This document shows, in pieces, positions 1-64,000 of a stretch of 64,000 nt of DNA. Within the stretch, counting starts at the first letter, position 1; every line of letters begins with the position of its first letter. The position numbers and the translations under genes were made by a program. The DNA is taken from the NCBI GenBank assembly GCA_902614055.1, contig CACMJX010000001.1, positions 253,189 through 317,188 of the forward strand, in the 5' to 3' direction. Origin of the DNA: an uncultured Pelagibacteraceae bacterium (GTDB taxonomy: Bacteria; Pseudomonadota; Alphaproteobacteria; Pelagibacterales; Pelagibacteraceae). The notes beneath the pieces are model-generated. The model searched no databases. It was not told where the DNA came from and was given only the letters and a program-made list of their open reading frames with translations.

Positions 1-84
1 ATTTGATAGTCTTTTATAAACAGTTGAATTTTTTTTAAAAATTTAATTAAATTAATTTTTAATAATTATTAAAGAGGTAAAAAT

Positions 85-1017
85 ATGAGAGAACTAAACA
101 GAAAAATTGTTGTTTTCATTTCAGCGATTTTTTTATTGATTAGCATGGGGTCAGTATCTTTTGCTGATGGACATGGAAAAAAAATCTTATTCAGTATTAA
201 AGGACCTGGTTCTGGAAACCCATTCTGGGCTTCTGTAACAAAAGGTGCTGAAGAAGAGGCAAAAAAATTAGGAGTAAAACTAATTTTAATTGCTCCTCCA
301 CAAGAGGGAGATGTACAAGCTCAGATAAACCAAGTTGAGGACCAACTTGCAAAAGGTGTTGATGCACTAGCACTTGCACCAGGAGATCCAAACGCTTTTG
401 CACCAATTGTAGACGATGCTATTAAAAGTGGTGTTCCAGTAGTATTTGTTGATACAAAAGGAATTAATGAAGGTGTAACTTTCATTGGGACAAATAATAT
501 GAATGGGGCAGAATTAGCTGCAAAATTTATTTGTGATAAAACTCCAAAAGGATCTGATGTTGCAATTCTTACTGGAATTGAGTCTCAGTCAACTGCATTA
601 CTAAGAAGAGATGGTGCAATTAAAGGATTTAAAAACTGCGGTTTAAACCTTGTTGCTACTCAAACAGCTGAGTGGGATACTGCAAAAGGTAGATCAGTTA
701 CTGAGTCAATCATTTTGAAAAATCCTAATATCAAAGCAATTTTTGCTTCTAATGACAATATGGGATTAGGTGCAATGCAAGCACTAAAAGATGCGGATAT
801 GAATGATGTGATCGTTGTTGGTTTTGATGCTACTCCAGATGCAGCTACAAGCATCCTAAAAGGAGAAATGACTGCAACAATAGCTCAGTTCTCATACAAC
901 ATGGGCGCATATGGAGTTAAATATGCTCTTGAGCTAGCTAACGGTGGAAGTATTGATCCTAATATTGATACTGGTACACAATTAGTAACAAAAGAAAACG
1001 CTAACGATTTTAAATAA
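85..1017 (+). CDS. Periplasmic sugar-binding protein of an ABC transporter (ribose/RbsB type)
   Basis: This is a periplasmic solute-binding protein of the Peripla_BP_4 (ribose/galactose) family and captures a sugar for an ABC importer. A signal peptide covers residues 1-27, cut after SFA. The two-lobed domain follows from about residue 33, with family-typical blocks such as GSGNPFWASVTKGAEE, VVFVDTKG and FASNDNMGLGAMQAL. The start is supported by the Shine-Dalgarno-like AAAGAGGT just upstream. The length of 310 residues is usual. No permease or ATPase gene follows; a strong terminator ends the transcript, so the membrane components lie outside the window or elsewhere. The next genes are a fucose mutarotase and a ribokinase, so a pentose or deoxyhexose is a plausible ligand, but this is inferred. 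Confidence 0.9.
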   Translation: MRELNRKIVVFISAIFLLISMGSVSFADGHGKKILFSIKGPGSGNPFWASVTKGAEEEAKKLGVKLILIAPPQEGDVQAQINQVEDQLAKGVDALALAPGDPNAFAPIVDDAIKSGVPVVFVDTKGINEGVTFIGTNNMNGAELAAKFICDKTPKGSDVAILTGIESQSTALLRRDGAIKGFKNCGLNLVATQTAEWDTAKGRSVTESIILKNPNIKAIFASNDNMGLGAMQALKDADMNDVIVVGFDATPDAATSILKGEMTATIAQFSYNMGAYGVKYALELANGGSIDPNIDTGTQLVTKENANDFK

Positions 1018-1040
1018 TCTTTAGAAAATTAAAATTAAAA

Positions 1041-1070
1041 GGGTGAAATTTTATTTCACCCTTTTTTTTT
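1041..1070 (+). terminator. Rho-independent terminator after the sugar-binding protein
   Basis: An 8-bp perfect stem GGGTGAAA/TTTCACCC with a 5-nt loop is followed directly by a run of nine T. It lies 23 nt after the stop of the binding-protein gene and before the mutarotase gene. Confidence 0.9.
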
Positions 1071-1088
1071 ATATATTATAATTGCAAA

Positions 1089-1553
1089 ATGCTAATTAAA
1101 ATTAATCCAATATTAAGCCCTGAGCTCCTATATCAGTTAAGGGCAATGGGTCATGGTGATAAACTTGTTTTAACTGATGCTAATTTTCCAGCATATTCTC
1201 ACTCTTTAAATAATAAAGTAATTAGACTAGATGGAGTAGATATTTATGAAGCTACAAAGGCTATTCTTTCTGTTTTTCCATTAGACAGTTTCATTGATTC
1301 AGCTGCAAACAGAATGCAGGTTGATAACAAACCTGATGAATTAACTGATTGTCATAAAGATTTTATTAAAGCTGTAAAAGAAACTTCTGGAGAAAATTGG
1401 AAGATTGGTTCAATTGAAAGACAAGAATTTTATAAAGAGGCAAAAAAATCTCAACTAATAGTATCAACCTCTGAAATGAGACCATATGGGTGTTTTATAT
1501 TAACAAAGGGAGTAATTAAACCAGATGGTAGTGTTTGGGTTCTTGATAAATAA
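1089..1553 (+). CDS. fucU: L-fucose mutarotase (FucU/RbsD family)
   Basis: This enzyme interconverts sugar anomers so the form needed by the next enzyme is available. The N-terminus has the family block LSPELLYQLRAMGHGD with the conserved histidine at residue 22, then LTDANFPA. The C-terminal block ERQEFYKEAKK and the later YG-x-x-IL-x-KGV pattern match FucU more than RbsD, and 154 residues is also FucU-like. It overlaps the ribokinase-like gene by one base, so the two are translationally coupled. Fucose is favoured because a non-phosphorylative fucose/rhamnose pathway lies at 24.6-28.3 kb. The adjacent ribokinase leaves ribose possible. Confidence 0.82.
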   Translation: MLIKINPILSPELLYQLRAMGHGDKLVLTDANFPAYSHSLNNKVIRLDGVDIYEATKAILSVFPLDSFIDSAANRMQVDNKPDELTDCHKDFIKAVKETSGENWKIGSIERQEFYKEAKKSQLIVSTSEMRPYGCFILTKGVIKPDGSVWVLDK

Positions 1554-2467
1554 TGAGCTCAATATGTGTCTTTGGAGTATTTGTAGCTGATCTTTGTTTT
1601 TTTGCTGACAAAATTCCAATCAAAGGTGAAACAGTTTTAGGTAGAAATCATATAGTTGGTCCAGGCGGAAAAGGGTCAAACCAAGCTATTGCTGCTGCAA
1701 GACTTGGTGGAAATGTAAATTTTATAACTAAGATAGGAGATGATCAAAATGCCAAGATGGCTCTCAAGTTGTATGAGGAGGCTGGAATTAATACAGATTC
1801 AATAATTCAAGATCCAAACAAGTCAACCGGTGTTGCAGGTATAATGATTAATGAAAAAACAGGGGATAATGCAATTAATATTGTGCCTGGAGCCGCTGGT
1901 TCTATATCTAATGAAGATATTGACAATAATATTGAGTTTATAAAAAAATCAGAAATTTTTTTAACTCAATTAGAAACACCTAATGAAGTAACTAGTTATG
2001 CCCTCAACAGAGCAAAAGAGGCAGGATCTATTACAATTTTTAATCCAGCACCTGCATCAGATATAAAAGAAAGTGATTTTAAATGTATTGATTATTTTAC
2101 TCCTAATGAAACTGAAGCAAGTTTTTATTTAGGTAAAAAGGTTGAGAGTAAAACAGAAATTGAAGTGTCTGCAAAAACTTTTTTAGAAAAAGGAGTAAAA
2201 AATATTATTATTACATTAGGTCCAAAAGGCCTCTACTTTGCAAACTCTGAGGAGAGTTTTTTTATAGATGTTTATAGTTTAAAGGATAAGGTTATAGATA
2301 CTACTGGAGCAGGCGATGCTTTTAACGGAGCGTTTGCATATGCTTTATCTAATAAATTAAAAATTAAAGATGCTTTAGAGTTTTCAAATAAAGTAGCTGC
2401 AATTTCCACAACAAAAGCAGGTGCAGCTAATGCAATGCCTAAATTAGATGAAGTAGAGGTTTATTAA
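1553..2467 (+). CDS. rbsK: PfkB-family sugar kinase (ribokinase type)
   Basis: This cytoplasmic kinase phosphorylates a sugar with ATP, probably ribose to ribose 5-phosphate. The two PfkB signatures are present: the GPGGKGSNQA substrate and glycine block near residue 37, and DTTGAGDAFNGAF at 249-261 with the catalytic aspartate at about 255. The length of 304 residues is normal. The start codon ATG overlaps the stop of the mutarotase gene by one base. The gene ends one base before a convergent dehydratase gene. Exact sugar specificity within the PfkB family cannot be read from motifs alone. Confidence 0.82.
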   Translation: MSSICVFGVFVADLCFFADKIPIKGETVLGRNHIVGPGGKGSNQAIAAARLGGNVNFITKIGDDQNAKMALKLYEEAGINTDSIIQDPNKSTGVAGIMINEKTGDNAINIVPGAAGSISNEDIDNNIEFIKKSEIFLTQLETPNEVTSYALNRAKEAGSITIFNPAPASDIKESDFKCIDYFTPNETEASFYLGKKVESKTEIEVSAKTFLEKGVKNIIITLGPKGLYFANSEESFFIDVYSLKDKVIDTTGAGDAFNGAFAYALSNKLKIKDALEFSNKVAAISTTKAGAANAMPKLDEVEVY

Positions 2468-3643
2468 TTATTCTATTATTTTAAAATCAGACTTAAATCT
2501 ATCGGTAATTGTTAAACCTAGACCAGGTTTTTTATCATCTAAATCTATATATCCATTTTCAGGGGCAGGATCACCTTCAAAAATGTAATAAAATAATTCA
2601 TTACCAATTTCTACATCATGGACTGGAAAAAACTCAGATATTGGACAATTAAAATTTGACATTGTTAAATGATAATTATGCATTTGACCAGCATGAGGAA
2701 TAACTGGCACTTGATAAGCTTCTGCCAATGCATTTATTTTATTTGCAATTGTAAATCCGCCAACTCTATTATTATCATATTGAATATAGCTGACTGCTTT
2801 AATATCCAATAATTGTTTAAATCCAAATAAGTTGAATTCATGTTCTCCACCAGAAATTGGAATTGCATTCATATTATTTAATTCTGCATAGCCATGAATA
2901 TCATCTGCTATTACAGGTTCCTCCAACCATCTAGGGTTAAATTTTACTAATTTTGGGATCATCCTTTTTGCATAATCTAAGTTCCAACCCATATAACATT
3001 CCATCATTAGGTCGGTATCATATCCAATAACCTCTCTAACTGCTTCAGCTAGCTCAATATTTTTTTTCATACCATCAGGTCCATCTTTTGGCCCCCATCC
3101 AAATCTCATTTTAAACATTTTAAAACCTTGTTTAACATAGCTTTCAGCTTCTTTTTGCAAATCCTTAATTGGTTGGCTGTATAGTTTAGATGCGTAGACT
3201 GGTATCTTTTCCTTTGTTCGTCCACCTAATAGTTTAAAAACAGGTTTGTTTGTAATTTTTCCCATTATATCCCAGAGCGCAATATCAATTGCAGAAATAG
3301 CTACCATCCCCAATCCTCTTCTTCCCCACGCATGCGTTCTTCTATACATTTTTTCCCAGATATAAGAATAATCAAAAGGATCTTCACCTATTACTAAAGG
3401 AGTTAAATAAGTATCGATTGTTTTTTTTACTAATTGAGGTGCTAGTGCCGCATTTCCAATTCCAATAATACCATCGTCTGTTTCGATTTCACATATTAAC
3501 CATTCATGAAATCTAAATGAACCCATAGCATCTGATTTTTCAAACAAAAGGTCTGAAGCATTTGTGCAAAAATTATTTTGTGGAGGAACTGTTTTACCGT
3601 TCCATTGATATACCTTGGTACGAATACTGTTTATCTTAGACAT
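2468..3643 (-). CDS. Enolase-superfamily sugar-acid dehydratase, L-rhamnonate dehydratase-like
   Basis: This enzyme removes water from a sugar acid to give a 2-keto-3-deoxy acid. The N-terminal capping domain is followed by a TIM barrel. Blocks resembling RhmD include [29 protein letters not shown] and the C-terminal [14 protein letters not shown]. The first metal-ligand position appears as Glu (MMECYMGW) followed by Glu in LEEP and Glu in GGEHE. The length of 391 residues fits the family. The PdxA-like gene immediately upstream on the same strand (3644) suggests a two-gene operon. Substrate assignment to L-rhamnonate or a close epimer is inference from these blocks. Confidence 0.8.
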
Positions 3644-4639
3644 TTAATTATTTTTATTCTCTGCCATTGTTAATGCAATTTTGAATGAATTCAAAGTAGG
3701 TTCTAAATTTGCTTTATTTTTTCCTGCAATATCAAATGCTGTTCCATGAGCAGGAGTGGTTATAGGGATTGGCAAACCTCCTTGTACAGTTACACCTCTA
3801 TCAAATCCAAATGCTTTTAATCCAGATTGAAGTGCATCATGATACATACCAACAATACAATCATGATTTCCATTTTTATAAGCTGTGATAAAAGAAGTAT
3901 CACATGGTAAAGGTCCATCAGCATTAATACCTAGTTTTTTTGCTTCTTCTATTGCAGGTATAATTTCGTCTTTTTCCTCTGTACCAAATTCAGCATGAGG
4001 ATTCAGTGCTTGGACTGCTACTCTTGGATTTTTAATACCATTTAATTTCATAGCTTCATTTATAAGCTTAATTGGCTTAATAATTTTTTCCTTTTTTACA
4101 TGTTCTGGTACTTCTTTTATTGGAATATGTGATGATACCCTTGCTGTCCAAAAATTATCAACAACATTAAACTCACAAAAAAAATTTTTAACCTTTAACT
4201 TTTCAGCCATCAAATGTAATTCATCAGAATATTTATTTCCTCCAAGTTTAAGGCTTGTTTTGTTAAATGGTCCAAAGTTTATTGCATGAATTTTGTTTTC
4301 TTTAGCAAGATCTAAAGCTAAATCTAAAGAAGATAAAACGCTTTCTCCCGCCTCTTTAGAGCACTCAGATAATTTATAATTATGATTTTTACCTTTAGAG
4401 ATATCTAGAAAAAATTTATTACCCTTGGCAAAATCAATATTATCGAAATCTTCTACAAAATTTAAATTATGTGATTTGCCTGAAATTTTATTTCCACTCT
4501 CTAAAATATTTTTTTCACCTATAATAATTACATTAGACTTCTTTGTTATTTCCTCAGATAATAGTTTTGATACTAATTCGGGTCCTATACCAGAGGGGTC
4601 TCCTAAAAGAACTGCTATGTTAATTTTATTTTGAGCCAT
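3644..4639 (-). CDS. PdxA-family dehydrogenase (PdxA2-like)
   Basis: The protein belongs to the 4-hydroxythreonine-4-phosphate dehydrogenase family, an NAD-dependent decarboxylating dehydrogenase of phosphorylated hydroxy acids. The N-terminus GDPSGIGPEL is the family hallmark, and metal-binding histidine regions appear in DELHLMAEKL, NPHAEFG and GMYHDALQ. The length of 331 residues is normal. It is the first gene of a minus-strand pair with a sugar-acid dehydratase. This favours the catabolic PdxA2 branch, which acts on 4-phospho-erythronate or -threonate, over vitamin B6 synthesis. No DtnK/OtnK-type kinase is nearby, so the biosynthetic role is not excluded. Confidence 0.78.
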   Translation of the reverse strand: MAQNKINIAVLLGDPSGIGPELVSKLLSEEITKKSNVIIIGEKNILESGNKISGKSHNLNFVEDFDNIDFAKGNKFFLDISKGKNHNYKLSECSKEAGESVLSSLDLALDLAKENKIHAINFGPFNKTSLKLGGNKYSDELHLMAEKLKVKNFFCEFNVVDNFWTARVSSHIPIKEVPEHVKKEKIIKPIKLINEAMKLNGIKNPRVAVQALNPHAEFGTEEKDEIIPAIEEAKKLGINADGPLPCDTSFITAYKNGNHDCIVGMYHDALQSGLKAFGFDRGVTVQGGLPIPITTPAHGTAFDIAGKNKANLEPTLNSFKIALTMAENKNN

Positions 4640-4711
4640 TTTTTACTTTACGCTATGTATCAGATTATGTTTATATATTTAAATATAAATTAACTAAAAA
4701 AGAGGGAAATA
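4640..4711. promoter_or_regulatory. Divergent promoter region between pdxA2-like and tctC genes
   Basis: This 72-bp spacer must contain the promoters for both outward-facing operons. It holds an all-A/T inverted repeat (arms TTTATAT at 4671-4677 and ATATAAA at 4684-4690) and an AGAGGGA ribosome-binding site before tctC. The repeat could be an operator but could also arise by chance in such A/T-rich DNA. Confidence 0.4.
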
Positions 4712-5686
4712 ATGAAAAAAAGTTTTAAATTATTTTTAGCTGCCGCATTTTTGGTAACTGAATTTTTTGTTGTTGCACTTCCACTTATGATTACTTCTGC
4801 AAAAGCAGATGGTCACCCCATTCAAGCTATTACACACGCTGGTTTTGGTGGTGGAACAGACGTAACTACTAGAATGATGTTATTAAGAACTAGAAGGTAT
4901 CTAAAACAAGATATGCAATTAGTTAACAAAAAAGGTGGTGGTGGAGCAGCATCAATGGATTATATGATGACTTTACCTGCGGATGGTCAACATACTTTAA
5001 CTTGGACAACAGGTCATGCTGTATCAATGGCATTGGGTAAAACTAAAGTTAAATTAAGTGACATGCAACCATTAGCAAGAGGAACAGACGATCCTCAGTT
5101 ATTTGTTGTAAATTGTAAAAATGAAATCAAAGACGCTAAGAAATTTATTAGTGCACAAAAATCAAAATCATTAAAATATGGTACAACTCACGTTGGTGGT
5201 ATTGATGATGTAAGCGCGATTGCTTTTACAAAAAAAGGAAAATTAACAGACCCAACAATTGTTCCATACAAAGGAGTTGGTCCTATTAAAACTAACCTAA
5301 TCAAAGGAGATATTGATGTAGGTGTTTTAAACTTAGGTGAAGCAGTTACAGAAATTGAAGATGGAACTTTATGTGTTTCAGTTGTTCTTGCAAGTAACAG
5401 AATGGAAAAATTAAGTAATATTCCTACTGCCACAGAACTTGGAATACCAGTTGTGTTATCAACTGTTAGAGGATTTGTAACAAGAAAAGGAGTTCCAGCT
5501 GACAGAAAGAAACAATTGGAAGATGCTATGATAAAAGCTATGGAGCATAAATATTTCCAAAGCTTTCTAACTGACATCGGACTTGATTCAACTAGTGTTG
5601 TTGGAGCTGATGAGTGGGGTAAGCAAATGGAGGTGATGCTTGCAGAAATGACTGCTCAACTTAAAGCTTTGGGTTACATTAATTAG
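4712..5686 (+). CDS. tctC: Tripartite tricarboxylate transporter substrate-binding protein (TctC/Bug family)
   Basis: This periplasmic receptor binds a carboxylate and presents it to the TctAB membrane complex. A long signal peptide of about 32 residues ends in SAKA. The mature protein shows the Bug-family sequence THAGFGGGTDVTTR and, further on, VPYKGVGPIKTNLIKGDIDVG. The gene has a good AGAGGGA ribosome-binding site seven bases before ATG. It is followed by tctB and tctA, which fixes the system assignment. Substrate cannot be read from sequence. The neighbouring dehydrogenase and kinase suggest a sugar-derived acid rather than citrate, as inference. Confidence 0.9.
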   Translation: MKKSFKLFLAAAFLVTEFFVVALPLMITSAKADGHPIQAITHAGFGGGTDVTTRMMLLRTRRYLKQDMQLVNKKGGGGAASMDYMMTLPADGQHTLTWTTGHAVSMALGKTKVKLSDMQPLARGTDDPQLFVVNCKNEIKDAKKFISAQKSKSLKYGTTHVGGIDDVSAIAFTKKGKLTDPTIVPYKGVGPIKTNLIKGDIDVGVLNLGEAVTEIEDGTLCVSVVLASNRMEKLSNIPTATELGIPVVLSTVRGFVTRKGVPADRKKQLEDAMIKAMEHKYFQSFLTDIGLDSTSVVGADEWGKQMEVMLAEMTAQLKALGYIN

Positions 5687-5709
5687 TCATAAGAAAGTAC
5701 ATTTTTTTT

Positions 5710-6216
5710 ATGAATAATGTACACAATAAAAAAAGGGCAAACAAAAGTTTGCCCTTTTTTTTTAAAGATGAGTTTAAAGTATTTTTTGTAATTATTTTTT
5801 TTTCTACAATATTATTAATTTCAACTTTTACTTTTGATAAGGTCCCGCCAATCTTAAACAGAGGTATTCAGCCTGCAACGTTTCCAAAAGGATTGTTAGT
5901 ATTGATAATGTTTTTAACAACAATTATTTATTATCTATCATTTAAAAATCCCTGGAAAAAAGAAAAAAAACTTCCAAAACCATTTTTTTTAACAATCTTA
6001 AGTTTTATTTTATTTGTTATTATCTCTAAAACATTAGATTTTTTCTTAGCTATTTCAGTTCTTTCAATATTTGTCTCTTACAATTGGGGTGAAAAAAGAG
6101 TTTTTTATTTACTATTAGTTGGAATTATATTTCCACTAGTAGTTTTTATATTTTTCGAAATGATACTGAGTCTTAGATTTCCTCCAGGAATAATTACAAA
6201 CCTTTATTATTACTAG
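5710..6216 (+). CDS. tctB: Small membrane subunit of tripartite tricarboxylate transporter
   Basis: TctB is the small four-helix membrane partner of TctA. The protein has 168 residues with hydrophobic segments near residues 23-42, 58-75, 90-120 and 125-155, as expected. The start is unusual: the first 18 codons run through a terminator-type hairpin, and the only ATG in frame before the first helix is at 5710. No clear ribosome-binding site precedes it. A non-ATG start downstream of the hairpin cannot be excluded. It sits between tctC and tctA, two bases from the latter. Confidence 0.82.
   Translation: MNNVHNKKRANKSLPFFFKDEFKVFFVIIFFSTILLISTFTFDKVPPILNRGIQPATFPKGLLVLIMFLTTIIYYLSFKNPWKKEKKLPKPFFLTILSFILFVIISKTLDFFLAISVLSIFVSYNWGEKRVFYLLLVGIIFPLVVFIFFEMILSLRFPPGIITNLYYY
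5735..5763 (+). terminator. Terminator-like hairpin overlapping the start of tctB
   Basis: A perfect 8-bp stem GGGCAAAC/GTTTGCCC with an AAAA loop is followed by nine T. It sits 48 nt after the tctC stop and inside the first codons of the tctB frame, so it probably acts as a partial terminator or 3' protecting hairpin between receptor and permease genes. Confidence 0.85.
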
Positions 6217-6217
6217 T

Positions 6218-7690
6218 ATGGATAATCTTTTATTAATGATGGTGCCTTTATTTAGTTCTAAGTTATTAATTGTTTTACTTTTTGGGACTTTATTTGGACT
6301 AATTTTAGGTGTTTTACCAGGATTAGGCCCTACAACTGGTGGAGCATTAATCTTACCATTTACTATGACTTTAGATCCTCTTTCAGCAATAGTCCTTTTA
6401 ACATCAATTTATTGCGCCGGAACATATGGTGGTGCAATCACTGCAGTTTTAATAAATACTCCTGGAACTCCAGCAGCAGCAGCCACTTGTCTAGATGGCT
6501 ATCCTTTAGCTCAAAAGGGAGAAGCAGGAAGAGCTTTAGGTATGGCAACAGTTTCAAGTACAGTGGGTGGAATATTTAGTGTGATAGTTTTAGTATTTTT
6601 TGCACCTGTTTTAGCTAAACTCGCCTATGAATTTGGCCAACCAGAATATTTTGCATTAGCTATTTTTGGTTTAACTATGCTCGCATCAATTGGTGAGGGA
6701 AGTCCAATTAAAAATTTAATAGCTGGTGCATTTGGAATTTTAATTTCTACTATTGGAAAAGATTTTATGACTTCAATTGATAGATTTACTTATGGAATCA
6801 ATGAACTTTCAGTTGGTATTGGATTTATACCAGTGGTAGTAGGTTTATTTGCTATAAGCGAAATGTTAACTCAGTCAACACTTCTTGATCAAGTGTTCAA
6901 AAGAGTTGCATTAAAAGCGGTAAAACTCCCATCTCTAGATGATTATAAGAAAACATGGAAAACAATTTTAAGATCAAGCGGCATAGGTTCTTTCATTGGT
7001 GTTTTGCCAGCAGAGGGAGGAACTGTTGCATCTTTAATTGGGTACTCAGAAGCAAAAAGATTTTCTAAAGAACCAGAAAAATTTGGCAAAGGATCAATAG
7101 AAGGAATTGCTGGAGCAGAGGCTGCTAATAATGCTGCTACTGGTGGCGCAATGGTTCCAACTTTAGCCCTTGGAATCCCTGGGAGTGCTACAACAGCAGT
7201 AATATTAACTGGTTTAATTATTCATGGTGTCAGACCAGGTCCAGATCTATTTAGAGAACAGCCTGATTTTTTGTATGGAATTTTTGGAGCTATGTTAATT
7301 GCAAACGTTTTATTTTTTATATTTGGTTTTTTTGGTGCAAAATTATTTGCAAGAATAACTTTAGTTCCAAACAAAATTTTATGGCCAATGATATTTGCTG
7401 TATCTGTATGTGGAACTTATTCTTTAAGTCAGTCGATAATTGATGTCTGGATAATGTTATTTTTTGGAGTACTTGGATTTTTTATGAGAAGATTTGGTTT
7501 TTCAGTTGTTCCAGTAATTATAGGATTAATTTTAGGAGAATTAGTAGAAGGAACTTTAAGACAATCTTTAGTGATTTTTGATGGAAATTGGCTGATGTTT
7601 TTAACAAGACCAATAGCTTTAACCTTTTTTATTTTATCTTTTATTGCATTGGCTTTTCCTTTATTAAGGTCAAAAAAACAAAAAAAATAA
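6218..7690 (+). CDS. tctA: Large membrane subunit of tripartite tricarboxylate transporter
   Basis: TctA forms the transport channel and is driven by an ion gradient. The 490-residue protein is almost wholly hydrophobic with about eleven or twelve membrane segments. It carries the family signature GVLPGLGPTTGGALILPF near residue 31, and a second internal copy of the glycine-rich motif around IGVLPAEGGTVASLIGY and ALGIPGSATTAVILTGL. Length and order (tctC-B-A) are canonical. A dehydrogenase and a ROK kinase follow within four bases each and probably share the transcript. Confidence 0.93.
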   Translation: MDNLLLMMVPLFSSKLLIVLLFGTLFGLILGVLPGLGPTTGGALILPFTMTLDPLSAIVLLTSIYCAGTYGGAITAVLINTPGTPAAAATCLDGYPLAQKGEAGRALGMATVSSTVGGIFSVIVLVFFAPVLAKLAYEFGQPEYFALAIFGLTMLASIGEGSPIKNLIAGAFGILISTIGKDFMTSIDRFTYGINELSVGIGFIPVVVGLFAISEMLTQSTLLDQVFKRVALKAVKLPSLDDYKKTWKTILRSSGIGSFIGVLPAEGGTVASLIGYSEAKRFSKEPEKFGKGSIEGIAGAEAANNAATGGAMVPTLALGIPGSATTAVILTGLIIHGVRPGPDLFREQPDFLYGIFGAMLIANVLFFIFGFFGAKLFARITLVPNKILWPMIFAVSVCGTYSLSQSIIDVWIMLFFGVLGFFMRRFGFSVVPVIIGLILGELVEGTLRQSLVIFDGNWLMFLTRPIALTFFILSFIALAFPLLRSKKQKK

Positions 7691-7691
7691 T

Positions 7692-8441
7692 ATGATTAAT
7701 TTTGATTTAAAAGATAGAGTTGCAATAGTGACAGGAGGCGCACAAGGTTTTGGACTGGCTATTACGGAAAGATTTATTGCTTCAGGAGCAAGCGTTGTTA
7801 TTTGGGATATAGATGAAGAGGCAATTAAAACTGCAATAAAAAAAATTAATTCAAATAAGGTTTCATATCAAATTGTGGATGTTGGAAATTATGAAAATAT
7901 AGGAAAAAATTTAGCTGAGATTGAAAAAATACATAAAAAAATCGATATTTTTATCAATAATGCAGGTGTTGCAGGAAAAAATACTACAGTAGTTGATTAT
8001 CCACTTGATGAATGGAAAAAAGTTATAGACTTAAATCTAAATGCAGTATTTTATTGTTGTAAAGCCGTAACTCCTTACATGATAAAAAATAATTATGGAA
8101 GAATTGTTAATATTGCCTCTATCGCTGGAAAAGAAGGCAATCCTAACGCTAGTGCCTATAGCACTTCTAAAGCTGGAGTTATAGGTTTAACTAAATCGCT
8201 TGGTAAAGAATTAGCATTAAAAAATATAGCTGTTAATTGTGTAACCCCTGCTGCTGCTCAAACTAGAATTTTTGATCAAATGACTGAGGAACATATTAAT
8301 TATATGTTATCTAAAATCCCAAGAAATAAATTTGCCAAAGTAGATGAATTAGCGTCTCTTGTTACGTGGTTATCCAGTGAAGAAAATTCTTTTTCAACAG
8401 CTGCAGTATTTGATTTGAGTGGTGGAAGAGCAACTTATTAG
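7692..8441 (+). CDS. Short-chain dehydrogenase/reductase (FabG-like)
   Basis: This classical SDR oxidises or reduces a hydroxyl or keto group with NAD(P). The cofactor motif TGGAQGFG lies near residue 14, NNAG near residue 89, and the catalytic Ser-Tyr-Lys triad is seen in NIASIAG and YSTSKAG. The length of 249 residues is normal. It lies one base after tctA and three before a ROK kinase. A role in metabolising the TctABC substrate or a sugar is therefore likely, while the exact substrate is unknown. Confidence 0.85.
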   Translation: MINFDLKDRVAIVTGGAQGFGLAITERFIASGASVVIWDIDEEAIKTAIKKINSNKVSYQIVDVGNYENIGKNLAEIEKIHKKIDIFINNAGVAGKNTTVVDYPLDEWKKVIDLNLNAVFYCCKAVTPYMIKNNYGRIVNIASIAGKEGNPNASAYSTSKAGVIGLTKSLGKELALKNIAVNCVTPAAAQTRIFDQMTEEHINYMLSKIPRNKFAKVDELASLVTWLSSEENSFSTAAVFDLSGGRATY

Positions 8442-8444
8442 TTT

Positions 8445-9347
8445 ATGCAAATAGGAATTGATGTTGGAGCTACGAAAATAGAAAGTGTAATTTTAGATGA
8501 AAAAGGTAATGAAATTAATCGTGAAAGAACAGATTGTCCAAAAGATTATTTCCAAATTGTTAAAACGATTAAAGATATTAGCAAAAAATTAGAGAAAGAA
8601 TTAAATAAAGTATTACCAATCGGTGTATGTCATCCTGGCATACATTCACCTCAAACTGGATTAGTTAAAAATGCGCCAAACTGTTATTGGTTGGAAAAAA
8701 AACCATTTCAAAATGATTTAAGAAAAGAATTGGGTAAAGAGGTATTTTGCGAAAATGATGCAAATTGTTTTGCTTTATCAGAAGCATTAGATGGAGCAGG
8801 AAAACATTATAAAATTGTTTATGGAATAATAATTGGTTCAGGTGTTGGTGGTGGTTTGGTGATTGATAAAAAAATAGTTAGCGGACCTAATGGAGTAGCA
8901 GGAGAGTGGGGACATAATCAAATTACTCATTTAATTGCAAAAAAAGAAAACTTCGATTCTACCAATTTAAGAGAGGGCGAGATTGAGAGTTTTATGTCAG
9001 GTTTAAGTTTAGCAAAAAAATTCAATAAAAAATTCAAAAAGAATTTAAAGACAAATGAAATTTTTGATTTATATAGAAAGCATGATTTAGATGCTGAAGA
9101 TTTAATAGATAATTTTAAAGTAAATTTAGCAATGTCCTTAGCGAATATAATTAATATTCTTGATCCTGATTGTTTTGTTTTTGGCGGGGGTGTATCAAAT
9201 GAAATTGATTTTTTAAGTGAAATCGAAAGCATCGTAAGAAAATTTGTAACTGGCAGAGAGTATGAAGGTGTGTTTCTTAAGCCAAAGTACGGAGATGCTA
9301 GTGGCGTCAGAGGTGCAGCAAGATTAGGAAGAACATCAATCTACTAA
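8445..9347 (+). CDS. ROK-family sugar kinase without the zinc-binding cysteines
   Basis: The protein resembles ROK kinases such as N-acetylglucosamine kinase or fructokinase. It has the N-terminal phosphate loop GIDVGATKIE, the ENDANCFALSEA block with the catalytic aspartate, GSGVGGGLV, and GEWGHN with the conserved histidine. Where most ROK kinases have a CxCGxxGC zinc motif before the ExxxSG sequence, this protein has none of those cysteines but keeps GEIESFMSG. Length is 300 residues. It ends the tctCBA-SDR operon. ROK proteins lacking this motif exist, so activity is still likely. The substrate is unknown. Confidence 0.8.
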   Translation: MQIGIDVGATKIESVILDEKGNEINRERTDCPKDYFQIVKTIKDISKKLEKELNKVLPIGVCHPGIHSPQTGLVKNAPNCYWLEKKPFQNDLRKELGKEVFCENDANCFALSEALDGAGKHYKIVYGIIIGSGVGGGLVIDKKIVSGPNGVAGEWGHNQITHLIAKKENFDSTNLREGEIESFMSGLSLAKKFNKKFKKNLKTNEIFDLYRKHDLDAEDLIDNFKVNLAMSLANIINILDPDCFVFGGGVSNEIDFLSEIESIVRKFVTGREYEGVFLKPKYGDASGVRGAARLGRTSIY

Positions 9348-9382
9348 TATTGCAAATCAATTAATAGTTGTATTTTTTTTTC

Positions 9383-9412
9383 TTGTAGTCTTTTAATAAA
9401 TCAATCTATAAT
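9383..9412 (+). promoter_or_regulatory. Candidate sigma70-type promoter of the glucose-type ABC operon
   Basis: TTGTAG at 9383-9388 and TATAAT at 9407-9412 are separated by 18 bases and lie about 45 bases upstream of the binding-protein start, which also has an AGAGGGA ribosome-binding site. The -10 box matches consensus exactly, though A/T richness makes chance matches common. Confidence 0.5.
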
Positions 9413-9456
9413 TGTTTTTTTTAAGTTAACTTAATTTAACAAATAAGAGGGAAAAT

Positions 9457-10713
9457 ATGAAAAAAATGTTAATAGCTTTAATCGCTTTTGCATTCACTTC
9501 TACATCTTCTTTTGCAGGACCAAAAATTGAGGTTTTGCACTGGTGGACATCTGGTGGTGAAGCAGCTGCACTTAAAGTATTAAAAGATGATTTCGCTGCA
9601 AACGGTGGTGAATGGTTAGACATGCCTGTAACTGGTGGTGGTGGAGACGCTGCTAACGTTGCACTTAAAGCAAGAATAGTTGCAGGAGATCCTCCTTCAG
9701 CTTCTCAAATTAAAGGTCCAACAATTCAAGAATATGATCAAGAGGGAGTAGTAGCTCCATACAACATTGATCCTATAGCTCAATCAGAAGGTTGGGATGG
9801 ACTTTTAGATCCAATGATTGCAGCAGTTCACAAATGCCAAAACAATAGTGGGCCATACTGTGCTGCACCAGTTAACATTCATAGAATTGATTGGATGTGG
9901 GCTAACAAAGCAGTATTTGATGCTAATGGAATTTCAGTTCCAACAACTTGGGATGAAGTAAATGCAGCAGCAGAGAAACTTCAAGCTGCTGGAATAATTC
10001 CTTTCGCACATGGTGGTCAAGCTTGGCAAGATGCAACAGTCTTTGAAGCAGTCGCTATGGGTATTGGTGGAAATAACTATTACAAAAATTGCTATGTAGA
10101 TCTTAAAGAAACATGCCTTAGAAGTGAGACGACAGTAAAAGTTTTTGATCAAATGAGAAAACTTCAAGGTTTTACTGACGAAGGTAGCCCAGGTAGAGAC
10201 TGGAACGTTGCTACTGGAATGGTTATTGAGGGAAAAGCCGGTTTCCAAATTATGGGTGACTGGGCAAAAGGTGAATTTACAGCGGCTGGAAAAGTTCCAG
10301 GAGTTGATTACTATTGTTCTCCAACACCTTCTAATAATGGTTACTTGTACAATGTAGATAGCTTTATATTCTATAAAACAAGTGATCCTGATAAACAAGA
10401 AGGTCAAAAGTTATTAGCTAAATTAATGATGGGTAAAAACTTCCAAAAAGTATTCAACCTATACAAAGGATCAATTCCAGCACGTTTAGATGTTTCTATG
10501 GACGAATTTGATAAATGTGCAAAAACTTCGAATTCTGACATTAAAACTGCAGGTGCAGGCGGTGGATTAGTTCCGAGTTTTGCTCATGGAATGGCTCAAG
10601 GAAATACTATGAAGGCTGCTTTACAAGATGTGATTACAGAACACTTTAATTCTGACATGTCCTCTGTTGATGCAGCAAACGCTTTGGCTGATTCAGTTTT
10701 AGATAACATGTAA
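9457..10713 (+). CDS. Sugar ABC transporter substrate-binding protein (glucose/GtsA type)
   Basis: This periplasmic receptor of extracellular solute-binding family 1 feeds the permease pair that follows. The signal peptide spans residues 1-20, ending SSFA. The mature start KIEVLHWWTSGGEAAALK and the block GGGGDAANVALKARIVAGD are characteristic of glucose/mannose-type receptors (GtsA). The length of 418 residues fits. A terminator-like hairpin separates it from the permease genes, which would favour receptor over permease production. The specific sugar is inferred from family similarity only. Confidence 0.9.
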   Translation: MKKMLIALIAFAFTSTSSFAGPKIEVLHWWTSGGEAAALKVLKDDFAANGGEWLDMPVTGGGGDAANVALKARIVAGDPPSASQIKGPTIQEYDQEGVVAPYNIDPIAQSEGWDGLLDPMIAAVHKCQNNSGPYCAAPVNIHRIDWMWANKAVFDANGISVPTTWDEVNAAAEKLQAAGIIPFAHGGQAWQDATVFEAVAMGIGGNNYYKNCYVDLKETCLRSETTVKVFDQMRKLQGFTDEGSPGRDWNVATGMVIEGKAGFQIMGDWAKGEFTAAGKVPGVDYYCSPTPSNNGYLYNVDSFIFYKTSDPDKQEGQKLLAKLMMGKNFQKVFNLYKGSIPARLDVSMDEFDKCAKTSNSDIKTAGAGGGLVPSFAHGMAQGNTMKAALQDVITEHFNSDMSSVDAANALADSVLDNM

Positions 10714-10725
10714 AATATAAAAATT

Positions 10726-10758
10726 AAGGCCACCTAAAGTTTAGGTGGCCTTTTTTTT
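10726..10758 (+). terminator. Hairpin with T-run between receptor and permease genes
   Basis: A perfect 12-bp stem AAGGCCACCTAA/TTAGGTGGCCTT with a 3-nt loop runs into eight T. It is placed 12 nt after the receptor stop and 24 nt before the first permease start, so it probably terminates most but not all transcripts. Confidence 0.9.
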
Positions 10759-10782
10759 AATCAAAATTAAAAAATATTTATA

Positions 10783-11658
10783 ATGCTCAAGTGGTTAGAA
10801 AAAAACCTGCCAAAAATCGTAATGGCTCCAGCTGTTGGATTAATTGGTTGGTTTGTCTATGGTTTCGTACTTTGGACTTTATATATATCTTTTACAAATT
10901 CTAAAATCTTGCCGAAGTATGAACTTTGGGGAGTAGGTCAATATGTTAAACTTTGGGGTTCTAGAAAATGGCTTATTGCGGTAGATAATCTTCTTATTTT
11001 CACAGCCTTATTCTTAATTTTTTGTGTAGTGATTGGCATTATTCTTGCAATATTTTTAGATCAAAAAATCAGGGCTGAAGGTGTCTTGAGAACTATTTAT
11101 CTATATCCTATGGCTTTATCATTTATCGTTACAGGAACAGCTTGGAAATGGATTTTAAACCCAACCCTTGGTATCCAAAAAATGTTTATTGATTGGGGAT
11201 TTGAAAACTTTACATTCGATTGGTTGGTCAATCGAGAAATGGCCATCTACACCATTGTCATTGCAGGTGTCTGGCAATCTGCTGGATTTGTAATGGCGTT
11301 ATTTCTAGCTGGATTGAGATCAGTTGAAGATGAAATAGTTAAAGCAGCTAAAATAGATGGTGCAAATTTATTTACAGTTTATTGGAAAATTCTACTTCCA
11401 ATGATGAGACCAGTTTTTTTTACAAGTTTTGTAATTTTGGTTCATATTTCAATAAAAAGTTATGATCTTATAGTTGCGTTAACCCAGGGTGGTCCAGGCA
11501 TATCTACAACTATGCCTGCATTATATATGACACAAACTGCATTCCACAAAAGTCAAGTTGGTTTGTCAGCAGCAAGTGCGATGATGATGTTTATGGCAGT
11601 AGCAGCTGTGATTATACCTTATTTATACTCTGAACTTAGGAGAGAAAATGCAAGATAA
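10783..11658 (+). CDS. Sugar ABC transporter permease (GtsB/MalF type)
   Basis: This is the first of two inner-membrane subunits of the sugar importer. It has 291 residues with six predicted membrane helices and the binding-protein-dependent permease EAA-like loop around EIVKAAKIDGANLFTVYWKI, which contacts the ATPase. It overlaps the second permease gene by 11 bases. No clear ribosome-binding site precedes the ATG. It follows the attenuator hairpin downstream of the receptor gene. Confidence 0.92.
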   Translation: MLKWLEKNLPKIVMAPAVGLIGWFVYGFVLWTLYISFTNSKILPKYELWGVGQYVKLWGSRKWLIAVDNLLIFTALFLIFCVVIGIILAIFLDQKIRAEGVLRTIYLYPMALSFIVTGTAWKWILNPTLGIQKMFIDWGFENFTFDWLVNREMAIYTIVIAGVWQSAGFVMALFLAGLRSVEDEIVKAAKIDGANLFTVYWKILLPMMRPVFFTSFVILVHISIKSYDLIVALTQGGPGISTTMPALYMTQTAFHKSQVGLSAASAMMMFMAVAAVIIPYLYSELRRENAR

Positions 11659-12550
11659 AATACACTCTTCATACAAACAACTTGAACAAAAATCTAAGTA
11701 TACAAATATGTTCCTTAGATGGTTTTTATATTTTGTTTTAGTAGTTTTTGCATTGTATTTTATTTTTCCATTATATGTGATGGTTGTTACTTCCTTAAAA
11801 ACAATGGAAGAAATCCGTCAAGGCACACTTCTAACTTGGCCAAGTGGATTAAATTTTGACTCATGGTTAGTTGCATGGGGAGGTAGAGGATATGGTGCAG
11901 GTGATACTTTCTTAAAACCATATTTTTGGAATTCAATTAAAATGGTAGTTCCAGCAGTATTTTTTTCTACATTCATTGGTGCGATGGCTGGATATGTTTT
12001 AACAAAATGGAGGTTTAAGGGAGACAAATGGGTTTTCCTTTTTTTATTATTTGGATGTTTTATTCCTTATCAAGCAATCTTATTACCCATGGCTAGAACT
12101 CTTGGAGTTCTAGGAATATCGAATTCTGTAATTGGACTTGTTTTGGTCCATACAGTTTATGGAATTCCATTCACAACTTTATTTTTTAGAAATTTTTATG
12201 TTTCTATTCCTTCCGAATTAGTAAAAGCTGCTAGAATAGATGGAGCTGGATTTTTTAAAATATTTTTTAAAATTTTACTTCCAGTATCAACACCAATTAT
12301 CGTAGTAACAATAATCTGGCAATTCACACAAATTTGGAACGACTTTTTGTTTGGCTCAACATTCTCATTTGGAGAGGCAGCGCCAATACAAGTTGCTTTA
12401 AACAATATGGTTTTATCAAGCACTAGTGTTAAAGAATATAATGTTGATATGGCATCTGCTATTATTGCAGGAATTCCAACACTTATTGTATATGTCTTAG
12501 CTGGGAAATATTTTATTAGAGGATTAACCTCTGGAGCAGTAAAAGGTTAA
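11648..12550 (+). CDS. Sugar ABC transporter permease (GtsC/MalG type)
   Basis: This is the second permease subunit of the importer. It has about six membrane helices and an EAA loop at ELVKAARIDGAGFFKIFFKI in the C-terminal half. The length of 300 residues is usual for MalG-like subunits. Its start lies within the end of the preceding permease, and the ATPase follows after two bases, showing tight operon coupling. The ribosome-binding site TTAGGAGAG lies just before its ATG, inside the upstream gene. Confidence 0.92.
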   Translation: MQDKIHSSYKQLEQKSKYTNMFLRWFLYFVLVVFALYFIFPLYVMVVTSLKTMEEIRQGTLLTWPSGLNFDSWLVAWGGRGYGAGDTFLKPYFWNSIKMVVPAVFFSTFIGAMAGYVLTKWRFKGDKWVFLFLLFGCFIPYQAILLPMARTLGVLGISNSVIGLVLVHTVYGIPFTTLFFRNFYVSIPSELVKAARIDGAGFFKIFFKILLPVSTPIIVVTIIWQFTQIWNDFLFGSTFSFGEAAPIQVALNNMVLSSTSVKEYNVDMASAIIAGIPTLIVYVLAGKYFIRGLTSGAVKG

Positions 12551-12552
12551 AA

Positions 12553-13647
12553 ATGAAAACATTAAAAATTGATCAATTATCAAAGAACTTTGGATCAACT
12601 GAGGTTTTAAGGAAAATTAATTTAGAGATAGATGAAGGTAATTTCTTAGTGCTTTTAGGTCCGTCTGGATGTGGAAAATCTACACTATTAAATATTATTG
12701 CAGGATTAGAAACTATTAATGAGGGAAATGTTCACATAGATGATTACAATGTAAGTAAAGTAGAACCTAAAGATCGAAATATTGCAATGGTATTTCAATC
12801 TTATGCTTTGTACCCATCAATGAATGTACGTGAAAACATGATCTTTGGTCTTAAACAAGCAAAAGTATCAAAAGAAAAAATAGAGGAACAGTTACAAAAA
12901 GTATCAAAATTTTTACAAGTAGACGCTTTGTTAGAGAGAAAACCCTCACAATTATCAGGTGGACAAAGACAGCGTGTTGCAATAGGTAGAGCGCTAGTGA
13001 GAGAGCCAAGGATATTTTTATTTGATGAACCTTTATCTAATCTAGATGCAAAATTAAGAGTTGAAATGAGAAGAGAGATTAAAAAACTTCATCAACAGCT
13101 TAAAACAACTGTAGTCTATGTTACACATGATCAAACCGAGGCAATGAGTTTAGGTACTAATATTGCAATTATGAATCATGGTGTGATCCAACAGAATGAT
13201 ACACCAGAAAATATTTATAATAAACCAAGTAATACCTTTGTAGCAGACTTCATAGGCTCTCCATCAATGAATTTAATAAAAGGCAATCTAAAAGAGAGTT
13301 CAAATAAAGTTTCATTTAATACCCATGGATCAAATATTGAAATACCAATAAATGGATATGATTTCAAAGAAAAATCAAATTTAGATAATAAAGAGGTTTT
13401 TTTTGGAATAAGACCAGAACATATATTTTTTAAAAAATCTAATGAAGAGGATTTTGAGATTAATTTAAGAGCAGATTTAAGTGAATATATTGGACATGAA
13501 CAGATAATGACCTTTAATTTTGAAAACCAAGAGGTGTTAGCTAAGTTTCCATCAACAGTAAAAATAGATCTATCAAAAAATACAAAATTATTCTTTGATT
13601 TAACTCAAATTTCATTGTTCGATGCTATAACAGAGGAGAGAATTTAA
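12553..13647 (+). CDS. Sugar ABC transporter ATPase (MalK/UgpC type)
   Basis: This ATPase powers the preceding permeases. It shows Walker A GPSGCGKST near residue 37, signature LSGGQRQRVAIGRA, Walker B IFLFDEP with the D-loop SNLDAKLR, and the switch histidine in VTHDQTEAM. A regulatory TOBE/OB domain follows from about residue 240, with FFGIRPEH. The length of 364 residues is typical. The dehydrogenase gene starts at the base after its stop. A second, related ATPase is at 58198. Confidence 0.93.
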   Translation: MKTLKIDQLSKNFGSTEVLRKINLEIDEGNFLVLLGPSGCGKSTLLNIIAGLETINEGNVHIDDYNVSKVEPKDRNIAMVFQSYALYPSMNVRENMIFGLKQAKVSKEKIEEQLQKVSKFLQVDALLERKPSQLSGGQRQRVAIGRALVREPRIFLFDEPLSNLDAKLRVEMRREIKKLHQQLKTTVVYVTHDQTEAMSLGTNIAIMNHGVIQQNDTPENIYNKPSNTFVADFIGSPSMNLIKGNLKESSNKVSFNTHGSNIEIPINGYDFKEKSNLDNKEVFFGIRPEHIFFKKSNEEDFEINLRADLSEYIGHEQIMTFNFENQEVLAKFPSTVKIDLSKNTKLFFDLTQISLFDAITEERI

Positions 13648-14409
13648 ATGAAAGTAAAATATTTCGACTTAAAAAATAAAAAAGTTTTTATTACAGGAGG
13701 TGGATCAGGAATTGGAGCTTCAATAGTTGAACATTTTTGTGAACAGGAATGTGATGTTTACTTTGTTGATATCAATAAGAAAGACTCAAATAAATTAATT
13801 AAAGATCTTAAAAAAAAGGGTCTTAAAGCACCTCATTTTATTGAATGTAATCTTATTAAAATTAAAAAATTACAAACTATCATTCAAAAAATAATTAAAT
13901 CAAATGGTCCTATCGATATTTTAATAAATAATGCTGCCAATGATGACAGACACTCCACAGATCAAGTAGATGAAAAATATTGGAATAATAGAATGGATGT
14001 GAATTTAAAACATTTTTTCTTTACAATTAAAGCAGTTTTAAAAGGAATGATTAAAAATAAAGGTGGAGCTATCGTAAATTTAAGTTCAGTTTCATGGATG
14101 TTGGGTGAGGGTGATAAAGTTGCTTACGAGACAGCAAAGTCTGCTGTTATTGGTCTGACTAGATCTTTTGCGAGAGAATTTGGGAAATATAATATTAGAT
14201 GCAACTCAGTTACTCCTGGATCAATTGCTACTGAGAGACAAATAAAGCATTGGTTAACTCCAAAGTATAAAAAATTTATATTGGATAAACAGTGTTTGAA
14301 GAGACAACTTAAACCTGATGATGTGGCTAGTTTAGTTGTTCATCTTTCTTCTGATGTATCATCAGGATGTACAAAACAAAATTTTATTATAGATGCCGGA
14401 ATCACTTAA
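13648..14409 (+). CDS. Short-chain dehydrogenase/reductase
   Basis: This NAD(P)-dependent SDR is probably involved in oxidation of the imported sugar. It has the cofactor motif TGGGSGIG near residue 16, NNAAND in place of NNAG near residue 92, and the catalytic serine in LSSVSW with Tyr and Lys in YETAKSA. Length is 253 residues. It is placed directly after the ATPase gene and before a Gfo/Idh/MocA oxidoreductase. The pair looks like the entry steps of a sugar oxidation route, but substrate is not shown by the sequence. Confidence 0.84.
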   Translation: MKVKYFDLKNKKVFITGGGSGIGASIVEHFCEQECDVYFVDINKKDSNKLIKDLKKKGLKAPHFIECNLIKIKKLQTIIQKIIKSNGPIDILINNAANDDRHSTDQVDEKYWNNRMDVNLKHFFFTIKAVLKGMIKNKGGAIVNLSSVSWMLGEGDKVAYETAKSAVIGLTRSFAREFGKYNIRCNSVTPGSIATERQIKHWLTPKYKKFILDKQCLKRQLKPDDVASLVVHLSSDVSSGCTKQNFIIDAGIT

Positions 14410-14420
14410 AATTAATCTAA

Positions 14421-15461
14421 GTGCCTAAGAAAATTAAGATATCAGTGGTCGGAATAGGTTTGATGGGACTGCAACATATTAAGGCAATTAAAAAATCAAA
14501 ATTTGCATCACTACATTCTATTGTTGAAATAAAAAAAAATGGTAGAGAGCTATCAAATAAATTTAAAGTACCATTATATAAAAATATCAAAATTTTATTA
14601 GCAAAGCATAAACCGGATGCAGTGATAGTTGCAACACCCAATGTTTTACATGAAATTGATACAATACAAATTTTAAAATCTAAAATTCCAGTCTTATTAG
14701 AGAAGCCAATTTCAGACAATATTAAATCAGCAAAAAAAATTATTAATAGTGCAAGTAAAAATAAAACCTCTTTATTGATGGGATATCATAGACGTCATAA
14801 TTCAATTGTTAATAAAGTTAAAAAAATAATAGAAAGTAAAAAACTTGGAAAAATTGTATCTGCAAATATTTTATGTTGGCTATATAAACATAAAAAATAT
14901 TTTAACGAAAAATGGAGAGTAAGAGAAGGCGGTGGGCCATTAGGTATTAATTTAGTTCATGATATCGATATGATTTGTTACTTACTTGGTCCTGTTAAAT
15001 ATGTTCAGGCGTTTAAATCAAATAATATTAGAAAATATAAGGTCGAGGATACAGCCTCAGTAAATTTATTTTTTAAATCTGGAACTTTATGTACTCTAAA
15101 TGTTTCCGATACCATAACTTCACCATGGAGCTATGAATTAACAGCTGGAGAAAATTCTGCTTATCCAATAACTGACCAATCTTCATATTTTATTGGAGGA
15201 ACTAGAGGCTCTGTTCAATTTCCTAATTTAAAATTTTGGTACTATAAAAAAGAAAGAAGTTGGTGGAATAATATTTTTAATAATAAAATTAAAGTTCAAA
15301 AAAGCAATGAAACTTTAATTAATCAGATCGATCACTTTTCTAGAGTAGTTTTGAAAAAAGCAAAACCAAAAGTGACCGGTAAGGATGGATTAAATTCTTT
15401 AATAATTTTTGATGCAATAAACAAAAGTTCTCAATCAGGTAAAAAAATAAGAATTAATTAA
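14421..15461 (+). CDS. Gfo/Idh/MocA-family oxidoreductase
   Basis: This NAD(P)-dependent sugar or inositol dehydrogenase family member begins with a GTG codon, giving MPKKIKISVVGIGLMGLQH with a Rossmann GxGxxG-type loop. The EKP motif with the conserved lysine appears in PVLLEKPIS near residue 93, and the C-terminal catalytic domain contains NLVHDIDMICYLLG with the usual aspartate and histidine. Length is 346 residues. It is the last gene of the glucose-type ABC operon, and its end overlaps a convergent exporter gene by eight bases. Confidence 0.84.
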   Translation: MPKKIKISVVGIGLMGLQHIKAIKKSKFASLHSIVEIKKNGRELSNKFKVPLYKNIKILLAKHKPDAVIVATPNVLHEIDTIQILKSKIPVLLEKPISDNIKSAKKIINSASKNKTSLLMGYHRRHNSIVNKVKKIIESKKLGKIVSANILCWLYKHKKYFNEKWRVREGGGPLGINLVHDIDMICYLLGPVKYVQAFKSNNIRKYKVEDTASVNLFFKSGTLCTLNVSDTITSPWSYELTAGENSAYPITDQSSYFIGGTRGSVQFPNLKFWYYKKERSWWNNIFNNKIKVQKSNETLINQIDHFSRVVLKKAKPKVTGKDGLNSLIIFDAINKSSQSGKKIRIN

Positions 15462-16338
15462 TTTTTTTTACCTTCTTTGTTCCTTCAACTCTAATAAACA
15501 AAACTCCAAAAATTATAATTCCAATAAGACCAATTATTTTACTTATATCTGCCGGAACCCCAAAAATTAAAAAGTTGATTATTGTTGACCATAACAATTG
15601 TGAATATTGAAAATTTGTGACAAATGATAAATTGGATAATTGAATTGCATAAATAATTATAAAATGACTTACGAAACCAAAAATTCCCATAGCAACTAAA
15701 CCAATCCAATAAATATTATTTTCTATTGGCACCCAATTAAATGAAATATAAATTGTAAATATCAGGGCTCCAGTAACCGCAGTATAGAAAACTGCTGTAA
15801 ATGGCTCATTATTTCCAGAAATAAGTTTTGTAAAGAATTGATAAAGTGCCCAGCATACTGGTGGCACAATGGGGAAAATTAATTCTGGCGATAGTATCTT
15901 CATACTAGGCCCCAAAGCATAAATAATTGATCCAAAACTTAGTAACATGAAGATGATACCTTGAGGGGATAAAATATCTTTTAAAAAATATGCTGATAAA
16001 AGTGAAACAATTAGAGGTGCACTAAAAAACACAACATAAATATCGACTAAGTCAAATCTTTGTAACGAGTTAAACATGAAAAATGTTGCAGTTACCATTA
16101 ATAATGATCTGATAATTTGAATTTTAAAATTTCTTGATAAATTTAGTTTTGGTTTAAAGATTAAAAAATAAACACAAAGTGCTACAAAGTGGAAAAAAAA
16201 CCGACCCCAAACGGCTTGTGTAACAGGCATTACATTTCCCAAATATTTAGCAGTTGAGTCCATGCACACAAATAAAAAAAAACCAGAAGCAGAAAGAAAA
16301 ATTACTTTAATTAACGAAGCTTTTTGATTTTTTGACAT
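15454..16338 (-). CDS. EamA/DMT-family membrane transporter
   Basis: This ten-helix drug/metabolite transporter of 294 residues consists of two EamA repeats. Hydrophobic segments are evenly spaced through the protein, with the helix break FMFNSLQRFDLVDIYVVFFSAPL in the first half and its counterpart FIIIYAIQLSNLSFVTNFQYSQLL in the second half giving the internal duplication. Substrate is unknown; family members export amino acids, nucleosides or metabolites. It lies 28 bases downstream of the sugar-acid dehydratase gene on the same strand, so co-transcription is likely. A second EamA protein is at 59275. Confidence 0.82.
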   Translation of the reverse strand: MSKNQKASLIKVIFLSASGFFLFVCMDSTAKYLGNVMPVTQAVWGRFFFHFVALCVYFLIFKPKLNLSRNFKIQIIRSLLMVTATFFMFNSLQRFDLVDIYVVFFSAPLIVSLLSAYFLKDILSPQGIIFMLLSFGSIIYALGPSMKILSPELIFPIVPPVCWALYQFFTKLISGNNEPFTAVFYTAVTGALIFTIYISFNWVPIENNIYWIGLVAMGIFGFVSHFIIIYAIQLSNLSFVTNFQYSQLLWSTIINFLIFGVPADISKIIGLIGIIIFGVLFIRVEGTKKVKKIN

Positions 16339-16366
16339 GATAATTTATGAAAAATTTATCAAAAAG

Positions 16367-17872
16367 TTACATCACTACGCCTACTTGCCAAGGATTAAAC
16401 TCCTCGTCACCGTAGCCGTTAATTTCACTTTTCGATTTATTTCCTGAAGCAGTGTTTACAACTAGATCAAATATTCTATTTCCAACTTTTTCAATGTCTT
16501 CTTTGCCTTCTGCAATAGTCCCACAATTTATATCCATATCTTCTTCCATTTTTTCATACATAGCGGTATTTGTTGATAATTTTAAACTTGGAACAGGTTT
16601 ACATCCAAAACATGAACCTCTACCTGTTGTAAAACAAATTACATTTGCACCTGATGCAACTTGACCTGTTACAGACACCGGGTCATACCCTGGAGAATCC
16701 ATAAAGTTAAAACCTTTATTTTTTAATGGTTCTGCATATTCAAGTACATCTTCTAGAATTGATTTACCACCTTTTGCAACAGCACCCAGTGACTTTTCAA
16801 GTATTGTAGTTAAACCACCTCGTTTATTTCCAGGAGCAGGGTTATTATCCATTGTGCTATTATTAATTGAAGTATAGTTTTTCCACCATTTTAATCTTTC
16901 AATTAATTTATCTGCTGTTTTTTGACTGTTTGCTCTATTAATTAGAAGATGCTCAGCCCCATAAATTTCAGGAGTTTCAGATAATATTGAACTTCCACCT
17001 TTTTTAACTAACAAATCAGCTGCAACACCCAAAGCTGGATTTGCAGTAATACCAGAGTAACCATCTGATCCTCCACATTGAAGAGCTAAAGTTAAATGAC
17101 TTACAGACTGAGGAATTCTTTTAATTTTGTTAGCTTCAGGTAATAAATTTTTTATTTGCGATAGAACTTTTTCGACAATTTTTTTAGTTCCACCTTCGTC
17201 CTGGATTGTTAAAAAATGAATTCTATTATGTTTTTTTATAGACTCATCAAACAAACTCACTTGAGCACATTCACAACCTAAGCCAATAACAAATACATGA
17301 GAAAAATTTGGATGGTTCTTAAACCCATCAATTGTTCTTTGAAACATTTGCATTCCTTCGCTAACAGTATTCATTCCACATCCAGTTGAGTGAGTAATAG
17401 GAACTATGCCATCAATATTAGGATAATCATTTAGAATGTTAGAATATTTTATTTTTTCTACAATCATTTTAGTAACAGTTGCTGAACAGTTAACTGTACT
17501 AACGATACCTATATAATTTCTGGTAGCTACTTGACCGTTATCTCTTAATATTCCATTGAAAAAGGTATCAACTTTTTCATCAACAATTGTTTTTTTATTT
17601 TTTACTTGAAATTCTCTATCAAATTCTTTGAATTCTAAATTATGAGAATGAACATGTTCACCAGCGGTAATATTTTTTGATGCAAATCCAATTATCTGAT
17701 CATACTTAATTATAGGATCACCTTTGTTTATGGGTTTTAAACAAACTTTGTGTCCAAATGGTATAGGGTCAATAGTGCTTATCTCTTGACCATTAATTTT
17801 CGTTTTTTCTGGTATAATAAATTGACTTACGCCTACATTATCATTTTTATTGAGTACAATTAGACTATTCAT
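16367..17872 (-). CDS. uxaA: UxaA/GarD-family sugar-acid dehydratase (altronate dehydratase-like)
   Basis: The protein dehydrates an aldonic or aldaric acid such as altronate or galactarate to a 2-keto-3-deoxy product. An N-terminal SAF domain covers about residues 1-80, followed by the large catalytic domain with THSTGCGMN, GLGCECAQV, LALQCGGSDGYSG and GRGSCFGCKPVPSLKLSTN, which contain the conserved cysteines. The length of 501 residues matches fused UxaA. It is transcribed away from the IlvD/Edd dehydratase gene across a 47-base promoter gap. Altronate is favoured over galactarate by its length and domain order, but not proven. Confidence 0.85.
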   Translation of the reverse strand: MNSLIVLNKNDNVGVSQFIIPEKTKINGQEISTIDPIPFGHKVCLKPINKGDPIIKYDQIIGFASKNITAGEHVHSHNLEFKEFDREFQVKNKKTIVDEKVDTFFNGILRDNGQVATRNYIGIVSTVNCSATVTKMIVEKIKYSNILNDYPNIDGIVPITHSTGCGMNTVSEGMQMFQRTIDGFKNHPNFSHVFVIGLGCECAQVSLFDESIKKHNRIHFLTIQDEGGTKKIVEKVLSQIKNLLPEANKIKRIPQSVSHLTLALQCGGSDGYSGITANPALGVAADLLVKKGGSSILSETPEIYGAEHLLINRANSQKTADKLIERLKWWKNYTSINNSTMDNNPAPGNKRGGLTTILEKSLGAVAKGGKSILEDVLEYAEPLKNKGFNFMDSPGYDPVSVTGQVASGANVICFTTGRGSCFGCKPVPSLKLSTNTAMYEKMEEDMDINCGTIAEGKEDIEKVGNRIFDLVVNTASGNKSKSEINGYGDEEFNPWQVGVVM

Positions 17873-17898
17873 TTTTTAATTTAGGTTTTATATATCAT

Positions 17899-17904
17899 TA
17901 TAAT
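17899..17904 (+). promoter_or_regulatory. Candidate -10 element in the 47-base divergent spacer
   Basis: TATAAT occurs 15 bases before the start of the IlvD/Edd-type dehydratase gene. No convincing -35 box or ribosome-binding site is visible, so a very short leader is likely if this is the true -10 element. Confidence 0.35.
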
Positions 17905-17919
17905 ATATTTTATTATTTT

Positions 17920-19695
17920 ATGAAAAAGAAGAATTTAAGAAGTAAACAATGGTTTGACGACCCAAAAGATCCAGGCATGACAGCCATGTATTTAGAAAGA
18001 TATCTAAATTATGGTCTTACGAGAAAAGAACTTCAATCAGGAAATCCAATAATTGGAATAGCCCAATCAGGGAGCGATTTATCTCCATGTAACAGACATT
18101 TTTTGGATTTAAGTAAAAGAATTAAAGATGGAATTAGAAGAGCAGGTGGTATTCCGATGGAATTTCCTACTCACCCAATTCAAGAAACTGGAAAAAAGCC
18201 TACCGCAATGTTGGATAGAAACTTATCATATTTGTCTTTGGTTGAGATACTTTATGGATACCCACTTGACGGAGTTATACTTACAACTGGATGTGATAAA
18301 ACTACCCCAGCAGCGTTAATGGCAGCAGCAACAGTTAATATTCCTGCAATTGTTTTATCTGGTGGTCCAATGCTAGATGGAAATTATAAAGGCAAGAAAG
18401 CTGGTGCAGGAACCATTATTTGGGAAGCAAGAAGACTGCATGCTAAGGGAGAAATTAATTACGAAGAATTTATGGATATGGCAGCAGCATCTTCACCAAG
18501 TCCTGGTCACTGTAATACAATGGGAACAGCTTCATCAATGAATTCTGTTGCTGAGGCATTGGGAATGTCTTTACCAGGATGTGCAGTAATACCTGCTCCT
18601 TATAGAGAAAGAGAACAAATTTCTTTTGAGACTGGATCTAGAATTGTAAAAATGGTTCACGAAGATTTAACTCCTTCAAAAATTATGACAAAGAAAGCTT
18701 TTGAAAACGCAGTTATAGTTGCAAGTGCTATAGGAGCTTCTAGTAATTGTACTACACATTTAATTGCTATCGCAAAACATATGGGTGTTAAATTTGATTT
18801 ATCTCATTGGCAAAAGCTTGGGCACAAAATACCTTTATTAGCAAACTGCCAACCTGCAGGTGAACATTTAATGGAAGGTTTTTATAGAGCTGGAGGTATA
18901 CCAGCAATCATGAAAGAATTAATGAAGAATAATAAAATTCACAAAAACTTAATTACTGTAACTGGTAAAACAGTTGCGCAAAATTTAAGAAAAAAAATTG
19001 ATGTTGATAGAAATGTGATTAAAACATTTAAAGATAATTTGACTGATAAGGCTGGGTTTCTAGTTATGAAAGGAAATTTCTTTTCATCTGCAATAATGAA
19101 GACTTCAGTAATTAGCAAAGAGTTTAGAGATAGATACTTATCAAACCCCAAACATCCAAATGTTTTTAAAGGAAAAGCAGTAGTTTTTGAAGGTCCAGAG
19201 GATTATCATGACAGGATCAATAGCAAAAAACTAAAAATAGATGAAAACTCTATTTTAATAATAAGAGGTTGTGGGCCTGTTGGATACCCTGGTTCTGCTG
19301 AGGTAGTTAATATGCAACCACCTGATAGACTACTAAAAAAAGGTATTAATGCACTTCCAACCCTTGGAGATGGAAGACAGAGTGGTACCTCCGAAAGCCC
19401 ATCAATACTTCATGTATCACCAGAGTCTGCTGTTGGCGGTGATTTAGCTATTGTTAAGACAGGAGATAAAATGACAATAGATCTTAATAAAAGAAGAGTC
19501 GATCTTCAAATAACAAAGTTAGAATTTATTAAAAGAAGAAAAAAGAAAAGGATAAAAAAACTTACAAATCAAACTCCGTGGCAAGAAATATCTAGATCAA
19601 ATGTTGGTCAACTTGAAGACGGCGCATGCATTATGTCAAGAGATCAGTATTTAGACATCACTAAAACAAAAGGTGTTCTAAGAAACTCTCATTAG
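17920..19695 (+). CDS. IlvD/Edd-family sugar-acid dehydratase (arabonate/xylonate type)
   Basis: This iron-sulfur dehydratase converts an aldonic acid to a 2-keto-3-deoxy acid. Cysteines expected to hold the cluster are seen in DLSPCNRHF, TTGCDKTTPA and SSNCTTHL. The SPSPGHCNTMGTASSMN motif and the C-terminal TLGDGRQSGTSESPSILH are family signatures. The length of 591 residues and the N-terminal SKQWFDDPKDPGMTAMYLER resemble arabonate/xylonate dehydratases rather than branched-chain-amino-acid IlvD. The next gene begins at the base after its stop. The sugar acid is inferred, not shown. Confidence 0.88.
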   Translation: MKKKNLRSKQWFDDPKDPGMTAMYLERYLNYGLTRKELQSGNPIIGIAQSGSDLSPCNRHFLDLSKRIKDGIRRAGGIPMEFPTHPIQETGKKPTAMLDRNLSYLSLVEILYGYPLDGVILTTGCDKTTPAALMAAATVNIPAIVLSGGPMLDGNYKGKKAGAGTIIWEARRLHAKGEINYEEFMDMAAASSPSPGHCNTMGTASSMNSVAEALGMSLPGCAVIPAPYREREQISFETGSRIVKMVHEDLTPSKIMTKKAFENAVIVASAIGASSNCTTHLIAIAKHMGVKFDLSHWQKLGHKIPLLANCQPAGEHLMEGFYRAGGIPAIMKELMKNNKIHKNLITVTGKTVAQNLRKKIDVDRNVIKTFKDNLTDKAGFLVMKGNFFSSAIMKTSVISKEFRDRYLSNPKHPNVFKGKAVVFEGPEDYHDRINSKKLKIDENSILIIRGCGPVGYPGSAEVVNMQPPDRLLKKGINALPTLGDGRQSGTSESPSILHVSPESAVGGDLAIVKTGDKMTIDLNKRRVDLQITKLEFIKRRKKKRIKKLTNQTPWQEISRSNVGQLEDGACIMSRDQYLDITKTKGVLRNSH

Positions 19696-20664
19696 ATGAA
19701 ACCAAAAATTTTAGTTTCTCGAAAAATTTCTGATGGTGCTGAAGAAATATTAAAAAAAGAATTTGATGTAACCCTTAATTTGGAAGACAAACCTTACACA
19801 TATGAGGAATTAATAAAACTTTCTAATGAATATGATGGTTTAATATCTACAAGTTTTGATAAATTAGATAAAAATTTTTTTGATAGTTTAAATGGAAAAT
19901 TAAAGATTATTGGTCATGTTGGGGTTGGCTATGACAATATTCATACACAATCAGCTAAAGAAAAAAATATCAAGGTTTCAAATACACCAAATGTATTAAA
20001 TGATGCTGTAGCAGAAATAACAATTCTTTTAATTTTAGCATCGTCAAGAAGAATTGGTGAGGCTTATAATTTAGTTAAGACAAATACTTGGAAAGATCAT
20101 AGACCAGATATTACTAAATTAATGGTTGGTAATGAAATTACAGGAAAAACTTTAGGTATAATAGGTATGGGAAGGATCGGACAAATAGTTGCAGATAGGG
20201 CTAGAGCGTTTAAAATGAAGATAGTTTATTACAACAGAAATAAGTTAACTAGTGATTTAGAAAAAGATGCAACTTATTACCCTGATTTAAAATCAATGCT
20301 ACCAAATTGTGATTATGTAAGTTTGCATACTCCTGCTACCTCAGAAACTAAAAATATAATTAATTCAGAAATTTTAAAATTATTTCCAAAACATTCAATC
20401 TTTATAAATACTTCTAGAGGATCAACAGTAGATGATGATGCTCTGATTAAAGCTTTAAAAAATAAAAAAATCTATGGAGCTGGATTAGATGTTTTCAATA
20501 ATGAACCTAATCTTGATAAGAGATATTTAGAGTTAGAAAATTGTTTTGTTCTTCCTCATGTAGGTAGTGCGACACATGAAACTCGATTAGCTATGAGTAT
20601 GTTAGCTGTAAAAAATATAAAATGTTTTTTCTCTCAAAAACCTCTTTTATCAGAAGTTGTTTAA
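19696..20664 (+). CDS. D-isomer-specific 2-hydroxyacid dehydrogenase (glyoxylate/hydroxypyruvate reductase-like)
   Basis: This NAD(P)H-dependent enzyme reduces a 2-keto acid such as hydroxypyruvate or glyoxylate. It shows the nucleotide motif LGIIGMGRIGQIVADRA near residue 150, catalytic arginine in NTSRGSTVDDDAL, glutamate in DVFNNEP, and histidine in LPHVGSATHETR. Length of 322 residues is standard. It directly follows the sugar-acid dehydratase and probably disposes of a two- or three-carbon product of that pathway. A 123-base gap then precedes the TRAP transporter genes. Confidence 0.87.
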   Translation: MKPKILVSRKISDGAEEILKKEFDVTLNLEDKPYTYEELIKLSNEYDGLISTSFDKLDKNFFDSLNGKLKIIGHVGVGYDNIHTQSAKEKNIKVSNTPNVLNDAVAEITILLILASSRRIGEAYNLVKTNTWKDHRPDITKLMVGNEITGKTLGIIGMGRIGQIVADRARAFKMKIVYYNRNKLTSDLEKDATYYPDLKSMLPNCDYVSLHTPATSETKNIINSEILKLFPKHSIFINTSRGSTVDDDALIKALKNKKIYGAGLDVFNNEPNLDKRYLELENCFVLPHVGSATHETRLAMSMLAVKNIKCFFSQKPLLSEVV

Positions 20665-20787
20665 ATAATTCAACTTTTAGTTGTAATTATATAAACTAAT
20701 TATTTTAGAATTTTATTTCTGCCTTTTATTTGAATTTTTTTTCTCTTTATGTTTAAATTTAGAAAAACATAACCGAGAGGGAAAATA

Positions 20788-21804
20788 ATGTTAAAATTAA
20801 TAACAAAAATAACTGCTGCGATTGCTGTAGTGTCTATTGCTTTATTTGGTTCTGCTAATGCAAAAACTTTAAAAATAGAAACTCACTTTACAGCTAGTTC
20901 ACCAAATGGTGAAGTTGCAGCTCAATTCGCTAAAAACGTAGAAAAGTTTTCAGGTGGAAGCTTAAAAGTACAAATGTTCTACTCATCATCAGTTACAGGA
21001 AAGTCTGCTGAGGTATTTAACTCTGCACAAACTGGAATTATTGACTGTGATATGACAGGTGCTGGATACCAAACTGGTAAAAATGCAGCCTTCCAATTCG
21101 CAGGTGATGTAATGGGTGGATATGATAACCCATATCAACAATATGAATTCTTGAATTTCCCAGGAGCTCAAGAAGCTGTTGATGCACTTTACAATAAATA
21201 TGGAATGACTTTAATTGGTTGGTGGATACCAGGACATGAGTCTTTAATATCTAGTAGACCAATTCCGGATGTTGCTTCACTAAAAGACTTTAAATTTAGA
21301 TCACCTCCAGGAATGGAAAGTATGATCTTTACTGCATTAGGAGCTAAGCCAATCGTTATGGACTTTGGTGAAGTTCCAACTGCTTTACAAACTGGTCTAA
21401 TCGATGGTGCTGACTATTCATCATTAGCAACAAACTATGCTGGTGGACACTATGAGCAAAACAAATATGCTACATATCCAGGTTTTCACTCAATGCCAGC
21501 TGACCACTTAGCTTGTAACACAAAAGTTTGGAACAAGTTAAAGCCTCATGAACAAGGCGCAATGTTAGCTGCAATCGAAATCTGTGGTAGAACTATCACT
21601 AGCTTAGTTGAAAGAAAAAACGCAGAAGCTGTAAAGGCTTTGAAAGAAATGGGCGTTACTCTTCACGACTGGTCTAGAGAGGACAGACTTAAATTCAGAC
21701 AAGCTGCACTTGGTGCTTGGGAAGAATGGAAGAAAAAGTCTCCAGAAGCTGCTGCTCTTATAGAGATTCATAAAGCTTACATGAAAGCTAACGGTATCCT
21801 ATAA
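20788..21804 (+). CDS. dctP: TRAP transporter substrate-binding protein
   Basis: DctP-family receptor for a carboxylate or sugar acid. The signal peptide covers residues 1-25, ending SANA. The mature protein begins KTLKIETHFTASSPNGEVA and contains FKFRSPPGMESMIFTALGA, a variant of the ligand-binding arginine region. The ribosome-binding site GAGAGGG is strong. It is followed by dctQ and dctM, so the transporter is complete. Surrounding sugar-acid catabolic enzymes suggest a uronate or aldonate as ligand, which is inference. Confidence 0.92.
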   Translation: MLKLITKITAAIAVVSIALFGSANAKTLKIETHFTASSPNGEVAAQFAKNVEKFSGGSLKVQMFYSSSVTGKSAEVFNSAQTGIIDCDMTGAGYQTGKNAAFQFAGDVMGGYDNPYQQYEFLNFPGAQEAVDALYNKYGMTLIGWWIPGHESLISSRPIPDVASLKDFKFRSPPGMESMIFTALGAKPIVMDFGEVPTALQTGLIDGADYSSLATNYAGGHYEQNKYATYPGFHSMPADHLACNTKVWNKLKPHEQGAMLAAIEICGRTITSLVERKNAEAVKALKEMGVTLHDWSREDRLKFRQAALGAWEEWKKKSPEAAALIEIHKAYMKANGIL

Positions 21805-21826
21805 TAAAAAGCACTTAACAAAACAT

Positions 21827-21869
21827 AGAAGGGCCTAAAATAGGCCCTTCTCACAAAAGAATTTTTTTT
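21827..21869 (+). terminator. Long inverted repeat after dctP
   Basis: A perfect 11-bp stem AGAAGGGCCTA/TAGGCCCTTCT with an AAA loop ends at 21851. The eight-T run comes ten bases later, so it is not a classical terminator and may instead stabilise the 3' end of the dctP message or attenuate weakly. Confidence 0.7.
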
Positions 21870-21873
21870 GCCA

Positions 21874-22458
21874 ATGAGTGATAAAGAATTACAAGACAAA
21901 CAATTACAAGAGCAAAACGAAAAAGTTGCAAGTAAAGATGATTTTCCAATAACTTGGATTGATAGAATTTCGTTATTTTTAAGCCATACAATTAAATATT
22001 TAATTCCCGTAATTGTAATCGTAATGATGTACGAAATTTTCATGAGATATATACTGGAAAAACCAACCTTATGGGTTAATGAGCTATGTCTATGGTTGGC
22101 TGGTGTTTGTTATTTAGTTGGCGGAATCTATGCAACAAGACTTAGAAGCCATATCAGAATTGTCTTATTATATGACTATGTAAGCAGGCCAACTCAGCGT
22201 ATTTTTGATCTAATTAGCACTTTAATTATTGTTACTTTTGCAGCTGCTGTAATTTATGGAGGAATGGAGGATGCATATAGATCATTTATAAATTGGGAAA
22301 GATTTGCAACTTATTGGGACCCACCAATTCCTGCAACTATGAAACCACTAACACTTATTTGTATATTTCTCATTGCTCTACAATCAATAAATAATTTAAT
22401 TATTGATTGGAAAAATCCTAAGGAAAAACAGTACCAACCTGCCAAAGATTTAAAATAA
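21874..22458 (+). CDS. dctQ: TRAP transporter small permease
   Basis: DctQ is the four-helix partner that joins receptor and large permease. The 194-residue protein has an N-terminal charged stretch followed by helices starting near residues 35, 68, 105 and 148. The family block ALWVNEL-like appears as KPTLWVNELCLWLAGVCYL. I chose ATG at 21874 rather than an upstream in-frame TTG at 21868, because the TTG overlaps the T-run after the hairpin. No clear ribosome-binding site is visible. One base separates it from dctM. Confidence 0.88.
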   Translation: MSDKELQDKQLQEQNEKVASKDDFPITWIDRISLFLSHTIKYLIPVIVIVMMYEIFMRYILEKPTLWVNELCLWLAGVCYLVGGIYATRLRSHIRIVLLYDYVSRPTQRIFDLISTLIIVTFAAAVIYGGMEDAYRSFINWERFATYWDPPIPATMKPLTLICIFLIALQSINNLIIDWKNPKEKQYQPAKDLK

Positions 22459-22459
22459 A

Positions 22460-23782
22460 ATGGAATTTGAGATAGGTACACTCTCGATAATATTAATCGT
22501 AGGATTATTAGCGCTGATATCAATTGGCGTACCAATGGGTTTTGCTTCAGGTTTTATGGGAGCAGTGCTTGTATTTTTATATATAGGTGAACATGCTTTA
22601 GGAATTTTACTCTCAAGATATTATTCTCTTGTTGTAACCTATTCATTCTTATCGGTACCGTTATTTATATTTATGGCTTCCTTACTCGAACGCTCGAATA
22701 TTGCAAGAGACTTGTATGATGCATTAAATGCTTGGTTAAGAAAAACTAGAGGTGGAGTAGGTGTAGTAACAGCTATCATGGCAACAATCATGGCAGCTAT
22801 GAGTGGAATTATTGGAGGAGAGATAGTTTTATTAGGACTAATTGCATTGCCTCAGATGTTGAGATTGAAATATGATCAAGATATGTCGATTGGTATTATT
22901 TGTGCATCAGGTTCTTTAGGCACAATGATCCCTCCATCTATTGTTTTAATTATTTATGGACTTACAACAGAAACTTCAATTACCATGTTGTTTCAAGAGG
23001 CAATCGTACCTGGTTTAATGATCTCAGGTTTAATAATTACATATATTCTTATTCGAACAAGACTACAACCTCATCTTGCGCCTTTAAGTGATGAGCCAGC
23101 TTTAACTCTAAAAGAAAAGATGTCGTATCTTCCTGGTCTTTTACCACCTATTGGTATTGTGATAATTGTTTTAGGTTCAATTTATTCTGGAATGACAGGA
23201 ATTACTGAGGCAGCTGGAATGGGTGTAGTTGCAACATTAATTATCATAGCTGCCAGAAAAGAGCTCACATGGTTTTTGTTTAAAGATGCACTTGTTAGAA
23301 CTTTTAAAGCTTCAGGAACTATATTAACAATTACTTTTGGTGCTACAGTTTTAGCAGGAGCATATTCTCTTGCAGGTGGACCTACTTATGTCGCTGAAAC
23401 AATTTTAGCTTACGATTTAAAACCAATGTATCTAATTTTTATGATGCAAATAATGTTTTTAATAATGGGTGCATTTATGGATTGGGTTGGAATAGTTCTA
23501 TTAGCAATGCCAGTTTTTTTACCAATAGTTCTAGCTCTTGGTTTTGATCCTATTTGGTTCGGAATATTGTTCTGTGTAAACATGCAAGTTTCATTTTTAA
23601 GCCCACCATTTGGTCCTGCAGCATTCTATTTAAAATCAGTTGCTCCACCACACATTTCACTAACTGATATTTTTAGAGGTTTTGCACCATTTATAGTAAT
23701 TCAATTGATTGTTTTAGCTTGTGTTATGTTCTTTCCAGAAGCAATGACACAAAACTTTCACGATTTTGTCCCTAGAAAATAA
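22460..23782 (+). CDS. dctM: TRAP transporter large permease
   Basis: DctM is the twelve-helix ion-coupled transport subunit. It shows the family sequences GVPMGFASGFMGAVL, SVPLFIFMASLLERS, GIICASGSLGTMIPPSI and the C-terminal NMQVSFLSPPFGPAAFYLKS. Length of 440 residues is typical. The downstream dehydrogenase gene begins at the next base after the stop, so catabolic enzymes are co-transcribed with the transporter. Confidence 0.93.
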   Translation: MEFEIGTLSIILIVGLLALISIGVPMGFASGFMGAVLVFLYIGEHALGILLSRYYSLVVTYSFLSVPLFIFMASLLERSNIARDLYDALNAWLRKTRGGVGVVTAIMATIMAAMSGIIGGEIVLLGLIALPQMLRLKYDQDMSIGIICASGSLGTMIPPSIVLIIYGLTTETSITMLFQEAIVPGLMISGLIITYILIRTRLQPHLAPLSDEPALTLKEKMSYLPGLLPPIGIVIIVLGSIYSGMTGITEAAGMGVVATLIIIAARKELTWFLFKDALVRTFKASGTILTITFGATVLAGAYSLAGGPTYVAETILAYDLKPMYLIFMMQIMFLIMGAFMDWVGIVLLAMPVFLPIVLALGFDPIWFGILFCVNMQVSFLSPPFGPAAFYLKSVAPPHISLTDIFRGFAPFIVIQLIVLACVMFFPEAMTQNFHDFVPRK

Positions 23783-24655
23783 ATGACAAAAAAAATAGGT
23801 TTTATAGGCATAGGCCTGATGGGTCTGCCAATGTCTAAAAATATAGCAAAAGCAGGATATAATTTAACAGTATTCAATAGATCAAAGAATAAAGCAGAAC
23901 CACTAAAAGAATTTGGAGCAAAAATTTCAAATACGTTAAAAGATGCTGTGGATGGAAGCGATATTGTCATCACAATGTTAACAGATGATACTGCTGTGGA
24001 TGCAGTGATGAATAATTCTGATTTTTTAGAAAACTTAAAATCTGGTTCAATAGTTATTGATATGAGTTCAGTTAAACCAACTACTGCAACAAAACATGGT
24101 AATAATTTAAAATTAAAAAGTGTAAATTATTTGGATGCACCTGTGTCTGGAGGAACAATTGGTGCAGAGGAAGCTTCATTGGCTATAATGGTTGGCGGAG
24201 AACAAAATATTTTTGATTATGCATTTGATATTTTAAAAACAATGGGTAACCCAACTTTAGTTGGTCCAATTGGAAGTGGACAAGTATCCAAATTAGCAAA
24301 TCAAATCATTGTTGGTTTAGCAATTGGAGCTGTGGCAGAGGCCGTGACTCTTTGTGAAAAAGCAGGAGCTGATCCAAATAAAATGATTAAAGCTTTGTCA
24401 GGTGGTTGGGCAGACAGTAAAGTTTTACAAACACATGGAAAAAGAATGATCGATAAAGATTTTTCTCCTAAAGGCAAAACATCTGGTCAATTAAAAGATA
24501 TGAATAATATCTTAGAATGTGCCAATAATTATAATACTCATTTACCTATTTCAAATTTGGTTAAAGAAATGTATAAATCTCTTGTTGACAAAGGACATGG
24601 TGAAACAGACCATAGTTCACTTTATAAAGAAATTGAAAGGATAAATAATAAATGA
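23783..24655 (+). CDS. 3-hydroxyisobutyrate/tartronate-semialdehyde dehydrogenase family protein
   Basis: This beta-hydroxyacid dehydrogenase uses NAD(P). It has the N-terminal IGFIGIGLMGLPMSKNIAKAG signature (Rossmann loop), SGGTIGAEEASLAIMVGG for substrate contact near residue 122, and the catalytic lysine in KLANQIIVGLAIG near residue 170. Length of 290 residues is usual. It follows dctM and overlaps the next SDR gene by four bases. Tartronate semialdehyde reduction is plausible in sugar-acid use, but substrate is not determined by sequence. Confidence 0.86.
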   Translation: MTKKIGFIGIGLMGLPMSKNIAKAGYNLTVFNRSKNKAEPLKEFGAKISNTLKDAVDGSDIVITMLTDDTAVDAVMNNSDFLENLKSGSIVIDMSSVKPTTATKHGNNLKLKSVNYLDAPVSGGTIGAEEASLAIMVGGEQNIFDYAFDILKTMGNPTLVGPIGSGQVSKLANQIIVGLAIGAVAEAVTLCEKAGADPNKMIKALSGGWADSKVLQTHGKRMIDKDFSPKGKTSGQLKDMNNILECANNYNTHLPISNLVKEMYKSLVDKGHGETDHSSLYKEIERINNK

Positions 24656-25395
24656 GTGGAAGATTAGAAGGTAAAAAAATTGTAGTTACAGCAGCAGGCC
24701 AAGGCATCGGAAAAGCAACAGCAATCGCTTTTCATAATGAAGGGGCCCATGTAATAGCAACAGATTTGAATGAAAAAACTTTAGCTGATTTAAATCAAGA
24801 ATATCCTAATATTAAAATTAAAACTTTAGATTCTACAGACAACAAAGCAATTTTAGATTTTGTTAAAACTCTCGATGAAGTAAATGTTCTTTTTAATGCA
24901 GTAGGATTTGTTCATCATGGAACAATTTTAGATTGTGAAGAAAAAGATTGGGATTTTTCTTTTGATGTAAACATTAAATCTATGTATTTCATGTGTAGAG
25001 CAATTTTACCGTTAATGGTTAAGCAAAATGGTGGGAGTATAATCAATGTTTCGTCTATTGCCTCCAGTTTAAAAGGTTTACCAAATAGATTTGTTTACGG
25101 CGCTTCAAAAGCTGCAATTATTGGGTTAACTAAGTCTATAGCTTCAGACTTTGTAAAACAAAATATTAGATGTAATTCAATAGCACCAGGAACAGTTTTC
25201 TCTCCTTCTTGGCAAGATAGAGTAAACCAGAGTCCTGATCCTGTTCAAGCTAAGAAAGATTTTATAGCAAGACAACCTATGGGAAGACTAGGAACTGCTG
25301 AAGAAATTGCTTCTATGGCTATTTATTTAGCTGGCGATGAATCAACATTTACAACAGGAAATACATTTTCTGTTGATGGTGGAATGACAATTTAA
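24652..25395 (+). CDS. Short-chain dehydrogenase, 2-keto-3-deoxy-L-fuconate dehydrogenase-like
   Basis: This SDR probably oxidises a 2-keto-3-deoxy sugar acid to its 2,4-diketo form. The cofactor motif is VTAAGQGIGKATA and the catalytic groups are in VSSIASS and YGASKAA. The VTAAGQGIG start, the FNAVGFVHHG segment replacing NNAG, and the later RFVYGASK and GNTFSVDGGMT resemble 2-keto-3-deoxyfuconate dehydrogenases and the related DHRS6/BDH2 group. The next gene encodes the FAH-family hydrolase expected to cleave the diketo product, which supports the assignment. Confidence 0.78.
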   Translation: MSGRLEGKKIVVTAAGQGIGKATAIAFHNEGAHVIATDLNEKTLADLNQEYPNIKIKTLDSTDNKAILDFVKTLDEVNVLFNAVGFVHHGTILDCEEKDWDFSFDVNIKSMYFMCRAILPLMVKQNGGSIINVSSIASSLKGLPNRFVYGASKAAIIGLTKSIASDFVKQNIRCNSIAPGTVFSPSWQDRVNQSPDPVQAKKDFIARQPMGRLGTAEEIASMAIYLAGDESTFTTGNTFSVDGGMTI

Positions 25396-25411
25396 ATATA
25401 AAGGAGAAACA

Positions 25412-26254
25412 ATGAAACTATTAAGAGTAGGTGAAAAAGGAAAAGAAAAACCAGCAATTTTAGACGCTGATGGAAAAATAAGAGACATAAGTTCTCAAAT
25501 AAACGATTTAAACCCAGAAAATTTAAATTTTGAAACAATGTCAAAAATTCAAAGCGCAGACACATCAAGTCTTCCTGAACTTTCATCTAATCAAAGAGTA
25601 GGTTCATGTATTACCAGTCCTGGAAAATTTGTAGCAATAGGACTTAATTACTCAGATCATGCAGCTGAAGTCGGTGCTGATATTCCTAAAGAACCAATAA
25701 TGTTTATGAAAGCAACTAGCTCAATGTGCGGTCCTAATGATGATGTAGAAATAGTCTCTGGATCAAAAAAACTAGATTGGGAAGTTGAACTTGGAATTGT
25801 AATTGGAAAAGAAGCAAAACATATTTCAGAAAGTCAATCACAAGATCATATTTTAGGGTATTGTTTAGTAAACGATGTCAGTGAACGAGAATGGCAAATT
25901 GAAAAAATGGGACAATGGGTTAAAGGAAAGTCTCATGACACTTATGGACCTACTGGGCCTTACTTGGTAACTAAGGATGAAATTAAAGATATTAATAATT
26001 TAAAGATGATGTTGGATGTAAATGGTGAAAGAATGCAAACAGGAAATACAAGTACTATGATTTTTAATGTAGATATCATTGTATCTTATGTGAGTAAATT
26101 TATGTCATTACAACCTGGAGATATTATAACTACAGGCACCCCACCAGGAGTAGGCATGGGAAGAAAGCCTCAAGTATTTTTAAAAGCTGGTGATGAAATG
26201 AAATTATCTATAGAAAATTTAGGAGAACAGAACTCTAAAGTAGTTGCTGTTTAA
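25412..26254 (+). CDS. FAH-family hydrolase (2,4-diketo-3-deoxy-L-fuconate hydrolase-like)
   Basis: A fumarylacetoacetate-hydrolase-fold enzyme that would split a 2,4-diketo sugar acid to pyruvate and lactate. It has the N-terminal MKLLRVGEKGKEKPAILDADG typical of the small FAH subgroup and the fold's metal-binding region GLNYSDHAAEVG, LDWEVELGIVIG and VNDVSEREWQ with Asp and Glu ligands. TTGTPPGVGMG near the C-terminus is also family-specific. Length is 280 residues. A strong AAAGGAGAA ribosome-binding site precedes the ATG. The preceding SDR supports the pathway role. Confidence 0.82.
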   Translation: MKLLRVGEKGKEKPAILDADGKIRDISSQINDLNPENLNFETMSKIQSADTSSLPELSSNQRVGSCITSPGKFVAIGLNYSDHAAEVGADIPKEPIMFMKATSSMCGPNDDVEIVSGSKKLDWEVELGIVIGKEAKHISESQSQDHILGYCLVNDVSEREWQIEKMGQWVKGKSHDTYGPTGPYLVTKDEIKDINNLKMMLDVNGERMQTGNTSTMIFNVDIIVSYVSKFMSLQPGDIITTGTPPGVGMGRKPQVFLKAGDEMKLSIENLGEQNSKVVAV

Positions 26255-26259
26255 TAATT

Positions 26260-27432
26260 GTGAAGATCAGCTCAATCAAAAGTCATGTACTTAGATATGA
26301 GTTGGATAAAGAACTAGGATATTCTCAACAATATTACAAACACAGAACCGCTCACCTAGTAGAGATAGAAACTGATGAGGGTATTACAGGTTGGGGAGAA
26401 TGTTTTGGCCCTGGAAATATAGCTCTCGCTAACAAATATATTGTAGAAAAAGTAATACAGCCTTTAATAATAGGAGAAGATCCAATTAATAAAGAATATA
26501 TTTGGCATAAAGTTTATAATTTACTTAGAGATAGCGGTCAGAAAGGAATGCCTATTCAGGCATTATCAGGAATTGATATAGCATTATGGGATATACTAGC
26601 GAAAAAAGCAAAATTGCCTCTTTATCAATTATTAGGGGGTAAAACTAATAACAAAATTCCAGTTTATGGTTATGGAATGATGCTGCAAAAAAAACCTGTC
26701 GAAGAATTATGTGAATTATTCAAAAAAGAGGCAAATCAAATAAAAGAAAAAAAATTCAAGGCGATGAAGATGAAAGTTGGTTTAGGTCCAAAAGAAGATT
26801 TAATGTTAGTAAGCGCAGTAAGAGAAGCAATTGGCAACAATTTTAAACTAATGGTCGATGCCAATCATGCTTATAACAGAAATGATGCTTTGTATGTTGG
26901 TAAAGGATTGGATGAAATGGAAATCTATTGGTTTGAAGAACCTGTGGCACCAGAAGATTACGATGGATACAAAGAATTAAAAGAAAAATTAAAAACAAAT
27001 ATTGCCGGTGGTGAAGCAGAGTTCACAAAATATGGTTGGAACCAATTAATTAAAAATAATTGCATTGATATAGCCCAACCAGAAGTTTGCGGTTTAGGTG
27101 GAATAACAGAATATTTAAAAGTATCAGCATTAGCTCAGTCGAATTTCATCCCAATTGTTAATCATGTATGGGGTTCAGCTTTAAGTGTAGCAGTAAATTT
27201 GCATTTACTTACTTCTTTACCAGATATGCCAGGTGGATTATTTCCAACAAAATCAATGTTAGAATTCGATACTACTGAAAAAAATATTTTTATTACAGAT
27301 CTTGCTGAAGAAAAATTTTCAATTTTAGATCAGGTTAAAGATAAAGATGGATTTGCTTCACCATTAGAAAATATAGGAATTGGAATTAATCCAAAAAAAG
27401 ATTTTATAAAAGAATACGAGTATAATGGCTAA
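26260..27432 (+). CDS. Enolase-superfamily sugar-acid dehydratase (mandelate racemase group)
   Basis: This enzyme dehydrates an aldonic or similar acid. The chosen start is GTG, five bases after the preceding stop. A capping domain is followed by a barrel with the KxK base motif in MKMKVG near residue 168, metal ligands Asp in VDANHAYN, Glu in FEEPVAPED and Glu in GGEAEF, and a histidine in VNHVWGSA that could act as the second base. Length is 390 residues. It differs from the rhamnonate-dehydratase-like enzyme at 2468. Given its operon, fuconate or a related acid is a likely substrate, inferred from context. Confidence 0.82.
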   Translation: MKISSIKSHVLRYELDKELGYSQQYYKHRTAHLVEIETDEGITGWGECFGPGNIALANKYIVEKVIQPLIIGEDPINKEYIWHKVYNLLRDSGQKGMPIQALSGIDIALWDILAKKAKLPLYQLLGGKTNNKIPVYGYGMMLQKKPVEELCELFKKEANQIKEKKFKAMKMKVGLGPKEDLMLVSAVREAIGNNFKLMVDANHAYNRNDALYVGKGLDEMEIYWFEEPVAPEDYDGYKELKEKLKTNIAGGEAEFTKYGWNQLIKNNCIDIAQPEVCGLGGITEYLKVSALAQSNFIPIVNHVWGSALSVAVNLHLLTSLPDMPGGLFPTKSMLEFDTTEKNIFITDLAEEKFSILDQVKDKDGFASPLENIGIGINPKKDFIKEYEYNG

Positions 27433-28336
27433 GATTATAACTTCAAAACCTGAAGTTTTGTGGAATTTAAAATGTACATTAGGTGAAGGTACTTTGTGGG
27501 TCAAAGAGCATAACTCAATTTATATTACAGACATCAAAAAAAAAAGAATTCATATTTTAAATATAAAAAATAAAAAAAAAGAAACTATTAAAGTAAATAA
27601 AGAAATAGGATTTTTAGCTCATATAAAAAATAATATATTTATATTAGGTCTCCAAGGTGAATTAAGAATAGTAAATCTAAAAAGTAAAAAAAAAATTAAA
27701 TCAATAGCCATTGAAAAGCCATTAAAAATGAACAGGATTAATGATGGCAAAACAGATCCAAATGGAAAACTATGGTTTGGAACCATGGATAACCCCGAAA
27801 GAAATATCCCAAATGGAGCTCTTTATTGCCTAGATAAAAAATTTAATCTTAAAAAAGTAGATGACGATTACATGATTACTAATGGACCTGCTTTTATTGA
27901 TAAAAAAAACTTTTATCATACAGATAGTAGAAAAAGAATAATCTACAAAATTAAGATAGATAAAAATCAAGATATAATAAGTAAAAAAATATTTAAAAGA
28001 TTTTCAAATAAGGAAGGAGTGCCAGATGGCATGACCTTAGATAAAGCTGGAAATTTATGGGTATGCCAGTATCATGGAGCTTGCGTAAGTGTTTTAAATA
28101 AATTTGCCAAACAGATACATAAGATCAATTTACCCGCTAAAAATGTTACTAATTGTGCTTTTGGTGGTCCAAAAAATTCAGATTTATTTGTCACATCTGC
28201 TTTAAAAGGCATGAAAAACAGTGAAATTAAAAAATTTAAATTTTCAGGAAGTTTATTTAAAATACAAACTAATGCTATTGGTATAAATCAAAAAAAATTT
28301 GTAATAAAAAATGTTAAAAAGAGACCTCTACTATGA
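27425..28336 (+). CDS. SMP-30/gluconolactonase-family lactonase
   Basis: This six-bladed beta-propeller enzyme likely opens a sugar lactone to its acid. The metal-binding Glu is in TLGEGTLW near residue 20, with later Asn/Asp ligands in NRINDGKTDPNGKLWFGTMD and ITNGPAF, and EGVPDGMTLDKAGNLWVCQYHG near residues 198-219. Length is 303 residues. It overlaps the dehydratase by eight bases and ppc by 26. In the non-phosphorylative pathway a lactonase acts between the first dehydrogenase and the dehydratase, matching this location. Confidence 0.85.
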   Translation: MAKIITSKPEVLWNLKCTLGEGTLWVKEHNSIYITDIKKKRIHILNIKNKKKETIKVNKEIGFLAHIKNNIFILGLQGELRIVNLKSKKKIKSIAIEKPLKMNRINDGKTDPNGKLWFGTMDNPERNIPNGALYCLDKKFNLKKVDDDYMITNGPAFIDKKNFYHTDSRKRIIYKIKIDKNQDIISKKIFKRFSNKEGVPDGMTLDKAGNLWVCQYHGACVSVLNKFAKQIHKINLPAKNVTNCAFGGPKNSDLFVTSALKGMKNSEIKKFKFSGSLFKIQTNAIGINQKKFVIKNVKKRPLL

Positions 28337-30998
28337 AAGAATACCCACAAAATCTCTTAGAGATGATGTTCGATTTTTAGGAAACATATTAGGAAGAGTA
28401 ATTAAAGAACAAGAGGGACAGAAATTCTATGATTTAGTTGAAAAAATTAGATTACTTTCCAAAGCAAATATTGCCAACAAAAATCGTAAAGATCCATTTA
28501 AAAAAATTTTAAACGAAATTAAAAAATTACCACCACATTTATTATTTAAATTAACTCGCGCATTTAATCATTTTATGAACTTTTATAATTTGGCTGAGTC
28601 AATTGATGCTTCTAGAACTCTAGATCTTTATGAGAACGTTAAACAGGAGAAAAAATTTCAAAATATTTTCATAGAAGAAATATTTGAAAATTTTTTCAAA
28701 AATAAAAAAATATCTAATAATAAAATTTATAATATTGCAAAAAGTCTAAATATAGGAATTGTACTCACGGCACATCCAACCGAAGTAAAAAGAAGAACTT
28801 TGATACAGAAATACCATTCTTTAACAGAAATATTAGAACAAAGAAACTTACTTAAAAATTATCCCTCAAAATTAAAAGTTTTAGATCGTAAGGTTTTTGA
28901 CGAAATCACAATTATATGGAATACAGACGAAATCAAAAGATCTAAACCAACTCCTGCAGAGGAGGCAAGATGGGGACTAGCAATTATTGAAGATAGCCTG
29001 TGGGACACAATTCCAAAAGTTTATAGAAGATTAAATCAAATATTTGAAAAAAATATGGGTAAAGGTTTGCCTAAAAATTTTAATCCTATTGAGTTTGGAT
29101 CGTGGATGGGTGGTGATAGAGATGGCAATCCATTTGTTACTGCAGAAGTTACTAAAAGAGTTATTTTGTTATCAAGGTGGGAGGCAGCTAAACTTTATGA
29201 GAAGTCAATGACAAAGTTAATTAGATCTTACTCTATGGAAAAATGTTCAAAAAAAATATTAAAAACTACAGGAAGAACATTCGAGCCTTATAGAGTTTAT
29301 CTAAGACCTTTAAGGGATAAATTAAGAAAAACACATAGAGCAATAGAAGGTTACTTGGCAAACAATAAACCATTGAATGAAAAAGATCTACTATCAGAGA
29401 GAGAAGAAATTTTAAAACCATTGAGAGTTGTAAGAGAATCGTTAGAACAAAACCAAAGTGAAAATATAGCAAGTGGTGATTTATTAGATTTAATGCGAAG
29501 AGCTAAGTGTTTTGGAATAAATCTTGCACGACTTGATATAAGACAAGAGTCTTCAAGACATTCTCAATTATTAGCAGAATATATAAAGAAAAAACTAAAT
29601 CAGAATTATTCTACTTGGGATGAGGACCAAAAAATTAACTATTTATCGAACAAAATGCAAAGTAAAAATGTATTAAAAAATTTTCAATTTAAAAATAAAG
29701 AAAATAAAGAGGTTTGGTCTACTTTTAAAGTATTAGCAAGTCAACCTAAGGAGTGCTTAGGAGCATATGTAATCTCAATGACATCTTCGGCCTCTGATAT
29801 ATTATCAGTCATGTTTTTTCAAAAAGAAGCAAAAATTGAGAATAGACTTAGAGTAGTTCCTCTTTTCGAAACACTTGATGATCTGATAAATGCAAAACCA
29901 ATAATGGAAAAACTTTTTTCATTAAAATGGTACAGAAAAGATATTAATAACAAGCAAGAAATTATGATTGGGTACTCTGACTCAAGTAAAGATGCTGGAA
30001 AGCTTTCTGCGAGTTGGCATCAATTTAAATTACAGGAAGAAATAATTAAACTTGCTAAAAAATTTAAAATAGACGTTACATTTTTTCATGGAAGAGGAGG
30101 GTCTGCAGGAAGAGGTGGTGGACCGATACAAGCAACACTGAGATCACAACCAGCTGGATCGGTCAATGGTAAAATTCGAATAACCGATCAAGGAGAAGTA
30201 ATACAGCAAAAATATGGTTATGAGCCTTTAGCAAAATATAATCTGTGCAGTTATATAGGATCTGTTATGGAAGCTACTTTAAACCCACCTCCAAAACCAA
30301 AAGACAGTTGGAGACAATTAATTCAAAGTATGTCTGAGATATCAACAAGTTCTTATCGAAAAAATATAAATCAAAGTTCAGATTTTATAAGATATTTTAA
30401 AACCGTAACTCCTCATATGGCACTAGGGAAATTATCAATTGGCTCAAGACCTTCTAAAAGAAAAAATGTTGATAATATAAATAGTTTAAGAGCTATTCCT
30501 TGGGTTTTTGCCTGGACACAAATTAGATTAATGTTACCCGCTTGGTTAGGTACTGCTGAGGCCTTAAGATATTCATCTATAAAGAAATTTAAAAAAACAC
30601 TTATTGATATGGAAAAAAACTGGCCTTATTTTAATTCAACAATGGACTTGCTTGACATGGTAATTTCTAAGGTAGACCCAGAAATATCAAAAATTTACGA
30701 AAAAAACCTAGCTGATGATAAACTTATCAGAGTTGGAAAAAAATTAAGATTTCAATTTGATGCTGTTAAAAAATTGAATGATCAAATAACACCAAAAGAA
30801 ATTTTTAAACAAAGAAAAATTTTTAGAGGTCCAGCAATTATTAGAAACATATATTCTGAAATCCTTAATGTTTTACAAGCAGTAGTGATGAATAAGCTTT
30901 TAAAAAGAAATTTAAATAAAAAAGATAAAAAAGATTTAAATGATGCAATGATGGCATCAATAGCAGGTATTTCTGCAGCTATCAAAAATACTGGATAA
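28311..30998 (+). CDS. ppc: Phosphoenolpyruvate carboxylase
   Basis: PEP carboxylase makes oxaloacetate from PEP and bicarbonate and so refills the citric acid cycle. Present are the catalytic histidine motif VLTAHPTEVKRRT near residue 150, GSWMGGDRDGNPFVT, the PEP-site segment MIGYSDSSKDAGKLSASW, the glycine loop FHGRGGSAGRGGGP and the C-terminal NTG. Length is 895 residues. The start inside the lactonase gene is supported by the usual N-terminal LRDDVRFLGNILG soon after it. A sugar-acid operon location is unusual for this central enzyme. Confidence 0.95.
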   Translation: MLKRDLYYERIPTKSLRDDVRFLGNILGRVIKEQEGQKFYDLVEKIRLLSKANIANKNRKDPFKKILNEIKKLPPHLLFKLTRAFNHFMNFYNLAESIDASRTLDLYENVKQEKKFQNIFIEEIFENFFKNKKISNNKIYNIAKSLNIGIVLTAHPTEVKRRTLIQKYHSLTEILEQRNLLKNYPSKLKVLDRKVFDEITIIWNTDEIKRSKPTPAEEARWGLAIIEDSLWDTIPKVYRRLNQIFEKNMGKGLPKNFNPIEFGSWMGGDRDGNPFVTAEVTKRVILLSRWEAAKLYEKSMTKLIRSYSMEKCSKKILKTTGRTFEPYRVYLRPLRDKLRKTHRAIEGYLANNKPLNEKDLLSEREEILKPLRVVRESLEQNQSENIASGDLLDLMRRAKCFGINLARLDIRQESSRHSQLLAEYIKKKLNQNYSTWDEDQKINYLSNKMQSKNVLKNFQFKNKENKEVWSTFKVLASQPKECLGAYVISMTSSASDILSVMFFQKEAKIENRLRVVPLFETLDDLINAKPIMEKLFSLKWYRKDINNKQEIMIGYSDSSKDAGKLSASWHQFKLQEEIIKLAKKFKIDVTFFHGRGGSAGRGGGPIQATLRSQPAGSVNGKIRITDQGEVIQQKYGYEPLAKYNLCSYIGSVMEATLNPPPKPKDSWRQLIQSMSEISTSSYRKNINQSSDFIRYFKTVTPHMALGKLSIGSRPSKRKNVDNINSLRAIPWVFAWTQIRLMLPAWLGTAEALRYSSIKKFKKTLIDMEKNWPYFNSTMDLLDMVISKVDPEISKIYEKNLADDKLIRVGKKLRFQFDAVKKLNDQITPKEIFKQRKIFRGPAIIRNIYSEILNVLQAVVMNKLLKRNLNKKDKKDLNDAMMASIAGISAAIKNTG

Positions 30999-31705
30999 TG
31001 ATTGAATTTATTTTAGCTTTTGGAGCTGGTTTGCTTAGCTTTTTATCTCCATGTGTTCTGCCTCTAATACCAGGATATATATCATATATATCAGGATCAA
31101 CTCTTAATGAATTACTTGAAAAAAAAACTGTAAATATTTTTCCTATTATTTTATTTGCAGTTGGATTTTCTATTGTATTCATAAGTTTTGGAGCTACAGC
31201 TACATTTTTAGGCTCTTTAGTATTAGAAAACTCTTATCAACTCAGAATTGGAGCTGGAATAATCATTATAATATTTTCTTTACAAATATTAGGGCTCATA
31301 AATCTTAAGTTTTTAAATTATGAGAAGAGATTTCAGACAAATAACAATACTGGAATAATAAGTTCAATATTAATTGGTATGGCTTTTGGATTTGGCTGGA
31401 CACCTTGTATTGGTCCAATTTTAGGATCAATTCTCGCAATCGCTTCAACCGAAGATAGTATTAATAAAGGAATTGGTCTTTTATCATTTTATTCTCTTGG
31501 ACTAGCAATTCCCTTTGTTCTATCAGGTTACTTGATACAAAAATTTATGATTTTTTCTAAAAATCTAAAAGCGAAGATGAAGATGATAAATATGTTTGGT
31601 GGATCTCTACTGTTAATTACAGGAGTACTAATGATTACCAATCAGTTGCAAGCTTTAGGTTATTATCTTCTTGAGTATATGCCTTTTTTACAAAGCATAG
31701 GTTAA
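30998..31705 (+). CDS. ccdA: CcdA/DsbD-type thiol-disulfide membrane protein
   Basis: CcdA-family proteins carry electrons across the membrane for cytochrome c or thiol maturation. The 235-residue protein has six hydrophobic segments and the paired cysteine motifs LSPCVLPLIPGYISY near residue 17 and GWTPCIGPILGSIL near residue 134. Its ATG overlaps the ppc stop by one base. It ends two bases from a convergent dioxygenase gene. No thioredoxin-like partner gene is adjacent, so its client is unknown. Confidence 0.86.
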   Translation: MIEFILAFGAGLLSFLSPCVLPLIPGYISYISGSTLNELLEKKTVNIFPIILFAVGFSIVFISFGATATFLGSLVLENSYQLRIGAGIIIIIFSLQILGLINLKFLNYEKRFQTNNNTGIISSILIGMAFGFGWTPCIGPILGSILAIASTEDSINKGIGLLSFYSLGLAIPFVLSGYLIQKFMIFSKNLKAKMKMINMFGGSLLLITGVLMITNQLQALGYYLLEYMPFLQSIG

Positions 31706-31706
31706 A

Positions 31707-32825
31707 TTAATTTATATTAAACTTTCTTTGTAAATGTCTAAGCTTGCTATCAGTACTATCATATTCAATATAGCACCCTTGTAAAAATCTTTTACCCTCA
31801 TTCGGATTAAATTCTGTTCTACCATGAAGCAATCTGTAATTATCCATCATAATTAAATCTCCGGACATTAATCTAAATTCTATTCTATAGAAATCAGAGT
31901 TATATAAATCAGATAATTTTTTTCTAGCCTTATAATAAAGGTCTAGTTCCTCTTTTTTTAAAACCGGTACGTAATCAAGCCGAGGACTAAATCTAACCTG
32001 TTTAAAATTCTTGTTTTCATCGAGCTCTATTAATTCAGACCAGTCTTCTAAAATCACATCTTTATCAATAAATTTAAATTTTACTTTTACTTTAGTTAAT
32101 ATTTCATAATATTCAGGAAAGTCTTTTTTTAAATCTTCAGTAACAGTATAACCATCAACCAACGTAGATAAACCACCGGTTACTTCATTCTCAATACAAT
32201 GCAATATCTGAATACAAGGGACTGGATTTCTATATGGATTATCGGTATGAGGAGCCAAAGGCAAAGGTGTATATGCAAGATCATTAGGATTAGGTTTTGA
32301 CGAAACATTAAAGTGTTCACCGAAATTAGTTCTTCTAACACTGCCCACAGAGTTGGCAAATTTGATTAAATAATTATTGTGAGTTGGAACATTCTTTAAA
32401 ATTGCAAATCCATACTTGTAAAAAGAAGCAAGTAATTCATGCATTTCAACACTTTCATAAATATTCTCATGAAAATTAAATTTTTTTACATCATTAAGTG
32501 AAGAAGTCCATTTTACTTTTTCTTTAATTTTAATAATTGAGTTGGAATTTTTAAATTCTCGAATTATTTTATTAATATCAATTTTAGTTTCTATTCCATC
32601 TGAAAAAGTTATGTTTAAGAGGTCCTTTTCAATTATTGCTGACTTTATAATGACGTCTGATTCCATGGTGCTTGGATCAAATAGTCTCTGCTGTGTTTTT
32701 TGATCTAATAATTCAACATTTTCTACTCTTTCTCTAAGCCAAAAAGGATGAATTTCTTCATTCAGATTTTCATCTCTAAAGAAAACCTTATTATTATCTA
32801 ATTCAATTTTCATAAAATTGAGCAT
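31707..32825 (-). CDS. Gamma-butyrobetaine/trimethyllysine dioxygenase-like Fe(II)/2-oxoglutarate enzyme
   Basis: This enzyme belongs to the TauD/BBOX group and hydroxylates a small substrate using oxygen and 2-oxoglutarate. The N-terminal DUF971-like domain contains IHPFWLRERVEN, although the usual zinc cysteines of BBOX1 are not seen here. The catalytic domain has the metal HxD in LAPHTDNPYRNP near residue 192 and the distal histidine in MDNYRLLHGRTEF near residue 335. Length is 372 residues; a second possible start is Met5. gamma-Butyrobetaine is the best-known substrate, but the sequence does not fix it. Confidence 0.82.
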   Translation of the reverse strand: MLNFMKIELDNNKVFFRDENLNEEIHPFWLRERVENVELLDQKTQQRLFDPSTMESDVIIKSAIIEKDLLNITFSDGIETKIDINKIIREFKNSNSIIKIKEKVKWTSSLNDVKKFNFHENIYESVEMHELLASFYKYGFAILKNVPTHNNYLIKFANSVGSVRRTNFGEHFNVSSKPNPNDLAYTPLPLAPHTDNPYRNPVPCIQILHCIENEVTGGLSTLVDGYTVTEDLKKDFPEYYEILTKVKVKFKFIDKDVILEDWSELIELDENKNFKQVRFSPRLDYVPVLKKEELDLYYKARKKLSDLYNSDFYRIEFRLMSGDLIMMDNYRLLHGRTEFNPNEGKRFLQGCYIEYDSTDSKLRHLQRKFNIN

Positions 32826-32874
32826 TAATTAAAAAATATCTTTAATCAAGAGAAATTAAGTAGTATTTGGAATT

Positions 32875-33678
32875 ATGGATAGCAATCTAATAATTAAAAA
32901 TAATGAATTTCCAAAGTTTTTGAACCAACTAGCAATTGATTTAACAAATTTTTATTTTAAAAAACTTAATAAGCCTTTTAAAGTTAATAATAAATTACTT
33001 GGCAAAGGATATGACCCTGTTACTACATGCGATAAAGCTTTTGAAAAATTCATTAGAGCAAAGATAGGCAAAAAATTTCCTGGTCATGAAATTATTGGAG
33101 AAGAATTTGGTTACAAAAAAACTAAAAGTGATTTTAGTTGGGTAATTGATCCCATAGATGGAACCAGGTCATTTGTCATAGGAAGTCCTACTTGGAGTAA
33201 CTTAATATCAGTAAATTACAAAAGCAATCCAATATTTGGTTTGGCAAACTTCCCAATGTTAAACAAATATTATTATAATCAATCTTCAAAAATTGCATAT
33301 GTTGTTGAAAATAAAAAAAGAAAACAAATATCAGTCAACAAGAATGTTAAATTTAAAGATATCAAATTAACTGCTGGTTTTCATGGAGCTATTTCTTTAT
33401 ATAAACAAAAAAAAATTCCAAAACTTCTTAAATTAATACAATTTCCTTGTTCAGATGCATTATCATATGCTCAGATATGTGAAGGTAGAATTGATGTTGT
33501 CATACAATGTAATAATAAAATTTGGGACATTCATCCACTAATACCAATTATTAATGCTGCTGGTGGTATTGTAACAACTTGGGACAATCAAAATGCAAAA
33601 CAGGCAGGACATGTATTGGTATCATCCAATAAAACAATTCATAAAAAAATATTAGGTTTGCTAAAACCCGTCGTTTAA
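32875..33678 (+). CDS. Inositol-monophosphatase-family phosphatase, HisN-like
   Basis: A magnesium-dependent phosphatase, probably histidinol phosphatase. It has metal ligands in IGEEFG, the signature WVIDPIDGTRSFVIGSP near residue 88 and the C-terminal WDIHPLIPIINAAGG with the third aspartate. The short length of 267 residues and the TRSF variant after the aspartate motif are typical of HisN. The gene sits with a glutamine amidotransferase and other unrelated genes rather than in a histidine operon. Inositol or sugar phosphates are alternative substrates. Confidence 0.82.
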   Translation: MDSNLIIKNNEFPKFLNQLAIDLTNFYFKKLNKPFKVNNKLLGKGYDPVTTCDKAFEKFIRAKIGKKFPGHEIIGEEFGYKKTKSDFSWVIDPIDGTRSFVIGSPTWSNLISVNYKSNPIFGLANFPMLNKYYYNQSSKIAYVVENKKRKQISVNKNVKFKDIKLTAGFHGAISLYKQKKIPKLLKLIQFPCSDALSYAQICEGRIDVVIQCNNKIWDIHPLIPIINAAGGIVTTWDNQNAKQAGHVLVSSNKTIHKKILGLLKPVV

Positions 33679-33680
33679 TA

Positions 33681-34412
33681 ATGGAAATTCTTGTTCTTCA
33701 ACACATTAAAATTGAAGATCCCGGTTATATAAAAGATTTAATGATCAAAGATGGAGTTAATATTAGAACAATTGAATTAGATGAAGGTGAAAAAATTCCA
33801 AATAATCTAAATTTTTTTGACGGAATGCTATGTATGGGCGGACCTATGGATACATGGATGGAAAAGGATTATCCTTGGCTTATAGATGAAAAAAATAAAA
33901 TTAAAGAGTTTGTTGTAGAATTAAATAAGCCATACTTAGGTTTTTGTCTAGGATGTCAATTGCTAGGAGAAGTAATTGGAGGAAAAGTAGTTAAAACTAA
34001 TAATCCAGAAATTGGAATGATGGATATAAATTTTTTGGATGAAAAAAAGAAAGATATACTTTTTGCAGATTTTCCAGAAAAAATTACATCATTACAATGG
34101 CACTCTTATGAAGTTAAAGAATTAGAAAAAAATAAAGATGTAACATTAATTGCTTCATCAAAAGAGACAAAATATCAGATATTTAGATATAAAAATAGTG
34201 CTTATGGTATCCAATTCCACATAGAGATTAAGGATACAACAGTAAATGATTGGGGGTGCGTACCTGAGTATAAAGCATCTTTAGAAAACCAATTAGGACA
34301 AGGTGCGCTAGAAAAATTTGATAAAGAAGCTAAAGAAAATATGCAAGATATGAATAATTATTCAAAAATTTTGTATACAAAATTTAAGAGTGATATCATA
34401 AACAAAAAATAG
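33681..34412 (+). CDS. Class I glutamine amidotransferase domain protein
   Basis: A stand-alone class I glutamine amidotransferase-like enzyme. It has the nucleophile cysteine in YLGFCLGCQLLGEVIGG near residue 93 and the histidine-glutamate pair in QFHIEIKD near residue 180. These three residues form the expected triad. Length is 243 residues. Family members hydrolyse glutamine or gamma-glutamyl compounds, or act with an unknown synthetase. It starts two bases after the HisN-like gene and is followed by an AhpD-like gene. Confidence 0.82.
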   Translation: MEILVLQHIKIEDPGYIKDLMIKDGVNIRTIELDEGEKIPNNLNFFDGMLCMGGPMDTWMEKDYPWLIDEKNKIKEFVVELNKPYLGFCLGCQLLGEVIGGKVVKTNNPEIGMMDINFLDEKKKDILFADFPEKITSLQWHSYEVKELEKNKDVTLIASSKETKYQIFRYKNSAYGIQFHIEIKDTTVNDWGCVPEYKASLENQLGQGALEKFDKEAKENMQDMNNYSKILYTKFKSDIINKK

Positions 34413-34423
34413 GAGGAAATAAG

Positions 34424-34810
34424 ATGTTCAAACCAATTGAAGAAAAAGATGCAACTGGCAAAGTAAAAGAAATTTTTGATGAAATAAAAGAAGCTCGACA
34501 AATAACTGAAATTCCGAATTTTTGGAAAACTATGGCTAATAGTCCAGAAACATTAGAAAGAACTTGGAGATCATTACAACAAGTAATGGGAAAAGGTGAA
34601 TTAGATCCTGCTGTAAAGGAGCTTATTTATGTTGCAGTTTCAATTACTAACAATTGTGAATATTGTATCAAATCTCATTCCTTAGCAGCCAGAAAAAAAG
34701 GTGCAACAGATGGAATGATAAACGAAATGATCGCAATAGTTGGAATGGCAAATGAAACAAATCGTTTAGTTGAAGGTTATCAAGTAGAGGTAGATAACTT
34801 TTTAAAATAA
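34424..34810 (+). CDS. Carboxymuconolactone decarboxylase/AhpD-like protein
   Basis: A small CMD-family protein with the alkylhydroperoxidase-type active site CEYCIKSHS near residue 78, in which the two cysteines and histidine of AhpD are kept. It probably handles peroxide or another redox substrate in the cytoplasm. Length is 128 residues. A strong AGGAGGAAA ribosome-binding site precedes it, suggesting good expression. Neighbours do not define its partner. Confidence 0.85.
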   Translation: MFKPIEEKDATGKVKEIFDEIKEARQITEIPNFWKTMANSPETLERTWRSLQQVMGKGELDPAVKELIYVAVSITNNCEYCIKSHSLAARKKGATDGMINEMIAIVGMANETNRLVEGYQVEVDNFLK

Positions 34811-34811
34811 A

Positions 34812-35156
34812 ATGAATTTCGATTTTGTCTACAAGATATGCACAAAATCAGAGTGGAGTAATGCAAAACAAAATAATATCTTTAAAGGCACTACATTAGA
34901 TTTAAAAGATGGTTATATTCATTTTTCAGACAAAGATCAGATCAAGCAAACACTAAATAAGTTTTATGTTAATCAAACTAATTTAATAATTCTTAAAGTG
35001 GATGCTCTAAAATTAAAAAATCTGGTTTGGGAGCAATCAACTGATGGCAACATGTTTCCACATTTATACTCAGATCTAAATTTAGATTTTGTAGTTAAAG
35101 AATATATGATCAATTTAAAAGATGACGGTAAGCATGATCTGCCAGATGAACTTTAA
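34812..35156 (+). CDS. DUF952-family protein
   Basis: A small protein of unknown function. The sequence FVYKICTKSEWSNAKQN, DGYIHFSDKDQI and FPHLYSDLNLDFVV are characteristic of DUF952. It starts one base after the AhpD-like gene and closes the plus-strand cluster that begins at 32875. Length is 114 residues, typical for the family. Confidence 0.85.
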   Translation: MNFDFVYKICTKSEWSNAKQNNIFKGTTLDLKDGYIHFSDKDQIKQTLNKFYVNQTNLIILKVDALKLKNLVWEQSTDGNMFPHLYSDLNLDFVVKEYMINLKDDGKHDLPDEL

Positions 35157-35159
35157 TAT

Positions 35160-35498
35160 TTAATTTGATTTTCCTACTAAATTAACAATTAAAACTCCAG
35201 ATATAATTAGTATTAGACCTATAATTGTAAAAAAGTCAGGAATTTGATTAAATTTATAAATTCCCACAATAGAAGTAGCTATTATACATAAGCCTGCAAA
35301 TGAAGCATATGTTACGCCAACAGGAATAGTTTTCATAACTAAGGATAGTGTATACATACATGCAACTATTGTTATTGCTGTAAAGACACTTGGTAAAAAT
35401 ATTGTAAAACCATTTGCAGCTTTGGCAAAACCATTTGATGCTGTACCAAGAGCAACTGCAATAATTAAGATTATATAAGCTGTTATATTACTCATCAA
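35160..35498 (-). CDS. SMR-family small membrane transporter lacking the conserved Glu14
   Basis: A four-helix membrane protein of 112 residues with the small multidrug resistance pattern, including GFAKAANGFTIF near residue 22 and a final NLVGKSN. In EmrE, Glu14 binds drug and proton. By alignment from the conserved K-x-x-x-GF block, the corresponding residue here is glycine, with no acidic residue in helix 1. It may be a non-drug transporter or half of a heteromer. It lies downstream of the small-protein operon and could share its transcript. A paralogue is at 63381. Confidence 0.8.
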   Translation of the reverse strand: MMSNITAYIILIIAVALGTASNGFAKAANGFTIFLPSVFTAITIVACMYTLSLVMKTIPVGVTYASFAGLCIIATSIVGIYKFNQIPDFFTIIGLILIISGVLIVNLVGKSN

Positions 35499-35540
35499 TT
35501 AAGAATAATATTATCTAAAATTAATATCTATAAAATTATA

Positions 35541-36038
35541 TTATTCAATAATAATTGGCCCAACCATTCCAGTTTCATAATGACCCGGAATATTACACGC
35601 CATTTCTAAAGAAATATCTTTTGAAAACTTCCAAATAATTTCTCCTGTTTTATTTGGCTCTAGCATTACACTATTTGCGTGTTTATGGCCTAATGAGTGA
35701 TCTTTTTTAGACATTTCTTTCATTTTTTTATGATCAATACGGTCGCCTAAAAGAATATCGTGTTCAATTAATCTTGCCATTTCGGGTTGGTGATCAATAT
35801 GCATCTTTTTAGTGCCAATATTATATTCATGTACCAGTTCACCTAAATTTTTAACAATTATTTTTACTGTTTCCCCTTTTTTAACTTGAATTGAACTTGG
35901 CTCATAATAATTGTCATACATCTTTACTTCTATTACTCTAGTAACATCCTTTGGATCACCCTTAGACCCAATCATCTTCATTGAAGCTGCATTAGAATTA
36001 AAGGCGATAAAAATAAATAAAAGTATAAGTTTTTTCAT
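35541..36038 (-). CDS. Secreted cupredoxin with a His/Met-rich insertion
   Basis: An exported cupredoxin-like copper protein. A signal peptide spans residues 1-17, ending SNA. The likely copper ligands are the histidine in LVHEYNIG near residue 78, Cys and His in ACNIPGHYE, and Met in TGMVGP. Between the first ligand and the C-terminal strands lies an insertion of about 50 residues rich in histidine, methionine and acidic residues, for example DHKKMKEMSKKDHSLGHKH. Length is 165 residues. It is the last of twelve tightly spaced genes; its start overlaps the preceding stop by one base. A copper storage or delivery role is inferred. Confidence 0.84.
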   Translation of the reverse strand: MKKLILLFIFIAFNSNAASMKMIGSKGDPKDVTRVIEVKMYDNYYEPSSIQVKKGETVKIIVKNLGELVHEYNIGTKKMHIDHQPEMARLIEHDILLGDRIDHKKMKEMSKKDHSLGHKHANSVMLEPNKTGEIIWKFSKDISLEMACNIPGHYETGMVGPIIIE

Positions 36039-36358
36039 TATTTAGGCATTGGTGTTGCGCCAGTCTCTAAACTCATGATTTTTCCATTATCATATTTGTA
36101 GACTGCCATTACTGCTTCAGTGTTTCCATCATCAAATGTTACAAATGCGTGGTGTACACCCACTTCGTCATTTTCATATACAACTCTTGTATCTCTTTGA
36201 TTAATATCACCGCTCATCGCCCATTTGATCACTTCAGCTTTACCTAAAGTATTTCCTGATTTATGCATTGTAAATTTGAAATCGTCATGCAAAAGTTCAT
36301 TCATAGCTGCTTCATCTTTATTTTTTAATGCAGCACTATATTTTTCTAATATTGACAT
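36038..36358 (-). CDS. SnoaL-like/NTF2-fold small protein
   Basis: A 106-residue NTF2-like protein beginning MSILEKYSAALKNKDEAAM and ending LETGATPMPK. It is clearly paralogous to the protein at 39126, with shared start MSILEK, middle YENDE and end LETGAT-x-x-PK. The fold gives a small hydrophobic pocket that could bind or isomerise a ligand. A strong AAGGAGATAAG ribosome-binding site precedes ATG. It belongs to the minus-strand small-protein operon. Confidence 0.8.
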   Translation of the reverse strand: MSILEKYSAALKNKDEAAMNELLHDDFKFTMHKSGNTLGKAEVIKWAMSGDINQRDTRVVYENDEVGVHHAFVTFDDGNTEAVMAVYKYDNGKIMSLETGATPMPK

Positions 36359-36381
36359 TCTTATCTCCTTTTTTAATATTT

Positions 36382-36669
36382 TTATATTCCTTCAACAATT
36401 ATAGAATTTGACACAGCATTATCATGTCTTATCTGTCTAATTGGTTTGTATTCATCCGAGTTATACCATTCCATCGCTTTTTCTTTTGATTGAAATTTAA
36501 TCACGATAGATCTAGGATTATTCCATTCACCCTCAATAACTGTCATCTCTCCACCTCTAACTAAGTACTCTCCGCCAAATTTTTCAACTATAGACTTAAC
36601 TTTTGTGACATATTCTTTATAGTTATCGGGATTGTTGACCTTAATACTCGATAATACATAAGCACTCAT
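36382..36669 (-). CDS. DUF1330-family dimeric alpha-beta barrel protein
   Basis: A 95-residue protein with the DUF1330 pattern: AYVLSSIKVNNPDNYKEYV at the N-terminus, then GGEYLVRGGE and NPRSIVIKF, and AMEWYNSDEYKPIRQIR toward the end. Such proteins dimerise into a ferredoxin-like alpha-beta barrel; function is unknown. A GGAGTAA ribosome-binding site is present. It sits in the same operon as several related-fold proteins. Confidence 0.85.
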   Translation of the reverse strand: MSAYVLSSIKVNNPDNYKEYVTKVKSIVEKFGGEYLVRGGEMTVIEGEWNNPRSIVIKFQSKEKAMEWYNSDEYKPIRQIRHDNAVSNSIIVEGI

Positions 36670-36701
36670 AATTTACTCCTTTTTTTAAAATAAATTATAT
36701 A

Positions 36702-37025
36702 TTATTCAGCAGGCTTGACGACTGTTTTTGCAGCACTGGCAGCATTACTGAAAGCTTTATTGTAATCTATTACTTCATGGACCATTAAATCATCCATAAG
36801 TCCAGAATTTTTAAAAGCTATCTTTAATGCAACGGCTTGTTCGTATTCCCCTTCAACACAAGAGATTACATCAAATCTACCTCTAACCCACTCGTAAGAA
36901 ATAAGCTTTAAACCAGCTGCTTCTGTTACCTTTTTTGTAGAAGCAAATCTGTCTGCTGTTGGTTCGTTCTGCATTCTCTTCATTAGTTCTCCACTTATCT
37001 TGCCTATTAAGTAAAATTTTGCCAT
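36702..37025 (-). CDS. GYD-domain-like small protein
   Basis: A 107-residue protein starting MAKFYLIGKISGELMKRM, with YEWVRGRFDVISCVEGEYEQAVAL in its middle. That resembles the GYD or related ferredoxin-like families. I prefer the start at 37025 because a longer in-frame start at 37037 would overlap the preceding gene. Function is unknown. It is one of six small alpha-beta proteins in this operon. Confidence 0.72.
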   Translation of the reverse strand: MAKFYLIGKISGELMKRMQNEPTADRFASTKKVTEAAGLKLISYEWVRGRFDVISCVEGEYEQAVALKIAFKNSGLMDDLMVHEVIDYNKAFSNAASAAKTVVKPAE

Positions 37026-37026
37026 A

Positions 37027-37317
37027 TTACATTTCAACCTTAGTCAAGTCCCAAGCAGTCATCTTGATAACACATTCATCATATATTTCCTTTCCAACTG
37101 GATGTGTACCAGATATTAGTTCTTTCATTTTTTCCATATTATGAACAAATACCTTAAACATTACGCCACTTTTATCTGGCTTTACTGCTCCTATAGTTTT
37201 TTCTGGATGAGCTGCTGATTTTCTTACACTCATACCCTCATCTGATTGCATCCATCCCATAAATTTTTCAAGTTTTCCTTCTTTCAAATCTACGATCACT
37301 AAAACTTCTTTTTCCAT
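37027..37317 (-). CDS. Small alpha-beta barrel-like protein of unknown function
   Basis: A 96-residue protein starting EKEVLVIVDLKEGKLEKFM with an alternating beta-alpha pattern similar in length to antibiotic-biosynthesis-monooxygenase-like proteins. No family-specific motif is recognised. A very strong AGGAGGAAAAA ribosome-binding site precedes ATG. Its position in the small-protein operon and similar size to its neighbours suggest a related fold, which is inference. Confidence 0.65.
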   Translation of the reverse strand: MEKEVLVIVDLKEGKLEKFMGWMQSDEGMSVRKSAAHPEKTIGAVKPDKSGVMFKVFVHNMEKMKELISGTHPVGKEIYDECVIKMTAWDLTKVEM

Positions 37318-37326
37318 TTTTTCCTC

Positions 37327-37614
37327 CTATTTGTTAAAATCGAAAACTTCTTCTTTAACCTCAGTAAATTGGTGAGGTTCAAAAAAATCATTCATCTGAG
37401 TAAGCTGTTCATTAATAGCATCAGTACTTTCTGCCATCCAATGACAAAACATTGTCATAGTATCACCTGGAGTGTAATATGTCATTTGGCATTTAGCTTT
37501 ATCGCTAGTGGAAGATTTAATCATATCTTCTCTGGACATGCCTCCTAAAACCTCGTTAAATTTGTCTTTCATTTCTTTAGATTTAAAAGTGTGAGTTACC
37601 ATATAATATTTCAT
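37327..37614 (-). CDS. Small protein of unknown function in the small-protein operon
   Basis: A 95-residue protein beginning MKYYMVTHTFKSKEMKDKF, with methionine-rich centre TPGDTMTMFCHWMAESTD and an acidic C-terminus. The alternating strands and helices fit a dimeric alpha-beta barrel fold, but I do not recognise a family. A strong AAAGGAGAAA ribosome-binding site is present. The methionines and a Cys-His pair could bind metal, though this is speculative. Confidence 0.65.
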   Translation of the reverse strand: MKYYMVTHTFKSKEMKDKFNEVLGGMSREDMIKSSTSDKAKCQMTYYTPGDTMTMFCHWMAESTDAINEQLTQMNDFFEPHQFTEVKEEVFDFNK

Positions 37615-37667
37615 TTTTTTCTCCTTTTTTTTATTTCGTATTTTAAATCAATCTTATGATTATTCAA

Positions 37668-38150
37668 TTATTTCATTAAAGAATATCCACCTTTAAAATA
37701 AATTGATGAGGCAAATTTATTTTCTTGGGCTGAGTTAATTGGTGTGTACCCTGTTGAGCCACTACATTCTATTCCTTTATATTTTCCTGTTCCCCCTAAA
37801 CATTTAAATGTACCATTCATTGAGTCTCCAAGTGGAATTTCGTAGTATGTAAAAATAGTATCCCCATCCATTTGATTTATTTTACAGTGTCCCATTTCAA
37901 ATCCCTTTCCTGGGATTGTACCTGCGCCAATGCAATATTGTGAAGCATTATCCATGAATGTTGTACCTTCGACTGCCATTAATCCTCCAACTCCATCGTA
38001 AGTAAAAGTTAAAAAGTTACCCTCGTTATCAGTAAGAAATTTGTTATCTCCAACAATAAAACCTTTAAGATCAATTTTTCCTTTATGACCGTCTGCAAAA
38101 CTTGATGTTGTAAATATTAAAAACAACATAATTACATATATTTTTTTCAT
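37668..38150 (-). CDS. Secreted protein with four cysteines, possibly AOC-like barrel
   Basis: An exported protein of 160 residues with a signal peptide to residue 19 (SSFA|DGHKG). The mature part contains four cysteines, in QYCIGAG, MGHCKIN, TFKCLGG and GIECSGS, which could make two disulfides. The block CLGGTGKYKGIECSGSTGY resembles the glycine-rich turn of allene-oxide-cyclase-like/dirigent barrels. Function is unknown. It is one of two exported proteins in the small-protein operon. Confidence 0.7.
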   Translation of the reverse strand: MKKIYVIMLFLIFTTSSFADGHKGKIDLKGFIVGDNKFLTDNEGNFLTFTYDGVGGLMAVEGTTFMDNASQYCIGAGTIPGKGFEMGHCKINQMDGDTIFTYYEIPLGDSMNGTFKCLGGTGKYKGIECSGSTGYTPINSAQENKFASSIYFKGGYSLMK

Positions 38151-38158
38151 TATTAGAA

Positions 38159-38452
38159 TTATCCTTTGTGGTTCATTACAGATTCATCAGTCATCATGGT
38201 CATTTTAGATTGGTCCATTATTACTCCAGAATCTATTCTTGCTTGAGTTAGTTCTGCATCTCCACCAAAACCTTTTAAGCCCTCGGGTGATTCAAAATGA
38301 ATAACTACAGTCATAGCATTATCATCTTCTTTATCTGCACCTGCAAAAGCTATAGTCATTCCATACTTTTTAAGTTTCTCACTATTTGCAAGCATCATTT
38401 CCTTCCAAGAATTAAAACCTTTTGAGAGTTTTTGTTCTATTTTTACAAACAT
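38159..38452 (-). CDS. Small alpha-beta protein, YCII/DABB-like
   Basis: A 97-residue protein starting MFVKIEQKLSKGFNSWKEM, with MTIAFAGADKEDDNAMTVVIHF giving two strands. The pattern and length fit dimeric alpha-beta barrel proteins, but no exact family is recognised. A strong AAAGGAGATATA ribosome-binding site is present. It lies eight bases before the start of the secreted protein gene. Confidence 0.65.
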   Translation of the reverse strand: MFVKIEQKLSKGFNSWKEMMLANSEKLKKYGMTIAFAGADKEDDNAMTVVIHFESPEGLKGFGGDAELTQARIDSGVIMDQSKMTMMTDESVMNHKG

Positions 38453-38477
38453 AATATATCTCCTTTTTTTTGCTAAT

Positions 38478-38747
38478 TTAATCTGAGCAAACGCTCATTA
38501 CTGTTGTCTCTTGTTTATGACCAGATTCCGCAATTACTTTAGCATTCTCTGGATTCTGCATAAATTTTTGCATAGTGTCTGCTGCTGGTGTTTCCATCAC
38601 AATATGTACTTTATTTGGATTTTCTATTTCATTACCTACGTAAATAGTTTTAATACCTGCTGCTTCCCTAGGACCAGAGTGCTCATCAAACATTTTTTTC
38701 CAGTGAGCCCAGTCTTTTACTTCAAAGTTACCAACCATTTTTACCAT
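38478..38747 (-). CDS. Small alpha-beta protein of the ABM/DUF3764-like type
   Basis: An 89-residue protein starting MVKMVGNFEVKDWAHWKKMF, with SGPREAAGIKTIYVG and KVHIVMETPAADTMQKFM. It is similar in pattern to small stress-responsive dimeric alpha-beta barrel proteins. The start at 38747 is chosen because it has a GGGGAGAA ribosome-binding site and follows the cupin stop; a longer in-frame start would overlap the cupin gene. Function is unknown. Confidence 0.7.
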   Translation of the reverse strand: MVKMVGNFEVKDWAHWKKMFDEHSGPREAAGIKTIYVGNEIENPNKVHIVMETPAADTMQKFMQNPENAKVIAESGHKQETTVMSVCSD

Positions 38748-38748
38748 T

Positions 38749-39099
38749 TTATTCTCCCCAAACCCCGGCAAACTCATATGCTTCAACAGGTTCATTGCCA
38801 ACTACCCAAGCGTCATGACCTGGTGTTACGGAGTAAGAATCTCCTGCTTTATATGTAACCTCTGTTCCATCATCGTGTTTTGCACAAACAGATCCCTTTG
38901 TGATAATTCCAATATGGTTTGCCTGACAACTGTCAGTTCCAATATGTGGCTTAACATCTGTAGACCATTTCCATCCTGGTTTTAAATGTAATCTAACTAC
39001 TCTTTGACCGCCTACTTTAACTGCTTCTATTTTAGCATTATTAAACTTATCAACTACCTCATCTGCTTTATCAAAGGTTTTAACTTCAATACTACTCAT
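38749..39099 (-). CDS. Small cupin-domain protein
   Basis: A 116-residue single-cupin protein. It has the core pattern HIGIITKGSVCAKHDDGTEV and AGDSYSVTPGHDAWVVGNEP, with a preceding H in VKPHIGTDSC. Metal-ligand histidines are partly replaced, so metal use is uncertain. A GGAG ribosome-binding site lies upstream. It belongs to the small-protein operon between NTF2-like and alpha-beta proteins. Confidence 0.82.
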   Translation of the reverse strand: MSSIEVKTFDKADEVVDKFNNAKIEAVKVGGQRVVRLHLKPGWKWSTDVKPHIGTDSCQANHIGIITKGSVCAKHDDGTEVTYKAGDSYSVTPGHDAWVVGNEPVEAYEFAGVWGE

Positions 39100-39125
39100 A
39101 TTAAACTCCTTCTGTTAGTTTATAA

Positions 39126-39455
39126 TTATTTTGGTATTTTGGTTGCGCCTGTTTCGAGTTCAATGATTTTACCATCTTTAAATTTCCAATAACACATTAA
39201 AGCCTCTTTATTTCCATCTTCGGCATAAGTAACAATAGAATGATCAAAACCTATTTCATCGTTTTCATATAAAATTCTATATTTATCAACTTTCATGAAA
39301 CCTTTGTTAATTGCTTCAATCATACCTGTTTTTCCACTTTCAGTATAGGCTCCCTGAAGATGAGAATATCTCTTATAATCATCATGAATAATCTCAGCTG
39401 CTGCTGCACCATCTTTTTCCATGATTGCTTTATTAAGTTTTTCTAAAATTGACAT
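39126..39455 (-). CDS. SnoaL-like/NTF2-fold small protein, paralogue
   Basis: A 109-residue NTF2-like protein starting MSILEKLNKAIMEKDGAAAA and ending ELETGATKIPK, closely patterned on the protein at 36038. The pair shows a duplication within the operon, now separated by nine genes. The pocket residues differ between copies, so ligands may differ. It begins eight bases after the stop of the first gene of the operon. Confidence 0.8.
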   Translation of the reverse strand: MSILEKLNKAIMEKDGAAAAEIIHDDYKRYSHLQGAYTESGKTGMIEAINKGFMKVDKYRILYENDEIGFDHSIVTYAEDGNKEALMCYWKFKDGKIIELETGATKIPK

Positions 39456-39463
39456 ATTGTTCC

Positions 39464-39847
39464 TTACTTCTTCATTGCATTGAACATGCTAAGCGTATCA
39501 TCAAAAGTCATCATAACTTTAGTTTTTCCCTCATCACTTACTTCAAAATAGTGACCAAACATAGTATCCATGTTATCCGCAGTTGCATGAACTCTTGCAA
39601 AAACTTTATTTCCTTCACTTATCATATCTAAAACTTTTAAATGGAAATTTGGCCAAGTAGCTGGGATTTTAGACATTGCAGCCATCATAGCTTGTTTCCC
39701 TTTGTGAACTCCAGAAAGTGGATGTACACCTTCTTTACCTGGAAAAGTCCAAACGATTTCATCATCGATCATATCATTAAAAAATGTTTCCATATCTCCT
39801 GAACCAAATAGTTCATATGCTTTTTTAGTTTGCTCTTTTACGTCCAT
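39464..39847 (-). CDS. SnoaL-like/ketosteroid-isomerase-like protein, first gene of small-protein operon
   Basis: A 127-residue NTF2-like protein with AYELFGSGDMETFFNDMIDDEIVW and GVHKGKQAMMAAMSKIPATW, typical of SnoaL-like proteins that bind small hydrophobic ligands. It is the most upstream gene of the twelve-gene minus-strand run and is preceded by an AAAGGAGAAAC ribosome-binding site. The promoter probably lies in the 85-base gap up to cysK. Confidence 0.8.
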   Translation of the reverse strand: MDVKEQTKKAYELFGSGDMETFFNDMIDDEIVWTFPGKEGVHPLSGVHKGKQAMMAAMSKIPATWPNFHLKVLDMISEGNKVFARVHATADNMDTMFGHYFEVSDEGKTKVMMTFDDTLSMFNAMKK

Positions 39848-39932
39848 AGTTTCTCCTTTAAATTAATTGTTATATTAGAGTTTATTATATGATAGAAATG
39901 TAATGAATTTATTACAGTACTGCTATGCGTGA

Positions 39933-40934
39933 TTATATCCAGTGAGGATAGGGAAGACCTTTTTCTTTTAAAAAAGATTTATTGAACATCTTTGAGTTGT
40001 ATTTATCAGATTTATCACAAAGAATTGTGACAATCGTTTTACCTGGTCCTAAAAGTTTACCCAATCTTATTGCTCCAGCAATGTTCACTCCACAACTTGT
40101 ACCTAAACTTAAACCTTCTTTTTCAATTAAATCGAATAAAACAGGTAAAGACTCATGATCACTTATTGAAAATGCTCCATCAATACGTGCTTTTGCAAAA
40201 TTCGCAGTAACTCTACTAGATCCAATACCTTCAGTTATTGAACCACCTTCACTCTTTAATTCACCATTTTCAACGTAACTATATAGAGAGGAACCTGTTG
40301 GATCTGATAAATATATTTTAATATCTTTATTCTTTTCTTTTAAAAAACTACTTACACCTGCAATTGTACCACCAGTACCAGATGAACATACAAAACCATC
40401 TATTTTGCCATCAGTCTGTTCCCATATTTCTGGCCCTGTTGTTTCATAATGACCTTTAGAATTAGCAGTATTATCAAATTGATTAGCCCACACTACACCG
40501 TGATTGTTGCTACTTTTTAATTCATCAGCCAATCTTCCTGCATATTTAACAAAGTTATTTTCATCTTTATAAGGTTTTGGTGGAACCAACCTCAAATCAG
40601 CTCCAATATTTCTTAATAAATCTTTTTTTTCTTGTGTTTGATTATCATTCATTACGATAATAGTTTTATAACCAATAGAATTTCCTAATAGACATAACCC
40701 AATTCCGGTATTACCAGCAGTTCCTTCAACAATTGTTCCACCTTTTGAAATTAGTTTTTTTTCTTCAGCATCTCTTATTAATGCTAGAGCTGCTCTATCT
40801 TTAACAGAGCCTCCCGGATTAAGGTACTCTGCTTTTCCATAAATATTACAACCAGTAATTTCTGATGCGGCTTTTAATTTAAATAAAGGAGTGTTTCCTA
40901 TTGCTTCGACAAAATTATTTTGTAAAGTTTTCAT
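39933..40934 (-). CDS. cysK: Cysteine synthase (O-acetylserine sulfhydrylase family)
   Basis: A pyridoxal-phosphate enzyme that makes cysteine from O-acetylserine and sulfide. It has the PLP lysine in [15 protein letters not shown] near residue 45, the substrate loop [10 protein letters not shown], the glycine phosphate loop [11 protein letters not shown] and LSDPTGS. Length is 333 residues, slightly long, with a C-terminal extension. It overlaps cysE by four bases, which gives the two-step cysteine pathway in one unit. Confidence 0.9.
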
Positions 40935-41512
40935 ACATCAAGTTTTGTATCACCTCCTGGTGCAACACCATAGGGTTTAAATTCTTCTGATGCAGTTCCA
41001 ACATTTTTTGCAGGAATTCCAACCATTACTGCATTTTCTGGAACATCTTTTGTAACAACAGCATTAGCTCCAATTTTTGCATTTTTACCAACTACAACTG
41101 GCCCAAGTATTTGTGCACCAGATCCTACAACAACATTTTCTTTTAGAGTTGGGTGTCTCTTAACATTTCTTTGATCATCTGAATTTATACTTGGAGCAAT
41201 TCCGCCTAATGTTGCCATGTGATAGATGGTAACATTATCTCCAATATCAGATGTTTCCCCAATAACTACTCCCATGCCATGATCTATAAAAAGATTTTTA
41301 CCAATTTTAGCATTTGGATGGATTTCTATGCCTGTTAAAAATCTTGAGAACTGAGAAATTATTCTTGCAACAAGATGAAATTTTGCAATTGAAAAAAAAT
41401 TAGCAATTCTATGAAAAAACACAGCTTTAACACCAGGATAAGTTAGTATTAAACTCAACTTTGATCTTGCAGCAGGATCTCTTTTAATTATCGACTCTAA
41501 AAAATCATTCAT
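40931..41512 (-). CDS. cysE: Serine O-acetyltransferase
   Basis: The enzyme acetylates serine with acetyl-CoA to supply CysK. The protein has a helical N-terminal domain and a hexapeptide-repeat left-handed beta helix, with [20 protein letters not shown] and YHMATLGG containing the catalytic Asp-His pair, and [21 protein letters not shown]. Length of 193 residues fits the short EpsC/CysE type. It lies between the metallothionein-like gene and cysK, in the same direction. Confidence 0.92.
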
Positions 41513-41542
41513 GTTAATTTAAGATTAGTTATTAAAATTTAA

Positions 41543-41653
41543 CTACTTGTTACAACAGCAGTTTTCTGATGATGGTTTGCAATCACAGTTTTTACAAACG
41601 CATCTGTCACAAGAACAGTCTTTACATTTACAGTGTATATTATTGCATGCCAT
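41543..41653 (-). CDS. Metallothionein-like cysteine-rich peptide
   Basis: A 36-residue open frame on the minus strand, too short for usual gene calls. It holds twelve cysteines, at residues 3, 8, 10, 13, 15, 18, 20, 23, 25 and 32-34, arranged as C-x-C pairs and a final CCC, with one histidine at residue 7. This spacing is typical of metal-thiolate peptides binding Cu, Zn or Cd. It lies 30 bases upstream of cysE in the same direction and 54 bases after the persulfide-dioxygenase-like gene. No Shine-Dalgarno is seen; TATAAC-like sequence close to the ATG would give a leaderless or near-leaderless message. It does not match a known metallothionein class closely enough for me to name one. Confidence 0.75.
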   Translation of the reverse strand: MACNNIHCKCKDCSCDRCVCKNCDCKPSSENCCCNK

Positions 41654-41707
41654 AGGAGTTATATAATTGTATATTTTTTAAAAACAATACTAATAATACC
41701 CCTGATT

Positions 41708-42400
41708 TTAGAGTTCTTTAAGCGTTAATCCCTTTAGATTTGCAGGAACTGCAATATCCATCATTTTTGGATTGGCAAGATTAAGATTATCCATTATTTC
41801 AGCATATTCCTCTTTTGAGCTAACTTGTAATCTAGGATTATTACTTTTCTCACTACCAATTGTTGAATTTTTTTTTCCGTTATAATCATGAGCAGGATAA
41901 ACAAGTGTTTCTTCTGGAAGCTTTAATAGTTTGCCAAATAATGACTCATAAGCTTGATGAGCACTACCATTTTGAAAATCTGTTCTACCAGTACCGTTAA
42001 TTAAAAGAGTATCTCCTGTAAAAACTCTATCATTCATTAAGTAACTATATGAACAATCTGTATGACCTGGCGTATAAATGGCTTTAAGTTCAATATTCTC
42101 AATATTAATATTTTCATCATCTTTTAATTTAATATCAATAACTTCAGATTTTGAATTTTCTCCCATTATACGAACACAGTTCGTTCTCTGATTTAACTCG
42201 TTAAGACCTGTAACATGATCAGCATGTATGTGAGTATCAATGACCTTAACTAATTTGAGATCCAAACTTTTTAACATTTTAATATAGTCATCGGTATGTT
42301 CTATAACCGGATCAATTATTAGAGCTTCTCTGCCTTTTCCGCTTGAAATAATGTATGTATAAGTTGAGGATTTTTGATCAAATAGTTGGTTAAATATCAT
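41708..42400 (-). CDS. Metallo-beta-lactamase-fold persulfide dioxygenase-like protein (ETHE1 type)
   Basis: The protein oxidises glutathione persulfide to sulfite in the best-known family members. It has the metal motif THIHADHVTG near residue 56, TPGHTDCSYSYL, FTGDTLLINGTGRTDF with the bridging Asp, and PAHDYNG near residue 166. GRTDFQ and the Asn-Gly-Thr sequence distinguish ETHE1 from glyoxalase II. Length is 230 residues. Its position beside cysE, cysK and a metallothionein-like gene supports a sulfur-handling role. Confidence 0.85.
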   Translation of the reverse strand: MIFNQLFDQKSSTYTYIISSGKGREALIIDPVIEHTDDYIKMLKSLDLKLVKVIDTHIHADHVTGLNELNQRTNCVRIMGENSKSEVIDIKLKDDENINIENIELKAIYTPGHTDCSYSYLMNDRVFTGDTLLINGTGRTDFQNGSAHQAYESLFGKLLKLPEETLVYPAHDYNGKKNSTIGSEKSNNPRLQVSSKEEYAEIMDNLNLANPKMMDIAVPANLKGLTLKEL

Positions 42401-42419
42401 ATTAAAAGACTATTAAAAT

Positions 42420-42448
42420 TTGCATACCAAATCAATCTTGATTATAAT
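42420..42448 (+). promoter_or_regulatory. Candidate sigma70-type promoter of the peroxiredoxin gene
   Basis: TTGCAT at 42420-42425 and TATAAT at 42443-42448 are spaced by 17 bases. The likely start of transcription would give a leader of about 24 bases carrying the strong AAGGAG ribosome-binding site. Confidence 0.55.
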
Positions 42449-42478
42449 TATTCTAAATAATAATTAAGGAGAGACTAA

Positions 42479-43138
42479 ATGTTAAAAATAAACAGTATGT
42501 GCCCAGATTTTCAATGCAAAACCACTGAAGGAGATATCTCTTTTCATGAATGGCTTGGAGATAGTTGGGGCGTGTTATTTTCTCACCCTAAAGATTTTAC
42601 ACCAGTTTGTACTACAGAATTAGGTTCATTAGGGCAAATGAAAGCTGAATTTGATGCAAGAAATGTTAAAGTAATCGGATTAAGTGTAGATGGGGTTGAG
42701 GATCATAAAAAATGGTTAGAAGATATAAAAGATGTATCCGGAACAATGCCAGGTTATCCAATTATTGCGGATGAAGATTTGAAAGTTGCAAAACTTTTCA
42801 ACATGCTCGAAGCTGATGCCGGAACAACTTCAATGGGGCGAACTGCAGTAGATAATGAAACTGTTAGAACTATTTTCGTTGTAAGACCAGATAAAAGAAT
42901 TGGTCTTTATTTAACATACCCAATGGCCACAGGTAGAAATTTCCACGAGATTTTAAGAGCCATAGACTCTATGCAACTTACTGCAAAACATAAAGTTGCT
43001 ACACCAGCTAACTGGAAAAAAGGTGAAGACGTAGTTATTCTTCCTGCTGTAAAAGATGAAGAAGCTAAAAAAATATATCCAGATGGATGGGAAACAGTCA
43101 AACCATATTTAAGAAAAGTACCAGACCCGTCAAAATAA
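42479..43138 (+). CDS. 1-Cys peroxiredoxin (Prx6-type)
   Basis: This thiol peroxidase reduces peroxides in the cytoplasm. The peroxidatic cysteine is in FTPVCTTELG near residue 44, with the family arginine in the later VRTIFVVRPDKRIGL. The long C-terminal part after residue 160 and the sequence YPMATGRNFHEILRAID are typical of Prx6. Length is 219 residues. It is divergently transcribed from the persulfide dioxygenase gene, so thiol and peroxide defence lie together. Confidence 0.92.
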   Translation: MLKINSMCPDFQCKTTEGDISFHEWLGDSWGVLFSHPKDFTPVCTTELGSLGQMKAEFDARNVKVIGLSVDGVEDHKKWLEDIKDVSGTMPGYPIIADEDLKVAKLFNMLEADAGTTSMGRTAVDNETVRTIFVVRPDKRIGLYLTYPMATGRNFHEILRAIDSMQLTAKHKVATPANWKKGEDVVILPAVKDEEAKKIYPDGWETVKPYLRKVPDPSK

Positions 43139-43165
43139 CTATGGTATTAAAGTAATCAATTATCT

Positions 43166-43198
43166 CAGTTTTAGCTTAAACTAGAACTGGGGTTTTTG
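43166..43198. terminator. Hairpin at the convergent ends of the peroxiredoxin and racemase genes
   Basis: A 9-bp stem CAGTTTTAG/CTAGAACTG containing one G-T pair, with a 6-base loop, precedes GGGTTTTT. It overlaps the racemase stop codon and could serve both converging transcripts, but the T-run is short. Confidence 0.45.
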
Positions 43199-43889
43199 AT
43201 TTATATTTTTTCATTGAAATATTTGCCAAAAGAAGATTTGGATCAATAAATACTTTAGATTGCTTTATTTTCTTAAAAGATTTGTAAGCAAATATTGCGA
43301 TTGGCAATTCAGTACATCCAAGAATTATTTTTTTACATTTAATTTTCATTAAGTAATTTACAGCTGGCCTAATTACTTTTTCTGCTTCTTTAATTTTTCC
43401 CATTTTTACAAGTTTTATAGATTTATTTACTGAATTCTTTTGTAAATCTTTGCTAGGACTTACTAAATTATAATATTTATCAAAATATTTATTATAAACT
43501 TTAGTACTTAATGTGGCCTCAGTAGACAAAATACCAATCTTAGAATTTTTTTTACAATTTTTTGAGGTATCCAAGTAAACCTCTTTAGGCATGCTAAGTA
43601 TAGGTATTTTAACTTTTTTTCTTAAATCATCATACCAATAATGAGCTGTGTTGCATGGCATTACTATGAATTTACAATTATTTTTTTGCAACATTTTACA
43701 TCCCTCTACAAGTGAATTTAAAACGTTGTAATATTTTTTTAAATTTTCTGGTCTTTTAGGAATGTTAGACTTATTATATAAAACAAACATTGGATATTGT
43801 TGATCAAGTTTGCCAGTGTTTATTTTCGCAAGTTTGTTGCAAAAATCTAATCCAGCCTGTGTTCCCATTCCGCCAAGAATACCAATCAT
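43176..43889 (-). CDS. Aspartate/glutamate racemase family protein
   Basis: A PLP-independent amino-acid racemase of the Asp/Glu family. Catalytic cysteines are in VMPCNTAHYW near residue 82 and LGCTELPIA near residue 190, and the N-terminus IGILGGMGTQAG is family-typical. Length is 237 residues. D-aspartate or D-glutamate racemisation is expected, but related hydantoin racemases share the fold. It stands alone between convergent and divergent neighbours. Confidence 0.85.
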   Translation of the reverse strand: MIGILGGMGTQAGLDFCNKLAKINTGKLDQQYPMFVLYNKSNIPKRPENLKKYYNVLNSLVEGCKMLQKNNCKFIVMPCNTAHYWYDDLRKKVKIPILSMPKEVYLDTSKNCKKNSKIGILSTEATLSTKVYNKYFDKYYNLVSPSKDLQKNSVNKSIKLVKMGKIKEAEKVIRPAVNYLMKIKCKKIILGCTELPIAIFAYKSFKKIKQSKVFIDPNLLLANISMKKYKSKTPVLV

Positions 43890-43949
43890 AAACCTACTTT
43901 GAATTTTGTTTTAAAAGTTACAATATACAACTATATTTTAAAAACAATT

Positions 43950-44702
43950 ATGCAAGAAATTTATATTGATGATATTGGTTCAGGATATCCACTTGTTTTG
44001 GTTCATGGATATCTAGGATCATCAGAAATGTGGAAACTTCAAAAAGATTATCTGCATAAAAAATTTAGAATTATTGCTCCAGCTTTGCCAGGTTTTGGTG
44101 AAAGCTTTAATGCACAATCTTTAAATAGTATTAGTTTAATGGCTAAATTCATCATCCAACAAATTGATTTAAAAAATATTGAGAAGTTTAATTTAATGGG
44201 TCACTCTATGGGTGGAATGATAGTTCAAGAGATTGCCAAACTATCTGGAGATAGAATAAATAAACTGATTTGTTTTGCTACAGGACCTATTGGAGACATT
44301 CCTGGAAGATTTGAACCTATAAATACATCGATAAAAAAGCTGGGTGAGGAAGGAATTAAAGAACAAGTAAAAAGAATACCACCGAAGTGGTTTGTTGAAG
44401 GAGATCGTGCCAAAAATTATTATTTATGTGAAAATGCAGTTAAAAATATATCTGAAGAAACAGCTCGTAACGCCTTGATAGCTATGAGGGATTGGAATGG
44501 ATTTGGAAATTTAAAAAAAATAAAAAACAAAACTTTGATAATTTGGGGAAATAAAGACAAATCTTATAATTTTGAACAAGTCTCAACGCTTAATAATAAT
44601 ATTCCTGATAGTGATTTAAAAATATTTAAGAACTGTTGTCACAATGTTCATCTTGAGCAGCCTCAGAAATTTAACCAAGTTGTTGAGGACTTTCTTATTT
44701 AA
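43950..44702 (+). CDS. Alpha/beta hydrolase
   Basis: This serine hydrolase has the oxyanion segment LVHGYLGSSEMW near residue 16, the nucleophile elbow MGHSMGGMI near residue 82, and the catalytic histidine in HNVHLEQPQKF near the C-terminus. The start at 43950 is preferred, because an upstream in-frame ATG adds only an unconserved stretch within the divergent spacer. Length is then 250 residues. Substrate cannot be inferred. Confidence 0.85.
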   Translation: MQEIYIDDIGSGYPLVLVHGYLGSSEMWKLQKDYLHKKFRIIAPALPGFGESFNAQSLNSISLMAKFIIQQIDLKNIEKFNLMGHSMGGMIVQEIAKLSGDRINKLICFATGPIGDIPGRFEPINTSIKKLGEEGIKEQVKRIPPKWFVEGDRAKNYYLCENAVKNISEETARNALIAMRDWNGFGNLKKIKNKTLIIWGNKDKSYNFEQVSTLNNNIPDSDLKIFKNCCHNVHLEQPQKFNQVVEDFLI

Positions 44703-44758
44703 ATCGGCCATTTTAGGTTTTTGCATATCAGTATTTACATTTTAGCTTATTAGAAATG

Positions 44759-44787
44759 TTGACTCTAAATTTAAAACAAAGTTAGAT
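44759..44787 (+). promoter_or_regulatory. Possible promoter of the glycine-betaine transporter operon
   Basis: TTGACT at 44759-44764 is a good -35 box; a TTAGAT sequence 17 bases later is a weak -10. A GGGG-containing ribosome-binding site lies just before the proX start. Low confidence. Confidence 0.3.
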
Positions 44788-44821
44788 TTTACTTATATAA
44801 ATTAACTCAAATGGGGAAAAT

Positions 44822-45784
44822 ATGAATATAATCAAAAAAATTCTTGTGGCTGGAGTAATTTCATTATTTATACCAGCTTCAAGTTTTGCTGAAAAAGTCA
44901 AAATTGGTGATCCTGGTTGGACGGGTGCAACTGCAATTGCAAATTTACTTGCTGCCGTTGTCATTGATAAAATGGGTGGTGAAGCCGAGTTAGTCCCAGG
45001 AAACAATACTGCAATCTATGGAGCGATTGATAGAAGTAAAGGTGAAATCGAAGTTCACCCTGATATTTGGCTACCAAATCAAGAAGCTTATACAAAAGAT
45101 TTAGTACCAAAAGGAACATTAAAATTAAGCAAAAATCCTTATGAAGGAAATCAAGGTTATTGTGTTTCTCAACAATTTGCAAAAAAAATGAATATTACTG
45201 CAATAGAAGATTTGGGGAGACCAGAAGTTGTTAAAGCAATGGATAGTGATGGAAATGGAAAAGGTGAGTTTTGGATTGGTGCAGACGGATGGGCTTCTGC
45301 AAATGTAAACCAAGTAAAACTTAGAGACTATAAACTTTATGATGCTGGTATAGAGCCAATAAGAGCTGCTGAGGCAGTTAAAAATGCAAGAGTTCTAGAC
45401 TCGATCAAAAAAAATGAGGGTTACGCATTTTATTGTTATAAACCTCATGCTATTTGGGGAATGGCTGATGTAGTTATGTTGGAAGAACCAAAGTATGATC
45501 CAGCTAAATATAAAATGATTCAACCAAAAGCAGATGCAGATTGGTATCAGAAATCATATGTAGCTTCAAAAGATGCTTTGAAACAAATTCAAATTGGATG
45601 GGGAACTTCTTTAGAAAGTAAATCACCTGCAATTGTGGAATTTTTCAAAAATTTCCAGATCACAGCTGATGATGTTTCTTGGATGGCGTATGAAGTATCA
45701 GTTCAAAAAAGAGATCCAGGAGAAGTTGCAAGAGACTGGATGACTAAAAACAAATCAACAGTTGATGGTTGGTTAGGTCTTTAA
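44822..45784 (+). CDS. proX: Glycine betaine/proline-type ABC transporter binding protein
   Basis: This periplasmic receptor for glycine betaine or related osmolytes has a signal peptide to residue 22 (SSFA). The mature start EKVKIGDPGWTGATAIANLL and EIEVHPDIWLPNQEAY are typical of OpuAC/ProX. Aromatic residues for quaternary-amine binding are likely in FWIGADGWASAN and YKPHAIWGMAD. Length is 320 residues. It is followed by a hairpin and then proV and proW. The ligand may be betaine, choline, DMSP or proline. Confidence 0.9.
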   Translation: MNIIKKILVAGVISLFIPASSFAEKVKIGDPGWTGATAIANLLAAVVIDKMGGEAELVPGNNTAIYGAIDRSKGEIEVHPDIWLPNQEAYTKDLVPKGTLKLSKNPYEGNQGYCVSQQFAKKMNITAIEDLGRPEVVKAMDSDGNGKGEFWIGADGWASANVNQVKLRDYKLYDAGIEPIRAAEAVKNARVLDSIKKNEGYAFYCYKPHAIWGMADVVMLEEPKYDPAKYKMIQPKADADWYQKSYVASKDALKQIQIGWGTSLESKSPAIVEFFKNFQITADDVSWMAYEVSVQKRDPGEVARDWMTKNKSTVDGWLGL

Positions 45785-45807
45785 ATTAGTCAATTTAAAT
45801 TTTATTT

Positions 45808-45832
45808 ACCTGGCGACGTATAGTTGCCAGGT
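45808..45832 (+). terminator. Inverted repeat between proX and proV
   Basis: A 9-bp stem ACCTGGCGA/TTGCCAGGT with one wobble pair and a 7-base loop lies 23 bases after the proX stop. The T-run that follows is short and interrupted, so attenuation or message protection is more likely than full termination. Confidence 0.65.
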
Positions 45833-45866
45833 ATCATTTTCAATAATTTTAAGCTAAAATCCTTTT

Positions 45867-46919
45867 ATGGAAGCTGCCATACAGATCCAAAATGTTTGGA
45901 AAATATTTGGAAACACATCCAACGATGCATTGGATGCAATACAAAATAAGAAAATTTCAAAACAAGAAGCTTTAGAAAAATATAATTCAGTAATTGGTGT
46001 TTCTGATGTTTCATTTGATGTTAACAAAGGTGAAATCTTTTGTGTTATGGGATTATCCGGAAGTGGAAAATCTACACTTGTAAGGCATATTAATAGATTA
46101 TTAGAGCCAACATCTGGAAAAATTTTAATAAATAACCAGGATGTAATGCAGTTTAATAAAGAAAATTTACAAGATCTTAGAAATAAAAAAATTGGCATGG
46201 TTTTTCAAAATTTTGCACTGATGCCCCATAGATCAGTTTTAGATAACATTGCAATGCCCTTAGAAATAAGAGGAGTAAGTAAAAACGATAGGTTAGATGC
46301 AGCAAATAACATCTTAAATATTGTTGAATTACAAGGGTGGGGCAATAAATACGCACATGAATTATCTGGAGGAATGCAACAAAGAGTAGGTTTGGCCAGA
46401 GCATTAGCTGCTGATCCTGAATTTTTACTTATGGATGAACCTTTTAGTGCACTTGATCCACTTATAAGACGTCAACTTCAAACTGAATTTATTAAACTTT
46501 CAAAACAAATGAAAAAAACAACTGTATTTATTACTCATGATTTAGATGAAGCTGTAAGAGTTGGACATAGAATTGCAATAATGCGAGATGGAAGAGTAGT
46601 TCAAATTGGAACTCCTGAAGAAATAGTTGTAAATCCATCTGACGAATATGTTGCAGATTTTGTAAAAGGAATTTCAAGACTAAAAGTTGTTCAAGCTAAA
46701 ACAATAATGCAACCGTTAGAGCAATATAAAAAAAACTTTGGGGAAAATTTAGGTAATAATGAAAAAGTAAATGAAAATGATATATTAAGCAAACTTATTG
46801 AAACTTCTGTTTCTAAAGATAAACCAATTGTAGTTGTAAATGATCATAATACGGAAGTTGGAATTATTACTCAATCAGACCTATTAAAGGCAGTTGTTGA
46901 AGGAAATGAGAATGAGTAA
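45867..46919 (+). CDS. proV: Glycine betaine ABC transporter ATPase
   Basis: The ATPase of the betaine importer. It has Walker A GLSGSGKST near residue 66, signature LSGGMQQRVGLARALA, Walker B FLLMDEPFSALDPLIRRQL and the switch histidine in ITHDLDEAVRVGHR. The N-terminal KQEALEKYNSVIGVSDVSFDV block is specific for ProV/OpuAA. A short, single CBS-like segment IVVVNDHNTEVGIITQSDLL ends the protein. Length is 350 residues, shorter than E. coli ProV with two CBS domains. It overlaps proW by eight bases. Confidence 0.93.
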   Translation: MEAAIQIQNVWKIFGNTSNDALDAIQNKKISKQEALEKYNSVIGVSDVSFDVNKGEIFCVMGLSGSGKSTLVRHINRLLEPTSGKILINNQDVMQFNKENLQDLRNKKIGMVFQNFALMPHRSVLDNIAMPLEIRGVSKNDRLDAANNILNIVELQGWGNKYAHELSGGMQQRVGLARALAADPEFLLMDEPFSALDPLIRRQLQTEFIKLSKQMKKTTVFITHDLDEAVRVGHRIAIMRDGRVVQIGTPEEIVVNPSDEYVADFVKGISRLKVVQAKTIMQPLEQYKKNFGENLGNNEKVNENDILSKLIETSVSKDKPIVVVNDHNTEVGIITQSDLLKAVVEGNENE

Positions 46920-48414
46920 GGAAATTAAGAATTTATCAAGATCTGAACTTATTAAAAATTTTGTAATTTCAAATCCTGATTACTACATCAAAGAGTTTAA
47001 AAAAATTGGTAGTAAACCATCATACTCTTACTCTTTTAATCTGTTTGCAGCTCTGTTTGGACCAGTATGGTTCGGAATAAGAAATGTTTGGAATTATGCT
47101 CTGGCATTTCTAATTGTGGAAACATTTGCAGTTGTTCAAATTGTTAGAGGATTATTTGGTAACATCACTAAAGATGCAGTTGAAAAAATTGATAAAATTC
47201 AATCAACTATCGATTTTAGATATAAACAATTAGAGGCTGCCAAAGAAAACAACCCAGATAAAGTCGAAGTCTACGAGAGGGCAATTAAATCACTTGAAGA
47301 GGCAATGAAAGAATATGTAGTTGATGTTCAACAAATAGAGGCTTCAGCAATATGGATTACTATTTCAGGAATTTTATTATTAATTTTTATAAAATTTATT
47401 CAAGGAATATTAGCTAATACTGTTTTAGAAAAAAGATATTCTGAGTGGTTATCAAATAAAACGATCAGTCCTGGAATGAAAACGAAAAATTACTTGCTAA
47501 GCATTGGTTTTACAATGGTGATCATGTTTTTTTCAGTTATTCATTATAGTTTTCCTGGTTTTTTTTCTATAATGAATGATTTTCCTACTCACCCGGAGAT
47601 AAGACTTACATCTATTAAATGGGTAGAAACTATTTTTGATTATGCGGTTATAAAAGGAGACGCTGTATTTACTGCAATAACTATTGGTATAAGATCAGTA
47701 TTAGATTTTTTAGAACTTTTATTTGTTAAAACTCCTTGGATTGTAATTATAACTACCATTGTAGTTTTAACTGCTTTATCAGCAGGGATAAGAACTGCAA
47801 TTTACTCAGCTGGATTTTTAGCTTACATGGGTTTTTTAGGTTTTTGGGTTAAGGCAATGACAACACTCGCCTTACTTGGAACAGCTGCAATTTTAAGTAT
47901 TGTTATTGGAATACCTTTAGGAATTTATTGTGCGAGACGTCAAAGATTTTATTCAATGATAAGACCAATAATGGATTTTATGCAAACTATGCCTGCATTT
48001 GTATTTATGATTCCAGTAATTGCGTTCTTTGGAACAGGTAAGGTTGCGGCCGTCATCATTACAATGATTTTTGGAGGAACACCTGTTGTTAGACTTACAG
48101 TGTTAGGTTTAAGAGGTGTTCCTGAAACTATCAGAGAAGCTGCAATAGCTTATGGAGCATCTAAATGGTATTTACTTAGAAAAGTTGATTTACCTTTAGC
48201 AACCCCATCAATACTCGCAGGAGTAAACCAAACTGTGATGTTAAGCTTGGCGATGGTTGTAGTAGCATCATTAATAGGAGCCAAGGGACTAGGACAAGAT
48301 GTTTTGGAAGCGTTACAATATGCAAACGTAGGTCAAGGTATTTTAGCTGGTATTGCAATATTATTTGTTGCTTTAATATTGGACAGAGTAGTTCAAGGTA
48401 AGAAAAGAGTATAA
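46912..48414 (+). CDS. proW: Glycine betaine ABC transporter permease with N-terminal extension
   Basis: The permease of the betaine importer. The C-terminal half has the typical BPD permease fold with MQTMPAFVFMIPVIAFFG, VRLTVLGLRGVPETIREAAIAYGAS and GAKGLGQDVLEALQ. The N-terminal 200 residues are unusual: a DUF2628-like membrane segment (AALFGPVWFGIRNVW), a charged predicted coiled coil at about residues 85-140, and another helix ending GILANTVLEKRYSEWL. The start at 46912 is preferred; an upstream in-frame ATG lies deeper in proV. Length is 500 residues. Confidence 0.9.
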   Translation: MSKEIKNLSRSELIKNFVISNPDYYIKEFKKIGSKPSYSYSFNLFAALFGPVWFGIRNVWNYALAFLIVETFAVVQIVRGLFGNITKDAVEKIDKIQSTIDFRYKQLEAAKENNPDKVEVYERAIKSLEEAMKEYVVDVQQIEASAIWITISGILLLIFIKFIQGILANTVLEKRYSEWLSNKTISPGMKTKNYLLSIGFTMVIMFFSVIHYSFPGFFSIMNDFPTHPEIRLTSIKWVETIFDYAVIKGDAVFTAITIGIRSVLDFLELLFVKTPWIVIITTIVVLTALSAGIRTAIYSAGFLAYMGFLGFWVKAMTTLALLGTAAILSIVIGIPLGIYCARRQRFYSMIRPIMDFMQTMPAFVFMIPVIAFFGTGKVAAVIITMIFGGTPVVRLTVLGLRGVPETIREAAIAYGASKWYLLRKVDLPLATPSILAGVNQTVMLSLAMVVVASLIGAKGLGQDVLEALQYANVGQGILAGIAILFVALILDRVVQGKKRV

Positions 48415-48421
48415 TATCTTA

Positions 48422-49588
48422 ATGAATAAAAATGTATGGTTGCTATTTGCTAGCAATGCATGCGCATTTTCAGTTGCACCTGTAACAGTTTTTTTAAGTG
48501 GAATAATTGGATCAAGCATAAGCCCAATCAAATCTTTGTCTACTTTACCCATGTCCTTATCAATTGTTGGTACAGCCATTTTTATAATAGCCGCTTCCAA
48601 AATAATGAGTATCACTGGTAGAAAAAAAGGATTTATATTATCATCTATTACAACCTCATTGTTTGCTTTACTGGCAGCCTATGCAGTGATGAAGCAAAAT
48701 TTTATTCTTTATTCATTCTCATGCTTTTCACTTGGATTTGGGATGGCATTTGCTCATCAATATCGTTTTGCAGCAGCCGAAAGTGTAGACAAAAAACAGG
48801 CTCCAAAAGCCATTTCTTTGTTACTTTTTGCTGGAATTTTGTCAGCTTTATTAGGTCCCAATCTAGCTAATCTTGGAAAGAATATTGTTTCGGAGGGTTT
48901 ATATGTTGGCTCTTATCTATGTTTGTCATTATTAACTTTATCATCAATAGTTTTTTTAGTTTTTTATAATGAAAATAAAATTACTGATAAAAAAAAAATT
49001 TCAAAAGGAAGATCAATTTTAGAGTTAATTTCTCAACCAAGATTTCTACAAGCATTAGTCTCCTCATCTTTTGCTTATGCGGTAATGTCTTTTTTAATGA
49101 CCGCTACTCCCATAAGTATGCATATTAATGATAATATGTCTTTAAATAGCACCAGTTTTGTAATTCAATTGCATATTATAAGCATGTTCCTGCCAGCATT
49201 AGTAACTGGAAATCTGATTAAAAAATTCGGACATAGCAAGATAATGTATTGCGGGGTATTATTTTTTATAATCACAATATTTCTAAGTTATCTTGATCAA
49301 ACAGTTACAAACTATCTTTTTTCATTAGTATTTTTAGGCCTTGGATGGAATTTTCTCTTTATATCAGGAACAAGCTTACTTGTATTAAATTATAGAGAAG
49401 AGGAAAGGTTTAAGGCTCAAGGTTTTAATGATTTTATAGTTTTTTCAATTCAAGCAACTGCAAGTTTAACAGCAGGTATTGTATTAAGTTATACGAGCTG
49501 GAAAACAATGAATATGCTGTGTGTACCTTTTTTAATTATAATTATTTTTACAACACTAAGAGCAGAAAGATTATCAAGAAAAGCTTGA
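48422..49588 (+). CDS. MFS transporter
   Basis: A twelve-helix major facilitator transporter of 388 residues. It has the loop sequence ITGRKKGFILSS after helix 2, typical of the MFS G-x-x-x-D-R-x-G-R-K/R region in variant form, and repeated hydrophobic segments through to the C-terminus. The gene starts seven bases after proW. Its substrate is unknown and could be unrelated to betaine. Confidence 0.83.
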   Translation: MNKNVWLLFASNACAFSVAPVTVFLSGIIGSSISPIKSLSTLPMSLSIVGTAIFIIAASKIMSITGRKKGFILSSITTSLFALLAAYAVMKQNFILYSFSCFSLGFGMAFAHQYRFAAAESVDKKQAPKAISLLLFAGILSALLGPNLANLGKNIVSEGLYVGSYLCLSLLTLSSIVFLVFYNENKITDKKKISKGRSILELISQPRFLQALVSSSFAYAVMSFLMTATPISMHINDNMSLNSTSFVIQLHIISMFLPALVTGNLIKKFGHSKIMYCGVLFFIITIFLSYLDQTVTNYLFSLVFLGLGWNFLFISGTSLLVLNYREEERFKAQGFNDFIVFSIQATASLTAGIVLSYTSWKTMNMLCVPFLIIIIFTTLRAERLSRKA

Positions 49589-49652
49589 TCCTTACAGGCC
49601 GTGTCAACTTGTAACAGAAATTACTTGTTGTAAGATTATGTTTTAAGCATAT

Positions 49653-50105
49653 ATGCAACTCATGAAATCACACAATAAATTTTTAATTATATCTTCGTTT
49701 TTATTATCAACCCTCTATACAAATATTGGTCTGGCTGCAGATGTAACCGTAGATATGCTAAATAGGCTTGATAAACAGTCAAATGTCTTTGAGCCAAAAA
49801 TAGTAAGAGTTAACGTTGGAGATACAGTTCTTTGGAAAGCCAAAGACAAAGGTCATAACGTTGAATTTATTAAAAAAGGAGTTCCAGAAGGAGTTGGTAA
49901 ATTTAAATCAAAATTCAACAAAGATGTTGAATACAAATTTGAAGTTCCTGGAATTTATGCATACTGGTGCACACCCCACAAAAATATGGGTATGATTGGG
50001 TTTGTGGTTGTAGGTGATGATAAATCAAATTTAGAAGCAATAAAAAAACTTAGATTTTCGTCTAAATCTAAAAAAATGGCCCCGGATTTAATTAATTCAC
50101 TCTAA
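49653..50105 (+). CDS. Pseudoazurin-like cupredoxin
   Basis: An exported blue-copper electron carrier. A signal peptide ends in GLAA near residue 29, followed by ADVTVDMLNRLDKQSNVFEPKIV. Copper ligands are the histidine in KGHNVEF, Cys in YWCTPH, His in the same motif and Met in NMGMIGF. Length is 150 residues including the signal. A second possible start is three codons downstream at 49662; a TATATG sequence overlaps the first ATG and may be a -10 element. The gene stands apart from the betaine operon and overlaps the following minus-strand gene by four bases. Confidence 0.88.
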   Translation: MQLMKSHNKFLIISSFLLSTLYTNIGLAADVTVDMLNRLDKQSNVFEPKIVRVNVGDTVLWKAKDKGHNVEFIKKGVPEGVGKFKSKFNKDVEYKFEVPGIYAYWCTPHKNMGMIGFVVVGDDKSNLEAIKKLRFSSKSKKMAPDLINSL

Positions 50106-50761
50106 TTAAATATCAAATTAGTATTTAATCTTCTTATTCTAATCAGTGAATTTTTAAACTTACTATCTGTGTGAAAATCACCTGGAAAGGCAACACATTT
50201 AATTTTTGCTTTTACAGCTGATTTTAGACTTATTTCGGTATCTTCAATTGCAATACATTCATCATTTCTTAATTTAAGTTTTTTTAAACAATGTTTGTAA
50301 ACTTCTAATTTTGTTTTTGTATTTTTATTCCTATTAGCATTCCCAATATAATTGAAATCTCTCTTTTTGAGATATTTTGCTGTGGATAAAAAAACTGAGT
50401 CAATATTATTTTTTGTTGTAGATGTTACAAATCCTATCTTTATTTTATTTCTCTTACAGTGATTAATAATATCTAACACTCCAGGTCTTGGTTTAATTTT
50501 ATTTTTTTTTAAATAATTATTAAATATTAATGTTTTTAAATTTCTTATTTTTTTTGCATTTGTTGTTGTATTATTTTCTAAACTATATTTCCTTACTCTT
50601 TTCTCTCCGCCTGGTTTTTTTAGCATTGATTTATAAATTTTTTTACTCCAGTACCAATTTAATCCTACTTTTTGAAATGCTTGATTAAAACAATTTCTTT
50701 GTATATCAGAGGTCTCAATAATTGTTCCAATTGAACCAAATAAGACTGCTTTGATTGTCAT
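50102..50761 (-). CDS. HAD-superfamily protein lacking the catalytic aspartates
   Basis: The overall HAD (CbbY/beta-phosphoglucomutase-like) pattern is present: a helical cap, KIGFVTSTTKNN as motif II, and ECIAIEDTEISLKSAVKAKIKC as motif IV. However, motif I is LFGSIGTIIETSD instead of xFDxDGT, so both the nucleophile Asp and the general acid Asp are missing. The frame reads cleanly through this site. Length is 219 residues. It ends the ABC permease operon and overlaps the permease by one base. It may have a different chemistry or be a binding or regulatory protein. Confidence 0.82.
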   Translation of the reverse strand: MTIKAVLFGSIGTIIETSDIQRNCFNQAFQKVGLNWYWSKKIYKSMLKKPGGEKRVRKYSLENNTTTNAKKIRNLKTLIFNNYLKKNKIKPRPGVLDIINHCKRNKIKIGFVTSTTKNNIDSVFLSTAKYLKKRDFNYIGNANRNKNTKTKLEVYKHCLKKLKLRNDECIAIEDTEISLKSAVKAKIKCVAFPGDFHTDSKFKNSLIRIRRLNTNLIFN

Positions 50762-51642
50762 TATCCTTTAATGGCACCAGCGGTTAATCCACTTATAACT
50801 TGTCTTTGAAAAAACATTACTAATAGAAATAATGGAGCTGTAGCAGACACAACTGCAGATACAGCCCACATTAAATTTCCTTCATGCTGATTGGTTCCAA
50901 GGTAACTTTGAATTTTGGGAACCATAGTATGGTTCTCTTGGTTTAATAATAAAGCTGTTACAGTAAAGTCATTATAAGCTAACATGAGACTAAACAATCC
51001 AGCTGTGATTACCCCAGGCCACATCACAGGCATGATAATATGTCTAAAGGCTTGAAAGTATGAGCAACCATCAATCAAGGCACTTTCATCTAATTCTTTA
51101 GGCACAGTTTTAAAAAATGAATAAAGGAGCCATAAAGTAAAAGGTTGATTGATTGCAACAAGAACTACAATAGTGGTTGGTAAAATTCCCCAAATTTGTA
51201 ATTGAAAAAAAGGAAATAGATAACCTGACACCAATGTTATATGCGGCATTGCTCTAAAAATTAAAGCAATGATTAAAATCCAAAATGCATAATTTTTTGT
51301 AGATCTGGATAGTGCGTATGCTCCTAATGTGCCAAGAAATAATGAAATTGAAACAACACTTATTGTAACTATCACTGTGTTTCTTGAAGCTTTCCAAAAT
51401 TCACCCTCAAACCAAGCGCCACTGTAAGCTTCCTTTGTAAATCTAGCGCCAGTTTCAATTAAAGTATTAAAAGCTGTTATTGCATACCACCAATCAGCTC
51501 TTGAGAAAAAGTCAGCTCTGACTTTAAAGGATCCCCAAAACGTCCAAATAAATGGAAAACATGCAAGTAACAACCATATAACGATAAATATTGTGTTGAA
51601 GGTTTTTAAACTGTTTGATTTTTTATCTAATCCAAAATCCAT
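50761..51642 (-). CDS. Sugar-type ABC transporter permease (MalG type)
   Basis: An inner-membrane subunit with six helices and the EAA loop in ELDESALIDGCSYFQAFRHI. The C-terminus MFFQRQVISGLTAGAIKG is typical of MalG-like subunits. Length is 293 residues. It overlaps the HAD-like gene by one base and follows the other permease after two bases. With the receptor at 52725 and ATPase at 58198 it makes a full importer of unknown substrate. Confidence 0.9.
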   Translation of the reverse strand: MDFGLDKKSNSLKTFNTIFIVIWLLLACFPFIWTFWGSFKVRADFFSRADWWYAITAFNTLIETGARFTKEAYSGAWFEGEFWKASRNTVIVTISVVSISLFLGTLGAYALSRSTKNYAFWILIIALIFRAMPHITLVSGYLFPFFQLQIWGILPTTIVVLVAINQPFTLWLLYSFFKTVPKELDESALIDGCSYFQAFRHIIMPVMWPGVITAGLFSLMLAYNDFTVTALLLNQENHTMVPKIQSYLGTNQHEGNLMWAVSAVVSATAPLFLLVMFFQRQVISGLTAGAIKG

Positions 51643-51644
51643 AA

Positions 51645-52673
51645 TTATCTATTTGTTCTAAACTCTTTCCAAGTTCTCAGTAAAACTGGCGTTAAAATTA
51701 TTGATATTCCTACAATAGTCATAATCGATGTTGCTGCTGCTGATCCAAATAAAATTACTTCCTCATTAACTAAGTTATCATAAATCAACCATGATAAAGA
51801 TTGGGCACTACCTTCAGCACTAAAACCTATGATGGGTTCAAATACTCTAAAATTATCCATTAATGAAATTAAAGCAACAAAGGTAACTACAGGGTATATA
51901 TGTGGTAAAACTATATGTTTAACTCTTTGAAATCTTGAAGCACCATCTATAATTGAAGCTTCCAATGGTTCTTGTGGAACAGTTTGAAGTGCTGCATAAA
52001 AAACAACAAAAGCAAAAGGGGAGTGATGCCAAACTCCATAAATAATAATTGTAATCCAAGTTAAAGCTTTTGATGATTTAACAGATAAGTAAGGATCATC
52101 CATTAATATTTGAAGATTTGCACCTATAATTCCTTCTGCATCAATCATCCAGAATAACACTAGAGAACCTACCAAAGGAGTTACAATCATTGGTAAAATT
52201 GTACCAAAAATAAGAGGACCTCTAATTTTTCTAGAAATTGCGTTTAGACTTAGCGCAATAATAAATCCTAAAAGCAGAACGCACGGTGTAACAATTACAC
52301 AATAGGTTAAGGTAAATACTAAAGCTTTGTAAAATGGAAGATTTCCTACCTTGCCAATAAATTCACCTACTGATTTACTCTCACTCCAAAATTCTGACAC
52401 TTGATCAGATGCCAAGTGATTTCTATCAATGTATGTACCAAAACCATTAAATTTTCCTAATGGTTTCTCTTCTTTAATTTTTGAAGTAGCTTCTTGATCT
52501 ACAACTACTGATGTTTTGCATCCAAATGGATCACATTTTTTAACTTCAATAAGTATTTGATCATGTTGAGCGTAAAAAGATTGAATGCCTGTTGAAATAA
52601 TTGGCAGCCCAATGAATAAAATCATTGCTAATCCTGCTGGGAAAAAAAACCAGAAAAAACTTCTATTGGGCAT
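51645..52673 (-). CDS. Sugar-type ABC transporter permease (MalF type) with an inserted periplasmic loop
   Basis: The first permease of the importer, 342 residues. After the first helix comes an unusual soluble segment of about 85 residues with LIEVKKCDPFGCKTSVVVD, containing two cysteines that could form a disulfide in the periplasm. The remaining helices and the EAA loop EPLEASIIDGASRFQRVKHI are standard. It is placed directly downstream of the receptor gene and an inverted repeat. Confidence 0.88.
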   Translation of the reverse strand: MPNRSFFWFFFPAGLAMILFIGLPIISTGIQSFYAQHDQILIEVKKCDPFGCKTSVVVDQEATSKIKEEKPLGKFNGFGTYIDRNHLASDQVSEFWSESKSVGEFIGKVGNLPFYKALVFTLTYCVIVTPCVLLLGFIIALSLNAISRKIRGPLIFGTILPMIVTPLVGSLVLFWMIDAEGIIGANLQILMDDPYLSVKSSKALTWITIIIYGVWHHSPFAFVVFYAALQTVPQEPLEASIIDGASRFQRVKHIVLPHIYPVVTFVALISLMDNFRVFEPIIGFSAEGSAQSLSWLIYDNLVNEEVILFGSAAATSIMTIVGISIILTPVLLRTWKEFRTNR

Positions 52674-52682
52674 GATAAATAT

Positions 52683-52712
52683 TTAAGTGGGGATAATTAT
52701 ACCCCCACTTAA
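52683..52712 (-). terminator. Inverted repeat between receptor and permease genes
   Basis: A perfect 10-bp stem TTAAGTGGGG/CCCCACTTAA with a 10-base loop lies 13 bases after the receptor stop, on the minus strand. No T-run follows, so it is more probably an mRNA 3'-end stabiliser than a terminator. Confidence 0.6.
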
Positions 52713-52724
52713 TTAATTTATATT

Positions 52725-53945
52725 TTATAGAAAACCTTGTTCTTTTGCTTTAGTGATATAAGCAGCTTCAACATCTTTTAACGCTTGTTCAGCTGACTCA
52801 TTTCCTTGCAAAAACTCAACAATTTCACTACCCAAAGCACCATGCATTAATCCCATTTGTGGTAACATTGGATAAGGTTTTGCTCCCATTTTAACTGCTT
52901 CAATTACTCCGACAGATTTTGGACCAGGCACAAAGCCTTCTACTAACCAAACAGCTTGATCAGCAGCTTTCGCAACCATCTCTTTTGATGATGCTGCATG
53001 AGCCATTGCTCTAAAAGAAGCTTCTGCATCTGCGTCAGATCTATTTTTAGCAAGTGTAAATCCATCCCACCAAAGTGTTGCTGCAGGAATGTTACCTCCA
53101 CCAACTGTTGCAGGAGCAACTAACTTAGTAGCAGCAGTTATTTTAGCATCTCCTTCATCATCAAGTAATGTTCCAGATCTAGATGCCCATAAAGTCATAA
53201 TAGCTACGTTTCCTGATTCCCATTCAACTTTAATAGCTTCACTATCATGTGTTAAATAATCAGGGTTACTTAAATCAGCTAGTTTTTTTAACATATTTAA
53301 AGTTGCAACACCTTTAGCATTATTGATGTTTGGTTGTGCACCACCATCTTTAAAGAATTCACCACCATGACCAATGTACATGTTTACAAATTCTTCAGCT
53401 AAATTCCATCCAGCTTTATATGCCGCTGCATATGGGTATTTCATTTTTCCAGCTGCTCTTATTTTTTCAGCAGCTGCTACAACTTCCTCGTAAGTTTTTG
53501 GAATAGCAATACCATTTTCTTCTAATACATCTGTTCTTACATAAAGATGTTGTGTATTAGCCATAAATGCTACAGCCATTACTTTTCCATCAATTGTAAT
53601 AAGCTGTGACTCTTGAATTCCTTTTCCATATTTTTTAACTAGATCATTCATTGGTCTAATTAAATCCGCATTCATTAATGGAACTATAGAACTGTTAGCA
53701 GCAACTCTAACTGAAAATTCAGAAGGATTTGCTGTTAAAGCTGGTACTGCAATTTTGTTGTGTTCAGCTGAGTGAGTGACTTTAAAGTCAGCACTTCCTT
53801 TACATTCTTTTGCAGTTTCAACTAAAGTTCTTAGAGCAGGAAAATCATTTGCTAAAATATTTATTGATCCACTTTTAATGTTACAGTCAGCGTTAGCTAC
53901 TGTCCCAAAAAGTAAAAACAATAAAGTAACTAGTATTTTTTTCAT
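52725..53945 (-). CDS. ABC transporter substrate-binding protein (family 1)
   Basis: An extracellular solute-binding protein of 406 residues with signal peptide to residue 19 (VANA). The mature protein reads DCNIKSGSINILANDFPALR, with IPKTYEEVVAAAEKIRAAG in the family-typical linker region and an aromatic LWWDGFTLAKN. An AGAGAGAA ribosome-binding site is present. The ligand is unknown; cysteines in the mature N-terminus may form a disulfide. It is the receptor for the permeases at 50761 and 51645. Confidence 0.88.
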   Translation of the reverse strand: MKKILVTLLFLLFGTVANADCNIKSGSINILANDFPALRTLVETAKECKGSADFKVTHSAEHNKIAVPALTANPSEFSVRVAANSSIVPLMNADLIRPMNDLVKKYGKGIQESQLITIDGKVMAVAFMANTQHLYVRTDVLEENGIAIPKTYEEVVAAAEKIRAAGKMKYPYAAAYKAGWNLAEEFVNMYIGHGGEFFKDGGAQPNINNAKGVATLNMLKKLADLSNPDYLTHDSEAIKVEWESGNVAIMTLWASRSGTLLDDEGDAKITAATKLVAPATVGGGNIPAATLWWDGFTLAKNRSDADAEASFRAMAHAASSKEMVAKAADQAVWLVEGFVPGPKSVGVIEAVKMGAKPYPMLPQMGLMHGALGSEIVEFLQGNESAEQALKDVEAAYITKAKEQGFL

Positions 53946-53954
53946 TTTATTCTC

Positions 53955-53989
53955 TCTTTTGTTAATATTAATAAGTTTTACTTGTCAAA
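53955..53989 (-). promoter_or_regulatory. Candidate promoter of the receptor-permease-HAD operon
   Basis: On the minus strand, a consensus TTGACA at 53989-53984 is followed by A/T-rich sequence with TATTAA-like -10 candidates about 15-16 bases on. It lies between the MetE-like gene and the receptor gene, implying that the transporter part has its own promoter. Confidence 0.35.
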
Positions 53990-54025
53990 AATATACATAT
54001 ACGCTTATGTTTATAAAAGTAAAAA

Positions 54026-55153
54026 TTAGATTAGTTTTGACGCAAGTTCAGCACCTGCGACAAGTGCTTCAAGTTTTTTGTAAACAATATCTTCATCTAC
54101 ATTTCCATAGCCTGCAAAGGTACTAAATCCACAATCTGTTCCTGCCATTAATTGATTTGGCTCAAGTACTCTAGAAAAAGCTAAAATTCTATGTTTTATA
54201 ACATCTGGGTGTTCTATAAAATTAGAAGTAGACTCAACAACTCCAGGAATAATCATCTTATCTTTTGGTACTTTTATATTTTCAAATACTTCCCATTCAT
54301 GAGCATGTCTAGGGTTAGCAGACTCAATTAAATATTTACTAACATTAGCCTTAAAAGCTAATCCAATTATTTTATCTAGTCCAATATCATGAGTATGAGG
54401 TCCTTCATAATTTCCCCAGCATATATGCATTCTTACTTTAGATGGATCTATATTAGATAATGAATTATTTAAAACTTCCACATGTTTGTTAGCTCTTTCC
54501 AAAAAATCTTTTTCTGAAATTTCTTTGTAAATCATATGCCTTGATAATGCGAGATCTGGACAATCAATTTGAATAGATAATCCATTCCCGGTTATTTTCT
54601 CATATTCAAACTTCATTATATCTGACAGTTTCTCAAGATACTCATCATCATTTTTATAAAACTTGTTGGGTAAAAAATTACATATAACTCCTGGAGATGG
54701 AGAATTCATAAATCCATCAGTATGTGAATTTTCTTCTAAGGCATTTTTAAAATTTAGAATATCTTTGTTAATTGAATCTTCATCTTTTATTTTAAGTTCA
54801 CTTGTACAACATGGTCTTTTATATGTTGGAGTTCCGCCTGATAGAATAAGTTTTTTTTTAAAAGATGGAAAATCATCTAAATCTTTTGGAGCTTTTCTCT
54901 CACTTTCACCAGAAAAACCATCAACTCTATCTTTTATATAAGTTGCGTAACTTATTTTTGACATCTCTCCATCACTCACAGAGTCTATTCCTGTATTGAT
55001 TTGCTTTTTTACAACCTCAGATACATTTTTTTTAACCACTTCATCAAAGCTGATAATATCTATTTTTTCATGATTATCTTTAGAAGCAAGAAGAATGGAG
55101 AGTTCATTTGATCTTGGTAAGCTACCAACATGTGTAGTTTTTATTTTAACCAT
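54026..55153 (-). CDS. MetE C-terminal-like methyltransferase/thiol-transferase protein
   Basis: The protein is a stand-alone version of the cobalamin-independent methionine-synthase catalytic domain. It begins HVGSLPRS and has probable zinc ligands His and Cys in RMHICWGN near residue 242, Glu in LIESANPRHAHEWEVF and Cys in AGTDCGFS near residue 340. Length is 375 residues, about half of MetE, so the folate-binding N-terminal half is absent. It overlaps the upstream SnoaL-like gene by eight bases. Related proteins can act on non-folate methyl or alkyl donors; the substrate here is not known. Confidence 0.83.
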   Translation of the reverse strand: MVKIKTTHVGSLPRSNELSILLASKDNHEKIDIISFDEVVKKNVSEVVKKQINTGIDSVSDGEMSKISYATYIKDRVDGFSGESERKAPKDLDDFPSFKKKLILSGGTPTYKRPCCTSELKIKDEDSINKDILNFKNALEENSHTDGFMNSPSPGVICNFLPNKFYKNDDEYLEKLSDIMKFEYEKITGNGLSIQIDCPDLALSRHMIYKEISEKDFLERANKHVEVLNNSLSNIDPSKVRMHICWGNYEGPHTHDIGLDKIIGLAFKANVSKYLIESANPRHAHEWEVFENIKVPKDKMIIPGVVESTSNFIEHPDVIKHRILAFSRVLEPNQLMAGTDCGFSTFAGYGNVDEDIVYKKLEALVAGAELASKLI

Positions 55154-56132
55154 GGTTCAATAGTATTTGTTTCCATACAGCAACTTCATCAAATAAAACC
55201 CATTCTCTAATAATCGAGTTATTATTAAATTCAGCATGGTTAATACCCATTATAAATATTTTTTTATTTGATGCTTTTCCATATTCATCACTTTCATTAG
55301 CATGTTCTCCTTCTAAAAACCATCGGACTGACACTCTTGGATTTTGCTTAGGCTCTTCTAAAAATCCCACATGCTCAATACTAAATTTTATATTTGTGAA
55401 TATTTTCTTAATGGAATTCCATTTTTCAATAATATCTTCTCTTCCGTGACCAAGTTTATTTCCTGGCCAAAACAAACTTGCTGCTCTATCATAATCTTTA
55501 TATTCGTAACTTTTATTAAAAATATTATTTAACACCTGCGTATATTTTTCAGCGATTGATCCATCTTTATAACTCTCTGCTTTATAATCTGAATTTTTAT
55601 CAGAATTGGCATTATACAATTTACTTGAATTTGATACACCTCCTTCTTTTTCAATCATTTTTCTAGCAAACTCCTCTGGGGAATAACCAATCTGTCTGAC
55701 CATTGCCCCTTGATCTCTAACGATCCATTCATCATAAACTTGATTATTCTTACAAGCACAATCAGCAATAACCCTATAATAAATATCTTTATTAGTGGGT
55801 TCACCATAAAAGCCTTTTCCAAGATGAGTTCCTTTGCTTAAAATTCTATGTGATGAGTGATATCCTATTTCATCATTTCCATTCCAAATAATGTCCTCAC
55901 CTAATAACTGCCTGTTTGGAAATTCTTTTAAAGTTGAATAGGTGGCATCTATAACGGCTTTGTTTCCATATGTAACACCAAATGGTGATCTAACAGGTAT
56001 GTCATTGGTATAAAAGTCACCAATTGACTCAACATCTTTATTTTCCCAAATTTGTTCTGTGATTTTTAAAATAAAGTCTGGAAAATCTTTATATTTTTTA
56101 TCAAAACCTCTCATTAGATGCTTGATACACAA
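55146..56132 (-). CDS. Double SnoaL/NTF2-like domain protein
   Basis: A 328-residue protein made of two SnoaL-like domains, the first at about 15-150 with DVESIGDFYTNDIPVRSPFG and the second at about 200-325 with RVSVRWFLEGEHANESDEYG. Histidines and tyrosines line both predicted pockets. Function is unknown. It overlaps the bicupin gene upstream by 19 bases and the MetE-like gene downstream by eight, so the three are likely made together. Confidence 0.8.
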   Translation of the reverse strand: MCIKHLMRGFDKKYKDFPDFILKITEQIWENKDVESIGDFYTNDIPVRSPFGVTYGNKAVIDATYSTLKEFPNRQLLGEDIIWNGNDEIGYHSSHRILSKGTHLGKGFYGEPTNKDIYYRVIADCACKNNQVYDEWIVRDQGAMVRQIGYSPEEFARKMIEKEGGVSNSSKLYNANSDKNSDYKAESYKDGSIAEKYTQVLNNIFNKSYEYKDYDRAASLFWPGNKLGHGREDIIEKWNSIKKIFTNIKFSIEHVGFLEEPKQNPRVSVRWFLEGEHANESDEYGKASNKKIFIMGINHAEFNNNSIIREWVLFDEVAVWKQILLNHG

Positions 56133-57058
56133 TTAAGATATGAAACTTCACTTTCATCAATCTCAATATTAACATTCACACCTAATGGAACTGAAATAGT
56201 ATCTTTAAAATTTATTTCTTTCGAAAACTTTTCTATTTCAATTTTCCAACTTCCTTTTTGTGAAAAAAGTATAGTAGGTTTATTAAAAATTAAATTTTCA
56301 ACTCTCCCTTTTTTTGATTTGAAACAACTCAAACTAAAACCTGTATCTTGTTTTATTATTGGATTAATAGACTTATCTTGAAATATGTTTCCTAGTATGT
56401 GTGAAATTTTAATATTATCTCCAATATCTATCTCATTTTGAATTCTATTACTGAGAGTAGATATATTATTTTGTAATTGACCTAACTTATAATTATTAAA
56501 TTTTTTTATTTCATCATTAGATATAGGTTCTAATAATCTCCTGCCATTTGGTATTGCTTTAATATTTAGATCTATTAATGAATTATCATCTAAAAGTGCC
56601 ATGCCTGTCTTTTTTGCTCTCTCTAATACCTCGGGTATCCAAGTGACAATTCCTGGGTCATCACCTCCTAGTACAACAAAAATTAAGCCTTCTTCATCAC
56701 CAGCATTTTCAAATGCCCTAAACATATTTGTTGGCATTGAAATAATATCACCAGAATTTAAGATTGTTTCATCTTTACCTTCAGATCCCCAATAAAACCT
56801 CCATTTACCTGAATAAATTATAAACACTTCTGCAGTTAAATGGCTATGAAGACCTGATCCATTAAAGGGCTTTGCTGATACTGCTCCTAAATTAAAACCA
56901 TGAGGTTCAGATATTTTTATAGATTGGTCTGCATCTTCTGCAACACCTGGGCCTAGAATTGAATAATTCTTTCTTTCTTTATGTCCATCTAGCTTGCCTT
57001 CAACAAATGGTAAAGTACTAGGAATTAAATCTTTAAATTTTGCTAATCTAATATTCAT
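56114..57058 (-). CDS. Bicupin protein of unknown function
   Basis: A 314-residue protein with an N-terminal cupin whose metal site is visible as LHSHLTAEVF and a later MPTNMFRAFENAGDEEG, and a C-terminal second cupin-like domain (about 210-310) without the His pair. The metal-binding domain resembles quercetinase-like or isomerase cupins. It is the first gene of the minus-strand half of the divergent locus, only 52 bases from a second SnoaL-like gene on the plus strand. Confidence 0.8.
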   Translation of the reverse strand: MNIRLAKFKDLIPSTLPFVEGKLDGHKERKNYSILGPGVAEDADQSIKISEPHGFNLGAVSAKPFNGSGLHSHLTAEVFIIYSGKWRFYWGSEGKDETILNSGDIISMPTNMFRAFENAGDEEGLIFVVLGGDDPGIVTWIPEVLERAKKTGMALLDDNSLIDLNIKAIPNGRRLLEPISNDEIKKFNNYKLGQLQNNISTLSNRIQNEIDIGDNIKISHILGNIFQDKSINPIIKQDTGFSLSCFKSKKGRVENLIFNKPTILFSQKGSWKIEIEKFSKEINFKDTISVPLGVNVNIEIDESEVSYLNCVSSI

Positions 57059-57067
57059 ATTTTTTTA

Positions 57068-57075
57068 ATTATAAT
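57068..57075. promoter_or_regulatory. Overlapping -10-like elements in a divergent promoter
   Basis: The 52-base spacer contains ATTATAAT, which reads as TATAAT on the plus strand (57070-57075) and as TATAAT on the minus strand (57073-57068). This could serve both directions. No clear -35 boxes are visible. Confidence 0.35.
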
Positions 57076-57110
57076 ATTGTGATACACGAATATTTCCAAC
57101 AAATAAATAT

Positions 57111-58196
57111 ATGCAAATAGAACAATTTGATACAGGTCTAAAAACAAAAACAAATGTAGAGAACATTGTTCTTTCACCAGAAAAAAATTTCCAAAATAAA
57201 AATTTAATCCGAGGTCATCTTAATAAAATTATTACATCAGGAGTAAGTGAAATAGATAAGAATTTAGAAGAAGCATTTATAACTGATGTAAAGATAAATA
57301 GTTTTTATCCTATCAACGAATTTGAAGGACTTAAAAATCTTAAAGAAAAAATCTTTATACCTTTATTTGAGGCTTTTCCTGATCTTGAGAGAAGAGAGAA
57401 TATTGTAGTAGGAGGTGCTTTTAGAGACAAAGTTTTAGTTGGTTCGTACTCAGTACTCTCAGGATATTTTATAAAGTCGTGGTTAGGAATAAAGCCAAAT
57501 TACAAAATGATTAATCTTAGATGTTGTGAAATTCATGAGCTTAAAGAAGAGAAAATAATAGAAAGCCATATCTTAATTGATGTTATGGATTTTTTAAGAC
57601 AGTGTGGTATTTCATCAATAAATCCATCTAGAGGCTCAGAGGGAGCATGGCTTCCACCAATGAACACTGATGGAGTAAATTTTTTTGAAAAAGACATAGA
57701 GGTTTCAAATGCAAGTTTGAGACAATCATTAACTATGAACAGAAGTTTAAATTTCAAACCAGAAAAAGAAAACCTTTCAGATAAAGAATTAAAAAAAAGA
57801 TTATTAAACCACCCTCAAAAAGAATACTGGCATAAAAAAATGATTTGGTATGGACCATGTGGAATAGGTACCTCAAGATCACTCGAGGGATTTATTGATA
57901 TGCATCAGTTACCTTTTAGAAAATCTTTTACTGAAAGAGACTATTATAAACTAGGGCATTATTGTGAGATAGGAGATGGTAAGTTTTCCTTGTGTGCAGG
58001 TTGGCATAGCATAGAAGCATATTACGGTTCAAATGATTGGCTAGGATATAAGGCAAATAAGCAAAAATTAACAATGCGTGTTATGGATTTTTACCATCAT
58101 GATGAGGGAAAAATCCGTGAAAATTGGGTACCAATTGATATACTTCATATACTAAAACAAATTGGGGTAGATGTTTTAGAAAAAGTTAAGGGTTAA
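57111..58196 (+). CDS. Double SnoaL/NTF2-like domain protein
   Basis: A 361-residue protein with two SnoaL-like halves joined by a proline- and glycine-rich linker near SINPSRGSEGAWLPPMNTDG. The second half includes the aromatic and histidine-rich segment CAGWHSIEAYYGSNDWLG. It is related in design, not closely in sequence, to the protein at 55146. Its stop is one base before the ATPase gene, so it is part of the same transport system on the divergent side. Confidence 0.8.
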   Translation: MQIEQFDTGLKTKTNVENIVLSPEKNFQNKNLIRGHLNKIITSGVSEIDKNLEEAFITDVKINSFYPINEFEGLKNLKEKIFIPLFEAFPDLERRENIVVGGAFRDKVLVGSYSVLSGYFIKSWLGIKPNYKMINLRCCEIHELKEEKIIESHILIDVMDFLRQCGISSINPSRGSEGAWLPPMNTDGVNFFEKDIEVSNASLRQSLTMNRSLNFKPEKENLSDKELKKRLLNHPQKEYWHKKMIWYGPCGIGTSRSLEGFIDMHQLPFRKSFTERDYYKLGHYCEIGDGKFSLCAGWHSIEAYYGSNDWLGYKANKQKLTMRVMDFYHHDEGKIRENWVPIDILHILKQIGVDVLEKVKG

Positions 58197-58197
58197 A

Positions 58198-59247
58198 ATG
58201 GCAAATATAAAATTTTCTGGAGTACATAAATCATTTGGCTCTAATAAGATTATTACAGACTTTAATTTATCAGGTAAAGATGATGAATTTCTAGTATTAG
58301 TTGGTCCATCTGGTTGTGGTAAATCAACATTATTGAGAATGATCGCAGGTTTAGAAAAGATTGATGAAGGTGAAATATTTATAAACGATCAAAAAATTAA
58401 TGATCTACATCCTTCTAAACGACAAACTGCAATGGTATTTCAATCATATGCACTTTACCCACATATGAATGTTTATGAAAATATGTCTTTTGGGTTAAAA
58501 ATTGAAAAAAAATCTAAGGAAGAAATTCAAACAAAAGTAATGCAAGCAGCTAAGATTTTAAAAATTGAGGAGTTATTGGAAAGAAGACCCAAACAATTAT
58601 CTGGAGGACAAAGACAAAGAGTTGCAATCGGACGTGCTATCACCAGAAATCCAAAAATTTTTTTATTTGATGAACCTTTATCAAATTTAGATGCTGCTCT
58701 AAGATCAGAAATGAGAGTAGAAATTTCTAAATTACATAATCAAATTAAAACAAATATGATTTATGTTACACATGATCAAGTGGAGGCAATGACTCTTGCC
58801 GACAGGATTGTAATATTAAACCTTGGTAATATTGAACAAGTTGGTACTCCAGATGAAATTTATAATAATCCAGCAAATATTTTTGTAGCTCAATTTATTG
58901 GAACTCCAAAAATGAATATTTTACCTTTAAACAATGAAAATATTATCTCAGAAAATAAAATTAAGTTTTTGGGTAATCAAATTATTTTTGAAAAAACTAA
59001 ATTTGACAAAAAAAAATATTTTTTGGGAATAAGACCAGAGCATTTTAATTTATCTAATGAATCACAATTTAAATTTAAACCTAAAATTGATCTTGTTGAA
59101 AATTTAGGAAATGAAAAGATTGTATATATGAGTAACGATAACTTAGAGCTTAGTGCAAAAATTTCTAGTCAGGAAGATTTTCAAAATCAGATAAATTTTG
59201 ATTCCAAAGATATTTTTATTTTTGACGAAAACGGAAGAAGAATTTAA
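58198..59247 (+). CDS. Sugar-type ABC transporter ATPase (MalK/UgpC type)
   Basis: The ATPase that probably drives the permeases at 50761-52673. It has Walker A GPSGCGKST near residue 37, signature LSGGQRQRVAIGRA, Walker B IFLFDEPLSNLDAALR, the switch histidine in VTHDQVEAMTLADR and a C-terminal TOBE/OB domain with FLGIRPEHFNL. Length is 349 residues. It is separated from the permease genes by the divergent promoter. That split is odd but the locus holds no other ATPase. Confidence 0.92.
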   Translation: MANIKFSGVHKSFGSNKIITDFNLSGKDDEFLVLVGPSGCGKSTLLRMIAGLEKIDEGEIFINDQKINDLHPSKRQTAMVFQSYALYPHMNVYENMSFGLKIEKKSKEEIQTKVMQAAKILKIEELLERRPKQLSGGQRQRVAIGRAITRNPKIFLFDEPLSNLDAALRSEMRVEISKLHNQIKTNMIYVTHDQVEAMTLADRIVILNLGNIEQVGTPDEIYNNPANIFVAQFIGTPKMNILPLNNENIISENKIKFLGNQIIFEKTKFDKKKYFLGIRPEHFNLSNESQFKFKPKIDLVENLGNEKIVYMSNDNLELSAKISSQEDFQNQINFDSKDIFIFDENGRRI

Positions 59248-59274
59248 ATTTTCTTTAAGTAATAATAATTTAAT

Positions 59275-60174
59275 ATGAATTGGATAGTTGTTACAATTAT
59301 TGCAGCCTTTTTTCAGAACTTAAGGTCTTCATTTCAAAAAAAAATTAATAAAGATGTTTCAACTATAGCATCAACTTATGTAAGGTTTTCTTTTGCTCTA
59401 CCATTAGCATTAGTATTATTTTTTATTTATTTCAGAGATATTAATGTAATTTATGACGTAATTAATCAGCCTGGTTTTTTAATAAATGTAACTTTAGCAT
59501 CAATTTTTCAAGTAATATTTACATTTGTCTTATTATATCTTTTTAAGTTTTCAAACTTTGTTGTTGGTACCTCTTTAAGCAAAACAGAAGTTGTACAAGT
59601 TGCAATATTTGAATATTTTATACTTAATGAAAAGCTAAGTAAATTAGGAATAAGTGGAATTATAATTTCTACATTAGGAGTTATAATATTATCTATTAAA
59701 GATTTAAAATTATTTTTACAAAATATATTTTCAAAAACTACATTAATAGGTTTAATATCAGGATTATTTTTAGCTTTAAGTATTGTTTATTTTAGATCTG
59801 CTGCATTATCTTTAGAAAACTTCAACTCAAACTTTGAAAAAGTAATAACAACTTTATTATTTGGACTTTTGATACCAACTATAATTTTAACTATTTATCT
59901 TCTATTATTTGAGAAAAACGAATTTATAAAACTTTATAACGATAAATACGATTGTATGTTAATAGGGGTTGGTGGATTTTTTGCATCTTTATCTTGGTTT
60001 TATGCATTTACATTAATACAAGCTTCATTCGTTAGGGCGGTTGGGCAAATCGAATTATTATTCAGTTATTTTTCCTCAAGATATTTCTTCAAAGAAAAAG
60101 TAAGAGTTACAGAGATAATTGGTATAATAATATTTGTTTTTGGAGTTACAATTTTACTATTTTCTAGAATCTGA
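59275..60174 (+). CDS. EamA/DMT-family membrane transporter
   Basis: A ten-helix DMT protein of 299 residues in two EamA halves. The first half includes VVGTSLSKTEVVQVAIFEYFIL, and the second half includes the matching ASFVRAVGQIELLFSYFSSRY. The EKL-type acidic motif NEKLSKLGISG is also present. The gene follows the ATPase by 27 bases in the same direction. Substrate is unknown. Confidence 0.8.
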   Translation: MNWIVVTIIAAFFQNLRSSFQKKINKDVSTIASTYVRFSFALPLALVLFFIYFRDINVIYDVINQPGFLINVTLASIFQVIFTFVLLYLFKFSNFVVGTSLSKTEVVQVAIFEYFILNEKLSKLGISGIIISTLGVIILSIKDLKLFLQNIFSKTTLIGLISGLFLALSIVYFRSAALSLENFNSNFEKVITTLLFGLLIPTIILTIYLLLFEKNEFIKLYNDKYDCMLIGVGGFFASLSWFYAFTLIQASFVRAVGQIELLFSYFSSRYFFKEKVRVTEIIGIIIFVFGVTILLFSRI

Positions 60175-60179
60175 CTTTA

Positions 60180-61466
60180 CTAATTTTGAAACCCATATTT
60201 TCTTAGTCTAACATCTCCCGTTCTTGCATGTGCCTCCATACCCTCATATCTTGAAATTCTAGCACACGCTGCACCTACTTCTTTGGTTGATTCCTTAGTC
60301 ATTCTTTGAAAGCTTAAAGTTTTAATAAATTTTCCTACAAATAAACCACCTGTATATTTTCCTGCACCTTTTGTTGGTAAAATATGGTTTGTTCCAGAAC
60401 ATTTATCTCCATAAGCAACTGTAGTTTCTTCACCAATAAATAATGATCCATAGTTTTTTAATCTATCATGAAACCATTGAAGGTTTTTAGTTTGTATCTC
60501 TAAATGTTCGGGAGCATATTCATCACTGATTTTAGCCATTTCTTCGTCTGTATCGCATAAAATAACTTCTCCATAGTCTCTCCAAGCTGCACCAGAGTTT
60601 TCTCTTGGTAAGTCTGGTAAATCAGCAATTAATTCTGGTACTCTTTTCATTACATATTCAGCTAATGATTTACTAGTAGTAAATAACCATGCAGGAGAGT
60701 TGTAACCATGCTCTGCTTGTCCGACTAAATCGAAAGCAACTAATTCTGGATCAGCTGTTTCATCTGCTATAACTGCAATTTCTGTAGGACCAGCAAATAA
60801 ATCTATACCTACTTTGCCAAATAAAATTCTTTTTGACTCTGCAACAAATTGATTTCCAGGACCAACAAGCATATCTGCAGGAGCATTTCCAAATAGGCCA
60901 TAAGTCATTGCAGCAATAGCTTGAACCCCACCCAAATTCATTATTACATCTGCTCCACATAAATCTGCAGTGTAAACTATGGCAGGATGAACTCCAACCC
61001 CAGGTTTTGGTGAGCTGCAAACAATAATATTTTTAACACCAGCAACTTTAGCTGTAGTAACACTCATTACTGCAGAAGCAATATGAGCATATCTTCCTGC
61101 AGGTACATAACATCCAGCCGTATTAACTGGAATTAATTTTTGTCCAGCAAATAAACCATCAGATAGCTCTACCTCAAAATCTTGGCCATAATTTTTTAAT
61201 TGTGCTTCAGCAAACTTTCTTACTCTTTCATGAGAGAATTGAATGTCATCTTTCGTTTTAGGATCTAAATTCTTTTTAATTTGTTCAATTTTTTCTCTTG
61301 TAACTATTACCTCACCTTCATATTTGTCAAATTTTTTTGATAATTCGATGCATCCTTCTTCTTTTGTTTTCTCTATGTCCTTTAAAATATTCTCTACAAT
61401 CTCTCTAGTTTTTGTGTCGTCTGTTGAAGAAGTTTTTGGTGATTTTTTCAAATATGTTATTGCCAT
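60180..61466 (-). CDS. HisD-family dehydrogenase, HpsN-like (sulfopropanediol 3-dehydrogenase type)
   Basis: A zinc- and NAD-dependent alcohol dehydrogenase of the histidinol dehydrogenase family that oxidises an alcohol through the aldehyde to an acid. It keeps the family residues in NLGGVQAIAAM, QAEHGYNSPAW and YAPEHLEIQ. The block VNTAGCYVPAGRYAHIASA, with GPGNQFVAESKR, FAGPTEIAVIADETADP and FIGEETTVAYGDKCSGTNH, matches HpsN more than true HisD. Length is 428 residues. Neighbouring phosphotransacetylase-like and Ldh2-like genes also favour a sulfonate role. The true substrate remains unproven. Confidence 0.82.
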   Translation of the reverse strand: MAITYLKKSPKTSSTDDTKTREIVENILKDIEKTKEEGCIELSKKFDKYEGEVIVTREKIEQIKKNLDPKTKDDIQFSHERVRKFAEAQLKNYGQDFEVELSDGLFAGQKLIPVNTAGCYVPAGRYAHIASAVMSVTTAKVAGVKNIIVCSSPKPGVGVHPAIVYTADLCGADVIMNLGGVQAIAAMTYGLFGNAPADMLVGPGNQFVAESKRILFGKVGIDLFAGPTEIAVIADETADPELVAFDLVGQAEHGYNSPAWLFTTSKSLAEYVMKRVPELIADLPDLPRENSGAAWRDYGEVILCDTDEEMAKISDEYAPEHLEIQTKNLQWFHDRLKNYGSLFIGEETTVAYGDKCSGTNHILPTKGAGKYTGGLFVGKFIKTLSFQRMTKESTKEVGAACARISRYEGMEAHARTGDVRLRKYGFQN

Positions 61467-61508
61467 CTTTAAATCCTAATTTAATTATTATTTTTTTTCA
61501 ATATTCAA

Positions 61509-62420
61509 TTAGTCCAAGGCTACCACAGCCGCAGCAATTGACGCTAGTCTTGCTGTCGCATCATCAGATCTACTTGTAATTACCACGGGGACTTTTCCTC
61601 CTATAACCACACCTGCCGCACATGCTCCCATAAAATATATCATCATTTTAACTAGGGCATTACCTGTTTCAACATTTGGGACTAGTAATACATCAGCGTC
61701 TCCTGCAACTGTATTTTTTATACCCTTTATCTCTGCTGATTTCTTTGAAACACTGTTATCAAAAGCAAGAGGACCAAAAATATCTGCATTTAGACTCTCT
61801 TTTTCAGCTAATTCGCATATTTCTTTAGCATCTATTGAACTTTGCATGCTTTCTAAAACTTCTTCTGTTGCAGAAAGAATGGATACTTTTGGTCTTGCTA
61901 TTTTTATTCTATGACAAAAATCTATAACATTTTTTAAAATATGCATTTTTGTTTTTACATTTGGATTAACGTTTAGAGCACCATCAGTTATTATTAATGG
62001 TTTATCTTCTTTGTCTAAAGTCATATGCCATATATGACTTAATCTTGTTTTGCCAATTAAGTTATATTTTCTCAATAAAACTTCTTTCATTAAAATATCT
62101 GTGTGAATATGACCTTTAACAATTATTTTAACCAGTCCATCTCCAGCAAGCTTTGCCGCAATTTTGGCAGTGTTATTTTCAACTGGCTCATTTATTATTT
62201 CATATTCAGAGATATCGAATTTTAACTCTTCCGCAGTTTTTTTAATTTCTATTTCATCACCAATAAAAACAGGGATGATCAATTTTTCTTTCACGCAATC
62301 CATTATAGATAGCATAGGAAGTCTTTTGCCTGCATTTACGATTGCTGCTTTAGCTCCTCTTTTTTGATTAGCAATATCTAGTAAATTAATTGGACAAACT
62401 GTTGATTTATCTGAAAGCAT
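61509..62420 (-). CDS. Phosphate acetyl/butyryltransferase-family protein
   Basis: The protein transfers an acyl group between CoA and phosphate in characterised relatives. It has the N-terminal AIVNAGKRLPMLSIMD, the phosphate-binding middle KGHIHTDILMKEVLLRK and the C-terminal GDADVLLVPNVETGNALVKMM with AAGVVIGGKVPVVITSRSDD. Length of 303 residues is the short Ptb/Pta type. It precedes the HpsN-like gene in the same direction after 42 bases. Acetyl phosphate from a sulfoacetaldehyde route is one possible substrate. Confidence 0.85.
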   Translation of the reverse strand: MLSDKSTVCPINLLDIANQKRGAKAAIVNAGKRLPMLSIMDCVKEKLIIPVFIGDEIEIKKTAEELKFDISEYEIINEPVENNTAKIAAKLAGDGLVKIIVKGHIHTDILMKEVLLRKYNLIGKTRLSHIWHMTLDKEDKPLIITDGALNVNPNVKTKMHILKNVIDFCHRIKIARPKVSILSATEEVLESMQSSIDAKEICELAEKESLNADIFGPLAFDNSVSKKSAEIKGIKNTVAGDADVLLVPNVETGNALVKMMIYFMGACAAGVVIGGKVPVVITSRSDDATARLASIAAAVVALD

Positions 62421-62484
62421 TTGAATTTATATATACTAAATTAATAAAAAAACTAATATAGTATTATTGATATAAGGATAAAAA

Positions 62485-63333
62485 GTGGAAGTAGTTACAA
62501 AAATAGCTCCAATCGCTCTTGCTCTTATAATGTTAGGTCTTGGATTAGGATTGACAGGACGTGATTTTTTAAGAGTAATAAATTATCCAAAAGATTTTAT
62601 AATTGGTTTTATATGTCAGTTAATATTATTACCAGTAGTTGCATTTATAATTGTATTAATATTAGATTTACCTCTTGAGATAGCTTTAGGTGTAATGATT
62701 ATTGCCGCCGCGCCAGGTGGAGTTACATCGAATGTAATGACTAAATTTGCAAACGGTGATGTTGCTTTATCTATATCTTTAACTGCAATAATAAGTCTGA
62801 TTAGCATAATTTCTGTACCATTTATAATATTCAAATCTGCCGACCTAATAGGTATTTCAGATATATCAACAAATATAACAATGACTGGTATTGCTTTAAA
62901 AATGGCATTAGTTGTGACTGTTCCAGTTATTTTGGGAATGATGATAAGAAAATTTGCCGAAAATTTTATTTCCTCAAATATTACTACTATTGAAAGAATT
63001 ACAACGTTATTATTTATAATAGTTTTTGCTTCAATTTGGATTGAAGAAAGAGAAAATATATTTAATTACCTAAAACAAGCTGGAATTGCAGTTTTGTTAT
63101 TAAACATAACAATGATGGTAATTGCATATTATATAGGAAAATTTACTGCAACAGGCATTAAGCAAAGAAAGTGCATTGCCATTGAATGTGGTCTACAAAA
63201 TGGAACCTTAGCTATTTTCGTTGCTACTCAAATATTTAGTGAAATTAGTTATATTATACCCACAGCTGCTTACGCATTAATAATGTATATAACTGGTTTT
63301 ATTTTAATTTTTATTTTAAGAAGATCGAATTAA
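62485..63333 (+). CDS. BASS-family (bile acid:sodium symporter-like) transporter
   Basis: An eight- to ten-helix membrane protein of 282 residues beginning at GTG (62485) with AAGGAT as a weak ribosome-binding site. Family blocks are LGLGLTGRDFLRVI, AAAPGGVTSNVMTKFANGDVALSIS with the sodium-site region, and IECGLQNGTLAIFVATQIF near the C-terminus. Relatives move organic anions such as bile acids, pyruvate or sulfonated compounds. It is divergent from the transacetylase gene by 64 bases. Confidence 0.86.
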   Translation: MEVVTKIAPIALALIMLGLGLGLTGRDFLRVINYPKDFIIGFICQLILLPVVAFIIVLILDLPLEIALGVMIIAAAPGGVTSNVMTKFANGDVALSISLTAIISLISIISVPFIIFKSADLIGISDISTNITMTGIALKMALVVTVPVILGMMIRKFAENFISSNITTIERITTLLFIIVFASIWIEERENIFNYLKQAGIAVLLLNITMMVIAYYIGKFTATGIKQRKCIAIECGLQNGTLAIFVATQIFSEISYIIPTAAYALIMYITGFILIFILRRSN

Positions 63334-63380
63334 TATTAATCATTTATTGTAAAATTTAATAATTAGTTAATAATATTATT

Positions 63381-63716
63381 ATGAAACCTTTTACAGGATA
63401 TCTTATATTAGCATTAGGAATAACAACAGGCATAGCTGCAAACAGTTTTGCTAAAATATCAGATGGTTTCACAAAACTAACACCAACTATAGCCTGTCTC
63501 CTTTTAATGAGTGTAACCATGATTTCTTTGGCTAAATCAATGACTGTAATTCCTGTCGCGTTTAGTTATTCAACTTATAGCGGGTTAACAGTTGCAGGCG
63601 TGGTACTATTTGGGATGCTAAAATATAATCAAGTTCCTAACTTTTATGGGTTAATCGGCATTTGCTTAATTGTAATTGGTGTTATTATGGTTAATTATCT
63701 AGGACGCGCAGGTTAA
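63381..63716 (+). CDS. SMR-family small membrane transporter lacking the conserved Glu14
   Basis: A four-helix protein of 111 residues with ANSFAKISDGFTKLTPTI near residue 20 and a final GRAG. By alignment from the K-x-x-x-GF block, the EmrE Glu14 position is glycine, as in the paralogue at 35160. The two proteins share a matching IPV, then FNQIP/YNQVP, then N-Y/L-LG-K/R pattern. Substrate is unknown. It is followed by a convergent partial dehydrogenase. Confidence 0.8.
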   Translation: MKPFTGYLILALGITTGIAANSFAKISDGFTKLTPTIACLLLMSVTMISLAKSMTVIPVAFSYSTYSGLTVAGVVLFGMLKYNQVPNFYGLIGICLIVIGVIMVNYLGRAG

Positions 63717-63723
63717 AATATAT

Positions 63724-64000
63724 CTACATGAGTAGATTTTGAATATCTTCCATTATATCTTTAGGGATTTTTATTTCAGATTTATAGTTTTTTTTATATC
63801 TTCTAAACTTATTTTCACCTGGATATAATATTTCATTTATTCCTTTTAGTTTAGGAAGTTTTTTTATTCTTTTAATATTTTCCTTCATTCTTCTTTTATA
63901 ATTTGATTGAAATAAGTTTGCTTTCATTACAATAAATAAGTGACCAATATTTTGTGGTCCTGAAAAATCATCAAAGGGATCTTTTACTTTCCCTCCATGA
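63724..64000 (-). CDS. Ldh2/MDH2-family oxidoreductase, C-terminal part (cut by window end)
   Basis: An open frame runs off the right edge of the window; only the last 91 codons are seen. It reads GGKVKDPFDDFSGPQNIGHLF near the window edge and then LKGINEILYPGE, both typical of the Ldh2 (malate/L-lactate/sulfolactate/ureidoglycolate dehydrogenase) family C-terminus. The internal ATG at 63927 is not the true start, because the conserved sequence continues upstream of it. A ComC-type sulfolactate dehydrogenase is a possibility next to the HpsN-like gene. Confidence 0.85.
   Translation of the reverse strand, partial: HGGKVKDPFDDFSGPQNIGHLFIVMKANLFQSNYKRRMKENIKRIKKLPKLKGINEILYPGENKFRRYKKNYKSEIKIPKDIMEDIQNLLM

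Follow-up and report, generated by a model that had tools for sequence, protein, structure and literature searches.

What twelve consecutive genes for very small proteins might do together is the question raised by a locus of an uncultured Pelagibacteraceae bacterium, found in a stretch of 64,000 nucleotides of its DNA (hereafter the window, to which all positions refer). A sequence-only reading had described there a tight minus-strand set of tiny proteins, and this was confirmed: positions 35541-39847 hold 12 intact ORFs of 89-165 amino acids on the minus strand, separated by gaps of -1 to 53 bases and accounting for 4122 of the 4307 bases. The array lies 85 bases downstream of cysK and is composed of three NTF2-like proteins, six small barrel-type proteins, one cupin, and two exported proteins, namely a barrel and a CopI-like cupredoxin. 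Its features are given below with E-values and with their occurrence in 75 Pelagibacterales loci.

39933..41512, minus strand: cysE-cysK, the 5' boundary (NF007989, 1.4e-155; TIGR01172, 1.1e-63; cysE in 71/75 loci)
39899..39916, no strand: inverted repeat TGTAAT-N6-ATTACA between cysK and gene 1, a candidate operator or cysK terminator
39464..39847, minus strand: gene 1, SnoaL/NTF2-like, 127 aa (SnoaL_2, 2.1e-11; 60/75 loci)
39126..39455, minus strand: gene 2, NTF2-like paralogue of gene 11, 109 aa (NTF2c profile, 101.9 bits; 48/75 loci)
38749..39099, minus strand: gene 3, cupin-like, 116 aa (Cupin_2, 4.6e-4, under the cut-off; 24/75 loci)
38478..38747, minus strand: gene 4, DUF3764, 89 aa (PF12594, 2.3e-10, over the cut-off; 42/75 loci)
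38159..38452, minus strand: gene 5, DUF3764-like, 97 aa (PF12594, 5.7e-5, 0.4 bit short of the cut-off; 26/75 loci)
37668..38150, minus strand: gene 6, predicted exported eight-stranded beta-barrel, 160 aa (signal peptide by eye, predicted structure; 41/75 loci)
37327..37614, minus strand: gene 7, SCO4226-like small barrel-type, 95 aa (PF14026, 5.3e-4, under the cut-off; 12/75 loci)
37027..37317, minus strand: gene 8, orphan family with a predicted ABM-like dimeric alpha-beta-barrel fold, 96 aa (74/75 loci)
36702..37025, minus strand: gene 9, GYD-like, 107 aa (PF08734, 1.6e-5, under the cut-off; 67/75 loci)
36382..36669, minus strand: gene 10, DUF1330, 95 aa (PF07045, 3.4e-31; 60/75 loci)
36038..36358, minus strand: gene 11, NTF2c, the conserved SnoaL/NTF2-like core protein, 106 aa (SnoaL_2, 6.5e-8, over the cut-off)
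35541..36038, minus strand: gene 12, exported CopI-like cupredoxin, 165 aa (NF051440 CopI, 5.7e-45, under the equivalog cut-off; 54/75 loci)
35160..35498, minus strand: SMR-family transporter, the 3' boundary (PF00893, 4.7e-13; 74/75 loci)

Gene 4 starts with an ATG 1 base past gene 3. AhpD-type and peroxiredoxin genes also lie close to the array within the window. The Pfam scan covered 20 proteins at 32875-42400, namely the 12 of the array and eight flanking ones; no regulator was found among the former, and neither a toxin gene nor polyketide cluster marks (ketosynthase, acyl carrier protein) among the 20. No known RNA element reached its gathering threshold in the 30-45 kb region.

The strong ribosome-binding sites that had been claimed for most members were borne out by the calculated anti-SD pairing, with a median of -8.4 kcal/mol for the 12 array genes vs -0.9 for 61 other ORFs of the window (Mann-Whitney p = 1.5e-4), a comparison in which the sites of the other ORFs look weaker because their starts were set at the first ATG and some of them are perhaps not genes. 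A clear site precedes ten of the 12 genes, gene 12 being devoid of one and that of gene 9 being weak. For eight genes (1, 3, 5, and 8-12), those with at least five usable comparisons among gene pairs taken from an ORF caller that drops overlapping ORFs, the median dN/dS against relatives was 0.04-0.14, and the array ORFs are therefore more than chance.

DUF3764 had not been named among the family calls made earlier from sequence patterns, and the barrel of gene 8 is reached only by structure prediction. The gathering cut-offs were exceeded by genes 1 and 11 for SnoaL_2 (PF12680; 44.8 and 33.5 bits vs 27), gene 4 for DUF3764 (PF12594; 40.9 vs 24), gene 10 for DUF1330 (PF07045; 107.9 vs 23), and gene 12 for Cupredoxin_1 (33.9 vs 27). 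Below them fell gene 3 for Cupin_2 (PF07883; 20.3 vs 27.2), gene 5 for DUF3764 (23.6 vs 24), gene 7 for the SCO4226-like nickel-responsive family (PF14026; 20.6 vs 28.5), and gene 9 for GYD (PF08734; 25.2 vs 31.4). Gene 2 scored 14.9 vs 27 for SnoaL_2 and 22.4 vs 25.2 for DUF4440, and is tied to gene 11 by profile. The Pfam scan gave no match at all for gene 6 and none of note for gene 8. By sequence, the CopI-like and NTF2c profiles each yielded one weak partial match to solved structures, and the gene 7 profile had no match to PDB sequences up to E 1. Residues R58, E62, N63, H70, and T102 of NTF2c-like proteins are invariant in 15 diverse sequences.

For genes 6 and 8, predicted models were compared with solved structures. 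The gene 8 model (pLDDT 94) is similar to ABM/OAC/NIPSNAP structures with Z up to 9.2 (3gz7, 86 residues, rmsd 2.5) and to YgiN with Z 8.3, on a scale where unrelated ferredoxin-like folds, e.g. ribosomal S6, reach 8.0; orphan protein 8 is thus predicted to have an ABM-type fold at the monomer level. The model of gene 6 (pLDDT 84.6) resembles 2q03 (Z 14.3 over 123 residues, rmsd 2.4), 7x7z (Z 13.3 over 132, rmsd 3.8), and PodA (Z 12.0, 117 residues, rmsd 2.7), which predicts an eight-stranded barrel of the allene-oxide-cyclase/dirigent/pyocyanin-demethylase type (AOC/dirigent/PloI4/PodA-like); it shares 11% identity with PodA and has no Pfam family, its likeness to PodA and AOC-like barrels being one of fold. 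This protein had been singled out as a secreted four-cysteine protein; a signal peptide is indeed recognizable by eye, but only C73 and C89 of its four cysteines are retained in all 18 sequences compared. The structures near proteins 8 and 6 include OAC, WhiE-ORFI, SnoaB, PloI4, and AbyU, and among the matches are cyclases, oxygenases, and a demethylase, which need no cofactor. The earlier statement that no catalytic enzyme is present was therefore too strong, since the folds include those of known cofactor-free enzymes.

Across 75 Pelagibacterales loci, the set sits between cysK and the SMR transporter in a nearly fixed order, with 26 inversions in 4727 pairwise orders; the genes are linked in relatives, and the scattering that would have spoken against a common system was not seen. 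The number of members per locus ranges from 3 to 12 (six-frame annotation), the most constant stretch being the 3' part, 8-9-10-NTF2c, and the 12-gene array of the window is the long form of a variable-length array. Within the genus, 166 of 250 genomes carried NTF2c, as did 30 of the 37 near-complete ones sampled. Where the CopI-like gene is missing (21 loci), a DSBA-type protein occupies about the same place in 17. The cysK-SMR interval is variable, too, in its DSBA-type, DUF2798, and membrane-protein genes. That genes 3 and 4 exclude each other was considered and rejected, as both are present in 19/75 loci by six-frame annotation; the impression arose because one ORF caller dropped overlapping ORFs.

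Within the 1.17 Mb of this genome searched, the palindrome TGTAAT-N6-ATTACA has no exact copy besides the one upstream of gene 1. Another genome (G010) likewise holds one exact copy, upstream of its first array gene, while none was found in G009 and the single copy of G004 sits elsewhere. Exact copies occur in 43/75 cysK-to-array stretches and are absent from 32/75, and in one locus (L040) both halves are altered, giving TGTAAC-N6-GTTACA. With one mismatch allowed, the window has two matches, as many as 18 of 100 shuffles reach. Because a T-run comes after it, the element may be a cysK terminator rather than an operator.

NTF2c also occurs in a second order, which we take to be probably HIMB59, in 53/60 genomes and 19/20 near-complete ones. 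Its neighborhoods there were examined in 20 chosen regions, a small sample. Arrays annotated with the caller that drops overlapping ORFs were recounted by the six-frame method, except for L194-L199. In 12/20, NTF2c directly follows partners of type 8, cupin, or DUF3764 in unrelated neighborhoods. In G696 and G901, a gene 3 homologue separates NTF2c from protein 8, and gene 5 homologues immediately precede NTF2c in L162, L163, L177, and L190. No array partner accompanies it in 7/20 regions, and in 3/20 it lies upstream of a different, pseudoazurin-like cupredoxin. A peroxidase gene (PF00141), which we take to be KatG, adjoins NTF2c in 8/20 regions; it is convergent, not co-transcribed, and in five of these eight cases NTF2c has no array partner. 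A PF01036 gene was assumed to encode proteorhodopsin. In a further family, one genome has the DUF3764-NTF2c pair, and in two of four genomes of other families NTF2c lacks an array partner. The second order also has second clusters with a different gene arrangement: L170 and L171 hold NTF2-barrel-DUF3764-like plus a divergent GYD-like gene, and L172 (G901) combines an AhpC/TSA peroxiredoxin with two SnoaL, a DUF3764-like protein, and barrels of the ABM and ydhR types. Since NTF2c recurs beside the same partner types in foreign neighborhoods, the set behaves as a portable module, and the recurrence of shorter or rearranged versions in related and distant marine bacteria marks the array as a real, undescribed system. 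The cysE-cysK linkage was observed in Pelagibacterales of one family only.

A phage origin and a defence role were tried and rejected. Relatives of NTF2c, DUF3764, and protein 8 were not found in viral contigs by a scan that relies on short conserved peptides, so that distant viral relatives could be missed, and in PHROGs genes 1-10 gave one weak match (gene 7, E 7e-4, to a family of unknown function). A defence or toxin-immunity array was rejected on purifying selection, the lack of a toxin gene among the 20 scanned proteins, and the PADLOC search of ten proteins (all but genes 10 and 12), nine of which had no match at E 0.01, the tenth, gene 9, matching a cyclase model in part (14.8 bits, E 0.003). 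The assertion that no characterized system has such a composition agrees with searches of the open-access literature, in which no paper on the array was found by title or abstract start. SnoaL is absent from PMC9040609 by text search; passages of PMC12636525 treat the surroundings of a plastocyanin-like gene in coastal genomes, where cupredoxins are among the neighbors, and do not describe the array, and the passages of PMC10734472 contain no cysK, cupin, SnoaL, or catalase.

A copper role, which the sequence-only reading had named among its options, would center the operon on the cupredoxin. Gene 12 reached 153.3 bits (E 5.7e-45) against the CopI model NF051440, whose equivalog cut-off is 280 bits, and contains no His before residue 70. 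The N-terminal His-rich region thereby lacking is variable among CopI proteins. Like CopI (NF051440/NF047895), it is exported, and its H70, C148, H153, and M158, invariant in four sequences, would by analogy be type-1-like His-Cys-His-Met copper ligands. Residues 79-125, with 7 His and 5 Met, correspond by description, not by residue-by-residue alignment, to the internal His/Met-rich segment of CopI, a protein implicated in copper tolerance (PMC13308877). A CopI-like gene accompanies NTF2c in 54/75 loci. However, 21/75 loci lack it and retain NTF2c, so the data do not support a system devoted to copper alone; unlike CopI, gene 12 lies within an array whose eight scanned flanking proteins include no copper ATPase or multicopper oxidase, and CopI homologues also occur outside the array (L039, L042). 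We therefore regard a copper-tolerance operon as very unlikely.

The most likely role of the system is the handling of reactive molecules. The reading we favor, tentatively and at less than even chances, is a modular protective operon for the cofactor-free capture or conversion of reactive organics, with an optional periplasmic copper/redox arm. Its cytoplasmic members, small pocket proteins (NTF2-like, dimeric alpha-beta barrels) without need of a cofactor, would capture or convert one class of reactive organics, for example quinone-, aldehyde-, or peroxide-type electrophiles and oxidised aromatics of sunlit surface water. The core would be NTF2c, frequently produced alongside a partner barrel, protein 8 or DUF3764, and every optional gene would broaden the range of substrates. 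The cupredoxin (12), or the DSBA-type thiol protein replacing it, and the exported barrel (6) would handle the same stress, cysteine would be supplied by cysE-cysK, and products may leave through the SMR pump. We infer here the substrates, catalysis over binding, the partner complexes, and the roles of cysteine and pump. This protective reading is favored by the near-fixed order with accordion-like content, two different cupredoxins downstream of NTF2c, the nearby peroxidase and DSBA-type genes, partner types that recur by NTF2c in the second order and the further family, the second clusters L170-L172, the neighboring AhpD-type and peroxiredoxin genes, the matches to cofactor-free-enzyme folds, and the ribosome-binding sites. 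Against it stand the convergent orientation of the peroxidase gene and its mostly partnerless NTF2c neighbors, the partnerless regions in general, the cysE-cysK link in one family only, and the lack of a Pfam regulator; moreover, folds do not fix chemistry, and mere binding would look alike. Quinone/aldehyde stress sets (MhqR/YodB regulons, YgiN quinol monooxygenase) likewise combine small barrels with glyoxalase-type and thiol functions, but Pfam shows neither a regulator nor a flavin reductase in the array, and the sole computed link is the YgiN match to protein 8.

Three further explanations were weighed. The array could encode a catabolic or tailoring pathway for one carbon compound of aromatic, polyketide-like, or volatile nature, its small proteins acting in turn, without cofactors, as monooxygenase, cyclase, isomerase, and dioxygenase-like cupin. 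Aromatic polyketide tailoring enzymes are built on SnoaL, ABM, cupin, and AOC/dirigent folds; their sets combine SnoaL, SnoaB/ABM, OAC, and dirigent/AbyU-type barrels, and the array resembles these sets in its mixed small cofactor-free folds and its nearest structures. It differs from them in its streamlined oligotroph hosts, its variable gene number, and the absence of a polyketide synthase from the eight scanned flanking proteins; pathways rarely survive the loss of many steps, and a dehydrogenase, a CoA ligase, and an uptake system are all missing from the twelve genes, which makes such a pathway unlikely. Similarly improbable are abundant ligand buffers or carriers that bind small hydrophobic or sulfur compounds and keep them in store unconverted: pocket folds, strong ribosome-binding sites, cysteine-synthesis neighbors, and a variable repertoire would suit them, but the exported cupredoxin and barrel are not obviously needed, and the invariant residues of NTF2c suit an active site, or possibly a binding site. 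The variation of content at one fixed chromosomal place, DSBA-type, DUF2798, and membrane-protein genes included, would fit a recombination hot spot in which the cysK-SMR interval collects unrelated small genes of similar folds and separate roles. The near-fixed order, the single strand and ten clear ribosome-binding sites of the window genes, and the same families beside NTF2c at other places in another order (in a small, chosen sample) make this quite improbable.

It is possible, if doubtful, that an NTF2-like core and its interchangeable dimeric-barrel and cupin partners, acting as a cofactor-free complex, constitute an undescribed class of modular system in abundant surface-ocean Alphaproteobacteria, its substrate range tuned by partner gain and loss in a fixed order and its periplasmic arms formed by cupredoxin and beta-barrel proteins. 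SAR11 genomes are among the smallest of free-living cells, and some SAR11 cells devote up to twelve strongly translated genes to this array. Its function would show which stress or compound of the surface ocean outweighs genome streamlining, and whether small cofactor-free proteins serve as an exchangeable toolkit.

The array consisted of twelve genes of 89-165 codons each (35541-39847; 4122 of 4307 bases coding), separated by gaps of -1 to 53 bases, that began 85 bases downstream of cysK and ended 42 bases upstream of the SMR-family transporter gene. Its members, all on the minus strand, are given below in transcript order; several of the proteins scored below curated Pfam cut-offs, so the family names should be read as leads.

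Gene 1 (first), minus strand, SnoaL/NTF2-like
Gene 2 (second), minus strand, NTF2-like (NTF2b)
Gene 3, minus strand, cupin-like
Genes 4 and 5, minus strand, DUF3764 (DUF3764a and DUF3764b)
Gene 6, minus strand, exported barrel
Gene 7, minus strand, SCO4226-like
Gene 8, minus strand, orphan
Gene 9, minus strand, GYD-like
Gene 10, minus strand, DUF1330
Gene 11, minus strand, NTF2-like (NTF2c)
Gene 12 (last), minus strand, exported CopI-like cupredoxin

Substitution rates mark the array genes as genuine. Against relatives, the window's median dN/dS was 0.04-0.14 in the eight genes with at least five usable comparisons (1, 3, 5, 8, 9, 10, 11 and 12), and the few comparisons for the others gave 0.19 for gene 2 (n = 2), 0.04 for gene 4 (n = 4), 0.23 for gene 6 (n = 1) and 0.04 for gene 7 (n = 4); pairs that were identical, unequal in length or had dS outside 0.05-1.5 were dropped. 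Ribosome-binding sites were strong, with a median pairing energy of -8.4 kcal/mol versus -0.9 in 61 other ORFs of the window (p = 1.5e-4; ORF starts set at the first ATG). The site was absent at gene 12 and weak at gene 9, both of which start at most 1 base from the preceding gene. Between cysK and gene 1 lies an inverted repeat, TGTAAT-N6-ATTACA (39899-39916), a candidate operator or terminator and the sole exact copy in the genome sequence searched; the exact form was present in 43 of 75 cysK-to-array stretches and altered on both sides in one locus (L040). The other-strand flank (33681-35156) carries glutamine amidotransferase, AhpD-type and DUF952 genes, the last two kept at 54/75 and 72/75 loci, respectively.

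These loci came from an NTF2c profile scan of named genomes, which yielded at least 465 confirmed stretches. The best 80 were kept, all titled Pelagibacteraceae, Pelagibacterales or Pelagibacter, and the 75 with cysK and a right-hand flank gene were counted, five being left out; since these are the loci nearest to the profile, close relatives are over-represented. NTF2c was present in all 75 by construction, followed by protein 8 and SMR (74 each), cysE (71), GYD-like (67), SnoaL gene 1 and DUF1330 (60 each), CopI-like (54), NTF2b (48), DUF3764a (42), the exported barrel (41), DUF3764b (26) and the cupin (24). A DSBA-type protein occurred at 19 loci and was present in 17 of the 21 that lack CopI. 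Further members were a small membrane protein (17), an exported protein assigned by eye to a separate, "EthD-like" family (13), SCO4226-like (12) and an exported two-cysteine protein (11). Gene order hardly varied, with inversions in 26 of 4727 pairwise orders. Five of the 75 loci had all twelve genes in exactly the window's order plus SMR, and the shorter forms 1-2-8-9-10-11-12 and 1-8-9-10-11-12 occurred at six and five. Member counts and recurring short forms thus indicate that the 3' part is most constant, gain and loss occurring mainly between genes 1/2 and 8. NTF2c was found in 166 of 250 evenly sampled genomes of the genus (30 of 37 near-complete ones). Two genomes without it, G853 in the class-wide search and G073 in the genus sample, carried after cysK (~1.5 kb of flank) the two-cysteine protein and the membrane protein together with SCO4226-like and DUF1330, respectively. 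Array families also occurred elsewhere: CopI-like genes at L042:12564-13821 (divergent from a metallo-beta-lactamase-fold gene related to that at window 41708-42400) and L039:5214-5651, and two more DUF1330-like genes in tandem in the window's own genome (G000:C13, L050:5225-5857).

Fifteen diverse NTF2c-like sequences, gene 2 included, shared the pattern R..[YF]EN[DN]..H..A..DG..ETGAT with a few exceptions (invariant: R58, E62, N63, H70, A82, G92 and T102), and the conservation among polar residues is suggestive of a functional pocket. Protein 8 was modelled as a ferredoxin-like barrel monomer (pLDDT 94), closest to ABM, NIPSNAP and OAC cyclase structures (best Z 9.2, 86 residues, rmsd 2.5); its predicted general fold is clear, but its function is not fixed by these matches, since ribosomal S6 and others of ferredoxin-like fold reach Z 7.4-8.0. 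The protein 6 model, an eight-stranded barrel (pLDDT 84.6), matched an uncharacterised Shewanella protein (Z 14.3, 123 residues, rmsd 2.4) and resembled the cyclase PloI4 (Z 13.3, 132 residues, rmsd 3.8), dirigent proteins (Z ~12) and pyocyanin demethylase (Z 12.0, 117 residues, rmsd 2.7).

Beyond the family, four genomes from another family within the order were searched. Two had a smaller cluster at a different site (GYD-barrel-SnoaL-SCO4226-DUF3764 in L043; GYD-SnoaL-cupin in L044), one had a single cupin relative and one had weak matches only. Among 289 genomes of the class, NTF2c (E 1e-10) occurred in eight, the window's included, and protein 8 only in the window's genome, G696 and G901; DUF3764 occurred in one of 398 sampled phylum genomes, the window's own, and in genomes outside that sample. 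The order of G696 and G901 (the second order), presumably HIMB59, carried NTF2c in 53 of 60 genomes, and in 19 of 20 when only near-complete genomes are considered. PMC10308909 describes the grouping of HIMB59 with SAR11 as disputed. Five NTF2c regions came from four genomes belonging to other families. They showed DUF3764-NTF2c at one site of G766 and an "EthD-like" exported-family gene divergent from NTF2c at another, DUF1330 ~1 kb upstream beyond an intervening gene (G774), and no array partners in G859 and G874.

We considered 20 second-order regions around the best NTF2c copy, picked for family and genus variety, not at random. An array family lay directly upstream on the same strand in 12 (protein 8 alone in four; protein 8 then cupin in four, two with one extra small protein known from other Pelagibacter arrays; cupin in one; DUF3764 in three), a relative of the array membrane protein lay downstream in one further region, and no array partner was found beside NTF2c in seven. 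The neighbourhoods (e.g. thyX; a permease plus a peroxidase gene) were unlike the cysK locus. In all three DUF3764 regions an exported pseudoazurin-like cupredoxin came after NTF2c; it belongs to a family other than CopI (L162, the one examined: Pfam Copper-bind 6.7e-13; NCBIfam pseudoazurin 2e-23, under its cut-off). Three further regions held second copies: L170 and L171 (NTF2-barrel-DUF3764-like plus a divergent GYD-like gene) and L172:7600-15400 of G901, a rearranged cluster of two SnoaL, DUF3764-like genes, ABM- and ydhR-type barrels, others, a peroxiredoxin and an exported 156-aa protein like gene 6 by eye only (no Pfam match). A long peroxidase gene was convergent with NTF2c or its following cupredoxin in eight of the 20 (L162, L163, L167, L168, L169, L175, L177, L193). 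At L161:1345-3376 a rhodopsin gene lies upstream of NTF2c, with a small opposite-strand gene between, and NTF2c precedes the membrane protein relative. That the same types of fold recur in other arrangements and at other sites is the strongest argument for their working together. Because genomes from the same family cannot be treated as independent, the tally of events is small and comprises at least protein 8/cupin, the DUF3764 occurrences in the second order and in G766, and the second clusters with altered order.

As for function, protection against reactive organics fits best, a tentative reading drawn from the composition, from the partnership with a cupredoxin or DSBA-type protein, from peroxidase, peroxiredoxin and AhpD-type genes close by, and from the cysteine operon. 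Its rivals are that the array is catabolic, that it serves buffering, or that the cysK-SMR site is a hot spot; a purely copper-related role is unlikely, given that 21/75 loci lack the CopI-like gene. Searches of an open-access library yielded no description of an ordered variable array with an NTF2c core. The parts are known folds with a chemistry probably of known kinds, and the array might, doubtful as this is, represent a new class of modular system.
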